From Phycisphaerales bacterium (lineage in GTDB: Bacteria > Planctomycetota > Phycisphaerae > Phycisphaerales > UBA1924), in contig JAJDDD010000022.1 in the NCBI GenBank assembly GCA_029260495.1, forward strand, positions 1-49,777: DNA of 49,777 nt. The letters are read 5' to 3'. The notes below the pieces were generated by a model that did not search any database, was not told the origin of the DNA, and worked only from the letters and a program-made list of their open reading frames with translations. Shown in pieces: positions 1-49,777 of the stretch (position 1 is its first letter; each line of letters opens with the position of its first letter). The translations under genes and the position numbers were made by a program.

Positions 1-1
1 T

Positions 2-319
2 GCCGCCTATGACCCCAACCGCCCCGGCTCTCAATACGCCGCCGCCATCGCCGCTGCCATCGGTTCACTCGTCAATATGAAGTACGGCCGCGACGATGAG
101 CTTGAGTCCGATGCCTGGGGCGTGCGCATCATGGCCGACGCTGGCTACGACCCGCGCTCCATGATTCGCGTCATGGAAATCCTCGCTGAATCCGCCGGCG
201 AAAACCGCCGGGCCGAGTTCTTCAGCACCCACCCCAACCCCGAAAACCGCATCGCCCAAATCCACGCCGCCATCCAGCGCATCTTCCCGGATGGCGTCCC
301 CGAACACCTCATTCCATAG
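2..319 (+). CDS. M48-family metalloprotease, C-terminal part (partial at window start)
   Basis: The frame is open from the first bases of the window to the stop at 317-319, so only the last 105 residues are present. The segment contains ELESDAWG, which fits the third zinc ligand (Glu) and following Asp of M48/Oma1-like peptidases. It ends with FFSTHPNPENRIAQI, the conserved S/T-H-P-x-P-x-x-R-I motif of the family. The HEXXH site must lie upstream, outside the window. Family knowledge: these are periplasmic or membrane-associated zinc endopeptidases (LoiP/BepA/YcaL type) that degrade misfolded envelope proteins. The subtype cannot be told from this fragment. Confidence 0.85.
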   Translation, partial: AAYDPNRPGSQYAAAIAAAIGSLVNMKYGRDDELESDAWGVRIMADAGYDPRSMIRVMEILAESAGENRRAEFFSTHPNPENRIAQIHAAIQRIFPDGVPEHLIP

Positions 320-356
320 CGTTTTTTCGAAATACAACCTAAGTTTGCTTCGCTGT

Positions 357-388
357 CATGAAAAATCGTAATTCCCTTTTTTTTCATG
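357..388. repeat. AT-rich inverted repeat between the protease and the FG-GAP gene
   Basis: CATGAAAAA (357-365) and TTTTTCATG (380-388) form a 9/9 inverted repeat around a 14-nt loop. The 3' arm is part of a run of eight T. It could be a weak bidirectional terminator for the protease gene or part of the promoter region of the next gene. The stem is A/T rich, so the call is tentative. Confidence 0.3.
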
Positions 389-482
389 CGATACACTGCG
401 ACAGGCTGAACGCGGCCAGTCCCCTCTTGGGCCATGAGCCGCGGACGCAACCCAGGAAGCCTCGCATGCGAAAGGGCTTTTC

Positions 483-1820
483 ATGAACACGCAGCATATT
501 TCAATTTGGCTCACCCTCTTAGTCGCAGTGTGTATAGGAGCGCCGGCGCAAGCTGATATCAAACACCAGCGTTTCAAACTCCTCGCAAGTGACGGCGCAG
601 CGGAAGATCAGTTCGGCGCCTCCGTTGCGACGAACGGTATAATTGCCGTCTTGGGCGCTGAATTTAATGACGCCAACGGTGCCAACTCCGGCTCAGCCTA
701 TGTCTTCAACATCACGACGGGAGAGCAGCTCTTCAAGCTCCTTCCAGACGACGGCGCCGCGGGTGATCACTTTGGTGGCTCCGTCGCAGTAAGCGGCACG
801 ATCACAGTCATCACCGCAAATGACGACAATGACAACGGCTCGCTATCCGGTTCAGCCTATGTCTTCGATGTGACAACGGGGCAGCAACTCTTCAAACTCC
901 TTCCAGATGATGGCTCAGCGTTCGGACGGTTTGGCTCCTCTGTCGCCGTAAATGAGACAACAATTGTGGTGGGCAGCAGAGATTCAGCGTATGTCTTCGA
1001 TGTGTTAACTGGACAACAGCTCTTCAAGCTACTCCCGGACGATGGCGCCGCTGGTCAAGGATTTGGCAAATCAGTTTCAGTAAGCGAGACAATCGCCGTC
1101 ATAGGCGCCAGTCGCGATAACGACAACGGTGGAAACTCCGGCTCTGCCTATCTCTTCGATGTGACAACGGGACTACAACTTTTCAAGCTCCTTCCAGATG
1201 ACGGCGCAGCAACTAATTTTTTCGGAGGTTCTGTCGCGGTAAACGGGATGAGGGCTATTGTTGGCGCGACCGGCGCCAGCGATAACGGCTTCTTTTCCGG
1301 TGCGGCATACGTCTTCGACGTCACAACGGGTTTACAACTCTTAAAGCTGCTCGCGAGCGACGGGGCGAGTCTCGATACCTTTGGCTCCTCCGTCGCACTA
1401 AGCGGGACGATCGCCGTCATAGGCGCCGCCAGCGACGATGATAGCGGCGACGCATCCGGATCAGCCTTCGCCTTCGACACGACGACGGGAAGAGAGCTTT
1501 TCAAACTCCTCCCCGGTGATCTGCTCTCCGATGATGGGGCGGCGGGAGATAACTTGGGCCGAACCGTCGCTGTGAGCGGAACAACAGCTGTCGTTGGTAG
1601 CCCCTTAGGGGATGACAATCGCGCCCTCTCATCCTCCGGCCAGGCCTATGTCTTCGATGTCTCACTTGCTGCCGATCTCAACGGTGACGGCTGTGTCGAC
1701 GCCGCCGACCTCGCCCAACTGCTCGGCGCCTGGGGAACCGTAGACCTTGACAGCAACGGCTTCACCAACGGCGCCGACCTCGCGCTCCTCCTCGGAAGCT
1801 GGCGCCAGGGCTGTTCGTAA
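483..1820 (+). CDS. Secreted FG-GAP/integrin-like repeat protein with dockerin-like C-terminus
   Basis: This is a 445-residue protein with a signal peptide (hydrophobic core about residues 8-20, likely cleavage after APAQA near residue 25). Seven tandem repeats of about 50-55 residues follow, each built as LLPDDGAAGDxFGxSVAVSG...AVIGA...SGSAYVFDVTTG. This is the FG-GAP/beta-propeller pattern seen in many planctomycete surface proteins. The last ~50 residues carry two Asp/Asn-rich loops (DLNGDGCVDAADLAQLLG and a degenerate DLDSNGFTNGADLALLLG), resembling type I dockerin calcium-binding repeats. The protein is probably exported and structural or adhesive; no catalytic site is visible. The repeats are also evident at DNA level. 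There is no clear Shine-Dalgarno before this ATG; it was chosen because it directly precedes the signal peptide. A paralogue with the same tail lies at the right end of the window. Confidence 0.75.
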   Translation: MNTQHISIWLTLLVAVCIGAPAQADIKHQRFKLLASDGAAEDQFGASVATNGIIAVLGAEFNDANGANSGSAYVFNITTGEQLFKLLPDDGAAGDHFGGSVAVSGTITVITANDDNDNGSLSGSAYVFDVTTGQQLFKLLPDDGSAFGRFGSSVAVNETTIVVGSRDSAYVFDVLTGQQLFKLLPDDGAAGQGFGKSVSVSETIAVIGASRDNDNGGNSGSAYLFDVTTGLQLFKLLPDDGAATNFFGGSVAVNGMRAIVGATGASDNGFFSGAAYVFDVTTGLQLLKLLASDGASLDTFGSSVALSGTIAVIGAASDDDSGDASGSAFAFDTTTGRELFKLLPGDLLSDDGAAGDNLGRTVAVSGTTAVVGSPLGDDNRALSSSGQAYVFDVSLAADLNGDGCVDAADLAQLLGAWGTVDLDSNGFTNGADLALLLGSWRQGCS

Positions 1821-1953
1821 TCAATCTTCCGCCGCTTCAGTCAGAACAGCAGTTGAGCATACTCAACACAATAAAGTAGGATTTTTAAGCCCGCAGCGCT
1901 TCAAGAAAGCGCCGAACGCCGCAAGCGCAACGCGTCCATAACAGCGCCCCGCC

Positions 1954-2700
1954 CTACACCTCGTCCGCCTTCGCGATCTGCCATTCTTCCAGTTCGATCG
2001 GCGCCTGCCTGCCGAAAATCGTCACCAGCACACGCACAAGACCCTTCTCAGGCAGCAACTCGTCCACCGTGCCCTCGTAGTTCTCGAACGGCCCTTCCCG
2101 GATGATGACGTTCTCCCCCTTCTCGTACACCATCTTGACCGTCGGCACGTCCTCGGGCTTGCGCGAATCAAGCAGCATCTTCTCAATCTCGTGCGCCGCC
2201 ATCGGCGTCGGACGTCCCGCAGCCCCAACGAAATCCCCGACCCCCGTCGTTTCCTTAATCAGGAAGAACACATCCTGCGGAATCCGACCATCATCCTCAA
2301 GCTTCATCTCAACAAACACATACCCCGGATACAGCTTCGTCTCCGTAATGCGCTGCCGGCCGCCTTTAATCGTCTTTGTCTTTTCCGTAGGCACCAAAAT
2401 CCGCGCCACCAGGTGCGTCATCGCCTCGATCTGCACCTTTCGCAGCAGCGTATCCCGAACGTAGCTCTCCTTGTTCGACGCCACACGCAGCACAAACCAG
2501 TTCATCCCCGGCGCCACCATCGGTTCGTCATCTTCGCCGTCCGCAGTGATGAGGTCCGTGCGCTCATTCGGCCGCCCGTCAAGCGCGTCAACATCTGCGC
2601 CATCGCTTGGCGCCGGTGCAGCGCCTGGTACAGCGGCGCTCTCGTCATTCGCTGGCTCATTGACGGCGGCGGTTTCAGGATCGGCGTTTTCGATGGTCAT
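1954..2700 (-). CDS. nusG: Transcription termination/antitermination protein NusG
   Basis: NusG binds RNA polymerase and links it to Rho or the ribosome. From the ATG at 2700 the protein has 248 residues. Residues 1-65 are an acidic, Ala/Pro-rich, probably disordered extension. The NGN domain starts at about residue 66 (MNWFVLRV, matching the WY/WF-V start of NusG proteins) and includes LYPGYVFVEM. The C-terminal KOW domain is visible as the GPFENYEGTVDELLPEKG segment. A TTG further upstream (2742) is in frame, but the ATG at 2700 has a GAGG element upstream and gives a cleaner N-terminus. The gene is last in the tuf-rpmG-secE-nusG block and converges on the FG-GAP gene. Normal NusG is about 180 residues, so the extension is unusual in length. 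Confidence 0.95.
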   Translation of the reverse strand: MTIENADPETAAVNEPANDESAAVPGAAPAPSDGADVDALDGRPNERTDLITADGEDDEPMVAPGMNWFVLRVASNKESYVRDTLLRKVQIEAMTHLVARILVPTEKTKTIKGGRQRITETKLYPGYVFVEMKLEDDGRIPQDVFFLIKETTGVGDFVGAAGRPTPMAAHEIEKMLLDSRKPEDVPTVKMVYEKGENVIIREGPFENYEGTVDELLPEKGLVRVLVTIFGRQAPIELEEWQIAKADEV

Positions 2701-2805
2701 AGCTGGGCGCCTCGCAACATGGCGTAGAGAAACTTGTTTCAATCAATCAGGGAAGTTCGCAGGTGCGGAATACCGAGTGAGTCCAGAGGCCAGGACGTGC
2801 AACTC

Positions 2806-3216
2806 TTAGGTCGTCTCAAGCACTTTGATCCACTGGAAAAACGCTGAAAATACAAGATCGGTGACGAACAACACCGCCGCGATGATCACACTCACCACGA
2901 TGACAACCCACGTCGACCCGACAATCTCGCGCCGGCTCGACCAGTTCACCTTCTGCATCTCCCCTTCGGTCGCAATAAAAAACTCGACCGACCTGTGTTT
3001 AATCGCGACGATCCAGTAAATGACGATCGCGCTGATAATCGCAATCGCTCCTGCAACTCCAGCCTGCAAGAACAATCGCTTGTCATCTGCCATATCGACC
3101 GCGACAAGCTCACCCCAGACCCACATCGCCCCCGCAAGCATGAGAGCGCCCGCGCCGACGGCGGTCATCATTCGCGTCCAATACCCCTGACCTGCTTTAT
3201 AGATGCCGAAGGACAT
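2806..3216 (-). CDS. secE: Preprotein translocase subunit SecE
   Basis: SecE is the small clamp subunit of the SecYEG translocon in the inner membrane. It is 136 residues from the ATG at 3216, which has a GAGAAG ribosome-binding site about 3-8 nt upstream; the longer open frame would run into tRNA-Trp. There are three hydrophobic segments at about residues 19-41, 52-77 and 105-130. The conserved amphipathic stretch before the last helix is present (FFIATEGEMQKVNWSSRREI, cf. the family's EM-KV-WPSR-E motif). Its position between tRNA-Trp and nusG is the classical bacterial arrangement and supports the identification. Confidence 0.93.
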   Translation of the reverse strand: MSFGIYKAGQGYWTRMMTAVGAGALMLAGAMWVWGELVAVDMADDKRLFLQAGVAGAIAIISAIVIYWIVAIKHRSVEFFIATEGEMQKVNWSSRREIVGSTWVVIVVSVIIAAVLFVTDLVFSAFFQWIKVLETT

Positions 3217-3280
3217 GACTTCTCGCAATCTTCCAAAACTTTGTGTGTCCGGTCCCAACGCCGATTCGTCGCCGATCAAA

Positions 3281-3354
3281 CACGCCGGGAGTGACTCGAA
3301 CACTCAACCTGCGGATTTGGAATCCGCTGCTCTACCAAATTGAGCTACCGGCGT
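3281..3354 (-). tRNA. trnW: tRNA-Trp (anticodon CCA)
   Basis: On the minus strand the acceptor stem ACGCCGG pairs fully with CCGGCGT. The anticodon stem GCGGA/TCCGC closes the loop TTCCAAA, giving anticodon CCA. The T arm is GAGTG-TTCGAGT-CACTC. The discriminator is G, as is usual for tRNA-Trp, and no 3' CCA is encoded. It sits directly upstream of secE, the standard trpT-secE-nusG arrangement. Confidence 0.96.
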
Positions 3355-3420
3355 CCGCTTCAACAAACTCCGACGACTGCACTCATCCCAAAGCAACGCC
3401 TCAGGAAGAGACTCGCCGGC

Positions 3421-3600
3421 TTACTTCCTCTTGATCTTGTGGATCGTGTGCGTGCGAAGTCGTGGGCTGTACTTCTTGAGCCCTTCCTTCATCTTCTCAG
3501 GAAGCCCGCCCTTCAAGTTCATCTGAGTGCGATAGTTCAAATCCCCGCACTCGGTGCACTGAAGCCAAACAAACTCGCGACCGCCCTTTTTCTTCGCCAT
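3421..3600 (-). CDS. rpmG: 50S ribosomal protein L33
   Basis: This is a 59-residue protein, MAKKKGGREFVWLQCTECG at the N-terminus and HTIHKIKRK at the end. The first zinc-ribbon half (CTEC, Cys15 and Cys18), the following NYRTQMN (cf. NYxTxKN) and the terminal H-T-x-H-K of L33 are recognisable. The second CxxC pair expected just before the HT-HK tail is replaced by SPRL, so the protein has only half of a zinc ribbon, and the middle is a little longer than usual. The position between tuf and tRNA-Trp/secE is the normal place for rpmG. Confidence 0.9.
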   Translation of the reverse strand: MAKKKGGREFVWLQCTECGDLNYRTQMNLKGGLPEKMKEGLKKYSPRLRTHTIHKIKRK

Positions 3601-3748
3601 GACTGGTGTCCATCAAGGCCCCTCGCGCAAAGCACGGGGGCTTAAGATCAATCGTTCTTCGTACCTGAAAACCAACGAGCCCGACGACGCCGGACCCGCT
3701 GATAAATCATTCGCCGAACCCGCCTCAAAGTCGAGACGGATGCTTTTT

Positions 3749-4948
3749 TTATTCAAGAATCTTCGTCACGACGCCCGAGCCAACCGTCCGGCCACCCTCA
3801 CGAACAGCAAAACGCAGGCCCTCTTCCATCGCGATCGGCTTGTCGCCAAGATCCACTTTCACCTCAATGTTGTCCCCGGGCATGCACATCTCCGCCCCAA
3901 CCAACTCCACCTGCCCAGTCACATCCGTCGTGCGGAAGTAAAACTGCGGCTTGTAGTTCGTGAAGAACGGCGTGTGTCGCCCGCCCTCCTCCTTGGTCAA
4001 AACGTACACCTCGCCCATGAACTTCGTGTGCGGCGTGATCGAACCGGGCTTACAAAGCACCTGCCCACGCTCGATGTCATCCTTCTCAACACCGCGAAGC
4101 AGGCACCCAACGTTGTCACCCGCCAAGCCCTCTTCCAGCGACTTGTTGAACATCTCAACTCCGGTGATGGTCGACTTCGCCGGCGCAGGCGTCAGGCCCA
4201 CGATCTCAACCGGATCGCCAACCTTGATAATGCCGCGCTCAATCCGACCCGTCGCAACCGTTCCGCGACCCTTGATCGAGAAGACATCCTCCACCGACAT
4301 AAGGAACGGCTTGTCCTGTTCGCGCTCCGGCTCCGGAACGTATGAGTCCATCGCATCGAACAAATCCTCGATGCACTTGTTCGTAGCGTCGTCCGCTGGA
4401 TTCTCCATCGCAGCCTTCGCATTTCCGCGAATAATCGGAGTGTCATCGCCGGGGAACTCGTACTTATTCAAAAGCTCGCGAACTTCAAGCTCCACAAGCT
4501 CAAGCAACTCTTCGTCATCAACAAGATCAACCTTGTTCAGGAACACAACGATGTGCGGCACATTCACCTGACGCGCAAGCAACACATGCTCTCGCGTCTG
4601 AGGCATCGGGCCGTCCGCCGCGGAAACCACCAGAATCGCCGCATCCATCTGGGCGGCGCCGGTGATCATGTTCTTCACAAAGTCGGCGTGACCCGGGCAA
4701 TCAACATGCGCATAGTGCCGATTGTCCGTCTCGTATTCCGTGTGAGACGCCGCAATGGTCACCGTCTTCGAGGCGTCACGAACCGTGCCGCCCTTCGTCA
4801 CCTCGGCGTAGCTCTTCGCGGTGAAGCCATACTTGTGCGCCGAACGAGCGGACATCGCCGCAGTCAGCGTGCTTTTGCCATGGTCAATATGACCGATCGT
4901 GCCGACATTGACATGCGGCTTAGTTCTTTCAAAAACGCCCTTAGCCAT
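3749..4948 (-). CDS. tuf: Translation elongation factor Tu
   Basis: EF-Tu delivers aminoacyl-tRNA to the ribosome as a GTP complex. At 399 residues it is full length. All GTPase motifs are present: P-loop GHIDHGKST (residues 19-27), DCPGH, NKVD, and the switch I region ([13 protein letters not shown]). The beta-barrel domains 2 and 3 follow ([36 protein letters not shown]), ending GVVTKILE. The gene lies between tRNA-Thr (about 300 nt upstream) and rpmG on the same strand. No second tuf copy is in the window. Confidence 0.98.
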
Positions 4949-5249
4949 TTCGGCGCAACCTCCACCAAATCTGAGCCGCCCAAACTCGAAAGATCGAGCC
5001 GGCCCGATTTACATTCTTCGTGTCCACTCACCTGCCGGCACAACCGACAGGGACTCTTCTTCGCCCCAGCTTACATTCGCCGGAGCTTCTTCACCGGTGA
5101 CGACCGCCGCCACCATGAAAAACTTCAGACTACCCGCATCCTTTAAGATCCGGTGTGATCTGTCTAAATCTTCGCGCCAATGCGGAAAACGGCTTTTCTC
5201 ATCAGGATCCAAAACACGCCTGACGCCGCCACCCACCTTCCGGGGAACA
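4949..5249 (-). other. Gene-free leader between tRNA-Thr and tuf
   Basis: These 301 nt hold no convincing coding frame and no further tRNA. In many bacteria this interval carries tRNA-Tyr/Gly/Thr genes, but none is visible here. It probably contains the tuf leader; I could not assign a specific promoter or attenuator. Confidence 0.5.
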
Positions 5250-5321
5250 AGCCACCGATGGGACTTGAACCCATGACCTCACCCTTACCAAGGGTGTGCT
5301 CTACCACTGAGCTACGGTGGC
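5250..5321 (-). tRNA. trnT: tRNA-Thr (anticodon GGT)
   Basis: The acceptor stem GCCACCG pairs with CGGTGGC. The D arm is GCTC...GAGC. The anticodon stem CACCC/GGGTG closes the loop TTGGTAA, giving GGT (Thr). The T arm is ATGGG-TTCAAGT-CCCAT. The discriminator base is T and CCA is not encoded. It lies upstream of tuf on the same strand, the usual tRNA-Thr/tuf linkage. Confidence 0.95.
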
Positions 5322-5630
5322 GGCCCATCACCCATCAACCTGAACTCGGGCGAGCCGGAAAACATACCCACGCCGCCCCTCCCCTTCAAGTGCTCGGACG
5401 CACCGCAGTCAAAAGACCCCCGCTTTGGCTCATCTTCTCGTACGCCCACAAACTCGCCAAAAGACACCACAATCGTCATTCGAGCGCCAGGTCGGCCGGC
5501 TCTCTGCCGCTGCCGTCCCGGAAGACCTTGGATTTTGGGGTGGCGTTACACTTTGACAAAGAAAGGCCTGGCAGCGGAGCCGAGGAGCCGGATCGAGTTC
5601 AAATGGGACATATCAGCTGAAATCACCATT
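5322..5630. other. Intergenic region between tRNA-Thr and the AlkD-like gene
   Basis: About 310 nt separate two divergently oriented units. Short open frames cross it, but none has a recognisable product. It presumably contains the promoters of the tRNA-Thr/tuf unit (minus) and of the alkylation-repair gene (plus). Confidence 0.4.
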
Positions 5631-6296
5631 ATGACCTTGAAAGAAACCCTCACCCAGCTCGAGGCGCTCGGTGACGAGAAGAGACGCGCCCACAACATCA
5701 AAAACGGCGCCGGCGACAATCAGTTCGGCGCCAAGCTCGGCGACATCCGGAAGCTGGCGAAGAAAATCAAGACCAACCATGAGTTGGCCATGGCGCTCTG
5801 GGAGACTGGCAACATCGACGCCCAACTCCTGGCAACCCTCCTGATCAAGCCAAAGTCGCTGACCGCTGACGAAATGGACCGGATGGTGCGATCCGTCACC
5901 TTTGTGCAGGTGGCAGATTGGCTCAACTCGTATGTCGTCAAACACCACCCCGACAAGGAAACGCTTCGCCAGGGGTGGATGGCCGATGATGACCCCATGG
6001 CTGCCCGCGCTGGCTGGAGTTTGACCACCGAAAGGGTCGTCAAGAGTCCGGAAGGGATCGACCTCCCCGCGCTTCTGGAACGTATCGAGTCCGAAATGGG
6101 GGGCGCCGCTCCGGAAGTGCAATGGACCATGAACTGCTCACTTGCGGAAATCGGAATCAACTTCCCCGCCCATCGCAAGCGGGCCCTCGCCATCGGAGAG
6201 ACGTTGGGGATCTATCGCGACTATCCCTGTTCCAAAAGCTGCACATCACCCTTCGCCCCGATCTGGATCAACGAAATGGTGAGCCGCCAAGGCTAA
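5631..6296 (+). CDS. DNA alkylation repair enzyme, AlkD-like HEAT-repeat family
   Basis: This is a 221-residue protein starting at the ATG at 5631 (MTLKETL); the frame is open further upstream, but that part does not look like protein. The sequence is all helical, with HEAT-like repeats, and includes FGAKLGDIRKLAK, an N-terminal hallmark of this COG4912/DNA_alkylation family. The C-terminal tail YPCSKSCTSPFAPIWINEM is typical of the same family. Known members such as Bacillus AlkD are glycosylases removing N3- and N7-alkylated purines; the exact substrate here is not established. The gene stands alone between tRNA-Thr and the gmhB-like operon. Confidence 0.8.
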   Translation: MTLKETLTQLEALGDEKRRAHNIKNGAGDNQFGAKLGDIRKLAKKIKTNHELAMALWETGNIDAQLLATLLIKPKSLTADEMDRMVRSVTFVQVADWLNSYVVKHHPDKETLRQGWMADDDPMAARAGWSLTTERVVKSPEGIDLPALLERIESEMGGAAPEVQWTMNCSLAEIGINFPAHRKRALAIGETLGIYRDYPCSKSCTSPFAPIWINEMVSRQG

Positions 6297-6463
6297 ACCG
6301 AATCCGCAATCAAGACGATCGTGCCGGCCATCGTGAGACAACTGATCGGATTGAACATTCGCAATAATGAGCTATTGACCGTCGCCCCATCACCCAGGCC
6401 ATCGCCCCACACCCCATCCAACTTTCTCGTCTACCCCCAATCCCGCTGCTATCCTCACCTCCT

Positions 6464-7039
6464 ATGCCCTGCGCCGTCTTTCTCGATCGTGATGACACCA
6501 TCATTCACTGCCGCTCCGTCACCGAAGATGGGGATCTCGGCGACCCTTCTCTCGTCAAGCTCATCGACGGCGTCCCCGAGGCCTGCGCCAAGCTCGCCAA
6601 AGCCGGTTTTAAACTCATCGTCATCTCCAATCAGGGCGGCGTCGCGCGAGGCGCGTACACCGAAAACGACGTGAACCTTGTCCACGATGAGGTCAATCGC
6701 CAACTCAATGGCCTCATCGACCATTTCTATTTCTGTCCCTTCCACCCCAAAGGCGCTGTCGCTGCCTACCGCCGCGAGCATCCCTCCCGCAAGCCCCATC
6801 CCGGCATGCTCTGGGCTGCACACAGCGACCACCGCATCGACCTCAAACGCTCCTGGATGGTTGGCGACGCTCTCCGTGACTGTCAGGCAGGCCGAGCCGC
6901 TGCCTGCGAAACCGTGTTGATCTCAAACGAAAAACCCACTGGCACAGACGCTTCCTTCGTCGATCACGTCGTCCCTGATATCACCGCTGCTGCTCGCATC
7001 ATCCTCAAGGCACAGAAAGCGCAGGGAGCGCCGGCGTGA
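6464..7039 (+). CDS. gmhB: HAD-family phosphatase, GmhB-like (heptose bisphosphate phosphatase)
   Basis: This is a 191-residue HAD-IIIA phosphatase. Motif I is FLDRDDT (Asp8 and Asp10, nucleophile and acid/base); motif II is ISNQGG (Ser55); RKPHPGM supplies the lysine of motif III; and VGDALRD (Asp135) is motif IV. GmhB removes the 7-phosphate of D-glycero-D-manno-heptose 1,7-bisphosphate during LPS heptose synthesis; histidinol-phosphatases share the fold. The zinc loop has the first pair (CPFH, residues 91-94), but the later CxC is missing (EHPSRK). The stop overlaps the start of the next gene (GTGA), and a heptosyltransferase follows in the same operon, which favours the heptose role. Confidence 0.8.
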   Translation: MPCAVFLDRDDTIIHCRSVTEDGDLGDPSLVKLIDGVPEACAKLAKAGFKLIVISNQGGVARGAYTENDVNLVHDEVNRQLNGLIDHFYFCPFHPKGAVAAYRREHPSRKPHPGMLWAAHSDHRIDLKRSWMVGDALRDCQAGRAAACETVLISNEKPTGTDASFVDHVVPDITAAARIILKAQKAQGAPA

Positions 7040-7353
7040 ACGCTTCGAGTTCCGCTGTCACACTCCGCGCCCATCTTGGGCAACCGCTCGCAGACCAGGC
7101 CATCCGCAGCACCGTTATCGCGACCGCCCACGCCATCGCAGAACGCACCGGTGTCGAGTTGCTCGATATCCACGCGACCGATGACGCCGTCACCGCATGC
7201 CTTGCCAGCGATCGCATCGCCGCCCTCGGCTTCGCCGCTGAGCTTCGCCGTCTGACCAACGCCTGGCATACGACCAAGTTCGGCGCCCCCCTCTGGGGTC
7301 CAGAGCCCGAGCATGAAGATGAGGACGCTACCAGCCGGAACACCGACCCATGA
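7036..7353 (+). CDS. Small protein of unknown function in a heptose/LPS operon
   Basis: This 105-residue protein starts at a GTG inside the stop of the gmhB-like gene and stops inside the ATG of the heptosyltransferase gene. Such overlaps on both sides strongly argue that it is translated. I do not recognise the family. It has an alpha/beta-looking N-terminal part (residues 1-80) with ADQAIRSTVIATAHAIAERTG as a likely helix, then an acidic tail (EPEHEDEDATS). There is no signal peptide or membrane segment, so it is probably cytoplasmic. Confidence 0.7.
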   Translation: MNASSSAVTLRAHLGQPLADQAIRSTVIATAHAIAERTGVELLDIHATDDAVTACLASDRIAALGFAAELRRLTNAWHTTKFGAPLWGPEPEHEDEDATSRNTDP

Positions 7354-8465
7354 CGACCGCACCCCAGAGCCCATCACGGCGACTGCTCGTCGTCATGCCC
7401 ACATGGGTCGGTGACGCGGTCATGGCGACGCCCACCATTCGTGTCCTGCGCGAGCGACTCCCCGGCGCGTTTCTCGGCGCCCTTGTCCGACCGCCCATCG
7501 ATCAGGTGATCGCTGGAACCAGCTTTTTCGATGAAATCCACGTCGATCGTCGAGCCGGCGTCATGGGCCCCAAAAAGGCCGCCGCCAAGATTCGCCCGCG
7601 CCAGTACGACACCGCTTTGATGCTCACCAACTCGTTTTCATCAGCGCTCTCCGCCCGACTCGCTTTCGTCCCCCGGCGCATCGGGTACGACCGCGACGGG
7701 CGCGGGATGCTCCTGACCGATCGCCTCTTCCCTCCCAAACGTCGAGAATCACCCCCCTACTCCGAATCCGACACCAACCCCGACGCTTGGGCGCCCATCG
7801 ACGCCTGCTCCTACTACCTCAATCTGGCGCGCCTGCTCCTTGACGATCCCGCCCTCAAGCTCGGGCCGCTGGAACTCGGCGCCACCGCGATGGACGAGGA
7901 TGAAGCCGACGCCATCCTGGCGCGGGCTGGACTCGATGTCGCCGATCCGGGATGCGTCATTCTCAATCCTGGGGGAAACAACCCGGAAAAGCGCTGGCCG
8001 ATCGATCGTTTTTCACTGGTAGCGCATCACCTGATGCGCACACGCGGCTTGAATGTGCTGGTGAACGGCGCACCAGGGGAGCGACAACTGACCGAAGATA
8101 TCGCGTCTGGCGCGCGCCAAATGGGCGATGCGCACGATGGCGGTCCTCGTTGCATTGCCCTGCCTCGGCTCGGCGTCACGCTCGGATCTCTCAAGGCGCT
8201 TACATCGCGCGCACGGCTGATGATCACCAACGACACCGGCCCGAGGCACATTGCGGCGGCTTTCAGTGTGCCCGTCGTCACGCTTTTCGGTCCGACGGAC
8301 CACCGGTGGACTGAAATCCCCTTTGAGGATGAAATCTCGCTGCTGGCGGACCCGGATTTGCCGGAGCGCGAGGTGGCCAATGACCATCCTGACCGCTGCC
8401 GGGTTGATCAGATTTCAACGGAGCAGGTGATTGAAGCGGCGGAGGCGCTGCTGACGCGACGGTAA
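7350..8465 (+). CDS. waaF: Glycosyltransferase family 9, ADP-heptose:LPS heptosyltransferase-like
   Basis: This is a 371-residue GT-B fold transferase. The N-terminus LLVVMPTWVGDAVMATPTIR is the typical WaaF/WaaC signature (P-x-W-V/I-G-D). The C-terminal domain has ILNPGGNNPEKRWP and the donor-binding ITNDTGPRHIAAA followed by TLFGPTDHRW, all diagnostic for family GT9. These enzymes add heptose to the lipid A-core at the inner face of the inner membrane. It overlaps the upstream small gene by ATGA and belongs to the gmhB-like operon. WaaF (heptosyltransferase II) is the closest label; the acceptor is not proven. Confidence 0.85.
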   Translation: MTTAPQSPSRRLLVVMPTWVGDAVMATPTIRVLRERLPGAFLGALVRPPIDQVIAGTSFFDEIHVDRRAGVMGPKKAAAKIRPRQYDTALMLTNSFSSALSARLAFVPRRIGYDRDGRGMLLTDRLFPPKRRESPPYSESDTNPDAWAPIDACSYYLNLARLLLDDPALKLGPLELGATAMDEDEADAILARAGLDVADPGCVILNPGGNNPEKRWPIDRFSLVAHHLMRTRGLNVLVNGAPGERQLTEDIASGARQMGDAHDGGPRCIALPRLGVTLGSLKALTSRARLMITNDTGPRHIAAAFSVPVVTLFGPTDHRWTEIPFEDEISLLADPDLPEREVANDHPDRCRVDQISTEQVIEAAEALLTRR

Positions 8466-8522
8466 GCCTGGCAAAATGAGTGTGCGGCGTCGTCCGGGAG
8501 CGATCGGCCTTACACTTGGCGG

Positions 8523-9974
8523 ATGAGCATGGAGGCGATCGCTCTTGTGGTGGTTGGCGCCGTCGCGCTGTTGGCGTTGGGGTGGGGAACGTGGCTGTGG
8601 CGCGAGCGAGCGAAACTGACTTTGGAACGCGATCAGGCGCGGGCTGAGAACGGGCGGCTGGAAGAAGACCTCGGGCGTCGGCGCGAGGCTGAGGACCGGC
8701 TTGAGGCCCGCGTTGGTGAACTCTCGGTCGAGATCGCGACGCACCGCGAACGAGTGACGCAGCACGAGAAAACGCAGGCGCAGTGGGCTGAGCAGATGCA
8801 GGTGGTGGAGAAGCGATTCGCTGACACTTTCAAGTCGCTGGCGGGCGATGTGATGCGCGATGTGACCAAAACGAGCAACGACCAGTTCCTGCGACTGGCG
8901 TCCGAGCGGTTTCGGGCTCAGAACGAACAGTCACAGACAGACCTCGACGCGCGCAAACGCGCGGTTGATGAGCTGCTCAAGCCAATCTCCGACACGCTGA
9001 AGCGGACCGATGAAAAGCTCACTGCTCTTGACAAGGGGCGAGCGGAGTCGGCGGCGAGGTTGTCTGAGCACATCAATCTTGTGCTGGATCAAACCAAACT
9101 TCTTGAAACTGAAACCCATCGACTGGTGCAATCGCTCCGAAGCCCGCATGTGCGTGGGCAGTGGGGCGAGATGACGCTGCGACGGGTTGTTGAGCTGGCG
9201 GGAATGGCTGAGCACTGTGATTACACGATCCAGCCGACAGTTGAAGATGACGAGGGGGCGAAGTTTCGGCCGGACATGGTGATTCATATGCCGGGCGATC
9301 GTCAGATTGTTGTTGACGTGAAGACGCCTCTATCGGCATATCTCACCGCGATTGAAGCGGATACCGAAGACAAACGAACAGCGGCTTTGGCACTGCATGC
9401 GAAGCAGCTGCGCCAGCGTGTGGATGAGCTTGCCTCGAAGCAATATCACGCGCAGTTTGTTGATCGGACGCCTGATTTTTGCGTGCTCTTTGTTCCCGGA
9501 GATCATTTCTTATCAGCCGCGATGCGTCAGGATCCAAACATCATCGATCATGCAGCAAGTCGGCGTGTGATCGTCACGACGCCGGTGACGCTGATCGCGC
9601 TGTTGAAGGCGGTGAGCTTTGGGTGGTCGCAGGCGTCGCTAGCGGAAGATGCGCGGGCGGTCTTGAAACTGGGTCGCGAGCTGCACATGCGTGTGGGGAA
9701 GATGACGGAGCATCTGGCGAAGATGGGTCGATCGCTTTCAGGAGCGGTGGGCGCGTATAACGACTTACTCGGAAATGTGGAGCGGCGAGTGATTCCGAGC
9801 GCCTCGAAGCTGGCGGAGCACAATGTGCGATCGAATACGGAGTTGAAAGATGCGCACCAGGTGAATGAATCGCCGCGATTGCCGGTGGGCGCCACTGTTG
9901 AAATGCCAGCACAGCCAAATCGTGATGGTGGAGATTCGGAACAGACGACGACGTTCAGCCGCTCGCGCGATTGA
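8523..9974 (+). CDS. rmuC: DNA recombination protein RmuC
   Basis: This is a 483-residue protein. A single N-terminal membrane segment (about residues 4-24, ending LGWGTWLWRERAK) is followed by a long coiled coil (about 25-190). The RmuC domain then covers roughly residues 195-440. Conserved stretches are RGQWGEMTLRRVVELAGM, PDMVIHMPG with IVVDVK (a PD-(D/E)xK-like nuclease core), FVPGDHFLSAA and TPVTLIALLKAVSFGW. RmuC limits inversions at short repeats in E. coli and is a predicted nuclease. The gene follows the LPS operon by 57 nt on the same strand, possibly co-transcribed. Confidence 0.93.
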   Translation: MSMEAIALVVVGAVALLALGWGTWLWRERAKLTLERDQARAENGRLEEDLGRRREAEDRLEARVGELSVEIATHRERVTQHEKTQAQWAEQMQVVEKRFADTFKSLAGDVMRDVTKTSNDQFLRLASERFRAQNEQSQTDLDARKRAVDELLKPISDTLKRTDEKLTALDKGRAESAARLSEHINLVLDQTKLLETETHRLVQSLRSPHVRGQWGEMTLRRVVELAGMAEHCDYTIQPTVEDDEGAKFRPDMVIHMPGDRQIVVDVKTPLSAYLTAIEADTEDKRTAALALHAKQLRQRVDELASKQYHAQFVDRTPDFCVLFVPGDHFLSAAMRQDPNIIDHAASRRVIVTTPVTLIALLKAVSFGWSQASLAEDARAVLKLGRELHMRVGKMTEHLAKMGRSLSGAVGAYNDLLGNVERRVIPSASKLAEHNVRSNTELKDAHQVNESPRLPVGATVEMPAQPNRDGGDSEQTTTFSRSRD

Positions 9975-10053
9975 GCCTGCGCGAGTCATGATTTTTGGCG
10001 CCGGTGGGACGAACTGGACTCATGAGTTGGGCGTTTGCGCTATTCTTTCACAA

Positions 10054-11694
10054 ATGCCGCGATTGAGCGCTTTGAACATTTCGGCGTTGCGTGATCTGGC
10101 GGAGCAGCTTCGGTATGCGCCGCGGGAGGCGCTGCTCAAGCAGCTTGAGCGGATCGAGCAGTTGGCGACAGAAGTTGATGATGAGCGCATATATCCGGAA
10201 GACTGGATTGTGTTTCGGATCACGGGGTATCGGCCGGACCTGGCGTCGTCGACACAGATCGTCGGTGAGGCGCTGCGCCGGAATCTTTCCGCGCTGGCGG
10301 AGCGTTTGGCGGATGTGGCGCGACTGACGCCGGCGGATGTGGGCGACGGGGCGTTGGGCGTTGAGGAGCTGCGCGAGCGCTGGTCGGTGAGTCGGAAGAC
10401 GATTGATCGGTATCGGCGGCAGGGGTTGATCGCCCGGCGAGTTCGGCGCGAGAGCGGACATGTGCAGTTGCTCTTTACGCGAGCGGCGGTACAGCGGTTT
10501 GAGAAACGGGCTGGGGGGAAGCTCCAGCAGGCGGGGAGTTTTTCCCGGATGGGCGCGGGATTGGAAGAGGAGCTGTTTGCAGAAGCGCAGCGGCTGCGCA
10601 TGGAGGAAGAGCTGTCGCTGAACAGCGCTGCGAAGCGATTGGCGATGAGTTCGGGGCGGAGCCATGAGGCAATGCGGCAGCTGCTGCGGCGGCATGATGA
10701 AGGGGCGGACGCGCCGATTTTTTCAGAGACAGGGCCGTTGTCGGATCAGCAGCGGCAGTTGATTTGCAGGGCGCATGCGTGGGGCGTGGATCCGGGCCGG
10801 ATCGCGGAGCGCGTTGGGCGACGGCCGGCGAGTGTGCATCGCGTTTTGAATGAATGCAGAGTTGAAGCGCTGCGGGGGCTGGAGTTGTTTTGTGTTGAGG
10901 CGCCGGGGTTTCTCAAAGAGGACGCGGAGGAGAAGTTTCTCGGGCCCGCGCCGGTGCGGAGTGAGCTCACGGTCACCGCAGCTCTTGATACGGAGTCGTT
11001 CATCGCAGGGGCGCGGGAAGATCCGATTCCGAATCGTTTTGTGGAGCAGTCGATCGCGCGGGGGCAGCAATATTTAATTTTCGACGCGCGACGGCGGCTG
11101 GCGGCGCTCCCGAGCAGCGGACAACGGCCCCGTGATATTGATGAGATTGAAACCCGGCTGCGCTGGGCGACGCTTCTGAGGGGGAAGCTGGTGCGTTCAC
11201 AGCGAAGGCTCGCTCTTCAGACGATTGAGGGGCGCATCGGGGGCTCGCTGATGGAGCAGCCGGCGGAAGCAATTCAGCGGCTGCACACGTTGGCGATGGA
11301 TGCGCTGATTGAGGCGGCGGCGCATTTTGGGGCGGAGCGGGGAAGCCGGTTTGCAGCGTCGGCGGGAATCGCCGTGGATCGGGCGATCGCGCGCGCGGCC
11401 GTTGGGCCAGCGGAAGTTGCCGGACGAGCGCGGCGTCGGCATACGCAGCCGGTCATGCTGGAGGATTGGACGGCGCGTGTGGCGGAGTGGCAGGGGCTGC
11501 TGGACTTACCAGCGAGGCATCGGGAGCGGGTGATTGAGCTTGGGGAGGAGGCGGGCGAGACTATTCGGGCGCGATATGGACTTGGTGGGGAGCCGCCACA
11601 GACGGCGCGAGAGATCGCCGGGAAGCTTGGAACGAGCGCCGGACGGGTGGCGAGGCTGGAGCATGAGGGCTTGCGGGCGCTGCGATGGGGTTAG
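10054..11694 (+). CDS. Divergent sigma-70-like protein with extra helix-turn-helix modules
   Basis: The protein has 546 residues from the ATG at 10054; the open frame extends upstream into rmuC, but that part is a shadow. Residues about 366-452 resemble sigma-70 region 2 (TRLRWATLLRGKLVRSQRRL ... IEAAAHFGAERGSRFAASAG ... DRAIARA). Residues about 513-546 resemble region 4 (TAREIAGKLGTSAGRVARLE, cf. the region 4.2 helix-turn-helix). The tryptophans of region 2.4 that melt the -10 element are replaced (AGIAVDRAIAR). Upstream are at least two more helix-turn-helix candidates: about 101-128 (VEELRERWSVSRKTIDRYR, MerR/excisionase-like) and about 243-268 (DPGRIAERVGRRPASVHRV). It is probably a DNA-binding transcription regulator derived from a sigma factor; whether it works as a true sigma is open. 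It stands alone, 79 nt after rmuC. Confidence 0.7.
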   Translation: MPRLSALNISALRDLAEQLRYAPREALLKQLERIEQLATEVDDERIYPEDWIVFRITGYRPDLASSTQIVGEALRRNLSALAERLADVARLTPADVGDGALGVEELRERWSVSRKTIDRYRRQGLIARRVRRESGHVQLLFTRAAVQRFEKRAGGKLQQAGSFSRMGAGLEEELFAEAQRLRMEEELSLNSAAKRLAMSSGRSHEAMRQLLRRHDEGADAPIFSETGPLSDQQRQLICRAHAWGVDPGRIAERVGRRPASVHRVLNECRVEALRGLELFCVEAPGFLKEDAEEKFLGPAPVRSELTVTAALDTESFIAGAREDPIPNRFVEQSIARGQQYLIFDARRRLAALPSSGQRPRDIDEIETRLRWATLLRGKLVRSQRRLALQTIEGRIGGSLMEQPAEAIQRLHTLAMDALIEAAAHFGAERGSRFAASAGIAVDRAIARAAVGPAEVAGRARRRHTQPVMLEDWTARVAEWQGLLDLPARHRERVIELGEEAGETIRARYGLGGEPPQTAREIAGKLGTSAGRVARLEHEGLRALRWG

Positions 11695-11744
11695 GGTGGT
11701 CAGAGAATCGCAACAGGAGTGGCTGAGCTTCACAATGGGTGTGA

Positions 11745-13610
11745 TTGATCCGCAGGGGCGTGGTGGGTCGATCTTTGCGATCATCCCCCCACTTCCCGAG
11801 GCGTGGGCATTTTGAGGAGTTTGGCATTAAGTCACGAACGAGTTCAATAAGACCACGCCCGACGGTTCATGGGGTCGGCGCCGGGTTGGCTTCGCGGGAG
11901 CTGCAATGGGGGCGGGCGATTGTGGCCGGTTTGGCGCTGGCGCCTGCGGTGGTTCGGATTGGTTGGACGGACGAGGCGCTTTTGGTTGGGCCACAGTTCT
12001 TGCAGACGCTGACGGGCGCGCTGCTGGTGGTGTATGCGGTGATTCTGCTGGCGCAGGTGCGGACCTCGGGCGCGGGGAACGCTGCGGCCTATTTAAGGGA
12101 TCATTTGTTTGAGTTGTTGACGCTGGGTTTTGCGGCGACGGTTGGGTCGTGGTGGTGGCCGGGGTTGGCGATGGCGGCGGGGCTCTTGGTGGCGTTTCAC
12201 ATGTTGCGGGGATACCTGGCGCTGGTGGAGACGGGGAAGGTTCCGCCGGGCGTGCTTTTTGTTGGTTCGTTTATTGCTTTAATTGCTGTAGGAACGGGTC
12301 TGTTGATGCTGCCTGCGGCGACGCCTGTGGAGAAGCCGATCGAACTGACGGAGGCGGTCTTCACAGTGACGAGCGCGATCAGTCAGACGGGGTTGGTGGT
12401 GCGCTCGACGGGTGAGGACTTCACGCGGTTCGGGCAGTTGGTCATCATTATCTGGGTGCAGCTTGGGGCGCTGGGGATTCTTGTTTTTGGGGCGGTGTTT
12501 GCGCTGTTTTTGGGATCGGGGTTTGGAATCCGCGCGACGCAGACGCTGGCTGAGGGGACGGAGCAGGGATGGTCGGGGCAGTTGTCACTCGCGCGGCTGG
12601 TGGCGTTTGTGATTATTTTTACGCACGGGGTGGAGCTGGTCGGGGCGGGGGTTTTGTATTTCGGTTGGCCTGATGGATGGGCGGGGGCGCCGGAGATGGC
12701 GACGCGCGGGGATCGGCTTTTTCACGCGGTCTTTTTCTCAATCAGCGGGTTCTGCAACGCGGGGTTTGCGACGACCGCCAACAGCATGCAGGGGCTGCGG
12801 CTGCACTGGACGACCCACACGACGTTGGTGGGATTGATCGTGCTGGGGAGCATTGGTTTTCCAGTGCTGGACAATTTGCGACAGGTGATGTGGGCGCGGG
12901 TGCGGAATCGGCGGGTGGAGGATGGGGCGCTGGTTCGGCTGAACCTGAATACGAAACTGATTCTTGCGACAACAGTCGCGGTGTATTTGCTTGGCTGGCT
13001 GGCGATTGTGATGGGGGAGACGGCGCAGACGGAGCAGGCGTTCAGCTACGCGATGGCCGATGCGCATTTCATGACAGTCAACCGGACGAGCGGGTTCGAC
13101 ACGATCCCGCCTTCTGATATGGGGCTCTTCAGCCAGCTTGTCCTGATTCTTTTGATGTTCATCGGCGGCTCGCCGGGATCAGTGGCGGGGGGCATCAAGA
13201 TGATGGTCTTCGCGGTGTTGGTGCTGACAGTGTGGTCGACGATCCGCGGGCGAGCGCAGACGACTGCGTTCGGCCGGACGCTGCCTGATGAGTTGGTGCG
13301 CAAGAGCGCGACGCTGATTGTGCTTTCGCTGGCGACAGTGATGGCGGTGACGGGCGTCTTGGCAGCGACGGAGAGCGCGCGGGATTTACCGCTGGATTAC
13401 CTGCTCTTTGAATCGGTATCCGCGTTTGGAACAACGGGGCTTTCGATGGGCGTGACGTCGGAGCTTGGGACAGCGAGCCGGTGGGCGATCATCGTGGCGA
13501 TGTTTATTGGGCGCGTGGGCCCGCTCGCGGTGATGGCGGCGCTGATGGCGGTGGCGCGACACGGGCGCGAGCACTATCAATACCCGACGGAGAATGTGGT
13601 GATTTACTGA
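11745..13610 (+). CDS. trkH: TrkH/KtrB-family potassium uptake channel subunit
   Basis: This is a polytopic inner-membrane protein with about ten hydrophobic segments and four pore-loop repeats. The selectivity-filter-like loops are SAISQTGLVV, SGFCNAGFATT, VNRTSGFDTI and SAFGTTGLSMG, each with the filter glycine, and it ends YPTENVVIY. Trk/Ktr subunits import K+ and need a cytoplasmic RCK partner (TrkA/KtrA), which is not adjacent. The first ~45 residues from the TTG at 11745 are basic and not membrane-like. No ATG lies in frame early on, so the real start could be a later TTG (for example 11886, just before the first hydrophobic segment). Confidence 0.87.
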   Translation: MIRRGVVGRSLRSSPHFPRRGHFEEFGIKSRTSSIRPRPTVHGVGAGLASRELQWGRAIVAGLALAPAVVRIGWTDEALLVGPQFLQTLTGALLVVYAVILLAQVRTSGAGNAAAYLRDHLFELLTLGFAATVGSWWWPGLAMAAGLLVAFHMLRGYLALVETGKVPPGVLFVGSFIALIAVGTGLLMLPAATPVEKPIELTEAVFTVTSAISQTGLVVRSTGEDFTRFGQLVIIIWVQLGALGILVFGAVFALFLGSGFGIRATQTLAEGTEQGWSGQLSLARLVAFVIIFTHGVELVGAGVLYFGWPDGWAGAPEMATRGDRLFHAVFFSISGFCNAGFATTANSMQGLRLHWTTHTTLVGLIVLGSIGFPVLDNLRQVMWARVRNRRVEDGALVRLNLNTKLILATTVAVYLLGWLAIVMGETAQTEQAFSYAMADAHFMTVNRTSGFDTIPPSDMGLFSQLVLILLMFIGGSPGSVAGGIKMMVFAVLVLTVWSTIRGRAQTTAFGRTLPDELVRKSATLIVLSLATVMAVTGVLAATESARDLPLDYLLFESVSAFGTTGLSMGVTSELGTASRWAIIVAMFIGRVGPLAVMAALMAVARHGREHYQYPTENVVIY

Positions 13611-13825
13611 TAGCCTCTTGCAAAATGAGCGCCTCGGCATCGTGATGTTTCGACGAAGCATGCATCGGGCAGTATGTCCTGAGCCATTGCATGGAGGCGC
13701 GAACATCGCAAGCCGGATATTCTTGATGAGCCAGGGCAAAATGCACATCGAGTTGCTATTCGTAAAAAATAGCGACTTAACGCGAACTACAAATGACAAA
13801 TATGAAACCGCCAGAGAAATGACAG

Positions 13826-14281
13826 ATGGATGCCAATGAGGCAGAGCTAGATATTCCGATCGCATCCGTGGGGATCATGTGCCGAACCGCAAGTGAAATT
13901 GACGCGATTGTTTCTCAATCTAGCGCAGATTTTAGGTTCATAGACGTGGCGCCGATCACTTCCAAGCAGGATTTGTTCATGGCCTTGTCTAAGGCATTGG
14001 ATTTACCTGCATACTTATCCAGCAGCTGGGACTCCCTCGATGAATGCCTTGCGGAACCAGATGCTCTGCCAGATGGCACTCATTTAGTCTTAGTGTTTAG
14101 AACCGCCAAACGGCTACGCCGGCTGAAAGAAGATGCGACAATGCTATTCACAATTATTAGCGATGTCGCGAGTGGTTGGATTCAATCACCAGAAGGCTGG
14201 TCACTCAGTTTGATCTTAGAAGGGAAGCTCGACGGCGATATCAAAATGATGTTCGAGCAAACAAATTTGTCATTGATTTAA
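13826..14281 (+). CDS. Barstar-family ribonuclease inhibitor (orphan)
   Basis: This is a 151-residue protein. Residues about 50-140 match the barstar fold: SKQDLFMALSKALDLPAY followed by SSSWDSLDECLAE (cf. barstar's NLDALWDCL). The Asp equivalent to barstar Asp35 is kept, but Trp38 and Asp39 are replaced by Asp and Glu. Barstars are small cytoplasmic proteins that block the active site of barnase-like RNases, including contact-dependent toxins. No RNase or polymorphic toxin gene is next to it, so it looks like an orphan immunity protein. Its bases and flanks (13611-14390) look A/T richer than the surroundings, suggesting acquisition. ATG at 13826 is the first reasonable start. Confidence 0.72.
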   Translation: MDANEAELDIPIASVGIMCRTASEIDAIVSQSSADFRFIDVAPITSKQDLFMALSKALDLPAYLSSSWDSLDECLAEPDALPDGTHLVLVFRTAKRLRRLKEDATMLFTIISDVASGWIQSPEGWSLSLILEGKLDGDIKMMFEQTNLSLI

Positions 14282-14391
14282 ACAACAGAAGACTCTGGAC
14301 AACTCCGCAACCTCTAATATTTAGATCCAGGGTATTTCTTTTCAGCGCGAGGGCCAACTCAACACGGATAACGGCGAGAGCGGGAAGAGAG

Positions 14392-14493
14392 ATGCCAACA
14401 CCGATGGACAAGTATGAGTTGTACGAGCGAGCGGCGCAGTCGCCGACGATGCAGGCGCGGTTTCTTCGGGCGCTTTATGGAGGCGGGGCAGAG
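14392..14493 (+). repeat. 102-bp direct repeat, copy 1 (second copy 16108-16209)
   Basis: Two direct copies, 98/102 identical and about 1.7 kb apart, flank the minus-strand glycosyltransferase gene. Copy 2 is the beginning of the intact methyltransferase gene. The differences are two silent C/T changes and an adjacent CGA/CAG codon change. Confidence 0.9.
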
Positions 14494-14571
14494 TCTGCAA
14501 ACGACGACTGTAAAGCTCTTGTAAAAAGGAACTCTCAGAACCTTGGCCAAGCGATGTGGGGCGGCTTGTGA
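14392..14571 (+). pseudogene. Truncated duplicate of the 5' end of the methyltransferase gene
   Basis: The first 102 nt (14392-14493) match the start of the intact methyltransferase gene at 16108-16209 with 4 mismatches, and the preceding GGGAAGAGAG ribosome-binding region is also alike. After GGGGCAGAG the sequences part, and the remaining frame (to the stop at 14569-14571) encodes an unrelated tail. The 59-codon product would begin MPTPMDKYELYERAAQSPTM but contain no SAM-binding site. It is a gene fragment left by duplication or insertion. Confidence 0.85.
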
Positions 14572-14658
14572 CAGGTGGTCCGTCCTTATCGCTTCGCCCA
14601 GTTGATTTGGCGGAGGACGAGACAGATTCCTGGTAAGCGCTGTGATGCCGCTCCGGTC

Positions 14659-15936
14659 TCACGCCGAAGCTTCGTGCGCGATTACGCGCTCGAGCGCTGC
14701 GCACGCCGCTGCAACTCCATCTTCCGCGCGCACTTGCGCTGCGCATTGCGCAACTCGCTCGGGCGCCCGGGAGTCTTCGAGAAGCGCGCCAATCGCTTGC
14801 TCCAGCTTTGGCGCCGACAATCCCTTTCGGCGCAATGAGCCCCCAATGCCCAGACGCATTACTCGATTCGCGTTGTCGAACTGGTCATGTGATAAGGGAA
14901 TGATGAGTTGCGGCGTCGCGGCGCGCAGTGATTGCGAGGTTGTGCCGATCCCCCCTGCATGCACAACTGCACAACCAGCCTTAAATAGTGGGAAGACAGA
15001 CGTCGACTTGACCGCGAGCACATCCTTTGAAAGATCAGCAGGAATCGAAGCATCCCCTGTCACCAGCACGGCGCGACGCCCAAGGCCGCGCGCAGCACGC
15101 ACCGCTTGTACATAAAAATCACCGGCCACATGAGCGCCCGAACTCCCGAGCGAAAACACCACCGGCGCCGATCCTGCTGCGAGAAACCCCTCAAGCTGCT
15201 CACGATCCGGATCTCCACCGAAGTCGGCGTCATAAAACGGAAATCCGCACTGCGTCGTTCCCGGCGGCCAATCTGGCTGCGGCTTTCCAAACACCTGTGA
15301 AAACAACGCAAGTGCTCCGTGCGGCGAATGCTGCCCTTCCCACAAGGGGTCCGAATCTGCAGGCAGTCCAAGCTCCCGCCGAAATGCACGGATGGGCTCG
15401 CTCCACTTCCATGCGAGTCGCTTGAGTCCGCGCAGCGCAAGGCCCGCCACTCGCGGGCCGACGATGCGCAGATGGGCCAGGCCGGGCATTGGCGCGAGCG
15501 CTGGCGGCTCCCACGCTGAGCAGAACCCCATCGGACTGAGCATTGATGAAACCCAGGGCATGCCCGTGTGTTCGCCGAGAATTGGCGCTGCGTATGTCAG
15601 CACATGCGAGACCAGGAGGTCTGCGCCGTGACACGCGGACTTCAGATCCGCAAAGCTCTCGCGCAGGCAGGGCGCCAGCACTTCCCTCACCGCAACCTCG
15701 GCGCCGTGCTTCGGATCCATCACTCGCTGAAACATCTCGGCGTTGCTGAAATCAACATCCGGACGAACCGGGGCAAATTCCAACTCGATCGACTCTGCAG
15801 CCTCTCGATACATGGCCGGCGCCGCCAACACAACCACATGTCCGCGGTCGCGCAGCCCTCGACCGATCGCCAGATACGGCAGCACATCACCGAACGAGCC
15901 GAATGTTGTGAGAACGATACGGGCGCTGTGTGCCAT
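14659..15936 (-). CDS. GT1-family (UGT/MGT-like) glycosyltransferase
   Basis: This is a 425-residue GT-B glycosyltransferase. The N-terminus IVLTTFGSFGDVLPYLAIGR is the family's G-S-x-G-D acceptor-domain start. The C-terminal domain has VVFSLGSSGAHV and the nucleotide-sugar site VVHAGGIGTTSQSLRAATP followed by PLSHDQFDNANRV (the HxGGxGT...P...DQ..NA signature). Relatives glycosylate lipids, sterols or antibiotics in the cytoplasm or at the inner membrane face; the substrate here cannot be read from sequence. The gene runs against its neighbours and sits between the truncated and the intact copy of the methyltransferase start, so it probably arrived as an insertion. Confidence 0.85.
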   Translation of the reverse strand: MAHSARIVLTTFGSFGDVLPYLAIGRGLRDRGHVVVLAAPAMYREAAESIELEFAPVRPDVDFSNAEMFQRVMDPKHGAEVAVREVLAPCLRESFADLKSACHGADLLVSHVLTYAAPILGEHTGMPWVSSMLSPMGFCSAWEPPALAPMPGLAHLRIVGPRVAGLALRGLKRLAWKWSEPIRAFRRELGLPADSDPLWEGQHSPHGALALFSQVFGKPQPDWPPGTTQCGFPFYDADFGGDPDREQLEGFLAAGSAPVVFSLGSSGAHVAGDFYVQAVRAARGLGRRAVLVTGDASIPADLSKDVLAVKSTSVFPLFKAGCAVVHAGGIGTTSQSLRAATPQLIIPLSHDQFDNANRVMRLGIGGSLRRKGLSAPKLEQAIGALLEDSRAPERVAQCAAQVRAEDGVAAACAALERVIAHEASA

Positions 15937-16107
15937 CCTGACAGCCTCCTGAGCAACACCTCAGCTGCATTTGACCGTGATGAGTCAACCATCACGCACA
16001 GCGCATCACATATTCTATGTGAGCGATTGGTGTGATGAAAGGGCGGTGCATTTTGGATGGAGGCGCTGGCTGGAGTACTATCAACGTCCGACGGAGCAGG
16101 AAGAGAA

Positions 16108-16866
16108 ATGCCAACACCGATGGATAAGTATGAGTTGTATGAGCAGGCGGCGCAGTCGCCGACGATGCAGGCGCGGTTTCTTCGGGCGCTTTATGGAGGC
16201 GGGGCAGAGGCGGAGTTAACGCTGTGCGAGGATTTTTCGGGGACGGGCGCGATTTCGCGGGCGTGGGTGGAGTTGTATGAGAAGTCGCGGGCGATTTGTG
16301 TAGATCGGGATCCGGCGCCTTTGGCGCGGCTCGCGGGCGCCAATGAGCGTTTGACGGTTGTTCAGGGGGATGTCCGCAAAACTGGTGAGAGTGCGGATAT
16401 TATTTGCTCATTGAACTTTTCGACTTGTGAGCTGCATGATCGCGCAGAGCTCATTGAGTATCTGTCGCGCGTGCGCAAGCGCCTTCATGCCGGCGGGGTG
16501 TTTGTGTGTGATCTCTACGCCGGCGTTGACTCGCTCGTGACGGGCGAGTCGGAGATGGAGCTGCGCGGGGGAGTGCGGTACATCTGGGAGCAGCGCGAGG
16601 CGAATCCGCTGACGGGGCGAGTCGTCAACGCGATGCACTTTGTGATGGAAGATGGACGGGAGCTGCGCGATGCCTTTGTCTATGACTGGCGGCTGTGGTC
16701 GCCGGCGGAGCTCGGAGATGCGATGCGCGAAGTGGGGTTTGGAAAAGCAGCGTTTCACGATCGGCTGGGCGACGCGATGGATGAGGCGGGGGAGCTGCGC
16801 GTGCGCGCGATTGAGTCAGCGGACGAGCTTGAAGAGAACTTTGTGGTCTATGTCGTTGGCCGATAG
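16108..16866 (+). CDS. Class I SAM-dependent methyltransferase
   Basis: This is a 252-residue Rossmann-fold methyltransferase. Motif I is LCEDFSGTGAISRAW (residues 39-53); the acidic end of strand 2 is AICVDRDPAPL; motif II is VVQGDVRK; motif IV is DIICSLNFSTCELHDR; and GGVFVCDLYAG follows. The start is ATG 16108, preceded by AGGAAGAG; the frame is open further 5', but the duplicated segment begins with this ribosome-binding site and ATG. The substrate is unknown. It is followed 65 nt downstream by the NeuD-like acetyltransferase gene on the same strand. Confidence 0.85.
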   Translation: MPTPMDKYELYEQAAQSPTMQARFLRALYGGGAEAELTLCEDFSGTGAISRAWVELYEKSRAICVDRDPAPLARLAGANERLTVVQGDVRKTGESADIICSLNFSTCELHDRAELIEYLSRVRKRLHAGGVFVCDLYAGVDSLVTGESEMELRGGVRYIWEQREANPLTGRVVNAMHFVMEDGRELRDAFVYDWRLWSPAELGDAMREVGFGKAAFHDRLGDAMDEAGELRVRAIESADELEENFVVYVVGR

Positions 16867-16931
16867 GGGCTTTGGGAGGGGCGGAAAGTCCGTGGTATCA
16901 TGCTGGCTTTCATAGCGGAAGGGGCGCGAGC

Positions 16932-17561
16932 ATGGAGATGAGCGAGCGCGGGACGGGGATTGTGATTGTTGGCGGTGGAGGTCATGCGCGTGTGATCGCG
17001 GAAGCTGCGCTGGCGGCGGGGCTTGGGGTGACGGGGTTTCTTGATGATGATGCGGAGGCGACGCTGGGCATTGAGGCGCCGCGCCTTGGAGGGCTGGGGC
17101 TGCTTGAGCACGAAGAGTTTGTGCGCAACCATCCGGTGATTCTGGGTCTGGGCGATATATCACTGCGGCGGCGGATCATCGGCAAACTGGCTGAGCCGAT
17201 CGGGACGATTGTGCATCCGCGCGCAGTGGTTTCGACAATGGCTGAGATTGGGCGCGGAGTTTTCATTGGGCCGGGCGCAATTGTCAATATTGGCGCGACG
17301 CTGGGACCGCATTCGACGGTGAACTCCAACGCGGTGGTGGAGCATGATTGCGTAGTTGGGGAGAATGCGCACATGGCGCCGGGGGCTGTGCTCGGCGGAC
17401 AGGTGCATGTGGGGACAGACACGCTGGTGGGGCTGGGGTCGCGCGTTTTGCCGGGCGTGAAGATTGGCGCGCGATGCGTTGTAGGTGCGGGGGCAGCGGT
17501 GGTGACGGACGTACCTGATGGCGCGCTGGTGGTGGGCGTGCCGGCGCGGATTGTTGGGTGA
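16932..17561 (+). CDS. NeuD/PglD-type sugar O/N-acetyltransferase
   Basis: This is a 209-residue protein. The N-terminal nucleotide-sugar-binding domain contains IVIVGGGGHARVIAEAAL (residues 10-27). A left-handed beta-helix of hexapeptide repeats covers about residues 95-209 (IGRGVFIGPGAIVNIGA, VNSNAVVEHDCVVGENAHMA), with the catalytic-type His in VVEHDCVVG. It ends VPARIVG as PglD/NeuD proteins do. Relatives use acetyl-CoA to acetylate UDP-amino-sugars or sialic acids for surface glycans. ATG 16932 was chosen because it directly precedes the Rossmann strand. It converges on the PEGA lipoprotein gene with only 19 nt between stops. Confidence 0.87.
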   Translation: MEMSERGTGIVIVGGGGHARVIAEAALAAGLGVTGFLDDDAEATLGIEAPRLGGLGLLEHEEFVRNHPVILGLGDISLRRRIIGKLAEPIGTIVHPRAVVSTMAEIGRGVFIGPGAIVNIGATLGPHSTVNSNAVVEHDCVVGENAHMAPGAVLGGQVHVGTDTLVGLGSRVLPGVKIGARCVVGAGAAVVTDVPDGALVVGVPARIVG

Positions 17562-17580
17562 AGCGCGAAGGGACGCTCGT

Positions 17581-18150
17581 TTAGCCATTGGGGTCATTCA
17601 GCGGCGGGAGCATTTCTTCGCGAGGTTGGCCGGGCGATGGAGGAGCGATGAAATCATCGACGTCGGGCGGGGTTGATTCGATTGGCGCTGACTCGATTGG
17701 AAGCATGTCGGCGCTTGGGTCTGATTCTTCAGCGGTATTGGCCTGCGCTGTTGCGCCAGTGAGTTCACTGCGCAGTTCCTGAGCGCGCGCGATGAGCGCA
17801 TCGGGGTCGGTGTTTTCGGGTTCGAGATCGAAATGCCAGTCGAGTTGAGTGATGAAGCGGTGCGGGATGAGTTCGGCGAAGATGTCGATGCCGGGCTGTT
17901 CCTGAAGCGGGGCTTTGGCGACACGGTGGGTCCAAAGAGGATCGAAACCTTCTTTGAAAAGACGGACGTCGTAATCGCCAAACCAGGTGAAATCGACCTC
18001 GACGGGCGTGCGACCGACTTCGACGTCGTTGAGGTGCACGATCGCGCCGGGGGGGGTGGAGGTGATGCGAATGCGGCGTTCGAGGCAGCCGGTGAGAGAG
18101 GTGGTCGCCGTGATTGAGAAAAGGAGGAGGAGGAGGGTGCGTGTGCGCAT
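17581..18150 (-). CDS. PEGA-domain lipoprotein
   Basis: This is a 189-residue protein with a lipoprotein signal peptide: a Leu/Thr-rich core, then the lipobox LTGC, with Cys near residue 22. A PEGA domain covers about residues 25-70 (RIRITSTPPGAIVHLNDVEVGRTPV, first part), the beta fold found in surface-layer-associated proteins. The rest is a Pro/Ser/Asp-rich tail, probably disordered. It is likely anchored to the outer membrane or cytoplasmic membrane facing the periplasm. It lies 17 nt after lptB on the same strand, so it is probably co-transcribed and may have an envelope role. Confidence 0.8.
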   Translation of the reverse strand: MRTRTLLLLLFSITATTSLTGCLERRIRITSTPPGAIVHLNDVEVGRTPVEVDFTWFGDYDVRLFKEGFDPLWTHRVAKAPLQEQPGIDIFAELIPHRFITQLDWHFDLEPENTDPDALIARAQELRSELTGATAQANTAEESDPSADMLPIESAPIESTPPDVDDFIAPPSPGQPREEMLPPLNDPNG

Positions 18151-18167
18151 GGAAGTGAATCTCCGTT

Positions 18168-18983
18168 TCAGGCGTCGCTGAGCGCGGGGGGTTGCTTGGA
18201 GTCGCCCTTGTTTTTTTTGCGCTTGCGTGATGCAGATTTGGATTCGAGATCGTCAAACTCATCGCCGCGGAAGAGGGAGCCGAGATACGTTCTGCGGACG
18301 AGTTCATCGTTGATGAGATCGCGCGGAGCGCCTTCGCGAAGAACATGCCCTTCCTCGATGACATAGGCGCGGTCGCAGACACGAAGTGTTTGCTGAACGT
18401 TGTGGTCGGTGATGAGAACGGCGATGTTCAGATCTTCAAGACGGCGTATTTCATGCTGAAGGTCTTCGACAGCGAGAGGGTCGACGCCGGAGAAGGGCTC
18501 ATCGAGAAGAATCAAGCGCGGGTTTGTGACGAGGGCGCGGGCGATTTCGAGTTTGCGGCGTTCACCTCCGGAACATGTGCGGGCGAGATCGTGTGCTTTG
18601 TGCATCAGGCCGTACTGTTCGAGGAGTTCGGCGCAGCGGAGGCGGCGCTCGCGTCGGGAGCTCTTGACGGTTTCGAGAATGGCGAGGAGGTTTTGCTCGA
18701 CAGTGAGCCTCTGGAAGACGCTGGGCTCCTGGCTGAGATAGCCCATGCCGCGGCGGGCGCGTTTATACATCGGGAGGCCGGATACATTGCGCCCGGCGAA
18801 GTGGACAGTTCCGCCGTCAGCATCAATCATGCCGATGGTCATGCGGAAGCATGTGGTCTTGCCGGCGCCGTTTCTGCCGAGCAGACCGACGATTTCGGCT
18901 TCGTCGACATCGATGGAGACATCGCGGACGACCCGACGGCCGGAGTACTCCTTGACGAGATTGCGCGCTTCGAGAAGAGCCAC
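18168..18983 (-). CDS. lptB: LPS export ABC transporter ATP-binding protein LptB
   Basis: LptB powers extraction of LPS from the inner membrane through LptFG. From the GTG at 18983 the protein has 271 residues, beginning MALLEARNLVKEYSGRRVV, which fits the family's N-terminus. Visible motifs are Walker A GRNGAGKTT (36-44), GYLSQEPSVFQRLTVEQNL (the Q-loop segment typical of LptB), signature SGGERRKLEIARAL, Walker B LILLDEPFSGVDP and the switch His in ITDHN. A longer start (ATG 19049) overlaps the upstream gene and adds 22 atypical residues. The C-terminus has an extra basic tail (SRKRKKNKGDSK). lptA, lptC, lptF and lptG are not nearby; DUF4870 and PEGA genes flank it. Confidence 0.9.
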   Translation of the reverse strand: MALLEARNLVKEYSGRRVVRDVSIDVDEAEIVGLLGRNGAGKTTCFRMTIGMIDADGGTVHFAGRNVSGLPMYKRARRGMGYLSQEPSVFQRLTVEQNLLAILETVKSSRRERRLRCAELLEQYGLMHKAHDLARTCSGGERRKLEIARALVTNPRLILLDEPFSGVDPLAVEDLQHEIRRLEDLNIAVLITDHNVQQTLRVCDRAYVIEEGHVLREGAPRDLINDELVRRTYLGSLFRGDEFDDLESKSASRKRKKNKGDSKQPPALSDA

Positions 18984-19030
18984 ACAGAGAGTGTAGCGGA
19001 GCAGTTGGGATGTTGAGGTTTGGAGCCCCT

Positions 19031-19474
19031 CTAGAAGAAGCGGATGCACATGGGGTAGCGGTAGTATTCGCCCCGGTGGGCGGCCATGGCGCCGCGAATG
19101 CCGCCGACGAGGCGAAGGATCCAGAGGAAGATCATGAAGGGGACAAAGAGGAAAATTCCGATTCCAAACGTGATGACGAGGAAGACGACGGCGACGAGAA
19201 CGTAGAGCAGGATGGAGAGTTGGAAGTTGAATGCTTCGCGTCCGTGATCGTCAAGAAAGGGTGAGTCCGTGGCGCGAAGACGCCACATGATGGCGACGCC
19301 GAGGAGGCCAAGGAACGTCTGATCGAGGACGCTGAGCAGGCCGATGAGATGATTGAACAGGGCATAGTCGCGTTCGCCCTGCGTCGTGGCGTCGTCGATG
19401 TACGAACCGTGTTTGTGCGGTGATTGCGTCACGGACGGTCCTCGGTGCATGTTCTGGGCGGAGAAGGTGGACAT
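19031..19474 (-). CDS. DUF4870 (Tic20-like) small membrane protein
   Basis: This is a 147-residue protein. After a polar N-terminus of about 35 residues come three or four hydrophobic helices (LFNHLIGLLSVLDQTFLGLL; the long LSILLYVLVAVVFLVITFG / IFLFVPFMIFLWILRLVG region). The motif DDHGREAFNFQLS fits the DUF4870 pattern in which a membrane helix is followed by H/Q-x-x-E-A-x-N-F/W-Q. The C-terminal RGAMAAHRGEYYRYP is also characteristic. Function is unknown in bacteria; membrane insertion or transport roles have been proposed by relation to Tic20. It leads the operon with lptB and the PEGA lipoprotein. Confidence 0.8.
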   Translation of the reverse strand: MSTFSAQNMHRGPSVTQSPHKHGSYIDDATTQGERDYALFNHLIGLLSVLDQTFLGLLGVAIMWRLRATDSPFLDDHGREAFNFQLSILLYVLVAVVFLVITFGIGIFLFVPFMIFLWILRLVGGIRGAMAAHRGEYYRYPMCIRFF

Positions 19475-19606
19475 GGTTTCATTGCTCTGATCGTCGTGAT
19501 TATCGGCGGCTGGACTTGATCGGCGCCGGGTGGACAGAATCTTGTTCCGAATGGGGCCGGCGCGTTTTCATTCGTTCGGAGAGGCGAGAGCATACACTTG
19601 GGGAGC

Positions 19607-20716
19607 ATGAGTCTGGATCGCACAACTGGCCCGTTTGACGGTGGCGCCGGCGAAGTCTCGCGGGGCGGGGGAAAGAGTGCGCGCCGGCCGACAATTGCAG
19701 TGACGATGGGCGACCCGCTTGGAATCGGGCCGGAGATTGTCGTCAAAGCGCTGGCGGACCCAGCGCTGCGGAGGCGGGCTCGGTTTGTGATTTATGGGAT
19801 GACCGAGCCCATTCAATACGCTGCGGGGAAGGCGGAGATCGAACCATTTTGGCGGCGTGTCCAGCACGATTCTCCGTTGGTTGAGACGGCGGTGGGGCCG
19901 GGCGCGATTGTGCTGGATTACGATGAATTCACGACCACAGGCGCTCCCGGAGAGAAGCCGCGCGCGACAAAGGCAGGCGGGCAGGCGTCGTTCCGGTTTG
20001 TCGAGGATGCGATTCGAGATGCGAAGCTACCAGCCGGCGATCCATCGCGGGTGGATGCGATTGTGACGGCGCCGATCTCGAAGGAATCATGGGCGATGGC
20101 GGGGCGTGGAAAATACCCGGGGCATACCGAGCTTTTGATGACGCGGTTTGCTGTCAAGCGCGCGGGGATGATGTTTGTTTCGCCGCGTTTGCGGGTGATT
20201 CTCGCGACGAGGCATCTGCCGCTCATGGATGTGCGCAATGTGCTGACGATTGGGCGTGTGTTTGATCCGATTGATCTGGGATGTCAGGCGTGCGAGGCGC
20301 TCGGTGTGGCGCGGCCGCGCATCGCGGTGTGCGGGCTGAATCCGCACGCAGGTGAAGCGGGGCTTTTCGGGGATGAAGAGGAACGGCTGATTACTCCAGC
20401 GATTCGAGCCGCGCAGGAAGCGGGGATTGATGCGCGCGGGCCGTTCCCGGCGGATACGGTGTTTATTGATGCGGTTCAGGGAAAGTTTGATCTTGTTGTG
20501 GCGATGTATCACGATCAGGGTTTAATCCCTGTGAAACTGCTCGACTGGGAGCGGGCGGTGAATGTGACGGTGGGCTTGCCGATCCCACGCACGAGCCCAG
20601 ACCATGGGACAGCCTTCAACATCGCAGGGAATAACGCAGCGAGCGCAACGAGCATGCAGGCTGCGATTGAGCTTGCGCTTGAACTTTGCAGCGCGCCGGT
20701 GAGTTCGCCCGTGTAG
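19607..20716 (+). CDS. pdxA: 4-hydroxythreonine-4-phosphate dehydrogenase
   Basis: PdxA oxidises 4-phosphohydroxy-L-threonine in the DXP-dependent pyridoxal phosphate pathway. It is 369 residues from ATG 19607, which has GGGGA just upstream; a TTG nine bases earlier is less likely. Recognisable segments are IAVTMGDPLGIGPEIVVKAL, AISKESW-type (APISKESWAMAGRG), YPGHTELL (metal-ligand His), GLNPHAGEAGLFGDEE, MYHDQGLIPVKLL (metal-ligand His) and the end-piece GLPIPRTSPDHGTAFNIAG. The first ~28 residues are a Gly-rich extension. The gene is divergent from the DUF4870-lptB operon. Confidence 0.96.
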   Translation: MSLDRTTGPFDGGAGEVSRGGGKSARRPTIAVTMGDPLGIGPEIVVKALADPALRRRARFVIYGMTEPIQYAAGKAEIEPFWRRVQHDSPLVETAVGPGAIVLDYDEFTTTGAPGEKPRATKAGGQASFRFVEDAIRDAKLPAGDPSRVDAIVTAPISKESWAMAGRGKYPGHTELLMTRFAVKRAGMMFVSPRLRVILATRHLPLMDVRNVLTIGRVFDPIDLGCQACEALGVARPRIAVCGLNPHAGEAGLFGDEEERLITPAIRAAQEAGIDARGPFPADTVFIDAVQGKFDLVVAMYHDQGLIPVKLLDWERAVNVTVGLPIPRTSPDHGTAFNIAGNNAASATSMQAAIELALELCSAPVSSPV

Positions 20717-20730
20717 ACAGGGCGCCCGGC

Positions 20731-21228
20731 TCAGGGCTCGAGGTCTTCAGGCAGCACCCAGCGATCATCGAAGGCGGCGGCGGCGGCGGGGTTGGCAAAG
20801 GCGGGCTCATGCAAAACAAGACTGTTGTATTCGAGCCAGTGGGCGCTGAGTGCGGCGAGGGTGAGAGCGCAGAGCCAGGCGCAGCGTTCGGCGGCGCGGT
20901 GCGTGCGAAGGAGGTAGAGGATGCCAGCGGAGAGGGCGATGGTAAAGAGCTTGTACCGGATGAGCTGGTCGGCGCCTCCGAGGTTGATCATTGAGCGCGC
21001 GATGGGATTGGTCTCAATCAGGCCAACAGATTGCATGTAGGTCAGCGTGAAGACGAGGTCTGCCACGCCCATCACGATGGTGGCGAGGACCAGCAGCGTG
21101 ACACGGCGAGAGCGGGCCTGGACGGCGAGATTAGGGGTCGGTGCAGGAAGGGCGCCAGCGCGCCGGGCCTCCCTCAAGCCCGGCGGCGGCGTCAGGACAG
21201 ATGGTTGGAGATCTGCGACTCTTGCCAT
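20731..21228 (-). CDS. Hypothetical integral membrane protein
   Basis: This is a 165-residue protein not assigned to a family. A Pro/Ala-rich cytoplasmic-type N-terminus (about 40 residues) precedes three predicted membrane helices (VTLLVLATIVMGVADLVFTL; a segment around LIRYKLFTIALSAGILYLL; AWLCALTLAALSAHWLEYN). The pattern D-x-x-x-T near helix 1 followed by E-T-N-P-I-A and a K/R in helix 2 resembles DUF5658-like proteins, but this is only a similarity of pattern. It converges tightly (14 nt) with pdxA and is divergent from the PQQ protein gene. Confidence 0.6.
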   Translation of the reverse strand: MARVADLQPSVLTPPPGLREARRAGALPAPTPNLAVQARSRRVTLLVLATIVMGVADLVFTLTYMQSVGLIETNPIARSMINLGGADQLIRYKLFTIALSAGILYLLRTHRAAERCAWLCALTLAALSAHWLEYNSLVLHEPAFANPAAAAAFDDRWVLPEDLEP

Positions 21229-21383
21229 TCTGCACGGAAATCGGGCTTCTGGACAGCAGGATTGAGCGTTGGGGTTGGGTGAGCCGACCTAGACTGTGAG
21301 GGTCGCGCTGGCTGCAACGTTGCGTGTTCCAACTGGTTGGACTTTGCGGCGTTGCAGGCTGGTTGTGACGAAACGAGGCACGA

Positions 21384-24300
21384 ATGAAACGAACAATCGG
21401 ACGCTGGCTTTGGGACTTTGGACTGCTTCTGGTCGCTGTGATGGCGATGGAAGCGAGCGCATGGGGTCAGTCGCTCAATCCAGTGTATGTCGATGACGCG
21501 CCGGCGGCGGTGGACGGGCTGGCGCGGGCTATGGAGTTCCGTGCGTCCGGGAATCTTGATGAAGCCGTTCGCGTGCTGCAGCGACTGCTTGATGAGGAAG
21601 GCCGGAGGCTGGTTGCGACACAGCGGGATTCGGACCTCTTCATTGACATTCGCTCAGCGGTACTGGCGATGTTTTCAGCTGACGGGCGATTGCTTGAGAG
21701 ACATCGGCAACTCATGGGGCCTGTCGCCGAAGCTCGCCTGGCTGCGGGCGAAGAGGACCGCGTGGCGGAGACGCTTCCCCTGACACAGGCGGGGTTCGAG
21801 GCCATCCTCCGTGTTACGCAGCGTCGTTTCGAGCGGGGGCAGTTTTTCTCTGCGTTTCGATTGGTCACAGAGCTTGAGCGTCATCCGGATCGGCTGGGAA
21901 CTGCGGGTGAAGACGCAGCGAGACTCGCGACATTGATGGCGCGGTACCTCGCGACAGAAGAGTCGGTGGAGCTCGCGCAGCGGTGGCGTCGGGAAGCGGG
22001 GCTGGATGAGGTGGAGCTCGGCGCCATTGCGCCGCCCGCTCTGAATCAGGGGCGGATGCCGCTTGATCCCGGGCCGGCGACGGCGCTGGGTGACATTGTG
22101 TCCAAGCCCTTGTGGTCCGAAAGACACACGCTGACCCCGCAGGACCTACAGCCGGAGCGCGGGGTGAGCAGGCGTTCACCGGCAAATGACGAGGTCAGTG
22201 TGCGCCTCCGACAGCAGCACATCATGCCCACCGTGGCGGGGGATTTGGTGTATGTGAACGACGGGAACTCGGTGTCGGCGTATGACCGATTCACGTTGGC
22301 ATTGCGGTGGCGACGGATTTTTCCGAGCTTGCGGCCGGATAAAGGCATCGCGCGCGTGCTTGGGGCGGCGAAGGGGATTGAAGATCTGGCGACGGTGACG
22401 ATCTCGGGGCCTTGGGCGATCGCGACGACAGGGCTTGGCAGCTCGACCGGGCGCGTTGGCGAAGGGCTTGTGCGCGGGCTTGACGCGTTGACGGGGGCGG
22501 ATCGGTGGTGGACTGACATCGACAAACTTGATCCCTCGCTCGAGGGGGCGAGTGTGCGCGGGCCTGCGGTCGTGGATCAGGGTGTCGCGGTGATTTCGAC
22601 GGTGAAGCGACATCGGCAGCGGCGTCTTGACAGCTTGCATATGACGGGGCTCGACCTGGCGACGGGAGAGTTGTTGTGGACGCGACCGATCGCGAGCATC
22701 GGACAGTTGCCGTATCAGCAGCGAATCAAGGTGACCGAACCGGCGCTGTTGAAAGATGGCGTGGCGTATGTGAGCAATTCACTTGGCGTGCTGGCGGCGG
22801 TGGAGCCGGTGACGGGACGCTTGTTGTGGCTCAGGCGCTCGCCGGCGGCGACAGCGCGACGATCGGACACGCCGCCGTGGGAAGTTGGGCCGCCTGCGAT
22901 TGCCGATGGCGTTCTGTACGCAGTTTCACCTTCGCTGGGGTCGATTCTGGCGCTGGACATCGCAACCGGCGATGTGATCGCAGAGCGCACAATGGGGCGT
23001 GTAGGCGGCGTGCATTATGTGCTTGCGCTTGGTGAGCGTTTGATTTTGGTTGGATCGCGGCGGATTTATTCGACGCCGTTTGATCGATTTGATGATGAAC
23101 AGTTTTCGCCTGTTGAAATTGCGACGCTCGAGCCTCAGGCAATGGGACATGTGATTGTCGCAGGCGATGAGTTGATCGTGCCTCTGCAGGGAGGCATGTT
23201 GATCGTGCGCTTTGATGATCGCGGCGACGCAGTGACAGAGCAGATTCCGCTTGAGTTTTCGGGAAATGTGCTCGCCAACGAGAGTCAGTTAATCGTCGTT
23301 GATGATTTTGATGTGCATACCTATCTGATTTGGGAGACGGCGCGGCGGCTGCTGACAGAGCGGATGCAGTCAGAGCCCGGCGATGCGACTCCGGCGGCGG
23401 TGTTCGCGGAGCTTGCGCATCGTGCGGGACATCCCGAGCACATTCTGACAGGCGTTGACGCTGCGATTGACGCGATCCAGAGTGATCCAGCGTCAGAGGA
23501 CAATCAACGGGCGCGAGCGCGGCTCTTTGACGCAACCTTGGCGATGGTTGACCCGGAGCCGGCAGATCTGGGCGCAGCGCTCCCGAACGAGTTGGTGACT
23601 TCGCTTGTGAATCGGCTGGCGCGGCTTGCCTCTGATCCTGAGGAACGGGTGCTGCAACTGTTGGTGTCGGGCTCGCATGCGGTCTCGCAGGGGCGCATCG
23701 GCGACGCGGTTGAGGCGCACCAGCGCATTTTGGCAGATGAAACACTAGCTGCGGTGAACTTGACGAGGCACCATCGAACACTTGATGCGCAATCAGAAGC
23801 GTTTGGGCGATTGCGCGAGTTGATTCGGTCGTATGGCCGCGGCGTTTACGCAGCGCATGATCGCGAGGCGGATCGGGTGCTCTCTGAAGTGCGGGGGGCG
23901 ATGAATCCCGAACAGTTTGTGTCGATTGCGCGCCGGTATCCGGTGTCGCGCGCGGCGTCGAGGGCGTGGCTTGCTGCTGCGCAGGCGTTTAGCGCGCGTG
24001 GGCGCCGGCATGGGGCGATCTATGCGCTGGAGCAGGGACTCAGCGCGGGGGAGTTTGCGCTGGACCCGGACGACCCGATCCTGGGCGAGCTGGCTGGGCG
24101 GCTTATCCTTGCGCTGGATCAGGCAGGGCGGATAGCGGCGGCGCGGACGACGCTGGATTCGTTTCTTACTGCAAATCCATTGGCGCTGTTGACGGATGGC
24201 GCACAAACGCTGGATGTAGAAGCGCTCCGCGGCTCGCTGGATGAACGTTTGCTTGCGCAAAATCGGCGGCCGCGTGTGGGGCCGATCCTGGGCGCCGCGA

Positions 24301-25598
24301 ATACGTCGGTGCTGGAGGGGTTCTGGCCGACGAAGCCACTCTTTGAGGAGCGGAGTGTGCGCCGGGGCGAGTCAGCGCTGCTGTCGAGCTCGCGCATGAA
24401 TGCCTTGGCGCTCTTTGAGCCCGATGTGTCGGGGGGGATTGATGAGCGTTGGCGGATCACGCTGAATGAGCGCGGTGCAGCGGCGCAGACGCAGGTTGTG
24501 TCGCTGGATGATTCATCGGTATTTGTGCTGCGTTTCGGTGAGATGGGAGGAACGCTGTCGCGCATTGATCGGGCGACGGGACGGACGATCTGGTCAACAC
24601 TGGGTTTTCGCTCGTTGTTCGCTGCTCAGGATCCGGCGACGCCGAAGCTTTTTGATGACGACGGGCGGCCGATGTATATCGAAACGGGAACGCACGGCCC
24701 GTTGCCCTTGAGCCAGCTTGTTGTGGCGCAGAGCGGATCGGTGCTGACGATGGTGGAGCGTTCGGGCCGGGCGGTGGGAATCAGTCTGGAGACGGGACGG
24801 ACGCTCTGGAAGCGGACCGAACTGGCGGATGTTGTCGTGGACGCATCGGCGAGCGCGGGGCTGTTGGCGGTGGGCGCTTTGAACCTGTCGGCGGAAGAGG
24901 CCGTCGCGCCAACTGCGGCGCTGATCGCGCTGGATCTGCGCACAGGACGGGTGCTGCATGAGATCAGCCCGGAGCTTGGGCTGGTGCGCTGGGTGCGGAT
25001 GACTGAAGAGGGACGGATGGTCGCGGGGCTTGATGACGGGGTGGCGAGCATTGATTTGTTCCGAGGGAAGGTTCGCTGGATGGTTGGGGGCAAGCGCGGG
25101 GGCGGGACGCGGGAAGCCTGGGTGTTTCCGGGGCGGGTACTGGTGCTGACGGAGCTTGGCGAGTTGGTGCAGATTGAGACAGAGACTGGCGAGATTCGGA
25201 AGGAAGCGCTGGATTCGCGCTCGCTGCTTCAGGTGAACCCGACAGCGGCGACAGCTCAGGAGGTCTACGATCGGGCGGCCTTCATCACGCCGCATGGGAT
25301 CTTGCTCTTTGACCGGCGTGGCGGGCTGGTGGGGAGCGACCACCGGCCGAGTCTGAATGTCGCGAGCGTGGGGACGCTGGCGCAGGACTACATCGTGGCG
25401 GTGGATCAGGCGTCGATGCCGGGCGAGCAGCAAGGGGTGTTTGCCCTGCGGCTGCACACGGCGACCAGCTGCAAACTGGTCATGGAGCGGCTCATTAGCC
25501 TGGCGGGGGCGCCGGAGGAAATCGCATTGCTGGATGGGCGAATTCTCATCGGTTTCGATGATGCAACGCTGGTGGTGGAGACGCCAGCACCCCAATAA
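21384..25598 (+). CDS. Giant exported PQQ-like beta-propeller protein (two propellers around a helical repeat region)
   Basis: This is a 1404-residue protein with a signal peptide (hydrophobic core about 11-22, cleavage near ASAWGQS). Residues about 35-220 are helical, TPR-like. A first PQQ/BamB-type beta-propeller covers about 280-650 (blades such as VYVNDGNSVSAYDRFTLALRW, GLDLATGELLWTRP, VTGRLLWLRRSP). Residues about 670-990 are again helical repeats. A second propeller spans about 1060-1400 (LSRIDRATGRTIWSTLGF, SLETGRTLWKR, ALDLRTGRVLHE). It is probably periplasmic or outer-membrane associated, by analogy with BamB or other planctomycete PQQ proteins. There are no catalytic residues to call a dehydrogenase. 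It is a single-gene unit. Confidence 0.8.
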   Translation: MKRTIGRWLWDFGLLLVAVMAMEASAWGQSLNPVYVDDAPAAVDGLARAMEFRASGNLDEAVRVLQRLLDEEGRRLVATQRDSDLFIDIRSAVLAMFSADGRLLERHRQLMGPVAEARLAAGEEDRVAETLPLTQAGFEAILRVTQRRFERGQFFSAFRLVTELERHPDRLGTAGEDAARLATLMARYLATEESVELAQRWRREAGLDEVELGAIAPPALNQGRMPLDPGPATALGDIVSKPLWSERHTLTPQDLQPERGVSRRSPANDEVSVRLRQQHIMPTVAGDLVYVNDGNSVSAYDRFTLALRWRRIFPSLRPDKGIARVLGAAKGIEDLATVTISGPWAIATTGLGSSTGRVGEGLVRGLDALTGADRWWTDIDKLDPSLEGASVRGPAVVDQGVAVISTVKRHRQRRLDSLHMTGLDLATGELLWTRPIASIGQLPYQQRIKVTEPALLKDGVAYVSNSLGVLAAVEPVTGRLLWLRRSPAATARRSDTPPWEVGPPAIADGVLYAVSPSLGSILALDIATGDVIAERTMGRVGGVHYVLALGERLILVGSRRIYSTPFDRFDDEQFSPVEIATLEPQAMGHVIVAGDELIVPLQGGMLIVRFDDRGDAVTEQIPLEFSGNVLANESQLIVVDDFDVHTYLIWETARRLLTERMQSEPGDATPAAVFAELAHRAGHPEHILTGVDAAIDAIQSDPASEDNQRARARLFDATLAMVDPEPADLGAALPNELVTSLVNRLARLASDPEERVLQLLVSGSHAVSQGRIGDAVEAHQRILADETLAAVNLTRHHRTLDAQSEAFGRLRELIRSYGRGVYAAHDREADRVLSEVRGAMNPEQFVSIARRYPVSRAASRAWLAAAQAFSARGRRHGAIYALEQGLSAGEFALDPDDPILGELAGRLILALDQAGRIAAARTTLDSFLTANPLALLTDGAQTLDVEALRGSLDERLLAQNRRPRVGPILGAANTSVLEGFWPTKPLFEERSVRRGESALLSSSRMNALALFEPDVSGGIDERWRITLNERGAAAQTQVVSLDDSSVFVLRFGEMGGTLSRIDRATGRTIWSTLGFRSLFAAQDPATPKLFDDDGRPMYIETGTHGPLPLSQLVVAQSGSVLTMVERSGRAVGISLETGRTLWKRTELADVVVDASASAGLLAVGALNLSAEEAVAPTAALIALDLRTGRVLHEISPELGLVRWVRMTEEGRMVAGLDDGVASIDLFRGKVRWMVGGKRGGGTREAWVFPGRVLVLTELGELVQIETETGEIRKEALDSRSLLQVNPTAATAQEVYDRAAFITPHGILLFDRRGGLVGSDHRPSLNVASVGTLAQDYIVAVDQASMPGEQQGVFALRLHTATSCKLVMERLISLAGAPEEIALLDGRILIGFDDATLVVETPAPQ

Positions 25599-26170
25599 AG
25601 GGCCATTGGGGGCTTCCAGAGGGTTGCCCCGGGTCCGAGAGCCACGAACAAATGTAAAAATAGGCGATTCGGGGGGTTCAGCTGTCTCAGCGCGGTGACG
25701 GCGGGGTGGCAATTTCTAAGGGATATAGCGATCTTTGGGGTTGTGCCGGGGGGGGTTTTATGGCATAAAATGTGTATGTGCGCTCGGTGAGATTTGCCGG
25801 ACGCCATCAATGTTTGGTTTTGAGGAGGAGAAATACGTCCCGCTTCTATTGCAGCGGCGCATCGATCTGGGAGGGTCGGCGCCGACAGCGCGAAGCAATC
25901 GACACATATCAGTGTTTGCATCACGGCAAATGAAAGCCGTTGTTTTGCTTGTCACTTGAATGTGCGCTATCGCGAAGAAGCACCGCGGGACCACAAAGTT
26001 TGGATGCACTCCTTCACTGTTGCGAGTGAAGGTTCATCAGTGTTGACGAGCGTTTCAACGTTTGGAGCGCTCTTAAAGTCAGAACGCCTCAAGGGAGGCG
26101 TGAGTCTCGGGAGAGTTCAGGCGATCAGCCTGAACGGGAACGAGGCAACTTGGTTAGGAGGAATGGGAAC
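25599..26170 (+). other. Intergenic region with a structured leader before the CTERM gene
   Basis: These 572 nt contain no supported gene. The first ~400 nt are featureless to me apart from short open frames. The last ~160 nt, just before the AGGAGG ribosome-binding site (26156-26161) of the exported-protein gene, hold a series of perfect hairpins listed separately. Confidence 0.5.
26011..26135 (+). promoter_or_regulatory. Hairpin-rich 5' leader of the exported CTERM protein gene
   Basis: Three perfect inverted repeats occur in series. CCTTCACT/AGTGAAGG (26011-26018 and 26025-26032, loop GTTGCG) is first. ACGCCTC/GAGGCGT (26084-26090 and 26095-26101, 4-nt loop) is second. GTTCAGGC/GCCTGAAC (26115-26122 and 26128-26135, 5-nt loop) is third. 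Between the first two, GTTGA/TCAAC (26042-26059) and GAGCG/CGCTC (26048-26072) offer mutually exclusive pairings. None is followed by a T-run, so they are not ordinary terminators. They end about 20 nt before the AGGAGG box. Likely an mRNA-stabilising or regulatory leader; no known riboswitch is recognised. Confidence 0.5.
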
Positions 26171-26950
26171 ATGTTGAAAGTCATTGTTGCGGCGGCAGGA
26201 CTTGCTGTTGCTGCGAACGCGACTGCTCGCACCGGACTTGAGTCTGTGGCGAGCGAAGGCTTTTCAGGCCTGACGTACGTCAACGGCCAAGGCATTGCAG
26301 GCAAGAGCTATATGCAGTCTGCTCGTAATGGCGCGCCCGGCACTCGTGATGCCTCTGGCGATGATTACACCGCTGCCGTGCTCGCTCAGAGCGATGCTGG
26401 TGGTGCGTTCTTCATCGACGATTTCCCGGATGACTTCGTCTTCGGGACCAACCCGCAGGATTCAGGCGCCAACCTGATCACCGGCGCCGGCACCAACAAG
26501 GTCGATTTCGAGACCATCCTTGGCCCGGGCATGAAGGCGATTCAGGTCAACCACTTCACCACGGACTCCAGCGAGTACATTCCCGCTGGCATTGACCCCG
26601 TCGGTGATGGCGCTGGCACGCTGACGGCGATTCGCTTTGATGTCGGCGGCTTTGCCGCAGGCAGCGAGTTCGGCGCCGGCACTCCGGATCCGATCGAGTG
26701 GAATGGCACGACCTTCACGGTCGTGAGCGCTGAGATCGCCCTGTTCATCGATGGCGCCCTGGTATTCACAGCCCCGACGGCTGCGGATGACTTCAGTGCT
26801 GGCCTCGCGAGCGCGGGTGTTGTCGGCGGCGCCGATGGCTCTGGTGTGGACGAAGTCGCGATCGTGTGGGTTCTCAATGAGGTTCCGGCGCCTGGCGCGG
26901 TGTCCCTCTTTGGTCTCGCTGGTCTGGCTGCGGTTCGCCGTCGTCGCTAA
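26171..26950 (+). CDS. Exported protein with planctomycete PEP-CTERM-like sorting tail
   Basis: This is a 259-residue protein with a signal peptide (MLKVIVAAAGLAVAANATA, cleavage near residue 19-21) and a mainly beta, Gly/Asp-rich body of unknown function. It ends VPAPGAVSLFGLAGLAAVRRRR: a short PxPG motif, a hydrophobic helix and an Arg cluster, i.e. the PEP-CTERM pattern with PAPG replacing PEP. Such tails are recognised by exosortase and direct surface or extracellular-matrix export. The ATG at 26171 follows AGGAGG by 9 nt. It has a structured leader, two hairpins after the stop and a strong terminator, which suggests a highly expressed single gene. Confidence 0.78.
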   Translation: MLKVIVAAAGLAVAANATARTGLESVASEGFSGLTYVNGQGIAGKSYMQSARNGAPGTRDASGDDYTAAVLAQSDAGGAFFIDDFPDDFVFGTNPQDSGANLITGAGTNKVDFETILGPGMKAIQVNHFTTDSSEYIPAGIDPVGDGAGTLTAIRFDVGGFAAGSEFGAGTPDPIEWNGTTFTVVSAEIALFIDGALVFTAPTAADDFSAGLASAGVVGGADGSGVDEVAIVWVLNEVPAPGAVSLFGLAGLAAVRRRR

Positions 26951-26953
26951 TCC

Positions 26954-26990
26954 GCCACTTCTCATGTGACGCAATCGCGTCGCAAGTGGC
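26954..26990 (+). repeat. Nested hairpin directly after the CTERM gene stop codon
   Basis: The outer stem GCCACTT (26954-26960) pairs with AAGTGGC (26984-26990). Inside it GACGC (26968-26972) pairs with GCGTC (26977-26981). The structure begins 4 nt after the stop and precedes the terminator by about 30 nt. It may protect the 3' end of the mRNA. Confidence 0.5.
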
Positions 26991-27022
26991 CCCCATTTCC
27001 TGATAATCAAGTACGATCCACA

Positions 27023-27059
27023 CATGGCCCCCTGTTGCGAGGGGGCCATGTTCTTTTTT
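27023..27059 (+). terminator. Rho-independent terminator of the CTERM gene
   Basis: CATGGCCCCC (27023-27032) pairs perfectly with GGGGGCCATG (27041-27050); the flanking T-A extends the stem to 11 bp around the loop GTTGCG. The run TTCTTTTTT (27051-27059) follows. This is the clearest intrinsic terminator in the window. Confidence 0.9.
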
Positions 27060-27235
27060 GGACCAATCAATGGGCCGCCTGCACATAGCGTGGAGCAGGA
27101 TTTGCCCGCCTGCTCGTCGTCATTGTGCAGGCGGTGTAGAATCGTGTCGAAGTGACTGACGCCGCTGTGCTTTTCGCATGCCCTTGATAAAATCCACGCG
27201 CACGGCTTCGTCGCTCTTACCAGGAGAAGTTCCCA

Positions 27236-28102
27236 ATGTTGCGCAGAAGCAATCCCACCCAACGTGAAGACATTTTCGGACCATCGCAATCGTGGGAAGA
27301 CGCCGAGGGGCCAGGCTCGAGCGGAGCGGCTCCAACCAAGGCGAAACCGGCGAGCACCGGACGAATGACCATCGGCGGCACGGTGAACAAGAGCCTCTTT
27401 CTGTTGGCGATCTGTGTGATTACAGCCGTGGTGGCGTGGGACATGACGCTGCCTGAAGTCTCAGGCGGCCAGACGTTCGGCATCACGTCGGGGCCGGTGT
27501 CGCCGATGGCGGTCACGTTCGGCGGCGCGATTCTCGGATTCATTCTCGCAATGGTGACTGTTTTCAAGCCGAAAATTGCGATGTGGACTTCGCCGGTGTA
27601 TGCGCTGTGCGAAGGCTGCTTTGTGGGAGGCATCTCCGGCTTGTACGCGATGCAGTTCGCCAAACCCGGCGCCGAGGGGATGTTGGCTGACACAACAATC
27701 GTCATTCAAGCGGCGCTGGGCACGTTCGGCGTCTTTGCCGCTTCACTCGTGGCATATCGAACCGGACTCATCAAGCCCACCAAGCGGCTGCAAAGCTTTG
27801 TTGTCATCGCGCTGGGCGGATTGATCCTGACGACGTTCGGATCCATGATGCTTTCGATGTTCTTCGATATGCCGTTCATTCAAGGCGCCCATCCGCTGGG
27901 GCTGGTGATCACACTCTTTGCGATCGGGCTGGCGGCGTTGAGCTTCATCTTCGATTTTGATTTTGTCGCGCAAGGGGTGGCGAACGGCGTGGGCAAGTGG
28001 GGCGAGTGGTACGGAGGGTTCTCACTGCTTGTGACGCTGGTGTGGGTGTATGTGGAGATGCTGCGGCTGATCTGGATTATCCGATCGATGGTGGATGACT
28101 GA
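27236..28102 (+). CDS. Bax inhibitor-1 / YccA family membrane protein
   Basis: This is a 288-residue protein. A polar N-terminus of about 45 residues is followed by seven hydrophobic helices. Diagnostic stretches are PVYALCEGCFVGGISGLY, AYRTGLIKPTKRL, SFIFDFDFVAQGV (the conserved Asp pair of the pore-closing region) and EWYGGFSLLVTLVWVYVEMLRL at the C-terminus. Family members (YetJ, YbhL, YccA) are pH-sensitive calcium-leak channels or FtsH modulators in the inner membrane. ATG 27236 has AGGAGAAG 5-8 nt upstream. It is a single-gene unit after the strong terminator. Confidence 0.92.
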   Translation: MLRRSNPTQREDIFGPSQSWEDAEGPGSSGAAPTKAKPASTGRMTIGGTVNKSLFLLAICVITAVVAWDMTLPEVSGGQTFGITSGPVSPMAVTFGGAILGFILAMVTVFKPKIAMWTSPVYALCEGCFVGGISGLYAMQFAKPGAEGMLADTTIVIQAALGTFGVFAASLVAYRTGLIKPTKRLQSFVVIALGGLILTTFGSMMLSMFFDMPFIQGAHPLGLVITLFAIGLAALSFIFDFDFVAQGVANGVGKWGEWYGGFSLLVTLVWVYVEMLRLIWIIRSMVDD

Positions 28103-28273
28103 TTCGTTCACTTGTCCAGCTTGCCTATGTGCCTCAAGTAGCTGTGCGGATGGGATGTGCTCGGAGTTTGATAGGGTATCGCTTGGCCCCCATGTCTGGA
28201 CGAGGGCGAAGAGAACGGGTATCTTCCTTCGGAGTGGCATAGAATGGCACAAGCTCTGCTGAGGACAGTGGTT

Positions 28274-28576
28274 ATGGGTCTGGATTTTGCGATTGACGAG
28301 TTGTATGCGACCGGTTGGTCGGCGGGGGATTCGCGCGGGTGTTTGCACTCTGCTGGCGGCCAGGTGTACCCATCTGCAGATCGGGTGGGGCAGGAGTTTG
28401 AGGCAGTCGGCTTTGGCCTGACGATCCGCCGCGTGGATATGTTCGACTGCTTCCGGGCCCAGTGGCAGGACGCACACGGAGTTGCGAGCGGAGCGACCGT
28501 GGGACAGTCCGCGGAAGAGGCGGCGGTGTATGCCCTTGCTCAGCTGAGGAAGCAGACCGCGGGCGTGGGAGCGTAA
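28274..28576 (+). CDS. Small conserved-looking hypothetical protein
   Basis: This is a 100-residue protein from ATG 28274, which has GAGGA 8 nt upstream; an ATG 30 nt earlier is in frame but lacks such a site. I cannot name the family. The sequence is compact, with MGLDFAIDELYATGW at the N-terminus, FDCFRAQWQDAHG in the middle and an Ala-rich helix AVYALAQLRKQ at the C-terminus, and no signal peptide. The pattern of Trp/Cys/His and a closing alanine helix suggests a folded alpha/beta domain. Coding-like codon use and a good ribosome-binding site support it. Confidence 0.6.
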   Translation: MGLDFAIDELYATGWSAGDSRGCLHSAGGQVYPSADRVGQEFEAVGFGLTIRRVDMFDCFRAQWQDAHGVASGATVGQSAEEAAVYALAQLRKQTAGVGA

Positions 28577-28715
28577 AGAGCCTTCTTGCGGGCTGCACGA
28601 GAAGAAACATTCTTTGGTGAGTTGACGCGGGCGAAGCTGCGGGTAAGGTTTTCCGCGTCGCTGATTGGTGCTGGCTTGCCATATGGGCTAAGCGGAATAT
28701 TGCGACAAACAATCC

Positions 28716-28790
28716 GGCCCCATCGTCTAGCCTGGTCCAGGACGCCAGGTTCTCATCCTGGAAACCGGGGTTCGAATCCCCGTGGGGTCA
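28716..28790 (+). tRNA. trnE: tRNA-Glu (anticodon CTC)
   Basis: The acceptor stem GGCCCCA pairs with TGGGGTC (one G-T). The anticodon stem CCAGG/CCTGG closes the loop TTCTCAT, giving CTC (Glu). The T arm is CGGGG-TTCGAAT-CCCCG. The discriminator is A and no CCA is encoded. It lies about 100 nt before the left integrase remnant of the proposed island. Confidence 0.95.
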
Positions 28791-28892
28791 TTTTCAGCTT
28801 GCAACTTGCTGTACGACGAAAGATGACCCAATCTTCGTCTTCATAGGTCCAGCGATCGCGCTCGCGTCAAATGCGAAGTGAACGGATTCAAC

Positions 28893-29125
28893 AAAGCGGG
28901 TGACCGGACTCAAACCTGCGACATTTGCCTTGGGAAACGGCAGGTCCAAATCGCAGCCAGTTGTCGCGACAGTCACTCATGAGGATATCGCATAGATCCC
29001 CGGCGTTCGCTACTGCGATTGACCTTAGAGACCCGCGCCGTGCGCGTCTGGTCGAATTTTGGTCAAACCTGCCGCAAGCCGTGCAAACCGGCATCGTGTC
29101 CCCCCCGCGTTCGGATGTGCCATGA
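28893..29125 (+). pseudogene. Integrase C-terminal remnant / tRNA-Gly-like segment, left copy
   Basis: From 28893 the sequence AAAGCGGGTGACCGGACTC is identical to that at 47685, and similarity continues for over 200 nt. In frame it reads KRVTGLKPATFALGNG...QPVVATVTHEDIA and then a stop. A shifted frame continues DPRRARLVEFWSNLPQAV to the stop at 29123-29125. The right copy has the same two parts in one frame (VTGLEPATFSLGS ... DPRLARLIDSWPNLPEAL). Such tails are, to my knowledge, typical of phage-type integrase C-termini in planctomycetes, and the first part is the reverse complement of a tRNA-Gly-like sequence. This copy is frameshifted and has no catalytic domain. Confidence 0.6.
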
Positions 29126-29138
29126 GGGAGTCTGATTG

Positions 29139-31460
29139 ATGTCCTCTTTACTTTCGAAACAGGCAATAGCGTTCCTCGCCGTTGCGGTGATCGGTTTTGG
29201 CATCTTCCTTCCGATGCGAGCGTTCTCCCAGAGCGCTCCCGCCGTGACAGAGCCGGCGAAGGCCTCACTCGCTGAGCAGATTGTCACGCGACAGGCCGAG
29301 GTGACTGCGGAACTTGCCCGTGTGGAGAACCAGATCGCCGCGGCCGGCGACGAGGCTCCGGAGTCGGCGCTGCGCGAGAAGGAGTTGCTGGATCGTATTG
29401 ATCTCCTGCTGCAACAGGAACACGGAGCGCTGGAGCAGAAGGAGGAGTCAGAGGCAACGGTCGAACAGCTCAAGCGCGACCTTGAGCAGGTGCGGACATC
29501 TGGGCCGAGTGAGACGGCGCCATACTCAATCTTGCTTCTCGATGCAGTGCGCGAAGAGCTGCGCACGCTGCGCGGTCGCATGGCGACGATTGAGGCAGGT
29601 GTAGTTGCAGCAGCAGAAGCGCGAGAACAGGCGCGGGACACCCTTGATAAACGCGAGGCAGCGCGTCGCCGCGCAACCGAGACCAAAGAGGGCAACAGCA
29701 ACGAGAGCAAATCGATTGAGCTCGCGAGGCAAGTCCGTCTGAGTGAGCTTGAGAGCCGCGCCGCCGCCGAGGCTCTCCAGCTGCGCAAGATCGAGGAGGA
29801 GCGACAACGAGCGCTGCGACAAGTCTTCGAGACGCGCATCACGATTGCCACAGAACGAGAGAAGTGGATTGCATCAGATTCTACTTTTTCACAAGACGAC
29901 CTTCGGGCGAAGATTGTGGAGCTGCAATCGAAGGCTGACCAGGTTCGCCAGCAACTTGAAATTCAGCAGAGCCGAATTGAGTTCGCGGAGCGCGCGTGGC
30001 TTGAGGCGAAGGGCAGGCATTCCGCGAACACGACCAACGATGCAGCCTTGGCCGAAGAGGTCTCTGCGCGACGCCTTGCTTTCCAGGTTCATCAGCGCGA
30101 GCGGGCGCTGATGACCAGACGCGTGGAACGTTTGGTGTTAATGAAGGAAATGTGGCAGCGCCGATTCCAGATCTGGCGGGAGAACCCAGATCGCGCCACC
30201 ATCTCGACTTGGGATGCCGACACCCGTGTGCTCCTCGATGGGTTTGACACCGAGCACCGGCTTCAAGAGCTGGAACTGCGTGATCTTGCCAAGGAGCGGG
30301 TAATGCTCCAGAGCCGTCTCGAAGGGCTTGGTGGCGAGGACGCTGGTGTCGCCCAGTGGGTCCATCCGCAGATCGTTTTGAAGGCCAGCCTTGGAGAGGC
30401 ATCAGACTTAAATCTCACGAGCATCGAGAGCGCCCGGCGTCTTGCCGAGCGGATGCTCGACGACATGGGCACAGAGCTCGCCACCATCGGAGTGGGTCAG
30501 CGACTCAGTGATCTCTGGAAGTCAGTTCTCACGATCTGGGACTTCGAGATTACATCAATCGATGACCGGTCTATTACTGTTGGCAAGGTCGTCATCGGTT
30601 TGGTGCTGCTTTTCCTCGGTTTCTTTCTCTCGAAACTCATCAGCACATGGCTCGGTCGTCGGGTGTTGCCTCGGCTTGGCATGAACGAAGGCGCCGCAGC
30701 GGCGTTCCGATCGATCTCGTTCTATCTGCTGCTCATCGGCTTTGTGTTCTTTGCGCTTCGAACAATTAACGTGCCGCTGACGGCGTTCACAATTCTCGGC
30801 GGCGCGGTCGCGATCGGGGTCGGCTTCGGCAGCCAGAATATCATGAACAATTTCATGAGCGGACTCATCCTGATTGCCGAGCGCCCGGTCCGTGTCGGAG
30901 ACCTTATTCAGATCGGTGAGCTCTACGGCATCGTGCAGCATCTCGGCGCTCGAAGCACCCGCGTGCTCACCGGCACTAACATCGAAATCGTCGTGCCGAA
31001 CAGCGCCTTCCTCGAAAACAACGTGATCAACTGGACACTCTCCGAATCGAAAGTTCGCATACACGTTTGCGTCGGCGTGGTCTACGGCTCACCGACGCGC
31101 GAAGTGACGCGCCTTCTCAGGAAGGTCGTGGAGGAGCACGGTCGAGTTCTGAAATCGCCCGCACCGACCGTGCTCTTCACGGAGTTCGCAGACAACTCGC
31201 TTAATTTCGAGGTTCATTTTTGGATCGTCATGCGGAAGATCATGGACCGGCGGATAATCGAAAGCGACATTCGCTACCGTATTGACAACCTCTTCAACGA
31301 AGCCTCGATCGTAATTGCGTTCCCGCAGCGCGACGTTCATCTCGATACGCAGCGTCCGCTCGATATCCGCGTGTTGTCCGGTCGACTGCCAGGCGAAGCG
31401 CAGGCAGAACCTTCGCTCGCGACGGACGGCAGCGAGAGTTCTGGTCACACTACGTCCTGA
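29139..31460 (+). CDS. Large mechanosensitive ion channel of the MscS/MscK type
   Basis: This is a 773-residue protein from ATG 29139 (GAGGGAG upstream). A signal peptide (about residues 1-32, ending MRAFSQS) is followed by a long periplasmic coiled-coil region rich in Glu/Arg/Ala (about 40-430). Three membrane helices follow (around VVIGLVLLFLGFFLSKLIS, ISFYLLLIGFVFFALRTI and the pore helix AFTILGGAVAIGVGFGSQNI). The MscS beta domain comes next (RPVRVGDLIQIGELYG, VPNSAFLENNVINWTL), then the alpha/beta C-terminal domain. These channels open on hypo-osmotic shock. The gene starts an operon with corA (16 nt downstream) and the CBS-domain transporter. Confidence 0.92.
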   Translation: MSSLLSKQAIAFLAVAVIGFGIFLPMRAFSQSAPAVTEPAKASLAEQIVTRQAEVTAELARVENQIAAAGDEAPESALREKELLDRIDLLLQQEHGALEQKEESEATVEQLKRDLEQVRTSGPSETAPYSILLLDAVREELRTLRGRMATIEAGVVAAAEAREQARDTLDKREAARRRATETKEGNSNESKSIELARQVRLSELESRAAAEALQLRKIEEERQRALRQVFETRITIATEREKWIASDSTFSQDDLRAKIVELQSKADQVRQQLEIQQSRIEFAERAWLEAKGRHSANTTNDAALAEEVSARRLAFQVHQRERALMTRRVERLVLMKEMWQRRFQIWRENPDRATISTWDADTRVLLDGFDTEHRLQELELRDLAKERVMLQSRLEGLGGEDAGVAQWVHPQIVLKASLGEASDLNLTSIESARRLAERMLDDMGTELATIGVGQRLSDLWKSVLTIWDFEITSIDDRSITVGKVVIGLVLLFLGFFLSKLISTWLGRRVLPRLGMNEGAAAAFRSISFYLLLIGFVFFALRTINVPLTAFTILGGAVAIGVGFGSQNIMNNFMSGLILIAERPVRVGDLIQIGELYGIVQHLGARSTRVLTGTNIEIVVPNSAFLENNVINWTLSESKVRIHVCVGVVYGSPTREVTRLLRKVVEEHGRVLKSPAPTVLFTEFADNSLNFEVHFWIVMRKIMDRRIIESDIRYRIDNLFNEASIVIAFPQRDVHLDTQRPLDIRVLSGRLPGEAQAEPSLATDGSESSGHTTS

Positions 31461-31476
31461 AACACTGGAGCGCGCC

Positions 31477-32571
31477 GTGTTCAAGAAACAACATCCACCC
31501 CCAGGCTCGCGTCCCGGGACGTACGTTCCTTCACCGGACGCGTCGGCCTCGGTCGTAACGGCCATCTGGTACACCGTTGACGAGGTCGAAACCGCCAAGA
31601 TTAGCGATCTTTCCGAACTAAACCGGTATCGAGATCAGGAGGGCGTCCTCTGGGTGGACGTGCAGGGGCTCCGTGATGTGGGTGTGATCGAGCGAATCGC
31701 CCAGACGTTTTCAATTCATCCTCTCGCTCTGGAGGATGTTGTCAACGTGCCGCAACGCCCGAAGACCGAGACGTATGATGAGCACGAACTTTACATCTCA
31801 CGGATGGTCAAGCTGGGTGAACAGAGGAAGGTTGAGATCGAGCAGGTGGCGGTGCTGTTCAGTCGGGAGTATGTCGTGACCTTCCAGGAACAGCCCGGCG
31901 ATGTTTTCGATCCCGTCCGGGAGCGCATCCGGCAGCGTGGCAGCCGACTCCGCGAGTCCGGCGCCGACTATCTCGCATACAGGATCATTGACACGATTAT
32001 CGATCACTATTACCCAGCCATCGACGGGATCAGCGAGGCGCTCGAGGCACTGGAATCGCGGGTTATGAATCACCCGACTCCGCGCACACTCGGAGAAGTC
32101 AATCGAATGAAACAGACGTTGCTTGATCTTCGGCGCGGAATCTGGCCGCAGCGCGACGCCATCAATGCTCTGGTGCGAGGTGACAGCGAGTACGTCTCCG
32201 AACCAGTGCGGATGTACTTTCGCGATAGTTACGACCACGCTGTACAGATCACCGAGGTGATCGAAACCTATCGGGAGATTACCGCCGGATTGTTCAACAC
32301 ATACCTGTCGGTCGTGAGCAACAGGATGAACGAAGTGATGAAAGTGCTGACGATTATGGCCAGCATTTTCATCCCTCTCACGTTTATGGCCGGGATCTAT
32401 GGTATGAACTTCGAGGGCATGCCCGAGCTGCGCATGTGGTGGAGCTATCCGCTACTTCTCATGCTCATGGCGATCGTCGCAGGCGGGATGCTCATGTACT
32501 TCCGCCGCAAGGGATGGCTGGGGAACGCAGATGCTGAGCAGGATGGCGACGTTACGAAAAATCAAGACTGA
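31477..32571 (+). CDS. corA: Magnesium/cobalt transport protein CorA
   Basis: CorA forms a pentameric Mg2+ channel in the inner membrane. It is 364 residues from the GTG at 31477, with GGAG 6 nt upstream; the frame is open further 5', but that part overlaps the MscS gene. There is a cytoplasmic alpha/beta funnel domain, a long stalk helix, and two C-terminal membrane helices. The signature YGMNFEGMPEL sits between them (the GMN selectivity loop and the MPEL motif). The second helix is followed by a short basic end. The stop overlaps the ATG of the next gene (TGATG), so the two are translationally coupled. Confidence 0.95.
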   Translation: MFKKQHPPPGSRPGTYVPSPDASASVVTAIWYTVDEVETAKISDLSELNRYRDQEGVLWVDVQGLRDVGVIERIAQTFSIHPLALEDVVNVPQRPKTETYDEHELYISRMVKLGEQRKVEIEQVAVLFSREYVVTFQEQPGDVFDPVRERIRQRGSRLRESGADYLAYRIIDTIIDHYYPAIDGISEALEALESRVMNHPTPRTLGEVNRMKQTLLDLRRGIWPQRDAINALVRGDSEYVSEPVRMYFRDSYDHAVQITEVIETYREITAGLFNTYLSVVSNRMNEVMKVLTIMASIFIPLTFMAGIYGMNFEGMPELRMWWSYPLLLMLMAIVAGGMLMYFRRKGWLGNADAEQDGDVTKNQD

Positions 32572-33896
32572 TGGAGCCCGCTGTGAACCAAACTATTCTC
32601 ATCCTGCTCACGATTGCACTGGTCGTGCTGAACGGTTTCTTTGTTGCGGCAGAGTTCGCACTCGTTAAGGTGCGTAAGAGCCGACTTGAGCGCCTCGCGG
32701 CAGACGGCGGCCTATTCTCAACTCGGGCGCTCTGGCTGGTGGATCGCCTTGACAATTCGCTGTCGGTGTGCCAGATCGGCATCACCATGGCGTCACTCGG
32801 TCTCGGTTGGGTCGGGGAGCCAGCCATCGCCCGCATGCTCGAGCCCACGTTCCACGCCGTCGGCGTCACATCTGATGTGGTCGTGCATACGGTGTCTTTC
32901 ATCGTCGCGTTTTCGATCATCACCGCCGCGCACCTGGTCATCGGCGAGCAGGTGCCCAAGATTCTGGCGATTCGGAAACCGGAGCCGCTTTCGTTGTGGT
33001 GCGCGCTTCCGTTGCAGTTGTTCTACGTGCTGTTCTTCCCGTTCATGCTGGCGCTGAGCGCAACGACCTCACGCCTTCTCAAGCTGCTCGGCGTTGTCGG
33101 AGGCGCGGAGCACGAGGGCATACACAGCGCGGAGGAGCTTCGATCGCTTGTCAGCGATGCGCACGTGTACGGCGGTCTTTCCCGCGCCAAGCACCGACTC
33201 ATTGACGCCGCGTTCGAGTTCGATGAAACCATCGCGCGGCAAATCATGGTTCCGCGCGTCGAGATTGCATTCTTTGACACCCAGCAAAGTCTGTCGCGAG
33301 CGTACGACACGGTGAAGGCAACACTCCATACCCGGTATCCCGTGTGCGAGGGTTCCCTCGACCACGTAGTCGGGGTCGTGCATATCAAAGATCTTTTCGG
33401 AGTTGGCCCAAACGAGGAGTTGGACGTACGGTCGATCATGCGGCCGCCTCGCTTCGTGCCAGAGACGACGCGAATCAGCAAGTTGCTGGGCATTTTCAAG
33501 GCAACGAAGCAACATCTCGCATTCGTTGTCGACGAGCACGGGACACTCGCCGGCCTCGTCACGCTTGAGAACGTGCTGGAACAGATTGTTGGTGAAGTTC
33601 AAGATGAGTTCGACGTCGAGACCCCGGACGTCGTGCCGGATGGTCCGGGGCGATATCTGGTGAACGGCGGCATATCGCTGGGCGCCTTGTCGCGTGAGCT
33701 CAACATAGACTGGACTTCGCGCGATGTTTCAACTATCTCAGGCTACATTACCGAAAAGTTGGGACACGTTCCCGTCGTAGGCGATCGCCTCGAACTGGAG
33801 GGCGCTGTCGCTGAGGTGGTTGCGGTTGGCAACTCGCGGGCCACCAGCGTTTGCATCACACTCCAGGAGATAGACTCCTCGGAGGCAACCAGTTGA
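32571..33896 (+). CDS. Hemolysin-type CNNM/CorB family transporter with CBS domains
   Basis: This is a 441-residue protein. An N-terminal DUF21 membrane domain (about 1-190, starting ILLTIALVVLNGFFVAAEFA) is followed by a CBS pair (about 210-335: IMVPRVEIAFFD, HVVGVVHIKDLF, AFVVDEHGTLAGLVTLENVL). The C-terminal CorC/HlyC transporter-associated domain has YLVNGGISLGALSRELN and SGYITEKLGHVPVVGD. Family members (CorB, CNNM, YhdP/TlyC type) export or regulate Mg2+ and Co2+. Overlap with corA supports a joint role in magnesium homeostasis. A GTG 12 nt downstream is an alternative start. Confidence 0.92.
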   Translation: MEPAVNQTILILLTIALVVLNGFFVAAEFALVKVRKSRLERLAADGGLFSTRALWLVDRLDNSLSVCQIGITMASLGLGWVGEPAIARMLEPTFHAVGVTSDVVVHTVSFIVAFSIITAAHLVIGEQVPKILAIRKPEPLSLWCALPLQLFYVLFFPFMLALSATTSRLLKLLGVVGGAEHEGIHSAEELRSLVSDAHVYGGLSRAKHRLIDAAFEFDETIARQIMVPRVEIAFFDTQQSLSRAYDTVKATLHTRYPVCEGSLDHVVGVVHIKDLFGVGPNEELDVRSIMRPPRFVPETTRISKLLGIFKATKQHLAFVVDEHGTLAGLVTLENVLEQIVGEVQDEFDVETPDVVPDGPGRYLVNGGISLGALSRELNIDWTSRDVSTISGYITEKLGHVPVVGDRLELEGAVAEVVAVGNSRATSVCITLQEIDSSEATS

Positions 33897-34172
33897 GAAT
33901 AGTCATGGATTTCCGCGGGGTCACAAGATCAAGCAAAATTGTCTTGAGGTGCGACACCGTACTGACACGAATAGTGGCAAACCTCATCACCAGCAATGAC
34001 GAGAGCAGCAGCGAGACCAACGACTACTTCGCTCCGCCGTTTGGCAACATCGTCGGCGGCTCTGCCGCTAAGATGGCCTCCTGAAACTAGACCGTGAACA
34101 TCTCGAATTGACCTACCCGCGTCAAGACCTAAGCTGAGAGTTGCGGACATTCACTTTCACGGAGCACAGGAA

Positions 34173-34808
34173 ATGTCTCAACTCGCTAAGAGTCTGATTC
34201 CGAGCGTTCTGATCGCGCCGATTGCCGCTATTGCGCCTGCGTCGGCCGCCATGATGACCTTCGAGCACGAAGCCAGGCTCACAGTGCCGGACGGCGGCTT
34301 CGCATCGTTCATCGCAGATGTCAGCGGCATCAATGGCATCGTCACGGATGTGGATGTTGAGTACAGCGTGTGGACCACGAACAACATTGCTGACTACGAC
34401 ATCGTACTGCGGCACCCCAATCTCACTCGCTCGCTCGTCGCCAGCGATCTTCAGTTCTTCGGCGGATTCGGGCAAACCCGTTTTGTCATTGATGACGACG
34501 CGCCGCCTCTCCCGAGTTCCCTCTCCAATCCGTCCGGCCAGACCTTTACCGGCCGCCCGACAGACTATGACTTCGTAAACGACATCGATCCCTTCGGCGA
34601 GGCGTTGCCGCTGAGTATGTTCAACGGCCAGGACCCCAATGGGATCTGGGTGCTCGTCATCACGGACGACTTCGACACCCCGGGGCAGGACTTCACCAGC
34701 CAGTTCGAGAACTTCCGACTGACGATCACCTACGACCCAATCCCCGCGCCGGGCGCCGCCGCCACCCTTCTCTGCGCCAGCGCGATCTGCCTGCGACGCC
34801 GCAGGTGA
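34173..34808 (+). CDS. Exported protein with P/Homo B-like domain and PEP-CTERM-like tail
   Basis: This is a 211-residue protein with an N-terminal signal peptide (hydrophobic stretch about 9-25, cleavage after APASA). A beta-sandwich domain follows, resembling the proprotein-convertase P domain (DVDVEYSVWTTNNIADYDIVLRHP, first part; then FNGQDPNGIWVLVITDDF near the end, like the usual NGxWxLxVxD). The end is IPAPGAAATLLCASAICLRRRR, the same PAPGA + helix + Arg cluster as the protein at 26171. It is probably exported and sorted by an exosortase-like enzyme. AGGAA stands 3-7 nt before the ATG. It is a single gene between the ion operon and the six-gene operon. Confidence 0.75.
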   Translation: MSQLAKSLIPSVLIAPIAAIAPASAAMMTFEHEARLTVPDGGFASFIADVSGINGIVTDVDVEYSVWTTNNIADYDIVLRHPNLTRSLVASDLQFFGGFGQTRFVIDDDAPPLPSSLSNPSGQTFTGRPTDYDFVNDIDPFGEALPLSMFNGQDPNGIWVLVITDDFDTPGQDFTSQFENFRLTITYDPIPAPGAAATLLCASAICLRRRR

Positions 34809-35404
34809 ACGTATGTCGGCCGCGAGCACGTGTGTCCACGCCCCCCCAGTTGTACATGATCCCGGCTCATAGGTGGATTGTTGCGCAGTCGGCGTGAGAG
34901 TGTGCCCGATGAATTTTTCTTCCACGAAATCGTACACTTGCGCCCGCGAAGCCAATCCTTGCTTTCACGGTGAACCCCTGTCCGACACCAATTGCTGCGG
35001 GGGGATGTGAGAACCGAGCGGCGTACATGTACGCCGCAACTTGCTCGACTGGCTACGTCAAGGCGTGACACAATGTTGTTGCTGCGCGCGTTCGTGTTTC
35101 AGAGGCCTGTGGCCACTGAGTTGGATCGTTCAAACCGGGCGTTATTGTCTCTATGCCCGGCATCAGCCCTCGACGCACCGCAGTTGTTAGCGCCGCGTGG
35201 TCTCAAATGCACGATGCATAACCCGCTCGAAGAGCAGAGGTATCTCTCTCCGCCTTAGGCCGCTCCAAGCGAACAAGTGAGGCGACGACTACCCGAGAGC
35301 TGGTGAAGTCAACGACCCCGGAAACACTGCCTATGCTATTGGAGGTTTGGGTGGTTGGCGTTGGCATTGCAGTTGGGCGCAGGGCGCCGCAGGAAGAAGG
35401 ACAC
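34809..35404. other. Intergenic region upstream of the six-gene operon
   Basis: About 600 nt without a supported gene. It contains a perfect 20-bp palindrome (35018-35037, listed separately) and presumably the promoter of the operon. A frame extending the dehydrogenase gene upstream to 35303 is open, but lacks a ribosome-binding site as good as that of the GTG at 35405. Confidence 0.5.
35018..35037. promoter_or_regulatory. Perfect 20-bp palindrome, possible operator
   Basis: GCGGCGTACA is followed immediately by its reverse complement TGTACGCCGC. With no spacer it suits a dimeric regulator (TetR/GntR/LacI type) better than a hairpin terminator, and no T-run follows. It is about 370 nt upstream of the six-gene operon. 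No regulator gene is adjacent, so the assignment is tentative. Confidence 0.4.
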
Positions 35405-36838
35405 GTGCAAATACAAAACCTGATCGACGGAGCCTGGGTAGGAGCCTCGGATAGCAGCAGCCTTCGCGTCGTCAACCCCGCGCGGGATGAGGTCATTGCC
35501 GAGGTTCCCTCTGTGGGAGTTGCGGAGACCCGGTCGGCGATCGACGCCGCGTGGCGGGCGCGCGTGGCGTGGGCTTCCAGGACCGCCGGTGAACGTGGCG
35601 ATTTGCTGTCCGCGCTGGCCGGCCTGATGCACCGCGACGCCGACAGACTGGCCGCCCTGATGACCTCCGAGCAGGGCAAGCCGCTTGCGGAGGCCCGAGG
35701 CGAGATCGCGTACGCCGCATCTTTTCTTAGCTGGGCCGCAGAAGAGGGCAAACGCCTGACCGGCGACATCATCCCTGCGTCGGCCCCAGACAAGCGCATC
35801 CTCGTGCTCCGCCAGCCGGTGGGCGTGACGGCCATTATTACACCCTGGAACTTCCCGGCAGCGATGATCACGCGCAAGTTGGGCCCGGCGCTCGCAGCGG
35901 GATGCACTGTCGTGATCAAGCCGTCCGAGTTGACGCCGCTCTCGGCGCTGGCGATTGGCGAACTTGCCTGCGAGGCGGGCATTCCCGATGGGGTAGTCAA
36001 CATCATCACGGGCGAGGCGGGCGCCATCGGTGACGTTCTGTTCGACGATGATCGGGTGCGGAAGCTCTCGTTCACCGGTTCGACCCGGGTCGGGCAGATG
36101 CTGATGTCCAAGGCGTCGAAAAACCTGCTGCGCCTCTCGCTCGAGCTGGGCGGGCACGCCCCGTTCCTGGTCTTCGATGACGCGGATATCGGCCAGGCAG
36201 TCGGAGCCGCGATCGCTTGCAAGTTCCGCAACGCCGGGCAGACCTGCATCTGCGCGAACCGGTTCTACGTCCAGGACGGCGTCTACGACGAGTTCGCAGC
36301 GCGGTTCGCAGAGGCGATCGAGAATCTAACCGTCGGCGATGGCGCGCGCGAGGGCGTGCAGGTCGGCCCACTTATCAACGACGCTGCGGTTGAGAAAGTC
36401 GAATCACATGTCGCGGACGCGCGGTCGCATGGGGCGAAAGTTACCGTCGGCGGTAAGCGAGTTCACCCCAAGGGCCTGGCTGATCGGTTCTACGCGCCGA
36501 CTCTTATTAAAGGAATGACGCCCGACATGGTCCTCGCCCGGGAGGAGACTTTCGGCCCGGTCGCGCCGGTCGCCCGATTCACCGAGGAGCGCGAGGCGAT
36601 CGAGCTTGCAAACGCCTCGGAGTATGGGCTTGCGGCCTATTTCTTCACCCGCGACGCCTCGCGCCTGATGCGCGTCGCCGAGGCGCTAGAGTACGGTATT
36701 GTCGGAGCCAACGACGGCGGGCCCTCGACAGCCCAGGCGCCGTTCGGCGGCGTGAAGCACTCCGGCTTTGGGCGCGAGGGCGGGCGGTACGCGATGGATG
36801 AGTACTCCGAGATCAAGTACATCTCGTGGCAACTCTAA
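35405..36838 (+). CDS. gabD: NAD(P)-dependent aldehyde dehydrogenase, succinate-semialdehyde dehydrogenase type
   Basis: This is a 477-residue ALDH from GTG 35405, preceded by AAGAAGG; this gives the usual family length. Catalytic residues are visible: Glu247 in LSLELGGHAP and Cys281 in FRNAGQTCICANRFYVQ. The cofactor region TPWNFPAAMI and FTGSTRVG are also present, and the C-terminus FGGVKHSGFGREGG is typical of the GabD/SSADH group. It should oxidise a short amino- or carboxy-aldehyde to the acid; succinate semialdehyde is the best guess, with 4-aminobutanal or glutarate semialdehyde as alternatives. First gene of the six-gene operon, 31 nt before the aminotransferase. Confidence 0.88.
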   Translation: MQIQNLIDGAWVGASDSSSLRVVNPARDEVIAEVPSVGVAETRSAIDAAWRARVAWASRTAGERGDLLSALAGLMHRDADRLAALMTSEQGKPLAEARGEIAYAASFLSWAAEEGKRLTGDIIPASAPDKRILVLRQPVGVTAIITPWNFPAAMITRKLGPALAAGCTVVIKPSELTPLSALAIGELACEAGIPDGVVNIITGEAGAIGDVLFDDDRVRKLSFTGSTRVGQMLMSKASKNLLRLSLELGGHAPFLVFDDADIGQAVGAAIACKFRNAGQTCICANRFYVQDGVYDEFAARFAEAIENLTVGDGAREGVQVGPLINDAAVEKVESHVADARSHGAKVTVGGKRVHPKGLADRFYAPTLIKGMTPDMVLAREETFGPVAPVARFTEEREAIELANASEYGLAAYFFTRDASRLMRVAEALEYGIVGANDGGPSTAQAPFGGVKHSGFGREGGRYAMDEYSEIKYISWQL

Positions 36839-36869
36839 CAAGACAAGAGCAGCGGTTCAGGAGCAATAG

Positions 36870-38192
36870 ATGTCCAGGAGCGACGATTTTATCCAGCGGC
36901 GCGAGCGAGTCGTGTGCCCGGGGGTCAGCCGCATGTCCGACCTCACGGTCGCGAGCGCGCAGGGTGCGATGTTCACCGACCTCGATGGTCGAACGTTTAT
37001 TGATTTCGCTGGCGGCATCGGTGTGATGAACGTGGGTCATTGCGACGAGGAAGTCGTCCGGGCGATCCGCGAACAAGCGGGCTTGCTTCTGCACACGAGC
37101 ATCCACGTTGCGACGTACGAGCCATACGTCGAACTGTGCGAGAAGCTCGTTGAGTTGCTGCCACACGGCACGCGCACGAAAGCGATGCTGGTCAACACTG
37201 GCGCCGAAGCGGTCGAGAACGCGATCAAGATCGCGCGTCAGGCCACCGGGCGTGCGGGTGTGATCTGTTTCACTGGCGCGTTCCACGGGCGGACGCTGCT
37301 GGCGAGTTCGCTCACATCGAAAGTGAGCTACAAAATGGGGTGCGGGCCGTTCGCACCGGAGGTTTACCGGCTGCCTTACCCGCTTGTCCGCCAGCACCGG
37401 GGCGATAGCGAAGAGGACGTGTCGCGGCGCGAGTTGCATCGCCTGCGGGGCGCTCTCCATGACACGGTCGAGCCGGGAAACGTCGCGGCGATCATCCTCG
37501 AATTGGTGCAGGGCGAGGGCGGGTTTAACGTCGCGCCCAGGGCGTACATCCGCGGGCTGCGCGAGCTGTGCGACGAGCACGGCATCGTTCTCATCTTCGA
37601 CGAGGTGCAGAGCGGGTTCGGGCGCACCGGGCGGTGGGCGGCGTACGAGCACTACGGCGTCACGCCTGACCTCTCCACCTGGGCCAAGTCTCTGGGCGGC
37701 GGGCTGCCCATCTCCGCGGTCATCGGGAAGGCCGAGGTCATGGACCGCACATCGCCCGGCACGCTGGGCGGGACGTATGGCGGCAATCCCGTCGCGTGCG
37801 CCGCGGCCCTCGCCACCATCCGGCAGATGGAATCGCTCGACCTCAACGGGCGCGCCGAACAAGCGGGCGCTCGCATCCGCGAACGGTTCGAAGCAATCGC
37901 AGCCCGCGTGCCTGAGATGACGGATGTCCGAGGCCTCGGCGCGATGATGGCGATCGAGTTCTCCAGCAACGGCGACCCGGCTCACCCGGACGCGCCGTTG
38001 GTCAAGAGCATCATCGCGACCTGCCGCGATAACGGGCTGCTCGTCATCCCGGCGGGCGTAGACGGCAATGTGATCCGCGTGCTCGCCCCGCTGGTGGTAT
38101 CGGCTGCGGATCTCGACCGCGGGCTTGATATCCTCGAAGAAGCGATCACAACACACACCAAGCAGCCGGCGCGTGTCGGTTCTGAAGGGTAA
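36870..38192 (+). CDS. gabT: Class III PLP aminotransferase, 4-aminobutyrate aminotransferase type
   Basis: This is a 440-residue fold-type I aminotransferase. The PLP lysine is Lys273 in TWAKSLGGGLPISAVIG. Other class III landmarks are NTGAEAVENAIKIAR, CFTGAFHGRTLLA, LIFDEVQSGFGRTG and GGTYGGNPVACAAAL. This group moves the terminal amino group of GABA, putrescine-derived intermediates or other omega-amino acids to 2-oxoglutarate or pyruvate, producing a semialdehyde for the dehydrogenase encoded just upstream. Annotation as GabT is by motif and context; an ornithine- or putrescine-type specificity is possible. It is followed after only 4 nt by the amidohydrolase gene. Confidence 0.87.
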   Translation: MSRSDDFIQRRERVVCPGVSRMSDLTVASAQGAMFTDLDGRTFIDFAGGIGVMNVGHCDEEVVRAIREQAGLLLHTSIHVATYEPYVELCEKLVELLPHGTRTKAMLVNTGAEAVENAIKIARQATGRAGVICFTGAFHGRTLLASSLTSKVSYKMGCGPFAPEVYRLPYPLVRQHRGDSEEDVSRRELHRLRGALHDTVEPGNVAAIILELVQGEGGFNVAPRAYIRGLRELCDEHGIVLIFDEVQSGFGRTGRWAAYEHYGVTPDLSTWAKSLGGGLPISAVIGKAEVMDRTSPGTLGGTYGGNPVACAAALATIRQMESLDLNGRAEQAGARIRERFEAIAARVPEMTDVRGLGAMMAIEFSSNGDPAHPDAPLVKSIIATCRDNGLLVIPAGVDGNVIRVLAPLVVSAADLDRGLDILEEAITTHTKQPARVGSEG

Positions 38193-38196
38193 CCCC

Positions 38197-39171
38197 ATGC
38201 ATCCATTCGCCGTCGCTGGTCTTCAGCTAAACATCTCCGGTCGACAGTCCAATCTGCCTCACTTGTGCGACCGCATTGAGATGCTTATGCATTTGTACCC
38301 GTGGGTGCAGATGGTGCTCGTCAGCGAGTTGGCGACGTTCGGCGGGTGGACCGGCAACGCCGTGCCTCTGCCCAGCGAGGTCGAAGAGACATACCGCAGG
38401 CTCGCGGCCAAGCATTCGATCTGGCTCGTGCCGGGATCGCTTTACGAGCAGACCACGGGCGGGATTTACAATACGGCGCCCGTGATCAACCCAGCTGGCG
38501 AGGTGATCGCGCGCTACCGCAAGATGTTTCCGTTTATGCCCTACGAAACCGGTGTCGAATCAGGCTCCGAGTTCTGCATTTTCGACGTGCCCGACATCGG
38601 CCGATTCGGGGTCAGCATCTGCTACGACATGTGGATGCCCGAGACGACGCGCACGCTCGCGGCGATGGGCGTTGAAGTTATCCTGCACCCGACGCTCACC
38701 GGCAGCATCGACCGCGACGTTGAGCTCTCGATCGTGCGCGCGACCGCGGCGATGAACCAATGCTACGTCATCGACATCAACGGCATCGGCGACGGCGGCA
38801 ATGGCCGCTCGCTGCTCGTCTCACCCACGGGGGATGTGCTTTATCAGGCGGGAAGCAATGAGGAAATGCTCCCGATCGAGCTCGATCTCGACCGGGTCCG
38901 CCGCTCGCGCGAAGTCGGGCTGAAGGGGCTCGGCCAGCCGCTCAAGAGCTTCCGCGACCGCGTCGTGGAGTTCCCGGTGTATGACCGCAGTTCGGGCGTC
39001 GCCGCGTATCTCGACACGCTTGGCCCACTCGTGAAAATGGCGCGCGGCTCCCGGGCCGGTATCGCAACGCCTGCGGACGTTGCCTCGCCCGAAGCCCCCA
39101 CCGCCCAAACGCCGGCGCCAGTTGCGGCTCCTGAAGTTGGCGTTTCCCCTGCTGAACCTGGAACCGCGTAA
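38197..39171 (+). CDS. Nitrilase-superfamily carbon-nitrogen hydrolase
   Basis: This is a 324-residue protein. The catalytic triad of the superfamily is in place: Glu44 (VLVSELATFGG), Lys109 (RYRKMFPFMPYE) and Cys142 (VSICYDMWMPE). Members hydrolyse amides, carbamoyl groups or omega-amides (aliphatic amidase, N-carbamoylputrescine amidase, omega-amidase). The substrate cannot be read directly, but its neighbours point to an amide of an amine or amino acid. After the catalytic domain (about residue 280) comes a Pro/Ala-rich tail (about 40 residues) of low complexity. It starts at ATG 38197, and its TAA overlaps the ATG of the decarboxylase (TAATG). Confidence 0.87.
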   Translation: MHPFAVAGLQLNISGRQSNLPHLCDRIEMLMHLYPWVQMVLVSELATFGGWTGNAVPLPSEVEETYRRLAAKHSIWLVPGSLYEQTTGGIYNTAPVINPAGEVIARYRKMFPFMPYETGVESGSEFCIFDVPDIGRFGVSICYDMWMPETTRTLAAMGVEVILHPTLTGSIDRDVELSIVRATAAMNQCYVIDINGIGDGGNGRSLLVSPTGDVLYQAGSNEEMLPIELDLDRVRRSREVGLKGLGQPLKSFRDRVVEFPVYDRSSGVAAYLDTLGPLVKMARGSRAGIATPADVASPEAPTAQTPAPVAAPEVGVSPAEPGTA

Positions 39172-41924
39172 TGCCACCATCTGATTCTGCTGCATCACGC
39201 TCGCCTGATCCCTACAGCGCGCCGCAACTGCGGCTCGACACGTGGAACGATCTCCAGACACGGTGCGCATGGCTGAGGGAGTTCAGCCGTGAGAAGAGGG
39301 ATCTGACAGAGCCTCGGGCGCTCGTCGCCGAGAGCTTGGCAAGACTGCGCACATTCGAGGCGTTCTGGGCCTTCCCCGGACCGGACCGCATGTCAAAGCT
39401 GACCGCGCTGCTCGAGCATGGCGCGTACACCGATCTCGCTCACGAGGCGCGCGAACTCGCCCGGCTGTTGGTTGGCGACGCCTACCGCCAGCGCAACGCG
39501 AGCCCGCATGCGGCGAGTCGCGCTGAGTCGCATGCCGATGGCAAGAGAGATTCACCGAACGCGCCCGTCAACATCGGCAAACCGTATTTTGAGGTGCTCG
39601 TTGTTGACGGGGTCGACGGGTACGACCATGAGGAAGTCCGCGACGGGTTCCGGACGTGCCGACGAGACACCGACGAGTTTGTGTATGACCTGGTCACCGT
39701 GCCCTCGCTCGAAGACGCGCTGATCGCGGTGCAGTTCAACTGGACGATCCAGACCGTCTTCCTTCGCTACAACTACGGATTCCGCACCGAACATCAGGAC
39801 GACGCCTTGCGCCGATATCTTGATGTGCTGGCTCGGGAGGCGATGCCAACATGCTTCGGGCTCGATCGCAGCGTGGAACTTGCCAAGCAAATCAAGAAAC
39901 TCCGTCCAGAGATCGACCTGTTCCTCGTCACCGATGCGCCGCTCGATCGGGTGGCGGGCAACCTGGGCACGAACTTCCGGCGTGTGTTCTACCGGCTGGA
40001 ACAACATATGGAGCAGCACCTGAGCATCCTCAAGGGGATCCGCTCACGTTTCGAGGCGCCGTTCTTCGACGCGCTGCGAAAGTACAGCGCCAAGCCAACC
40101 GGTGTCTTTCATGCGCTGCCCATTGCTCGCGGGAAGTCGATGAGCAGCGGGCACTGGGCCAAGGATCTGCTCGAGTTCTATGGACCGAACATCTTTATGG
40201 CCGAGACATCGGCGACCAGCGGCGGGCTCGATTCTCTGCTCCAGCCCAAGGGGCCGATCAAGCGGGCGCAGGATAATGCTGCCCGCGCTTTCGGCGCTCG
40301 CCAGTCGTACTTTGTCACCAACGGCACGTCCACCGCCAACAAGATCGTCGCGCAGGCTATGATCCGGCCGGGCGATATCGTCCTCGTGGATCGCGACTGC
40401 CACAAGTCGCACCATTACGCGCTCGTGTTGGCAGGGGCAATGACGGTTTATCTGGATTCGTACGCGTTGCCGCAATACTCGATGTACGGGGCCGTTCCGC
40501 TCGAGGAGATCGAACGCCAGCTCCTTGATCTCAAGGCGGCGGGCAAGCTCGATCTCGTCAGAATGCTGATCCTGACCAACTGCACGTTCGACGGCCTGAC
40601 GTACGATCCCGAACGCATCATGGAACGGGTGCTGGCGATCAAGCCCGACATGATCTTCCTCTGGGACGAGGCGTGGTATGCCTACGCGCGTTTCAGTCCG
40701 ACGCTTCGGCGGCGCACCGCGATGGACGCGGCGCGCCGACTTCGGGCCAAGTTCCGATCGAGTGAATACAAAGCCGCTTTCGCCTTGGGTGACGCCGCGC
40801 CGGATGCGCCCGACGGCGGGCGCCCGATGGTGGACCCCGACCTCGCCCGCGTTCGTGTATACGCAACACAGTCAACACATAAGACGCTTACTTCGCTGCG
40901 CCAGGGCTCGATGATCCACGTCTACGACGAAGATTTTGAACAGAAGGCTTCGGACTCGTTCCACGAAGCCTTCATGACTCACACGTCAACGTCGCCCAAT
41001 TACCAGATTGTCGCCTCGCTCGACGTCGGCCGGCGTCAGGTTGAGCTCGAGGGCTTCGAGATGGTCGAGCAGACGATCGGGCTCGCGATGACCCTCCGCC
41101 AGCGCGTCAGCGAGCATCCCGACATCGCCCGATTCTTTTCTGTGCTGCGCCCGGCGGACATGATCCCTCCCGAGCATCGCCCCTCGGGCCTCGACTTCTA
41201 CTACGACAGTGAGCACGGATGGGGGCAACTCGACCGCGCATACCGGATGGATGAGTTCACGCTCGACCCAACGCGCGTGACGCTCTACATCGGCGGCACG
41301 GGCATGGACGGCGACACCTTCCGCCACCTGCTGATGGATAAGTATGACATCCAGATCAATAAGACCTCGCGCAACACGGCGTTGTTCATGCCCAACATTG
41401 GCACCACCCGCGGTGACATCGCTTACCTCGTCGGCGTGCTCGTCGAGATCTCGCTCGACATCGCTGATCGGCTCTCGGTGGAGAGCGACTCCGGGCTCGC
41501 GCGCCACTCAGCCCGCGTGGATTCGCTGGTGGAGGGTCCACCACTGCCCAACTTCAGCCGGTTCCACGACGCGTTTAAGCCCGACACCGCTCCGACGCCC
41601 GAGGGAGACCTTCGGCGTGCTTACTTTCTGGCATACGACGACGAGAACATCGACCTGATCGGGCTCGATCGTGGCACGCTCGCAGCGATCAAGGACGGGC
41701 GCGAGTACGTATCGGCTGCCTTCGTCACTCCTTACCCGCCAGGGTTCCCCATCCTGGTGCCCGGACAGGTGCTCAGCGCCGAGATCATCGCGTACCTGCT
41801 CGCCCTGGACGTCAAGGAGATTCACGGGTACGACCCCTTGAAGGGGCTCCGTGTATTCACCGAGGAGGCGCTCGAACGTGCTGCGGCAGGCGAACTCACT
41901 TTCATCAACACCGAAAGGGTGTGA
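39171..41924 (+). CDS. Orn/Lys/Arg decarboxylase family protein, extended form (917 residues)
   Basis: This is a fold-type I PLP decarboxylase. About 150 extra N-terminal residues of helical and low-complexity sequence precede a CheY-like wing domain (about 150-300, FEVLVVDGVDGYDHEEVRDG). The PLP domain follows (TSATSGGLDSLLQPKGPIKR, FVTNGTSTANKIV, VDRDCHKSHHYAL, LWDEAWYAYARFSP) with the cofactor lysine at Lys571 in QSTHKTLTSLRQGS. A C-terminal domain closes the protein. E. coli AdiA, LdcI and SpeC are about 710-755 residues, so this is clearly longer. The reaction is probably decarboxylation of ornithine, lysine or arginine to a di- or polyamine; which one is not decided. Start overlaps the previous stop, and the next gene begins 3 nt after the stop. 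Confidence 0.88.
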   Translation: MPPSDSAASRSPDPYSAPQLRLDTWNDLQTRCAWLREFSREKRDLTEPRALVAESLARLRTFEAFWAFPGPDRMSKLTALLEHGAYTDLAHEARELARLLVGDAYRQRNASPHAASRAESHADGKRDSPNAPVNIGKPYFEVLVVDGVDGYDHEEVRDGFRTCRRDTDEFVYDLVTVPSLEDALIAVQFNWTIQTVFLRYNYGFRTEHQDDALRRYLDVLAREAMPTCFGLDRSVELAKQIKKLRPEIDLFLVTDAPLDRVAGNLGTNFRRVFYRLEQHMEQHLSILKGIRSRFEAPFFDALRKYSAKPTGVFHALPIARGKSMSSGHWAKDLLEFYGPNIFMAETSATSGGLDSLLQPKGPIKRAQDNAARAFGARQSYFVTNGTSTANKIVAQAMIRPGDIVLVDRDCHKSHHYALVLAGAMTVYLDSYALPQYSMYGAVPLEEIERQLLDLKAAGKLDLVRMLILTNCTFDGLTYDPERIMERVLAIKPDMIFLWDEAWYAYARFSPTLRRRTAMDAARRLRAKFRSSEYKAAFALGDAAPDAPDGGRPMVDPDLARVRVYATQSTHKTLTSLRQGSMIHVYDEDFEQKASDSFHEAFMTHTSTSPNYQIVASLDVGRRQVELEGFEMVEQTIGLAMTLRQRVSEHPDIARFFSVLRPADMIPPEHRPSGLDFYYDSEHGWGQLDRAYRMDEFTLDPTRVTLYIGGTGMDGDTFRHLLMDKYDIQINKTSRNTALFMPNIGTTRGDIAYLVGVLVEISLDIADRLSVESDSGLARHSARVDSLVEGPPLPNFSRFHDAFKPDTAPTPEGDLRRAYFLAYDDENIDLIGLDRGTLAAIKDGREYVSAAFVTPYPPGFPILVPGQVLSAEIIAYLLALDVKEIHGYDPLKGLRVFTEEALERAAAGELTFINTERV

Positions 41925-41927
41925 TTC

Positions 41928-43481
41928 ATGGGCTCAGGACGACCGCCAACCATATCCCCAACGCGCAAGCGCAAGCAGCTCGCCTCGGCGACCCGCCCTC
42001 TGACATCCGACCACGCGAGTGAGGGCGAGCAGCGCCGCCTCCGGGGCATCTCCGACATCCGCCGATTCTTCTACCGCAATACCGAGCCGGTCTACTTCAT
42101 CAGCGCTACCCCGTTCAACCTGCTGGGCATGGACGAGTGGGTCCGTGGGTTCAGCTATATCAATGCGATCGACTGTTTCGACGGACAACACCCCAACGTG
42201 TTCGTGCCACCGGAAATCGAGCATGAGCCGTGGACCTCGATCGAAGACATCAACAACTACCTGCTGTCGCACCCCGCGGTTGCTGAGTTCATGAAGCAGC
42301 GCGGCGAAGGGGGCAAGGCCGTGTTTCTGATGTTCGACGAGAAGACGGAGGCGCTGTGCGAGAAACTCGGGCTCGAAGTCTGCTTCCCCACTGCTGAGCT
42401 GCGCAACAAGATTGATGACAAGGTCGAGACAACCCGCATCGCCGATCGCGCCGGTGTCGAGTCCGTGCCCAACATGCTCGCCAAGATCGATTCATACAAG
42501 ACCCTTCGGACCGTCGCATCCAAACTGGGCGATGACCTGGTTATCCAGACTGCGTACGGCGACTCGGGCCACACGACGTTCTTTGTCTCGACCGAGTCGG
42601 ACTTCGAGAAGCACGCCGCCGACATTACCGAGGCGCCCGAGGTCAAGGTGATGAAGCGCATCCGGTGCCGCGGCGCCGCCCTCGAGGCGTGCGTCACCAA
42701 GCAAGGCACCATCGTGGGTCCACTGATGACCGAACTCGTCGGGTTCAAGGAGCTCACGCCCTACCGCGGCGGGTGGTGCGGCAACGAGGTCTTCGCAGGC
42801 GCCTTTGACGCCACGACCCGCGAAGAGGCGCGCGACGCCGCGATGAAGTTCGGCGACGAGCTCGGGGCGCAGGGGTTCTGCGGGTACTTCGAGCTCGACT
42901 TTCTCACCGATCTCGACGCCGGCAAGGTCTATCTCGGCGAGTGCAACCCACGGATCACCGGGGCAAGCTCCATGACCAACCTATCGTCGTTCGCCCACGC
43001 CGACGCCCCCCTGTTCCTCTTCCACCTTCTCGAGTGGATGGACGTCAAGTCGGAGTTCGACGTCGAAGATCTCAACACACGGTGGTCGGACCCCGAGAAC
43101 ATCGACTCCTGGTCTCAGCTGGTGATGAAGTACACCGGAGACGATGTCCGCCACATCACCGCGGCGCCGCCGTCGGGGCTTTGGGAAATCGACTCGTCCG
43201 GCAAAATCCATCACGTCCGGATGCAGACCCACCGGCGCACCGTGCAGCACGAAAACCGGGCCTTCTTCCTGCGCATCTCGGGCGAGGGCGACTACCTCTA
43301 CAACGGCGCGGACCTGGGCATTCTCGTCAGCCCCGGGCGGTTCATGACAGACAACTTCGACCTGACCGAACGCGCCAAGGCATGGACGCGCGGCATCCAG
43401 TCGTTCTACACTGGCGCCCCAGTCGCCCCCGAGCAGAGACACGATGCGGGGGTTGAGCCTGGGGGGTTCAAGCTTCTATGA
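41928..43481 (+). CDS. ATP-grasp family ligase (biotin carboxylase-like fold)
   Basis: This is a 517-residue protein. Residues about 50-170 look like an N-terminal alpha/beta domain (PVYFISATPFNLLGMDEWV). The ATP-grasp core follows: NKIDDKVETTRIADRAGVES, DDLVIQTAYGDSGHTTFFV (the flexible nucleotide-binding loop) and GYFELDFLTD with YLGECNPRITGASS (Mg2+ ligands Glu338 and Asn340). The biotin-carboxylase and D-ala-ligase neighbours are absent, so an amide-forming ligase is more likely than a carboxylase. Such enzymes activate a carboxylate as acyl phosphate and join it to an amine or thiol. Translational coupling to the decarboxylase (3 nt) and the C45 amidase (ATGA overlap) suggests it acts on the amine product. 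Confidence 0.8.
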   Translation: MGSGRPPTISPTRKRKQLASATRPLTSDHASEGEQRRLRGISDIRRFFYRNTEPVYFISATPFNLLGMDEWVRGFSYINAIDCFDGQHPNVFVPPEIEHEPWTSIEDINNYLLSHPAVAEFMKQRGEGGKAVFLMFDEKTEALCEKLGLEVCFPTAELRNKIDDKVETTRIADRAGVESVPNMLAKIDSYKTLRTVASKLGDDLVIQTAYGDSGHTTFFVSTESDFEKHAADITEAPEVKVMKRIRCRGAALEACVTKQGTIVGPLMTELVGFKELTPYRGGWCGNEVFAGAFDATTREEARDAAMKFGDELGAQGFCGYFELDFLTDLDAGKVYLGECNPRITGASSMTNLSSFAHADAPLFLFHLLEWMDVKSEFDVEDLNTRWSDPENIDSWSQLVMKYTGDDVRHITAAPPSGLWEIDSSGKIHHVRMQTHRRTVQHENRAFFLRISGEGDYLYNGADLGILVSPGRFMTDNFDLTERAKAWTRGIQSFYTGAPVAPEQRHDAGVEPGGFKLL

Positions 43482-44467
43482 CCGGGCGAGCCGTTCCGAC
43501 GGCCATCGCGTTCCGGAGTCTCAACGACGAGCCCGCTGGGTCGGCGCTGGCGGGGATATTCGCCCGGTACTGGCCCGCGTACCAACGCTGGATGCGCCGC
43601 GCGAATCCGCCGACCGAAGTTCGGGGCGCCGACCAGATCCGCGCCCACATGCCCGAGTTGCTCCCAGTCTACGAACGCCTGCTCGAGGTCTTTGGCGGCG
43701 GCGACGAGATCGCATCGTTCTTGTCGCTGTACAACCCGCCGCGCGTCGTGCGCGGGTGCTCGCAGATCGTCATCGATGACGACGGCCCTGTACTGCTCCG
43801 CAGCTACGACCACCATCCCGCACTCCTTGATGACCTTGTGCTCCGAAGCAACTGGACTGGGCAAAGCGCCATTGTGATGGCCGACTGCCTCTGGGGCGCG
43901 CTTGACGGCGTCAATGAGCAGGGGTTGGCGATTGCGCTCGCCTTCGGCGGGCGGGATGCCGAAGGCCCGGGGTTCGCTGCCCCGCTTCTCACGCGGTATG
44001 TCCTTGAGACGTGCGCCACCGTTGACGATGCCAAGGACGCCCTCGCGCGCGTCCCGGTGTACATGCCTTACACATTCGTCGTCGCCGACGCGGCTGGGGC
44101 GTTCGTCACTGCTTATACCGGTCCAGACGCGCCGGCCCGGTTCGTGACGCGGCGCGCCTCCACCAATCACCAGTCTACGGTGGACTGGCCCGCGTACTGC
44201 CAACACACGCAAAGCGTGGAGCGCCTGGAGAAGCTTGAGTCGCTCATGGCGGAGCCGGCATCCGTGTCTGACGCGGTGGACTCATTCCTGCGTCCGCCGC
44301 TGTGGCGGAGTGACTACACCCTCGCATCTGGAACGCTGTACGTCGCCGAGTACCGTCCCATCGCGCGCACCATGACCCTGCACTGGCCCGGAAGGCAGGA
44401 ACTGTTCACACTTGACGACTTTGAAGAGCGTGCGTTCACCGTGGATCTCCCGCAGTCCACCACATGA
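43478..44467 (+). CDS. C45-family (acyl-CoA:6-APA acyltransferase-like) Ntn amidohydrolase
   Basis: This is a 329-residue protein. NPPRVVRGCSQIVIDDDG contains a Gly93-Cys94 pair matching the autoproteolysis site of C45 enzymes, so Cys94 would become the N-terminal nucleophile. Further family features are VLLRSYDHHPALLDDLVL, GALDGVNEQGLAIALAFGG and the Asn/His region FVTRRASTNHQ. Family members hydrolyse or exchange amide bonds (isopenicillin N acyltransferase, choloylglycine-like hydrolases). It has no signal peptide and is probably cytoplasmic. It is the last gene of the six-gene operon and starts within the stop of the ATP-grasp gene. Confidence 0.82.
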   Translation: MTGRAVPTAIAFRSLNDEPAGSALAGIFARYWPAYQRWMRRANPPTEVRGADQIRAHMPELLPVYERLLEVFGGGDEIASFLSLYNPPRVVRGCSQIVIDDDGPVLLRSYDHHPALLDDLVLRSNWTGQSAIVMADCLWGALDGVNEQGLAIALAFGGRDAEGPGFAAPLLTRYVLETCATVDDAKDALARVPVYMPYTFVVADAAGAFVTAYTGPDAPARFVTRRASTNHQSTVDWPAYCQHTQSVERLEKLESLMAEPASVSDAVDSFLRPPLWRSDYTLASGTLYVAEYRPIARTMTLHWPGRQELFTLDDFEERAFTVDLPQSTT

Positions 44468-44567
44468 GTCCGTGCTTCGCGCCCAGGTGAGTTTTACGAG
44501 CATCGCCGACGCAAACGTCACGACGACAAAGAACCCGTCTTATCACTAGGCTCGCCTGGAGGCCGCG

Positions 44568-47285
44568 ATGCAAACAATACACACCGAAACAGTCCGCACG
44601 CTTCTTGACCTACTGGACCGCACAATTGCCTCGTCAGGCTCGGACATTCAGTGGGAGCTTGTTCAGCGGGCGGCGGGGTGCTGTGAACGGCCAGACGGCG
44701 CTGGTTTGGACGAAGCCTCTGAACTGATAGGCGACTTGCCGAACGAAGAGATCGCGGGCTTGCTTGCTTGTCTCACGCTCCGATTCCACCTGGTGAATAA
44801 GGCAGAGCAACTGACAATCGCGCGCATCAACCGCGATCGCGAGCGATCCGCAAACGCGGACCATCCGAAACCCGAGAGCATCGCCGAAGCTGTCCATCGA
44901 CTGATGGTCACCGGAAGGACATCAGACGACGTCACGGCGCTTTTAGGCCAAATCGATATCCAGCCCACGTTGACGGCGCACCCGACCGAAGCTCGTCGTC
45001 GGACGGTGCTTCGCAAACAGCAAGACATCGCGCTGATCGTTGAGCGGCTCCGTAACGGACAGCCCACACCGGCAGAGCGCCGCAGTGCTGAAACGAGGAT
45101 AGAGCAGCTCATGCTCATCCTGCTTGGGACGGACGATGTGCGCTCCGAGCGACTCCATGTGCTTGAGGAGGTGCGCAACGGGCTTTTTTTCCTCACCGGC
45201 TCGCTTTGGGACACCATCCCAAAGCTCTATGACGATCTCCGTGATGCGCTCCACAGCTACTACGGCATGGACGCGCCCGACCTGCCGATACTCATTCGCT
45301 ACAGATCATGGATCGGGGGCGATCGTGACGGCAATCCGCGAGTCACTCCAGAAATTACCAAGCAAACATTTGATCTGCTTCGCGCCGAAGCCATCACACT
45401 TCAAACTCAGGCGCTCTGGGAGTTGCGCAATCACCTGAGTTTGTCGGACAGGCGTGTTTCCATCAGTGAAGAGTTCCAAAGATCAATCGAAAACGATCTC
45501 GCTGATTTTCCGAATCTCGTTGCTGACGACGCGCTGCGCCACCTCGACCACGAGCCATTTCGAATCAAGATCCATGCGATGCAGGCCAGGATGGCTTCAC
45601 TCATGACAGAACAGCCAATGTACGATGCTGAGACGCTTCGGGCGGATCTTGAGCTGATCGCGCGGGCGCTCCATGAAGCCGGCATCACGGGCGCCGCGAC
45701 GCAAGGACTGCTAAGCGATCTTATTGTGAGGGTGCGCACGTTCGGTTTGCACCTCGCAGCGATTGATATCCGTCAACACAGCGCCAAGCACGAAGCGGCG
45801 GTGGCCCAGTTGCTCCGCTTGGCGGGCGTGAACAAGTGCTATTCCTCGATGACCGAATCGGACCGGATTGCGATTCTCACGAGCGAACTCGCGACACCTC
45901 GACCTCTGACCCGACCCGAGGCAGCGCTGCCCGAAGAATCTGCTGATGTGCTGGCGACATTACGAGTCATGCGGCAAGCAGCAGCGCGAGACCCCGCCAG
46001 TATCGGCGCGGTCGTGGTGTCGATGACGCATGAAGTCTCAGACATGCTCGAGGCTCTTGTCCTGATGAAAGAAGCAGGGCTGTACCGCATTCTGCCCAAT
46101 GCGGTCGAGAGCGATGCGGACCTCGTGCCGTTGTTCGAAACTGTGGACGACCTGGAGCGATCTGGATCGCTCATGGACGAGCTCTACCAGAATCCTGCCT
46201 ACAAAGCTCAACTCCAAGCCAGGAAGAATTTCCAGGAAATCATGCTTGGATATTCCGACAGCAACAAAGATGGCGGCTACACCATGGCGAACTGGTCCCT
46301 GCACATGGGGCAAGCCACTCTCGCCAAGAGCGCCGCAGCGCATGGCGTCACGCTCCGTCTGTTCCATGGACGCGGAGGAACCGTTGGGCGCGGCGGCGGA
46401 CGCGCCAACCGGGCAATCCTCGCGGCGCCACCGGTCGCGCGATCTCCCAAGCTCCGCGTCACCGAACAGGGAGAAGTTATTAGTTTCCGCTACGCCCTAC
46501 CCGAAATCGCTCGTCGACACCTTGAACAGATCGTCAATGCTGTCCTGCTCGGCGCTCCCTCGGGTGCATCCAATACGCCTGCGGAGATTGCCGTCACAAT
46601 GGATGCGTCTCGTGTAGAGCTCATGTCGCGCATCGCTTCGGAGTCGATGTCGCACTACCGTGAACTCGTTGAGCACGAAGGTTTCTGGGACTGGTTCGCC
46701 AGCGTCACACCCATCGATCAGATCAGCGGGTTGCCAATCGCTTCCCGCCCGGTTTCCCGTGGAGGTGGCGGCGTCGGGCTCGACAACCTGCGCGCCATCC
46801 CCTGGGTCTTTGCCTGGACACAGATCCGCGCCAACGTGCCCGGCTGGTACGGATTGGGCGGCGCACTTCAGCCTGAGATCGATCAGGGCAATCTCGACAC
46901 GCTCCGCACGATGTACGCAGACTGGCCATTCTTCGAAACTCTGATCGACAACGCCGAACTTGAACTCGTCCGAACTCGCCCTGAGGTGCTTGCGCGATAC
47001 GACCGCATCGCCGGAAAGTCCTCCGTGTTCCTCGGCTGCATCCGCGCCGAGTACGAGCGGTCTGTCAACTGTATAACACAGATCACCCAGCGAGGCCTGC
47101 TCGAATCACGCCCCGCAATCTGCGATACTATCGAGATGCGCAACCCGCACGCCGACCTAATCAACCTGCTCCAGATCGAACTCCTGCGCAGGCACCGAGC
47201 CGGTCGCATGGGAGGTGAACTCGGGCAACGCCTGCTTTTTCTCAGCATCAACGGCATCGCTGCTGCAATGCAGAGCACGGGTTAA
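44568..47285 (+). CDS. ppc: Phosphoenolpyruvate carboxylase
   Basis: PEPC adds bicarbonate to phosphoenolpyruvate to give oxaloacetate, an anaplerotic step. At 905 residues it is full length. The catalytic histidine is His138 in TLTAHPTEARRRT; other landmarks are RSWIGGDRDGNPRVTPEITK, LGYSDSNKDGGYTMANW, FHGRGGTVGRGGG (the glycine loop) and SRPVSRGGG. It ends ingIAAAMQSTG, near the usual NGIAAGMRNTG. It follows the C45 gene by 100 nt; read-through from the six-gene operon is possible, but the gap makes a separate promoter likely. Confidence 0.97.
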   Translation: MQTIHTETVRTLLDLLDRTIASSGSDIQWELVQRAAGCCERPDGAGLDEASELIGDLPNEEIAGLLACLTLRFHLVNKAEQLTIARINRDRERSANADHPKPESIAEAVHRLMVTGRTSDDVTALLGQIDIQPTLTAHPTEARRRTVLRKQQDIALIVERLRNGQPTPAERRSAETRIEQLMLILLGTDDVRSERLHVLEEVRNGLFFLTGSLWDTIPKLYDDLRDALHSYYGMDAPDLPILIRYRSWIGGDRDGNPRVTPEITKQTFDLLRAEAITLQTQALWELRNHLSLSDRRVSISEEFQRSIENDLADFPNLVADDALRHLDHEPFRIKIHAMQARMASLMTEQPMYDAETLRADLELIARALHEAGITGAATQGLLSDLIVRVRTFGLHLAAIDIRQHSAKHEAAVAQLLRLAGVNKCYSSMTESDRIAILTSELATPRPLTRPEAALPEESADVLATLRVMRQAAARDPASIGAVVVSMTHEVSDMLEALVLMKEAGLYRILPNAVESDADLVPLFETVDDLERSGSLMDELYQNPAYKAQLQARKNFQEIMLGYSDSNKDGGYTMANWSLHMGQATLAKSAAAHGVTLRLFHGRGGTVGRGGGRANRAILAAPPVARSPKLRVTEQGEVISFRYALPEIARRHLEQIVNAVLLGAPSGASNTPAEIAVTMDASRVELMSRIASESMSHYRELVEHEGFWDWFASVTPIDQISGLPIASRPVSRGGGGVGLDNLRAIPWVFAWTQIRANVPGWYGLGGALQPEIDQGNLDTLRTMYADWPFFETLIDNAELELVRTRPEVLARYDRIAGKSSVFLGCIRAEYERSVNCITQITQRGLLESRPAICDTIEMRNPHADLINLLQIELLRRHRAGRMGGELGQRLLFLSINGIAAAMQSTG

Positions 47286-48267
47286 TACGTGCTGGCGGCG
47301 CTGCGAACGGGCGAAACGTGCGGGTGGGCGAAGGCGACATGAACAGATGAATCGGTGCATACGCGGAATCGTTCGGGGGCGAAATCGTCTGGTTCGTTGA
47401 TCCTGTTTTTTTTCTGAGGTCTTCGATCCTGCTGCATCGCTGACGAGTTGGAGAGCGGCGATGCACAAGTCCGTCTCGAGCAACCTGCGCGATTGTGTTT
47501 TGATGGGGTGAGAGTGTCTGAGTAAGAAGACGATGACATGCGTATTCCAGTGGAGACTGGCAGGAAGATGGTCGCTGCGGCGGAGCGAGGCGAGCCTGCA
47601 CTACAACAGGCGATAAATCGACCCCGTCGATGTCAAGTTGCGAACTCGAAATTCTCGTAAGTGCCTTGCAGAGGGCGAGTTGCAAAAGCGGGTGACCGGA
47701 CTCGAACCGGCGACATTCAGCTTGGGAAGCGGTAAGCCTGTGCCGCAACCCGCTGTAGCGACAGGCACTTATGAAGATAGCAAGCTGACCCCCGGCGATA
47801 GTCACGGCGATTCGCAGGCGATGGACGCGGGAGACCCGCGTCTTGCGCGCCTGATCGACTCATGGCCGAACCTGCCGGAAGCTCTTCGTGCTGGCATCAC
47901 GGCCATGGTTGCGGCTACGGAACCGTCCAATCGCGGCGGCGCATGACGACCTCCAGCAAATGCACTCTATCTCGGTTGACGTTGTTTCTTATCGCTCAGA
48001 TTGTCCTTGTTGGCCGACGTCGCGGTGCTTCATCACGCCTGTCCACGAGCATGAGTTGCAGCACACGCTCCCAGTGAGCTTTTCGCTCTAGCCGCAAGAT
48101 AAACACAAACTGCATCTCCGTGAGCCTCGACTTCTTCATCGATCTGGCCTCCAAACAGAGGCCGGATTTTCGTCCAATGTCTCACCTCCTTCGAGACCAA
48201 GAATCAGGTTAGATCGCAACCATCGGGATGTCTTGTTCCTGTTACCGCTGACGACGACTCTGGACAA
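47286..48267. other. Long gene-free region at the right end of the proposed island
   Basis: About 980 nt with no intact gene. The stretch 47638-47946 is an integrase C-terminal remnant (separate entry). The parts 47286-47637 and 47947-48267 show only short open frames without recognisable products. Confidence 0.5.
47638..47946 (+). pseudogene. Integrase C-terminal remnant / tRNA-Gly-like segment, right copy
   Basis: This is a 102-codon open frame starting at a TTG. It reads QKRVTGLEPATFSLGSGK, then QPAVATGTYEDS, then DPRLARLIDSWPNLPEALR. The KRVTGLEPATFSLGS part is the reverse complement of a tRNA-Gly-like sequence (anticodon loop TTCCCAA, T arm CCGG-TTCGAGT-CCGG; the D and anticodon stems are degenerate). 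The whole segment matches the left copy from 28893 in the same orientation. In planctomycetes I know this tail as the C-terminus of phage-type integrases, but no catalytic Arg-His-Arg-Tyr domain precedes it here. It is probably the relic of an integration site. Confidence 0.55.
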
Positions 48268-49777
48268 TTACGAACACGCTCCCCACGCCCCGAGTAGGAG
48301 CGCGAGGTCGGCGGCGTTGGTGATGTTGTCGTTGTTGAGGTCGCCCTGGGAGTTGAAGGGTCGCCAGGAGCCGAGCAGGAACATGAGGTCGGTGTGGCCT
48401 ACCACGCCGTCGCCGTTGAGGTCGGCGGCGCAGAGGGCGCGCGATTCATTCAGCAGGACGCGCACCTGACTCATTGCGCCGCCGGCGCCCTTTCCTCCTT
48501 CATCGTCGCGAGCGGCGCTGATCATGATTCCGCTTGTTGCGCTGCGGGCTGCTCCGATGTTCGCGTTGACGGTGATGAGATCGTTCTCGCCGTCGCCATT
48601 CACATCGGCTGCGAGCACAAACGTCGGCGCTGAGCCCACAGCGAAGTCCTGCGGCGCCGCGAACTGAAGCTGGCCCGTCGTCGGATCAAGATCATTGCGG
48701 ATGATGCGGACCTCGGGATTCGCATCATCGGTCACGAAGGCGATGTCCCGGTCGCCGTCGCCCTCCAGATCAACCAGCGCGATCGATTCGGGATTCGCGC
48801 CCACAGGCAGCGTGACGGGCGGCGAGAACAAGCCGGCGCCTTTATTCAGAATGATCGACATGGACTGCGTGCTGGCGTTGGCAATGATCAGATCAAGCTT
48901 CCCCTCTTTGTCGTTGTCGATGTCCTCGGGACAGACGACGTCCTGCTCATCATCCATCGCGATGGTGGTGCGCGAGCCGAAGCCGCGCAGGACGCCGTCA
49001 TTGAAGAGGATGGTCAGCTTGTGCGAGGCGCCGCTGGTGAGGGCGAGGTCCGGACCGTTCATCTGATCGAAGTCCCCCGCCGCGATCCATGTGGGTGAGG
49101 GCGCGACATCGAAGGGTGAGCCGGCCATCTCGGTGAACATCGCCAGCCCGTCGCCGAGCAACACAGTCGCGTTGTTGTCGAGCTGGTTGGCGGACGCGAT
49201 GTCGAGTTCGCCGTCGCTATTAAAATCTGCGACGGTGAGAGAAACGGGCTCGCCGCCGACCGCAACGGGCGAAGCGGAGGCTTCGGTGAGGATCAGGTTG
49301 TCCATCGCGTCGAGGCCTTGCGTCAGGATGATGGAGAGTGTGTCGTCGCCTTGGTTGGCGACAGCGATGTCAAGGAAAGCATCATTGTCGAAAAGACCCA
49401 CAGCCAGGGAGCTGGGCTCGCGGCCGACTGTCCTCTGAAAAGTTCCGCCGGAGAAGTTGAGCCACGCGCCATCGCCATCGACGCCGCCGTTGAGCAGAAC
49501 GAGGATGGCGCCGGGATCGAGAGGCGTCGCGCCGGGGAAGGCGACGACGAGATCGACGCCGTTGGTTTGATCGAAGTCCCCCGCAGCGACGGCGGTCGCT
49601 TCGTCATCGACATCGAAGTTGGTCGCTTCGTCGTCGAAGTCGATCAGATCGTCGAGTTCAGCGACGACTATCTCGACGGTTTCACCCGCAGCGGCGCCGC
49701 GCGCTGCGGCATCGGCGCCCTCATCTTCGCGCCCGGACCCGCTGTTGCGGTTGTAGACGACGCGCATGAAGAGATCG
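48268..49777 (-). CDS. FG-GAP/VCBS repeat surface protein with dockerin-like C-terminus (partial)
   Basis: The frame is open to the right edge of the window. An ATG at 49767 is available, but no signal peptide follows it, so the true start probably lies outside. At least 499 residues are present. At least seven FG-GAP/VCBS blades are visible (VAAGDFDQTNGVDLVVAFPG, LAVGLFDNDAFLDIAVANQG, LTVADFNSDGELDIASANQL, VLAADVNGDGENDLITVNAN). The end has two dockerin-like loops (CAADLNGDGVVGHTDLMFLL and QGDLNNDNITNAADLALLLG) and GAWGACS, close to the tail of the protein at 483-1820. It is probably a secreted, calcium-binding structural protein. Confidence 0.78.
   Translation of the reverse strand, partial: DLFMRVVYNRNSGSGREDEGADAAARGAAAGETVEIVVAELDDLIDFDDEATNFDVDDEATAVAAGDFDQTNGVDLVVAFPGATPLDPGAILVLLNGGVDGDGAWLNFSGGTFQRTVGREPSSLAVGLFDNDAFLDIAVANQGDDTLSIILTQGLDAMDNLILTEASASPVAVGGEPVSLTVADFNSDGELDIASANQLDNNATVLLGDGLAMFTEMAGSPFDVAPSPTWIAAGDFDQMNGPDLALTSGASHKLTILFNDGVLRGFGSRTTIAMDDEQDVVCPEDIDNDKEGKLDLIIANASTQSMSIILNKGAGLFSPPVTLPVGANPESIALVDLEGDGDRDIAFVTDDANPEVRIIRNDLDPTTGQLQFAAPQDFAVGSAPTFVLAADVNGDGENDLITVNANIGAARSATSGIMISAARDDEGGKGAGGAMSQVRVLLNESRALCAADLNGDGVVGHTDLMFLLGSWRPFNSQGDLNNDNITNAADLALLLGAWGACS

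Follow-up and report, generated by a model that had tools for sequence, protein, structure and literature searches.

An operon core with a biotin-carboxylase-like ligase and a C45-type amidase: a possible side-chain-protected route to GABA

Introduction

What purpose might an ATP-grasp ligase and two different amidases serve when their genes lie in one operon with a long PLP decarboxylase and GABA-type enzymes? The question is raised by six genes of a Phycisphaerales bacterium, found in a 49,777-nucleotide stretch of DNA that was analysed as a whole and is termed the window. In the Puu pathway of E. coli, PuuA glutamylates putrescine, PuuB and PuuC oxidize and dehydrogenate the product, PuuD deglutamylates it and PuuE carries out a transamination. 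A preliminary description of the window proposed that the operon performs equivalent chemistry with unrelated enzymes, the decarboxylase making an amine that the ligase then protects. No paper describing this gene cluster was found in the open-licence PMC literature. The reading preferred here, tentatively and at somewhat less than an even chance, is based on sequence comparisons and consists of a catabolic route to GABA and succinate via a side-chain-protected amino acid. Its computed basis is the genes, their linkage and co-occurrence, the folds and the catalytic residues.

Organization of the operon

All six open reading frames are on the + strand and were confirmed; an ORF check reproduced exactly the coupling first described, with gaps of 31, 4, −1, 3 and −4 nt. 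Two exchangeable partners come first. These are a succinate-semialdehyde-dehydrogenase-like aldehyde dehydrogenase (ALDH; 35405–36838; PF00171, Aldedh, 559 bits) and a GABA-transaminase-like class III aminotransferase (AT; 36870–38192; PF00202, Aminotran_3, 413 bits). The GTG start of ALDH at 35405 is that of the preliminary description, the mechanical ORF beginning at 35303. The core genes follow: NIT, a nitrilase-superfamily amidase (38197–39171; PF00795, CN_hydrolase, 115 bits); DEC, a long PLP decarboxylase of 917 amino acids (39171–41924; PF01276, OKR_DC_1, 262.6 bits, cutoff 27); GRASP, an ATP-grasp ligase of 517 amino acids (41928–43481; a weak CPSase_L_D2 match of 23 bits, cutoff 19.8); and C45, an Ntn-type amidase/acyltransferase of 329 amino acids (43478–44467; AAT/C45 Pfam, 108 bits). 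Putative active-site motifs were located in all six proteins, in agreement with the earlier claim.

The next gene, 100 nt past C45, encodes a phosphoenolpyruvate (PEP) carboxylase (44568–47285). It was considered as a seventh member and left out because it is not a recurring neighbour; among 100 loci, many of them short, the only match outside the window is in L029. A scan of the operon against shuffled sequences gave one promoter-like signal (shuffle mean 1.6) and nine terminator-like signals (mean 6.3, sd 2.8), neither number being remarkable.

Linkage and co-occurrence across genomes

NIT, DEC, GRASP and C45 are the conserved core of the operon. Within 7.5 kb of GRASP, C45 is found in 119, DEC in 110 and NIT in 109 of 126 loci with distinct GRASP genes and sufficient flanks, counts in which near-identical strains stay, as only exact duplicates over a 300-residue core were removed. 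DEC lies upstream on the same strand within 200 nt of GRASP in 106 of these loci, C45 lies downstream within 200 nt in 114, and relatives of all six window genes are together in 23. The loci span several phyla and represent 176 distinct GRASP genes minus 50 with short flanks. The pool behind them combines the best 80 of 128 relatives, ranked by likeness to the window GRASP, with loci from plasmid records and from six family searches that sampled groups evenly. Genes were called with a home-made codon-score caller, whose start sites and small genes are open to error; taxon names are those of the record titles, several being MAGs and one (L107) marked UNVERIFIED_ORG.

In a sample of 80 Planctomycetota genomes (18 GRASP-positive, 20 negatives from the initial GRASP survey and 42 more negatives picked by serial number), DEC is present in 18 of 18 GRASP-positive and 0 of 62 GRASP-negative genomes (Fisher 2.8e-18, kinship ignored). 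In the order to which Poseidonocella belongs, 53 of the 244 sampled genomes have GRASP as well. Homologues of the window genes clearly do occur together elsewhere, and linkage in the 126 loci and co-occurrence in the 80 genomes support the earlier proposal of a single conserved pathway. Distance correlations over 46 loci are 0.92 for GRASP–DEC, 0.82 for GRASP–C45, 0.80 for GRASP–NIT and 0.63 for GRASP–AT. Some correlations fail to split core from partner, a point against the preferred reading: NIT–C45 (0.59) is lower than NIT–AT (0.72), and in a 29-locus 'SSADH' set, which also includes remote ALDH matches, GRASP–C45 (0.71) is lower than GRASP–AT (0.76).

The aminotransferase and ALDH are, as judged by family matches, changeable partners of the GABA/succinate-semialdehyde type, and such partners favour the preferred reading. 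ALDH has C281 and E247 and the aminotransferase has K273, presumably in their customary roles. Both proteins narrowly miss the specific models, ALDH scoring 642.0 bits against TIGR01780 (SSADH; cutoff 646.35) and the aminotransferase 488.3 bits against TIGR00700 (GABA transaminase; cutoff 506.65). A GabT/PuuE-like AT of at least 45% identity is found in 54 of the 126 loci and a window- or GabD-like ALDH of at least 45% identity in 29, the counts being 55 and 38 (SSADH-like ALDH) when remote matches are included. Other ALDH subfamilies adjoin the core in other loci. Nine ALDHs that were scanned comprise two GabD-type enzymes above the TIGR01780 cutoff and, both assignments being below cutoff, four of PRK09406 SSADH type and three lactaldehyde/SafD-like; those of L052 and L063 are on the opposite strand. 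Lysine as substrate would mean a C5 rather than a C4 product. The GabT/SSADH-type partners lean to C4, and DavT and DavD are close relatives of these enzymes.

The preferred reading seems to need two aminotransferases and two ALDHs, and most operons have one of each. A second AT, of PRK07483 type, is near GRASP in nine loci, all from the Poseidonocella-order sample (744–765 bits in the three scanned, cutoff 485), and these are in its favour.

The decarboxylase and operons without it

DEC has its PLP lysine, K571, in the motif STHK (S-x-H-K), and this together with PF01276 places it within the Orn/Lys/Arg decarboxylases. Over residues 19–907 it matches PDB 9n0n/9n0o (E 4e-237). Entry 9N0O is M. 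tuberculosis Rv2531c, whose activity is described as not clarified in a 2026 review (PMC12910592). Rv2531c (PDB 9N0N, 9N0O, 9N0P) is a full-length homologue of DEC, but has Ile at the position of R734. In E. coli lysine decarboxylase CadA, Glu526 is the postulated binder of the substrate side chain (PMC5607190). At this position DEC has N730 (23 of 23 alignment rows) rather than an acidic residue, and R734 (22 of 23) is at the position of CadA Pro530; the two correspond to AdiA Thr571 and Asp575. N730 and R734 would fit a non-cationic side chain and thus the preferred reading, but they are assigned by remote alignment, and in AdiA, too, this Glu is absent.

Six related operons (L102, L107, L210, L212, L214 and L216) have no DEC. 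They retain GRASP and C45, located between ALDH and D-amino-acid dehydrogenase, and have a set of racemase, D-amino-acid dehydrogenase (DadA), 2-keto-acid decarboxylase and ALDH in place of DEC. The known 2-ketoarginine route of arginine breakdown consists of a racemase, D-Arg dehydrogenase, AruI, an aldehyde dehydrogenase and guanidinobutyrase, and such a gene set surrounds GRASP and C45 here; the window operon, in contrast, uses a PLP decarboxylase and has no adjoining ureohydrolase. The L102 racemase matches the ornithine racemase model alone (393 bits, below the cutoff of 480). The L102 decarboxylase is 5-guanidino-2-oxopentanoate-decarboxylase-like (737 bits, cutoff 500), and its substrate would therefore be a delta-N-substituted 2-oxopentanoate. 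Both L102 genes favour protection as the first step, although the racemase match is below cutoff. An agmatinase-like gene is present in five of the six operons, which can also be read plainly as arginine catabolism with the ligase unneeded, a further point against the preferred reading. Arginase activity of the racemase fusion was considered and rejected, the metal motifs of the arginase-like domain being lost (judged by eye).

In these operons the product of decarboxylation would be an aldehyde, not an amine, and because of this GRASP probably acts before decarboxylation, provided that it has the same use in both operon types. This would reverse the order in the preliminary description. According to that order, DEC would produce agmatine, putrescine or cadaverine, GRASP would acylate it, AT and ALDH would oxidize its other end and C45 would free GABA, in a Puu-like scheme with unrelated enzymes. 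The family membership of DEC agrees with this. So does the genome of the window, in which two genes are of agmatinase type, none of the PF00491 matches is of arginase type and there is no PF02784 decarboxylase, and agmatinase-like genes adjoin two DEC-type operons (L146, L256). The absence of an arginase-type match puts the supply of ornithine, and hence the preferred reading, in doubt. But the six DEC-less operons, where the amine-first order leaves GRASP and C45 unexplained, speak against it, as does Asn at the position of CadA Glu526; moreover, no polyamine transporter was recognized beside the core, in a survey that included no search by name. It is considered unlikely. What stands of the preliminary description is the conserved pathway, and it is plausible that an amide-forming ligase and an amidase operate around GABA-type enzymes.

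Cupriavidus (C.) necator A5-1 has no DEC in its genome, with only a canonical-type partial match, yet has NIT–GRASP–C45 near gabT, gabD, a ThDP enzyme, a PuuC-like ALDH (689 bits, below the cutoff of 850) and arginine-succinyltransferase-pathway genes. This arrangement favours the preferred reading; the amine-first order, in turn, gains support from the PuuC-like ALDH and from a gene of the histone-deacetylase family in C. necator. NIT–GRASP–C45 also occurs with neither DEC nor the alternative set (L225, L228, L248), a point against the preferred reading. Perhaps the operon serves instead to assemble and trim a product in which GABA or a polyamine is amide-linked. Such a biosynthetic role could explain the isolated trios as well as rhizobial plasmid copies whose surroundings include RiPP or nif/fix genes and an amidase. 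It is improbable, as the core is repeatedly accompanied by GABA transaminase, SSADH, importers and MocR/PuuR-like regulators, and no exporter or tailoring enzyme is among the 10 neighbour-cluster representatives scanned (18 clusters).

The ligase and the amidases

GRASP scores 735.4 bits (cutoff 684) against NF005096/PRK06524, a family named 'biotin carboxylase'. The 40 distinct solved sequences that it matches at E<=0.01 comprise biotin carboxylases, fusion proteins containing them, PurK and carbamoyl-phosphate synthetase, and Foldseek with the GRASP model (pLDDT 87) ranks biotin carboxylase at the top. By hhalign, E338, N340 and R342, invariant in 27 of 27 rows, align with Glu288, Asn290 and Arg292 of the biotin carboxylase ATP-grasp core. 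This raises the question of whether GRASP, as a relative of biotin carboxylase working on its own, adds a carboxyl group to the guanidino or ureido nitrogen of a metabolite of arginine, with NIT and C45 hydrolysing the product to GABA. The arginine-type neighbour genes would agree. In biotin carboxylase, Glu296 is the catalytic base and Lys159 is also a functional residue; the first aligns with GRASP Ala346 (hhalign, 21% identity over 181 columns) and the second with Gln207. This explanation also leaves the amidase resembling isopenicillin N acyltransferase (IAT) without a role, and it is very improbable.

The fold itself was set aside as decisive for function because carboxylases and amide ligases tie: PurK, PylC and biotin carboxylase are level at Z 23–24, and glycinamide-ribonucleotide-synthetase-type ligases score equally. 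PylC is an amide ligase that acts on the lysine side chain, and its place among the tied folds is consistent with the preferred reading.

C45 scores 131.8 bits (cutoff 85) against NF040521. Its putative nucleophile, C94, is invariant in 23 of 23 rows and aligns by structure comparison with residue 1 of penicillin V acylase. The closest fold to the C45 model (pLDDT 91) is IAT (Z 29.4, rmsd 3.1, 300 residues aligned), the next family being at Z 22.9. The acyl-CoA:isopenicillin N acyltransferase (MEROPS C45) shares the Cys nucleophile and removes an aminoadipyl amide, in keeping with the preferred reading; it differs in having 14% identity to C45, which here has no beta-lactam context. NIT has an invariant Glu-Lys-Cys triad (E44, K109, C142; 21 of 21 rows) typical of the nitrilase superfamily. 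It is far from AguB N-carbamoylputrescine amidase (TIGR03381; 73.7 bits, cutoff 410.25).

Neighbouring transport and regulator genes

Glutamate/aspartate or dicarboxylate transport genes beside the core count against the preferred reading. A GltI-like binding protein is found in 10 of 126 loci, six of these in Accumulibacter (425 bits, cutoff 375, in L100, the sole one scanned), a DctA/GltP-family symporter in five (below cutoffs in L093) and TAXI-TRAP genes in 28, nearly all of one order. The binding protein (L100) and the symporter (L093) are downstream of C45 in Betaproteobacteria. MocR-type regulators occur in nine of the 126 loci.

These genes suggest glutamate as substrate. GRASP would couple a recycled amine to the gamma-carboxyl of glutamate, DEC would decarboxylate this gamma-glutamyl amide to a GABA amide, C45 and NIT would release GABA and the amine, and AT and ALDH would produce succinate; in DEC-less operons the same amide would become a succinyl amide. 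Overall this would be an ATP-driven bypass of glutamate decarboxylase, with an analogue in the butirosin BtrJ/BtrK logic. A single use of GabT and SSADH fits, and N730 and R734 are compatible with a side chain that is neutral or acidic. But the scheme has to postulate a carrier amine and costs ATP for a conversion that ordinary glutamate decarboxylase could achieve, and the ornithine-racemase-like, agmatinase-like and AruI-like genes of the DEC-less operons do not agree with it. Glutamate is unlikely as the substrate.

Proposed pathway

There is about an even chance that the side chain is amide-locked first by the biotin-carboxylase-like GRASP, that Rv2531c-type or keto-acid decarboxylation follows and that C45 then frees GABA, in a widespread and undescribed pathway. 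In the preferred reading, GRASP would spend ATP to form a side-chain amide on a five-carbon amino acid. The likeliest form is ornithine acylated at its delta-amine; the acyl group, e.g., gamma-glutamyl, is a guess. DEC would remove the alpha-carboxylate to give N-acyl-putrescine, and aminotransferase and ALDH would oxidize the free amine end to N-acyl-GABA. C45, via Cys94, may cleave the amide to GABA and the acyl group, and GABA transaminase and succinate-semialdehyde dehydrogenase would lead to succinate. In DEC-less operons the racemase, D-amino-acid dehydrogenase, 2-keto-acid decarboxylase and ALDH would replace the decarboxylation and oxidation steps, and protection would keep the keto acid and aldehyde from cyclizing. 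The hydrolysis of a second amide, or of an intermediate deaminated in error, may fall to NIT; this is the weakest part of the scheme.

Relation to known pathways

Among 263 non-E. coli loci, no ORF has PuuA, PuuB or PuuD as best match (blastp, E<=1e-12; loci only), and therefore unrelated enzymes would do the job, as first proposed. The sole reminders of Puu in the loci, both below cutoff, are the C. necator ALDH and a PuuR-like regulator in some operons (136 bits, cutoff 211), which are also points for the amine-first order. Both systems would have amide protection by ATP (here putative), aldehyde dehydrogenation, amide hydrolysis and GABA transaminase, and the regulator is a further likeness. 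This operon differs in having an ATP-grasp rather than a glutamine-synthetase-type enzyme, C45 rather than PuuD and an aminotransferase rather than PuuB; it also includes a decarboxylase, which protection probably precedes. The DavA/DavT/DavD pathway of lysine catabolism likewise combines a nitrilase-family amidase, a class III AT and an ALDH, converting an omega-amino acid to a dicarboxylic acid, but has no counterpart of GRASP and C45.

If the preferred reading is correct, the operon would represent a GABA-forming catabolic route with four core enzymes that lack assigned substrates. The database name 'biotin carboxylase' for NF005096 would need correcting, and the substrate class of the family that contains Rv2531c would be side-chain-amidated amino acids, not free Arg, Orn or Lys. 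The pathway would then be a second, independently evolved answer to the problem that Puu faces, the cyclization of amino-aldehydes.

Genes of the operon

The operon at positions 35405–44467 consists of six genes, all on the + strand. The positions reported in the preliminary description are right, and its intergenic gaps of 31, 4, -1, 3 and -4 nt were reproduced. Family scans of all six products agree with the names it gave, and catalytic motifs were found in each product, as it had claimed. The first gene encodes an aldehyde dehydrogenase (ALDH) that scores slightly below the succinate-semialdehyde dehydrogenase (SSADH) cutoff, and the second a class III aminotransferase slightly below the GABA transaminase cutoff. 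The third product is a member of the nitrilase superfamily (NIT), and the fourth an Orn/Lys/Arg-type decarboxylase of 917 residues (DEC). The fifth gene encodes an ATP-grasp protein (GRASP) exceeding the cutoff of NF005096, a family that bears the name biotin carboxylase, and the sixth a C45 enzyme. The genome is 3.2 Mb in size, and its closest relatives in the ligase search are, by record titles, Phycisphaeraceae/Phycisphaerales (Planctomycetota). Flanking the operon region are a small protein that has no Pfam match (34173–34808) and an FG-GAP/dockerin protein (48268–49767, minus strand).

A conserved unit and its distribution

NIT-DEC-GRASP-C45 is the unit, and the aminotransferase and ALDH are partners, as seen by adjacency and co-occurrence. 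Linkage was counted for the 126 of 176 distinct ligase genes that have sufficient flanking sequence. Within 7.5 kb of GRASP, C45 is present in 119/126, DEC in 110/126, NIT in 109/126 and all three in 96/126; core homologues are thus clustered elsewhere, the outcome on which the single-pathway proposal depended, and these counts are unchanged when remote matches are excluded. DEC lies on the same strand and at most 200 nt upstream of GRASP in 106 of the 126, and C45 at most 200 nt downstream in 114. At 23 loci a relative of each of the six window genes is present. Among 80 Planctomycetota genomes searched with a DEC profile, DEC is found in 18, exactly the 18 with GRASP, and is absent from all 62 that lack GRASP.

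Pairwise-distance correlations over 46 loci are 0.92 for GRASP-DEC, 0.82 for GRASP-C45, 0.80 for GRASP-NIT and 0.63 for GRASP-aminotransferase. Core and partner are not always separated: NIT-C45 gives 0.59 vs 0.72 for NIT-aminotransferase, and in a 29-locus subset the values are 0.71 (GRASP-C45), 0.76 (GRASP-aminotransferase) and 0.60 (GRASP-ALDH).

The best 80 of 128 relatives in the ligase search come, by record titles, from Planctomycetota, Gemmatimonadetes, Myxococcales, Acidobacteria, Bacteroidota, Calditrichaeota, Alpha- and Betaproteobacteria and Competibacteraceae, among others. In whole-genome searches the GRASP family was found in 19/392 Planctomycetota genomes (the window's own included), 8/249 from the family and 3/250 from the order of Cupriavidus, 9/337 from the class and 13/249 from the order of Bradyrhizobium, and 53/244 from the order of Poseidonocella. 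Two conjugative plasmids of Rhizobium leguminosarum (L103 and L105) carry DEC-GRASP genes; the neighbours are nifA/fix genes on one plasmid and RiPP radical-SAM genes on the second. At locus L080 (7113–9992) two ORFs make up DEC (216 + 671 aligned residues), possibly by a frameshift. Loci L027 (14349–20269) and L030 (15240–20568) have a second aminotransferase-nitrilase-ALDH cluster downstream on the opposite strand, with 28–33% identity to the window genes. Urocanate hydratase, of histidine catabolism, is divergent to DEC-GRASP-C45 in a Bradyrhizobium (L074, 5433–6740, minus strand), and a histidine ammonia-lyase gene is near the lone DEC of plasmid XES5.

Decarboxylase and proposed order of steps

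Among solved structures, the one nearest to DEC in sequence belongs to M. tuberculosis Rv2531c, whose activity is described as not clarified in a 2026 review (PMC12910592). CadA Glu526 is a postulated substrate binder (PMC5607190). In a remote alignment, DEC has Asn730 at this position in 23/23 rows, and Arg734 in 22/23 rows vs CadA Pro530 and AdiA Asp575. The two residues lean away from a pocket for a free cationic side chain, although this Glu is missing from AdiA as well and the residues are matched through a distant alignment.

Six loci have no DEC in the cluster (plasmids L102 and L107; genomes L210, L212, L214 and L216). Here GRASP and C45 are within an operon with a 5-guanidino-2-oxopentanoate-decarboxylase-like enzyme, ALDH, D-amino-acid dehydrogenase and a racemase. 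The only match of the L102 racemase at E<=1e-30 is the ornithine racemase model, with a score under the cutoff. The NITs of L102 and L107 are true relatives (53% and 52% identity). The L107 plasmid has a DEC elsewhere; the L102 plasmid, searched alone, has none. Apart from a partial hit on an enzyme of canonical type, the C. necator A5-1 genome has no DEC either; its NIT-GRASP-C45 is found with gabT, gabD, a ThDP enzyme and a PuuC-like ALDH, and AstB/AstA genes are nearby. The ornithine-racemase-like protein of L102 (15779–17566) is fused to an arginase-family domain, with counterparts in the other five loci; on comparison of the sequences (family scans for L102 only) the metal-binding motifs of this domain seem to be lost.

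Decarboxylation in the DEC-less operons would give an aldehyde, and therefore a ligase acting on a decarboxylated amine has no substrate. It is mainly for this reason that protection before decarboxylation is preferred, and the order proposed initially, in which DEC makes an amine that GRASP then protects, is not borne out. GRASP acts first if it has one role in both operon types.

Putative ligase and amidase

The C45 model (pLDDT 91) has isopenicillin N acyltransferase as its top structural match (Z 29.4, rmsd 3.1, 300 aligned) vs Z 22.9 for the runner-up family, and in penicillin V acylases it is residue 1 that superposes on C94. For the GRASP model (pLDDT 87), PurK, PylC, biotin carboxylase and others are tied at Z 22–24, and sequence profiles match solely carboxylases, PurK and carbamoyl-phosphate synthetase. 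However, Glu296, which serves as the base in biotin carboxylase, stands opposite Ala346 in the alignment. As judged from model and alignment, GRASP is at least as likely to be an amide-forming ligase as a carboxylase.

A second ligase subfamily has 44–46% identity to the window GRASP. Seven of its loci (L211, L213, L215, L217, L224, L228 and L248) have C45 and/or NIT and no DEC nearby; the L226 ligase, also at 45%, has DEC. NIT-GRASP-C45 occurs alone in L225, L228 and L248. In the order of Bradyrhizobium, four genomes contain both subfamilies.

Proposed GABA end and candidate substrates

At identities of at least 45%, a GabT/PuuE-like aminotransferase is near 54/126 ligase genes, and 29/126 have in their vicinity an ALDH that resembles GabD or the window enzyme. 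Nine ALDHs selected from other loci comprise two GabD-type SSADHs, four of PRK09406-type SSADH and three lactaldehyde/SafD-like enzymes, the last two assignments falling below their respective cutoffs. Because two distinct SSADH types adjoin one core, a route from GABA through succinic semialdehyde to succinate is favoured. Regulators near the core include some of MocR type, and a neighbouring HTH-cupin protein has PuuR as its sole NCBIfam match at E<=1e-25, with a score under the cutoff; both fit a GABA-type end. Most operons have a single aminotransferase and a single ALDH, although the proposed route seems to require two of each. Nine loci, all in genomes sampled from the order of Poseidonocella, have a second, PRK07483-type aminotransferase near GRASP, which would be the otherwise missing one.

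Ornithine is ranked first as substrate, but not by much, on the L102 racemase match, the predicted action of the DEC-less operons' decarboxylase on a delta-N-substituted keto acid, and the predicted C4 end products. Glutamate is favoured by a GltI-like binding protein near 10/126 ligases (6 of the 10 in Accumulibacter; that of locus L100 exceeds its cutoff) and by TAXI-TRAP genes near 28/126, almost all from one order. Free arginine or agmatine is favoured by agmatinase-like genes near 7/126 ligases, and by two agmatinase-type genes and no arginase-type match in the window's own genome. Also in favour of arginine or agmatine, this genome (97% complete) has no match to PF02784, the Orn/Arg/DAP-type decarboxylase, found in 13 of 14 control genomes.

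Relation to the Puu pathway

No description of the module was found in open-licence PMC papers. The module is real, conserved and not previously characterised, and is most likely catabolic. It would be a variant of the protect-oxidise-deprotect logic of the E. coli Puu pathway, with enzymes unrelated to those of Puu and an order of steps that probably differs.
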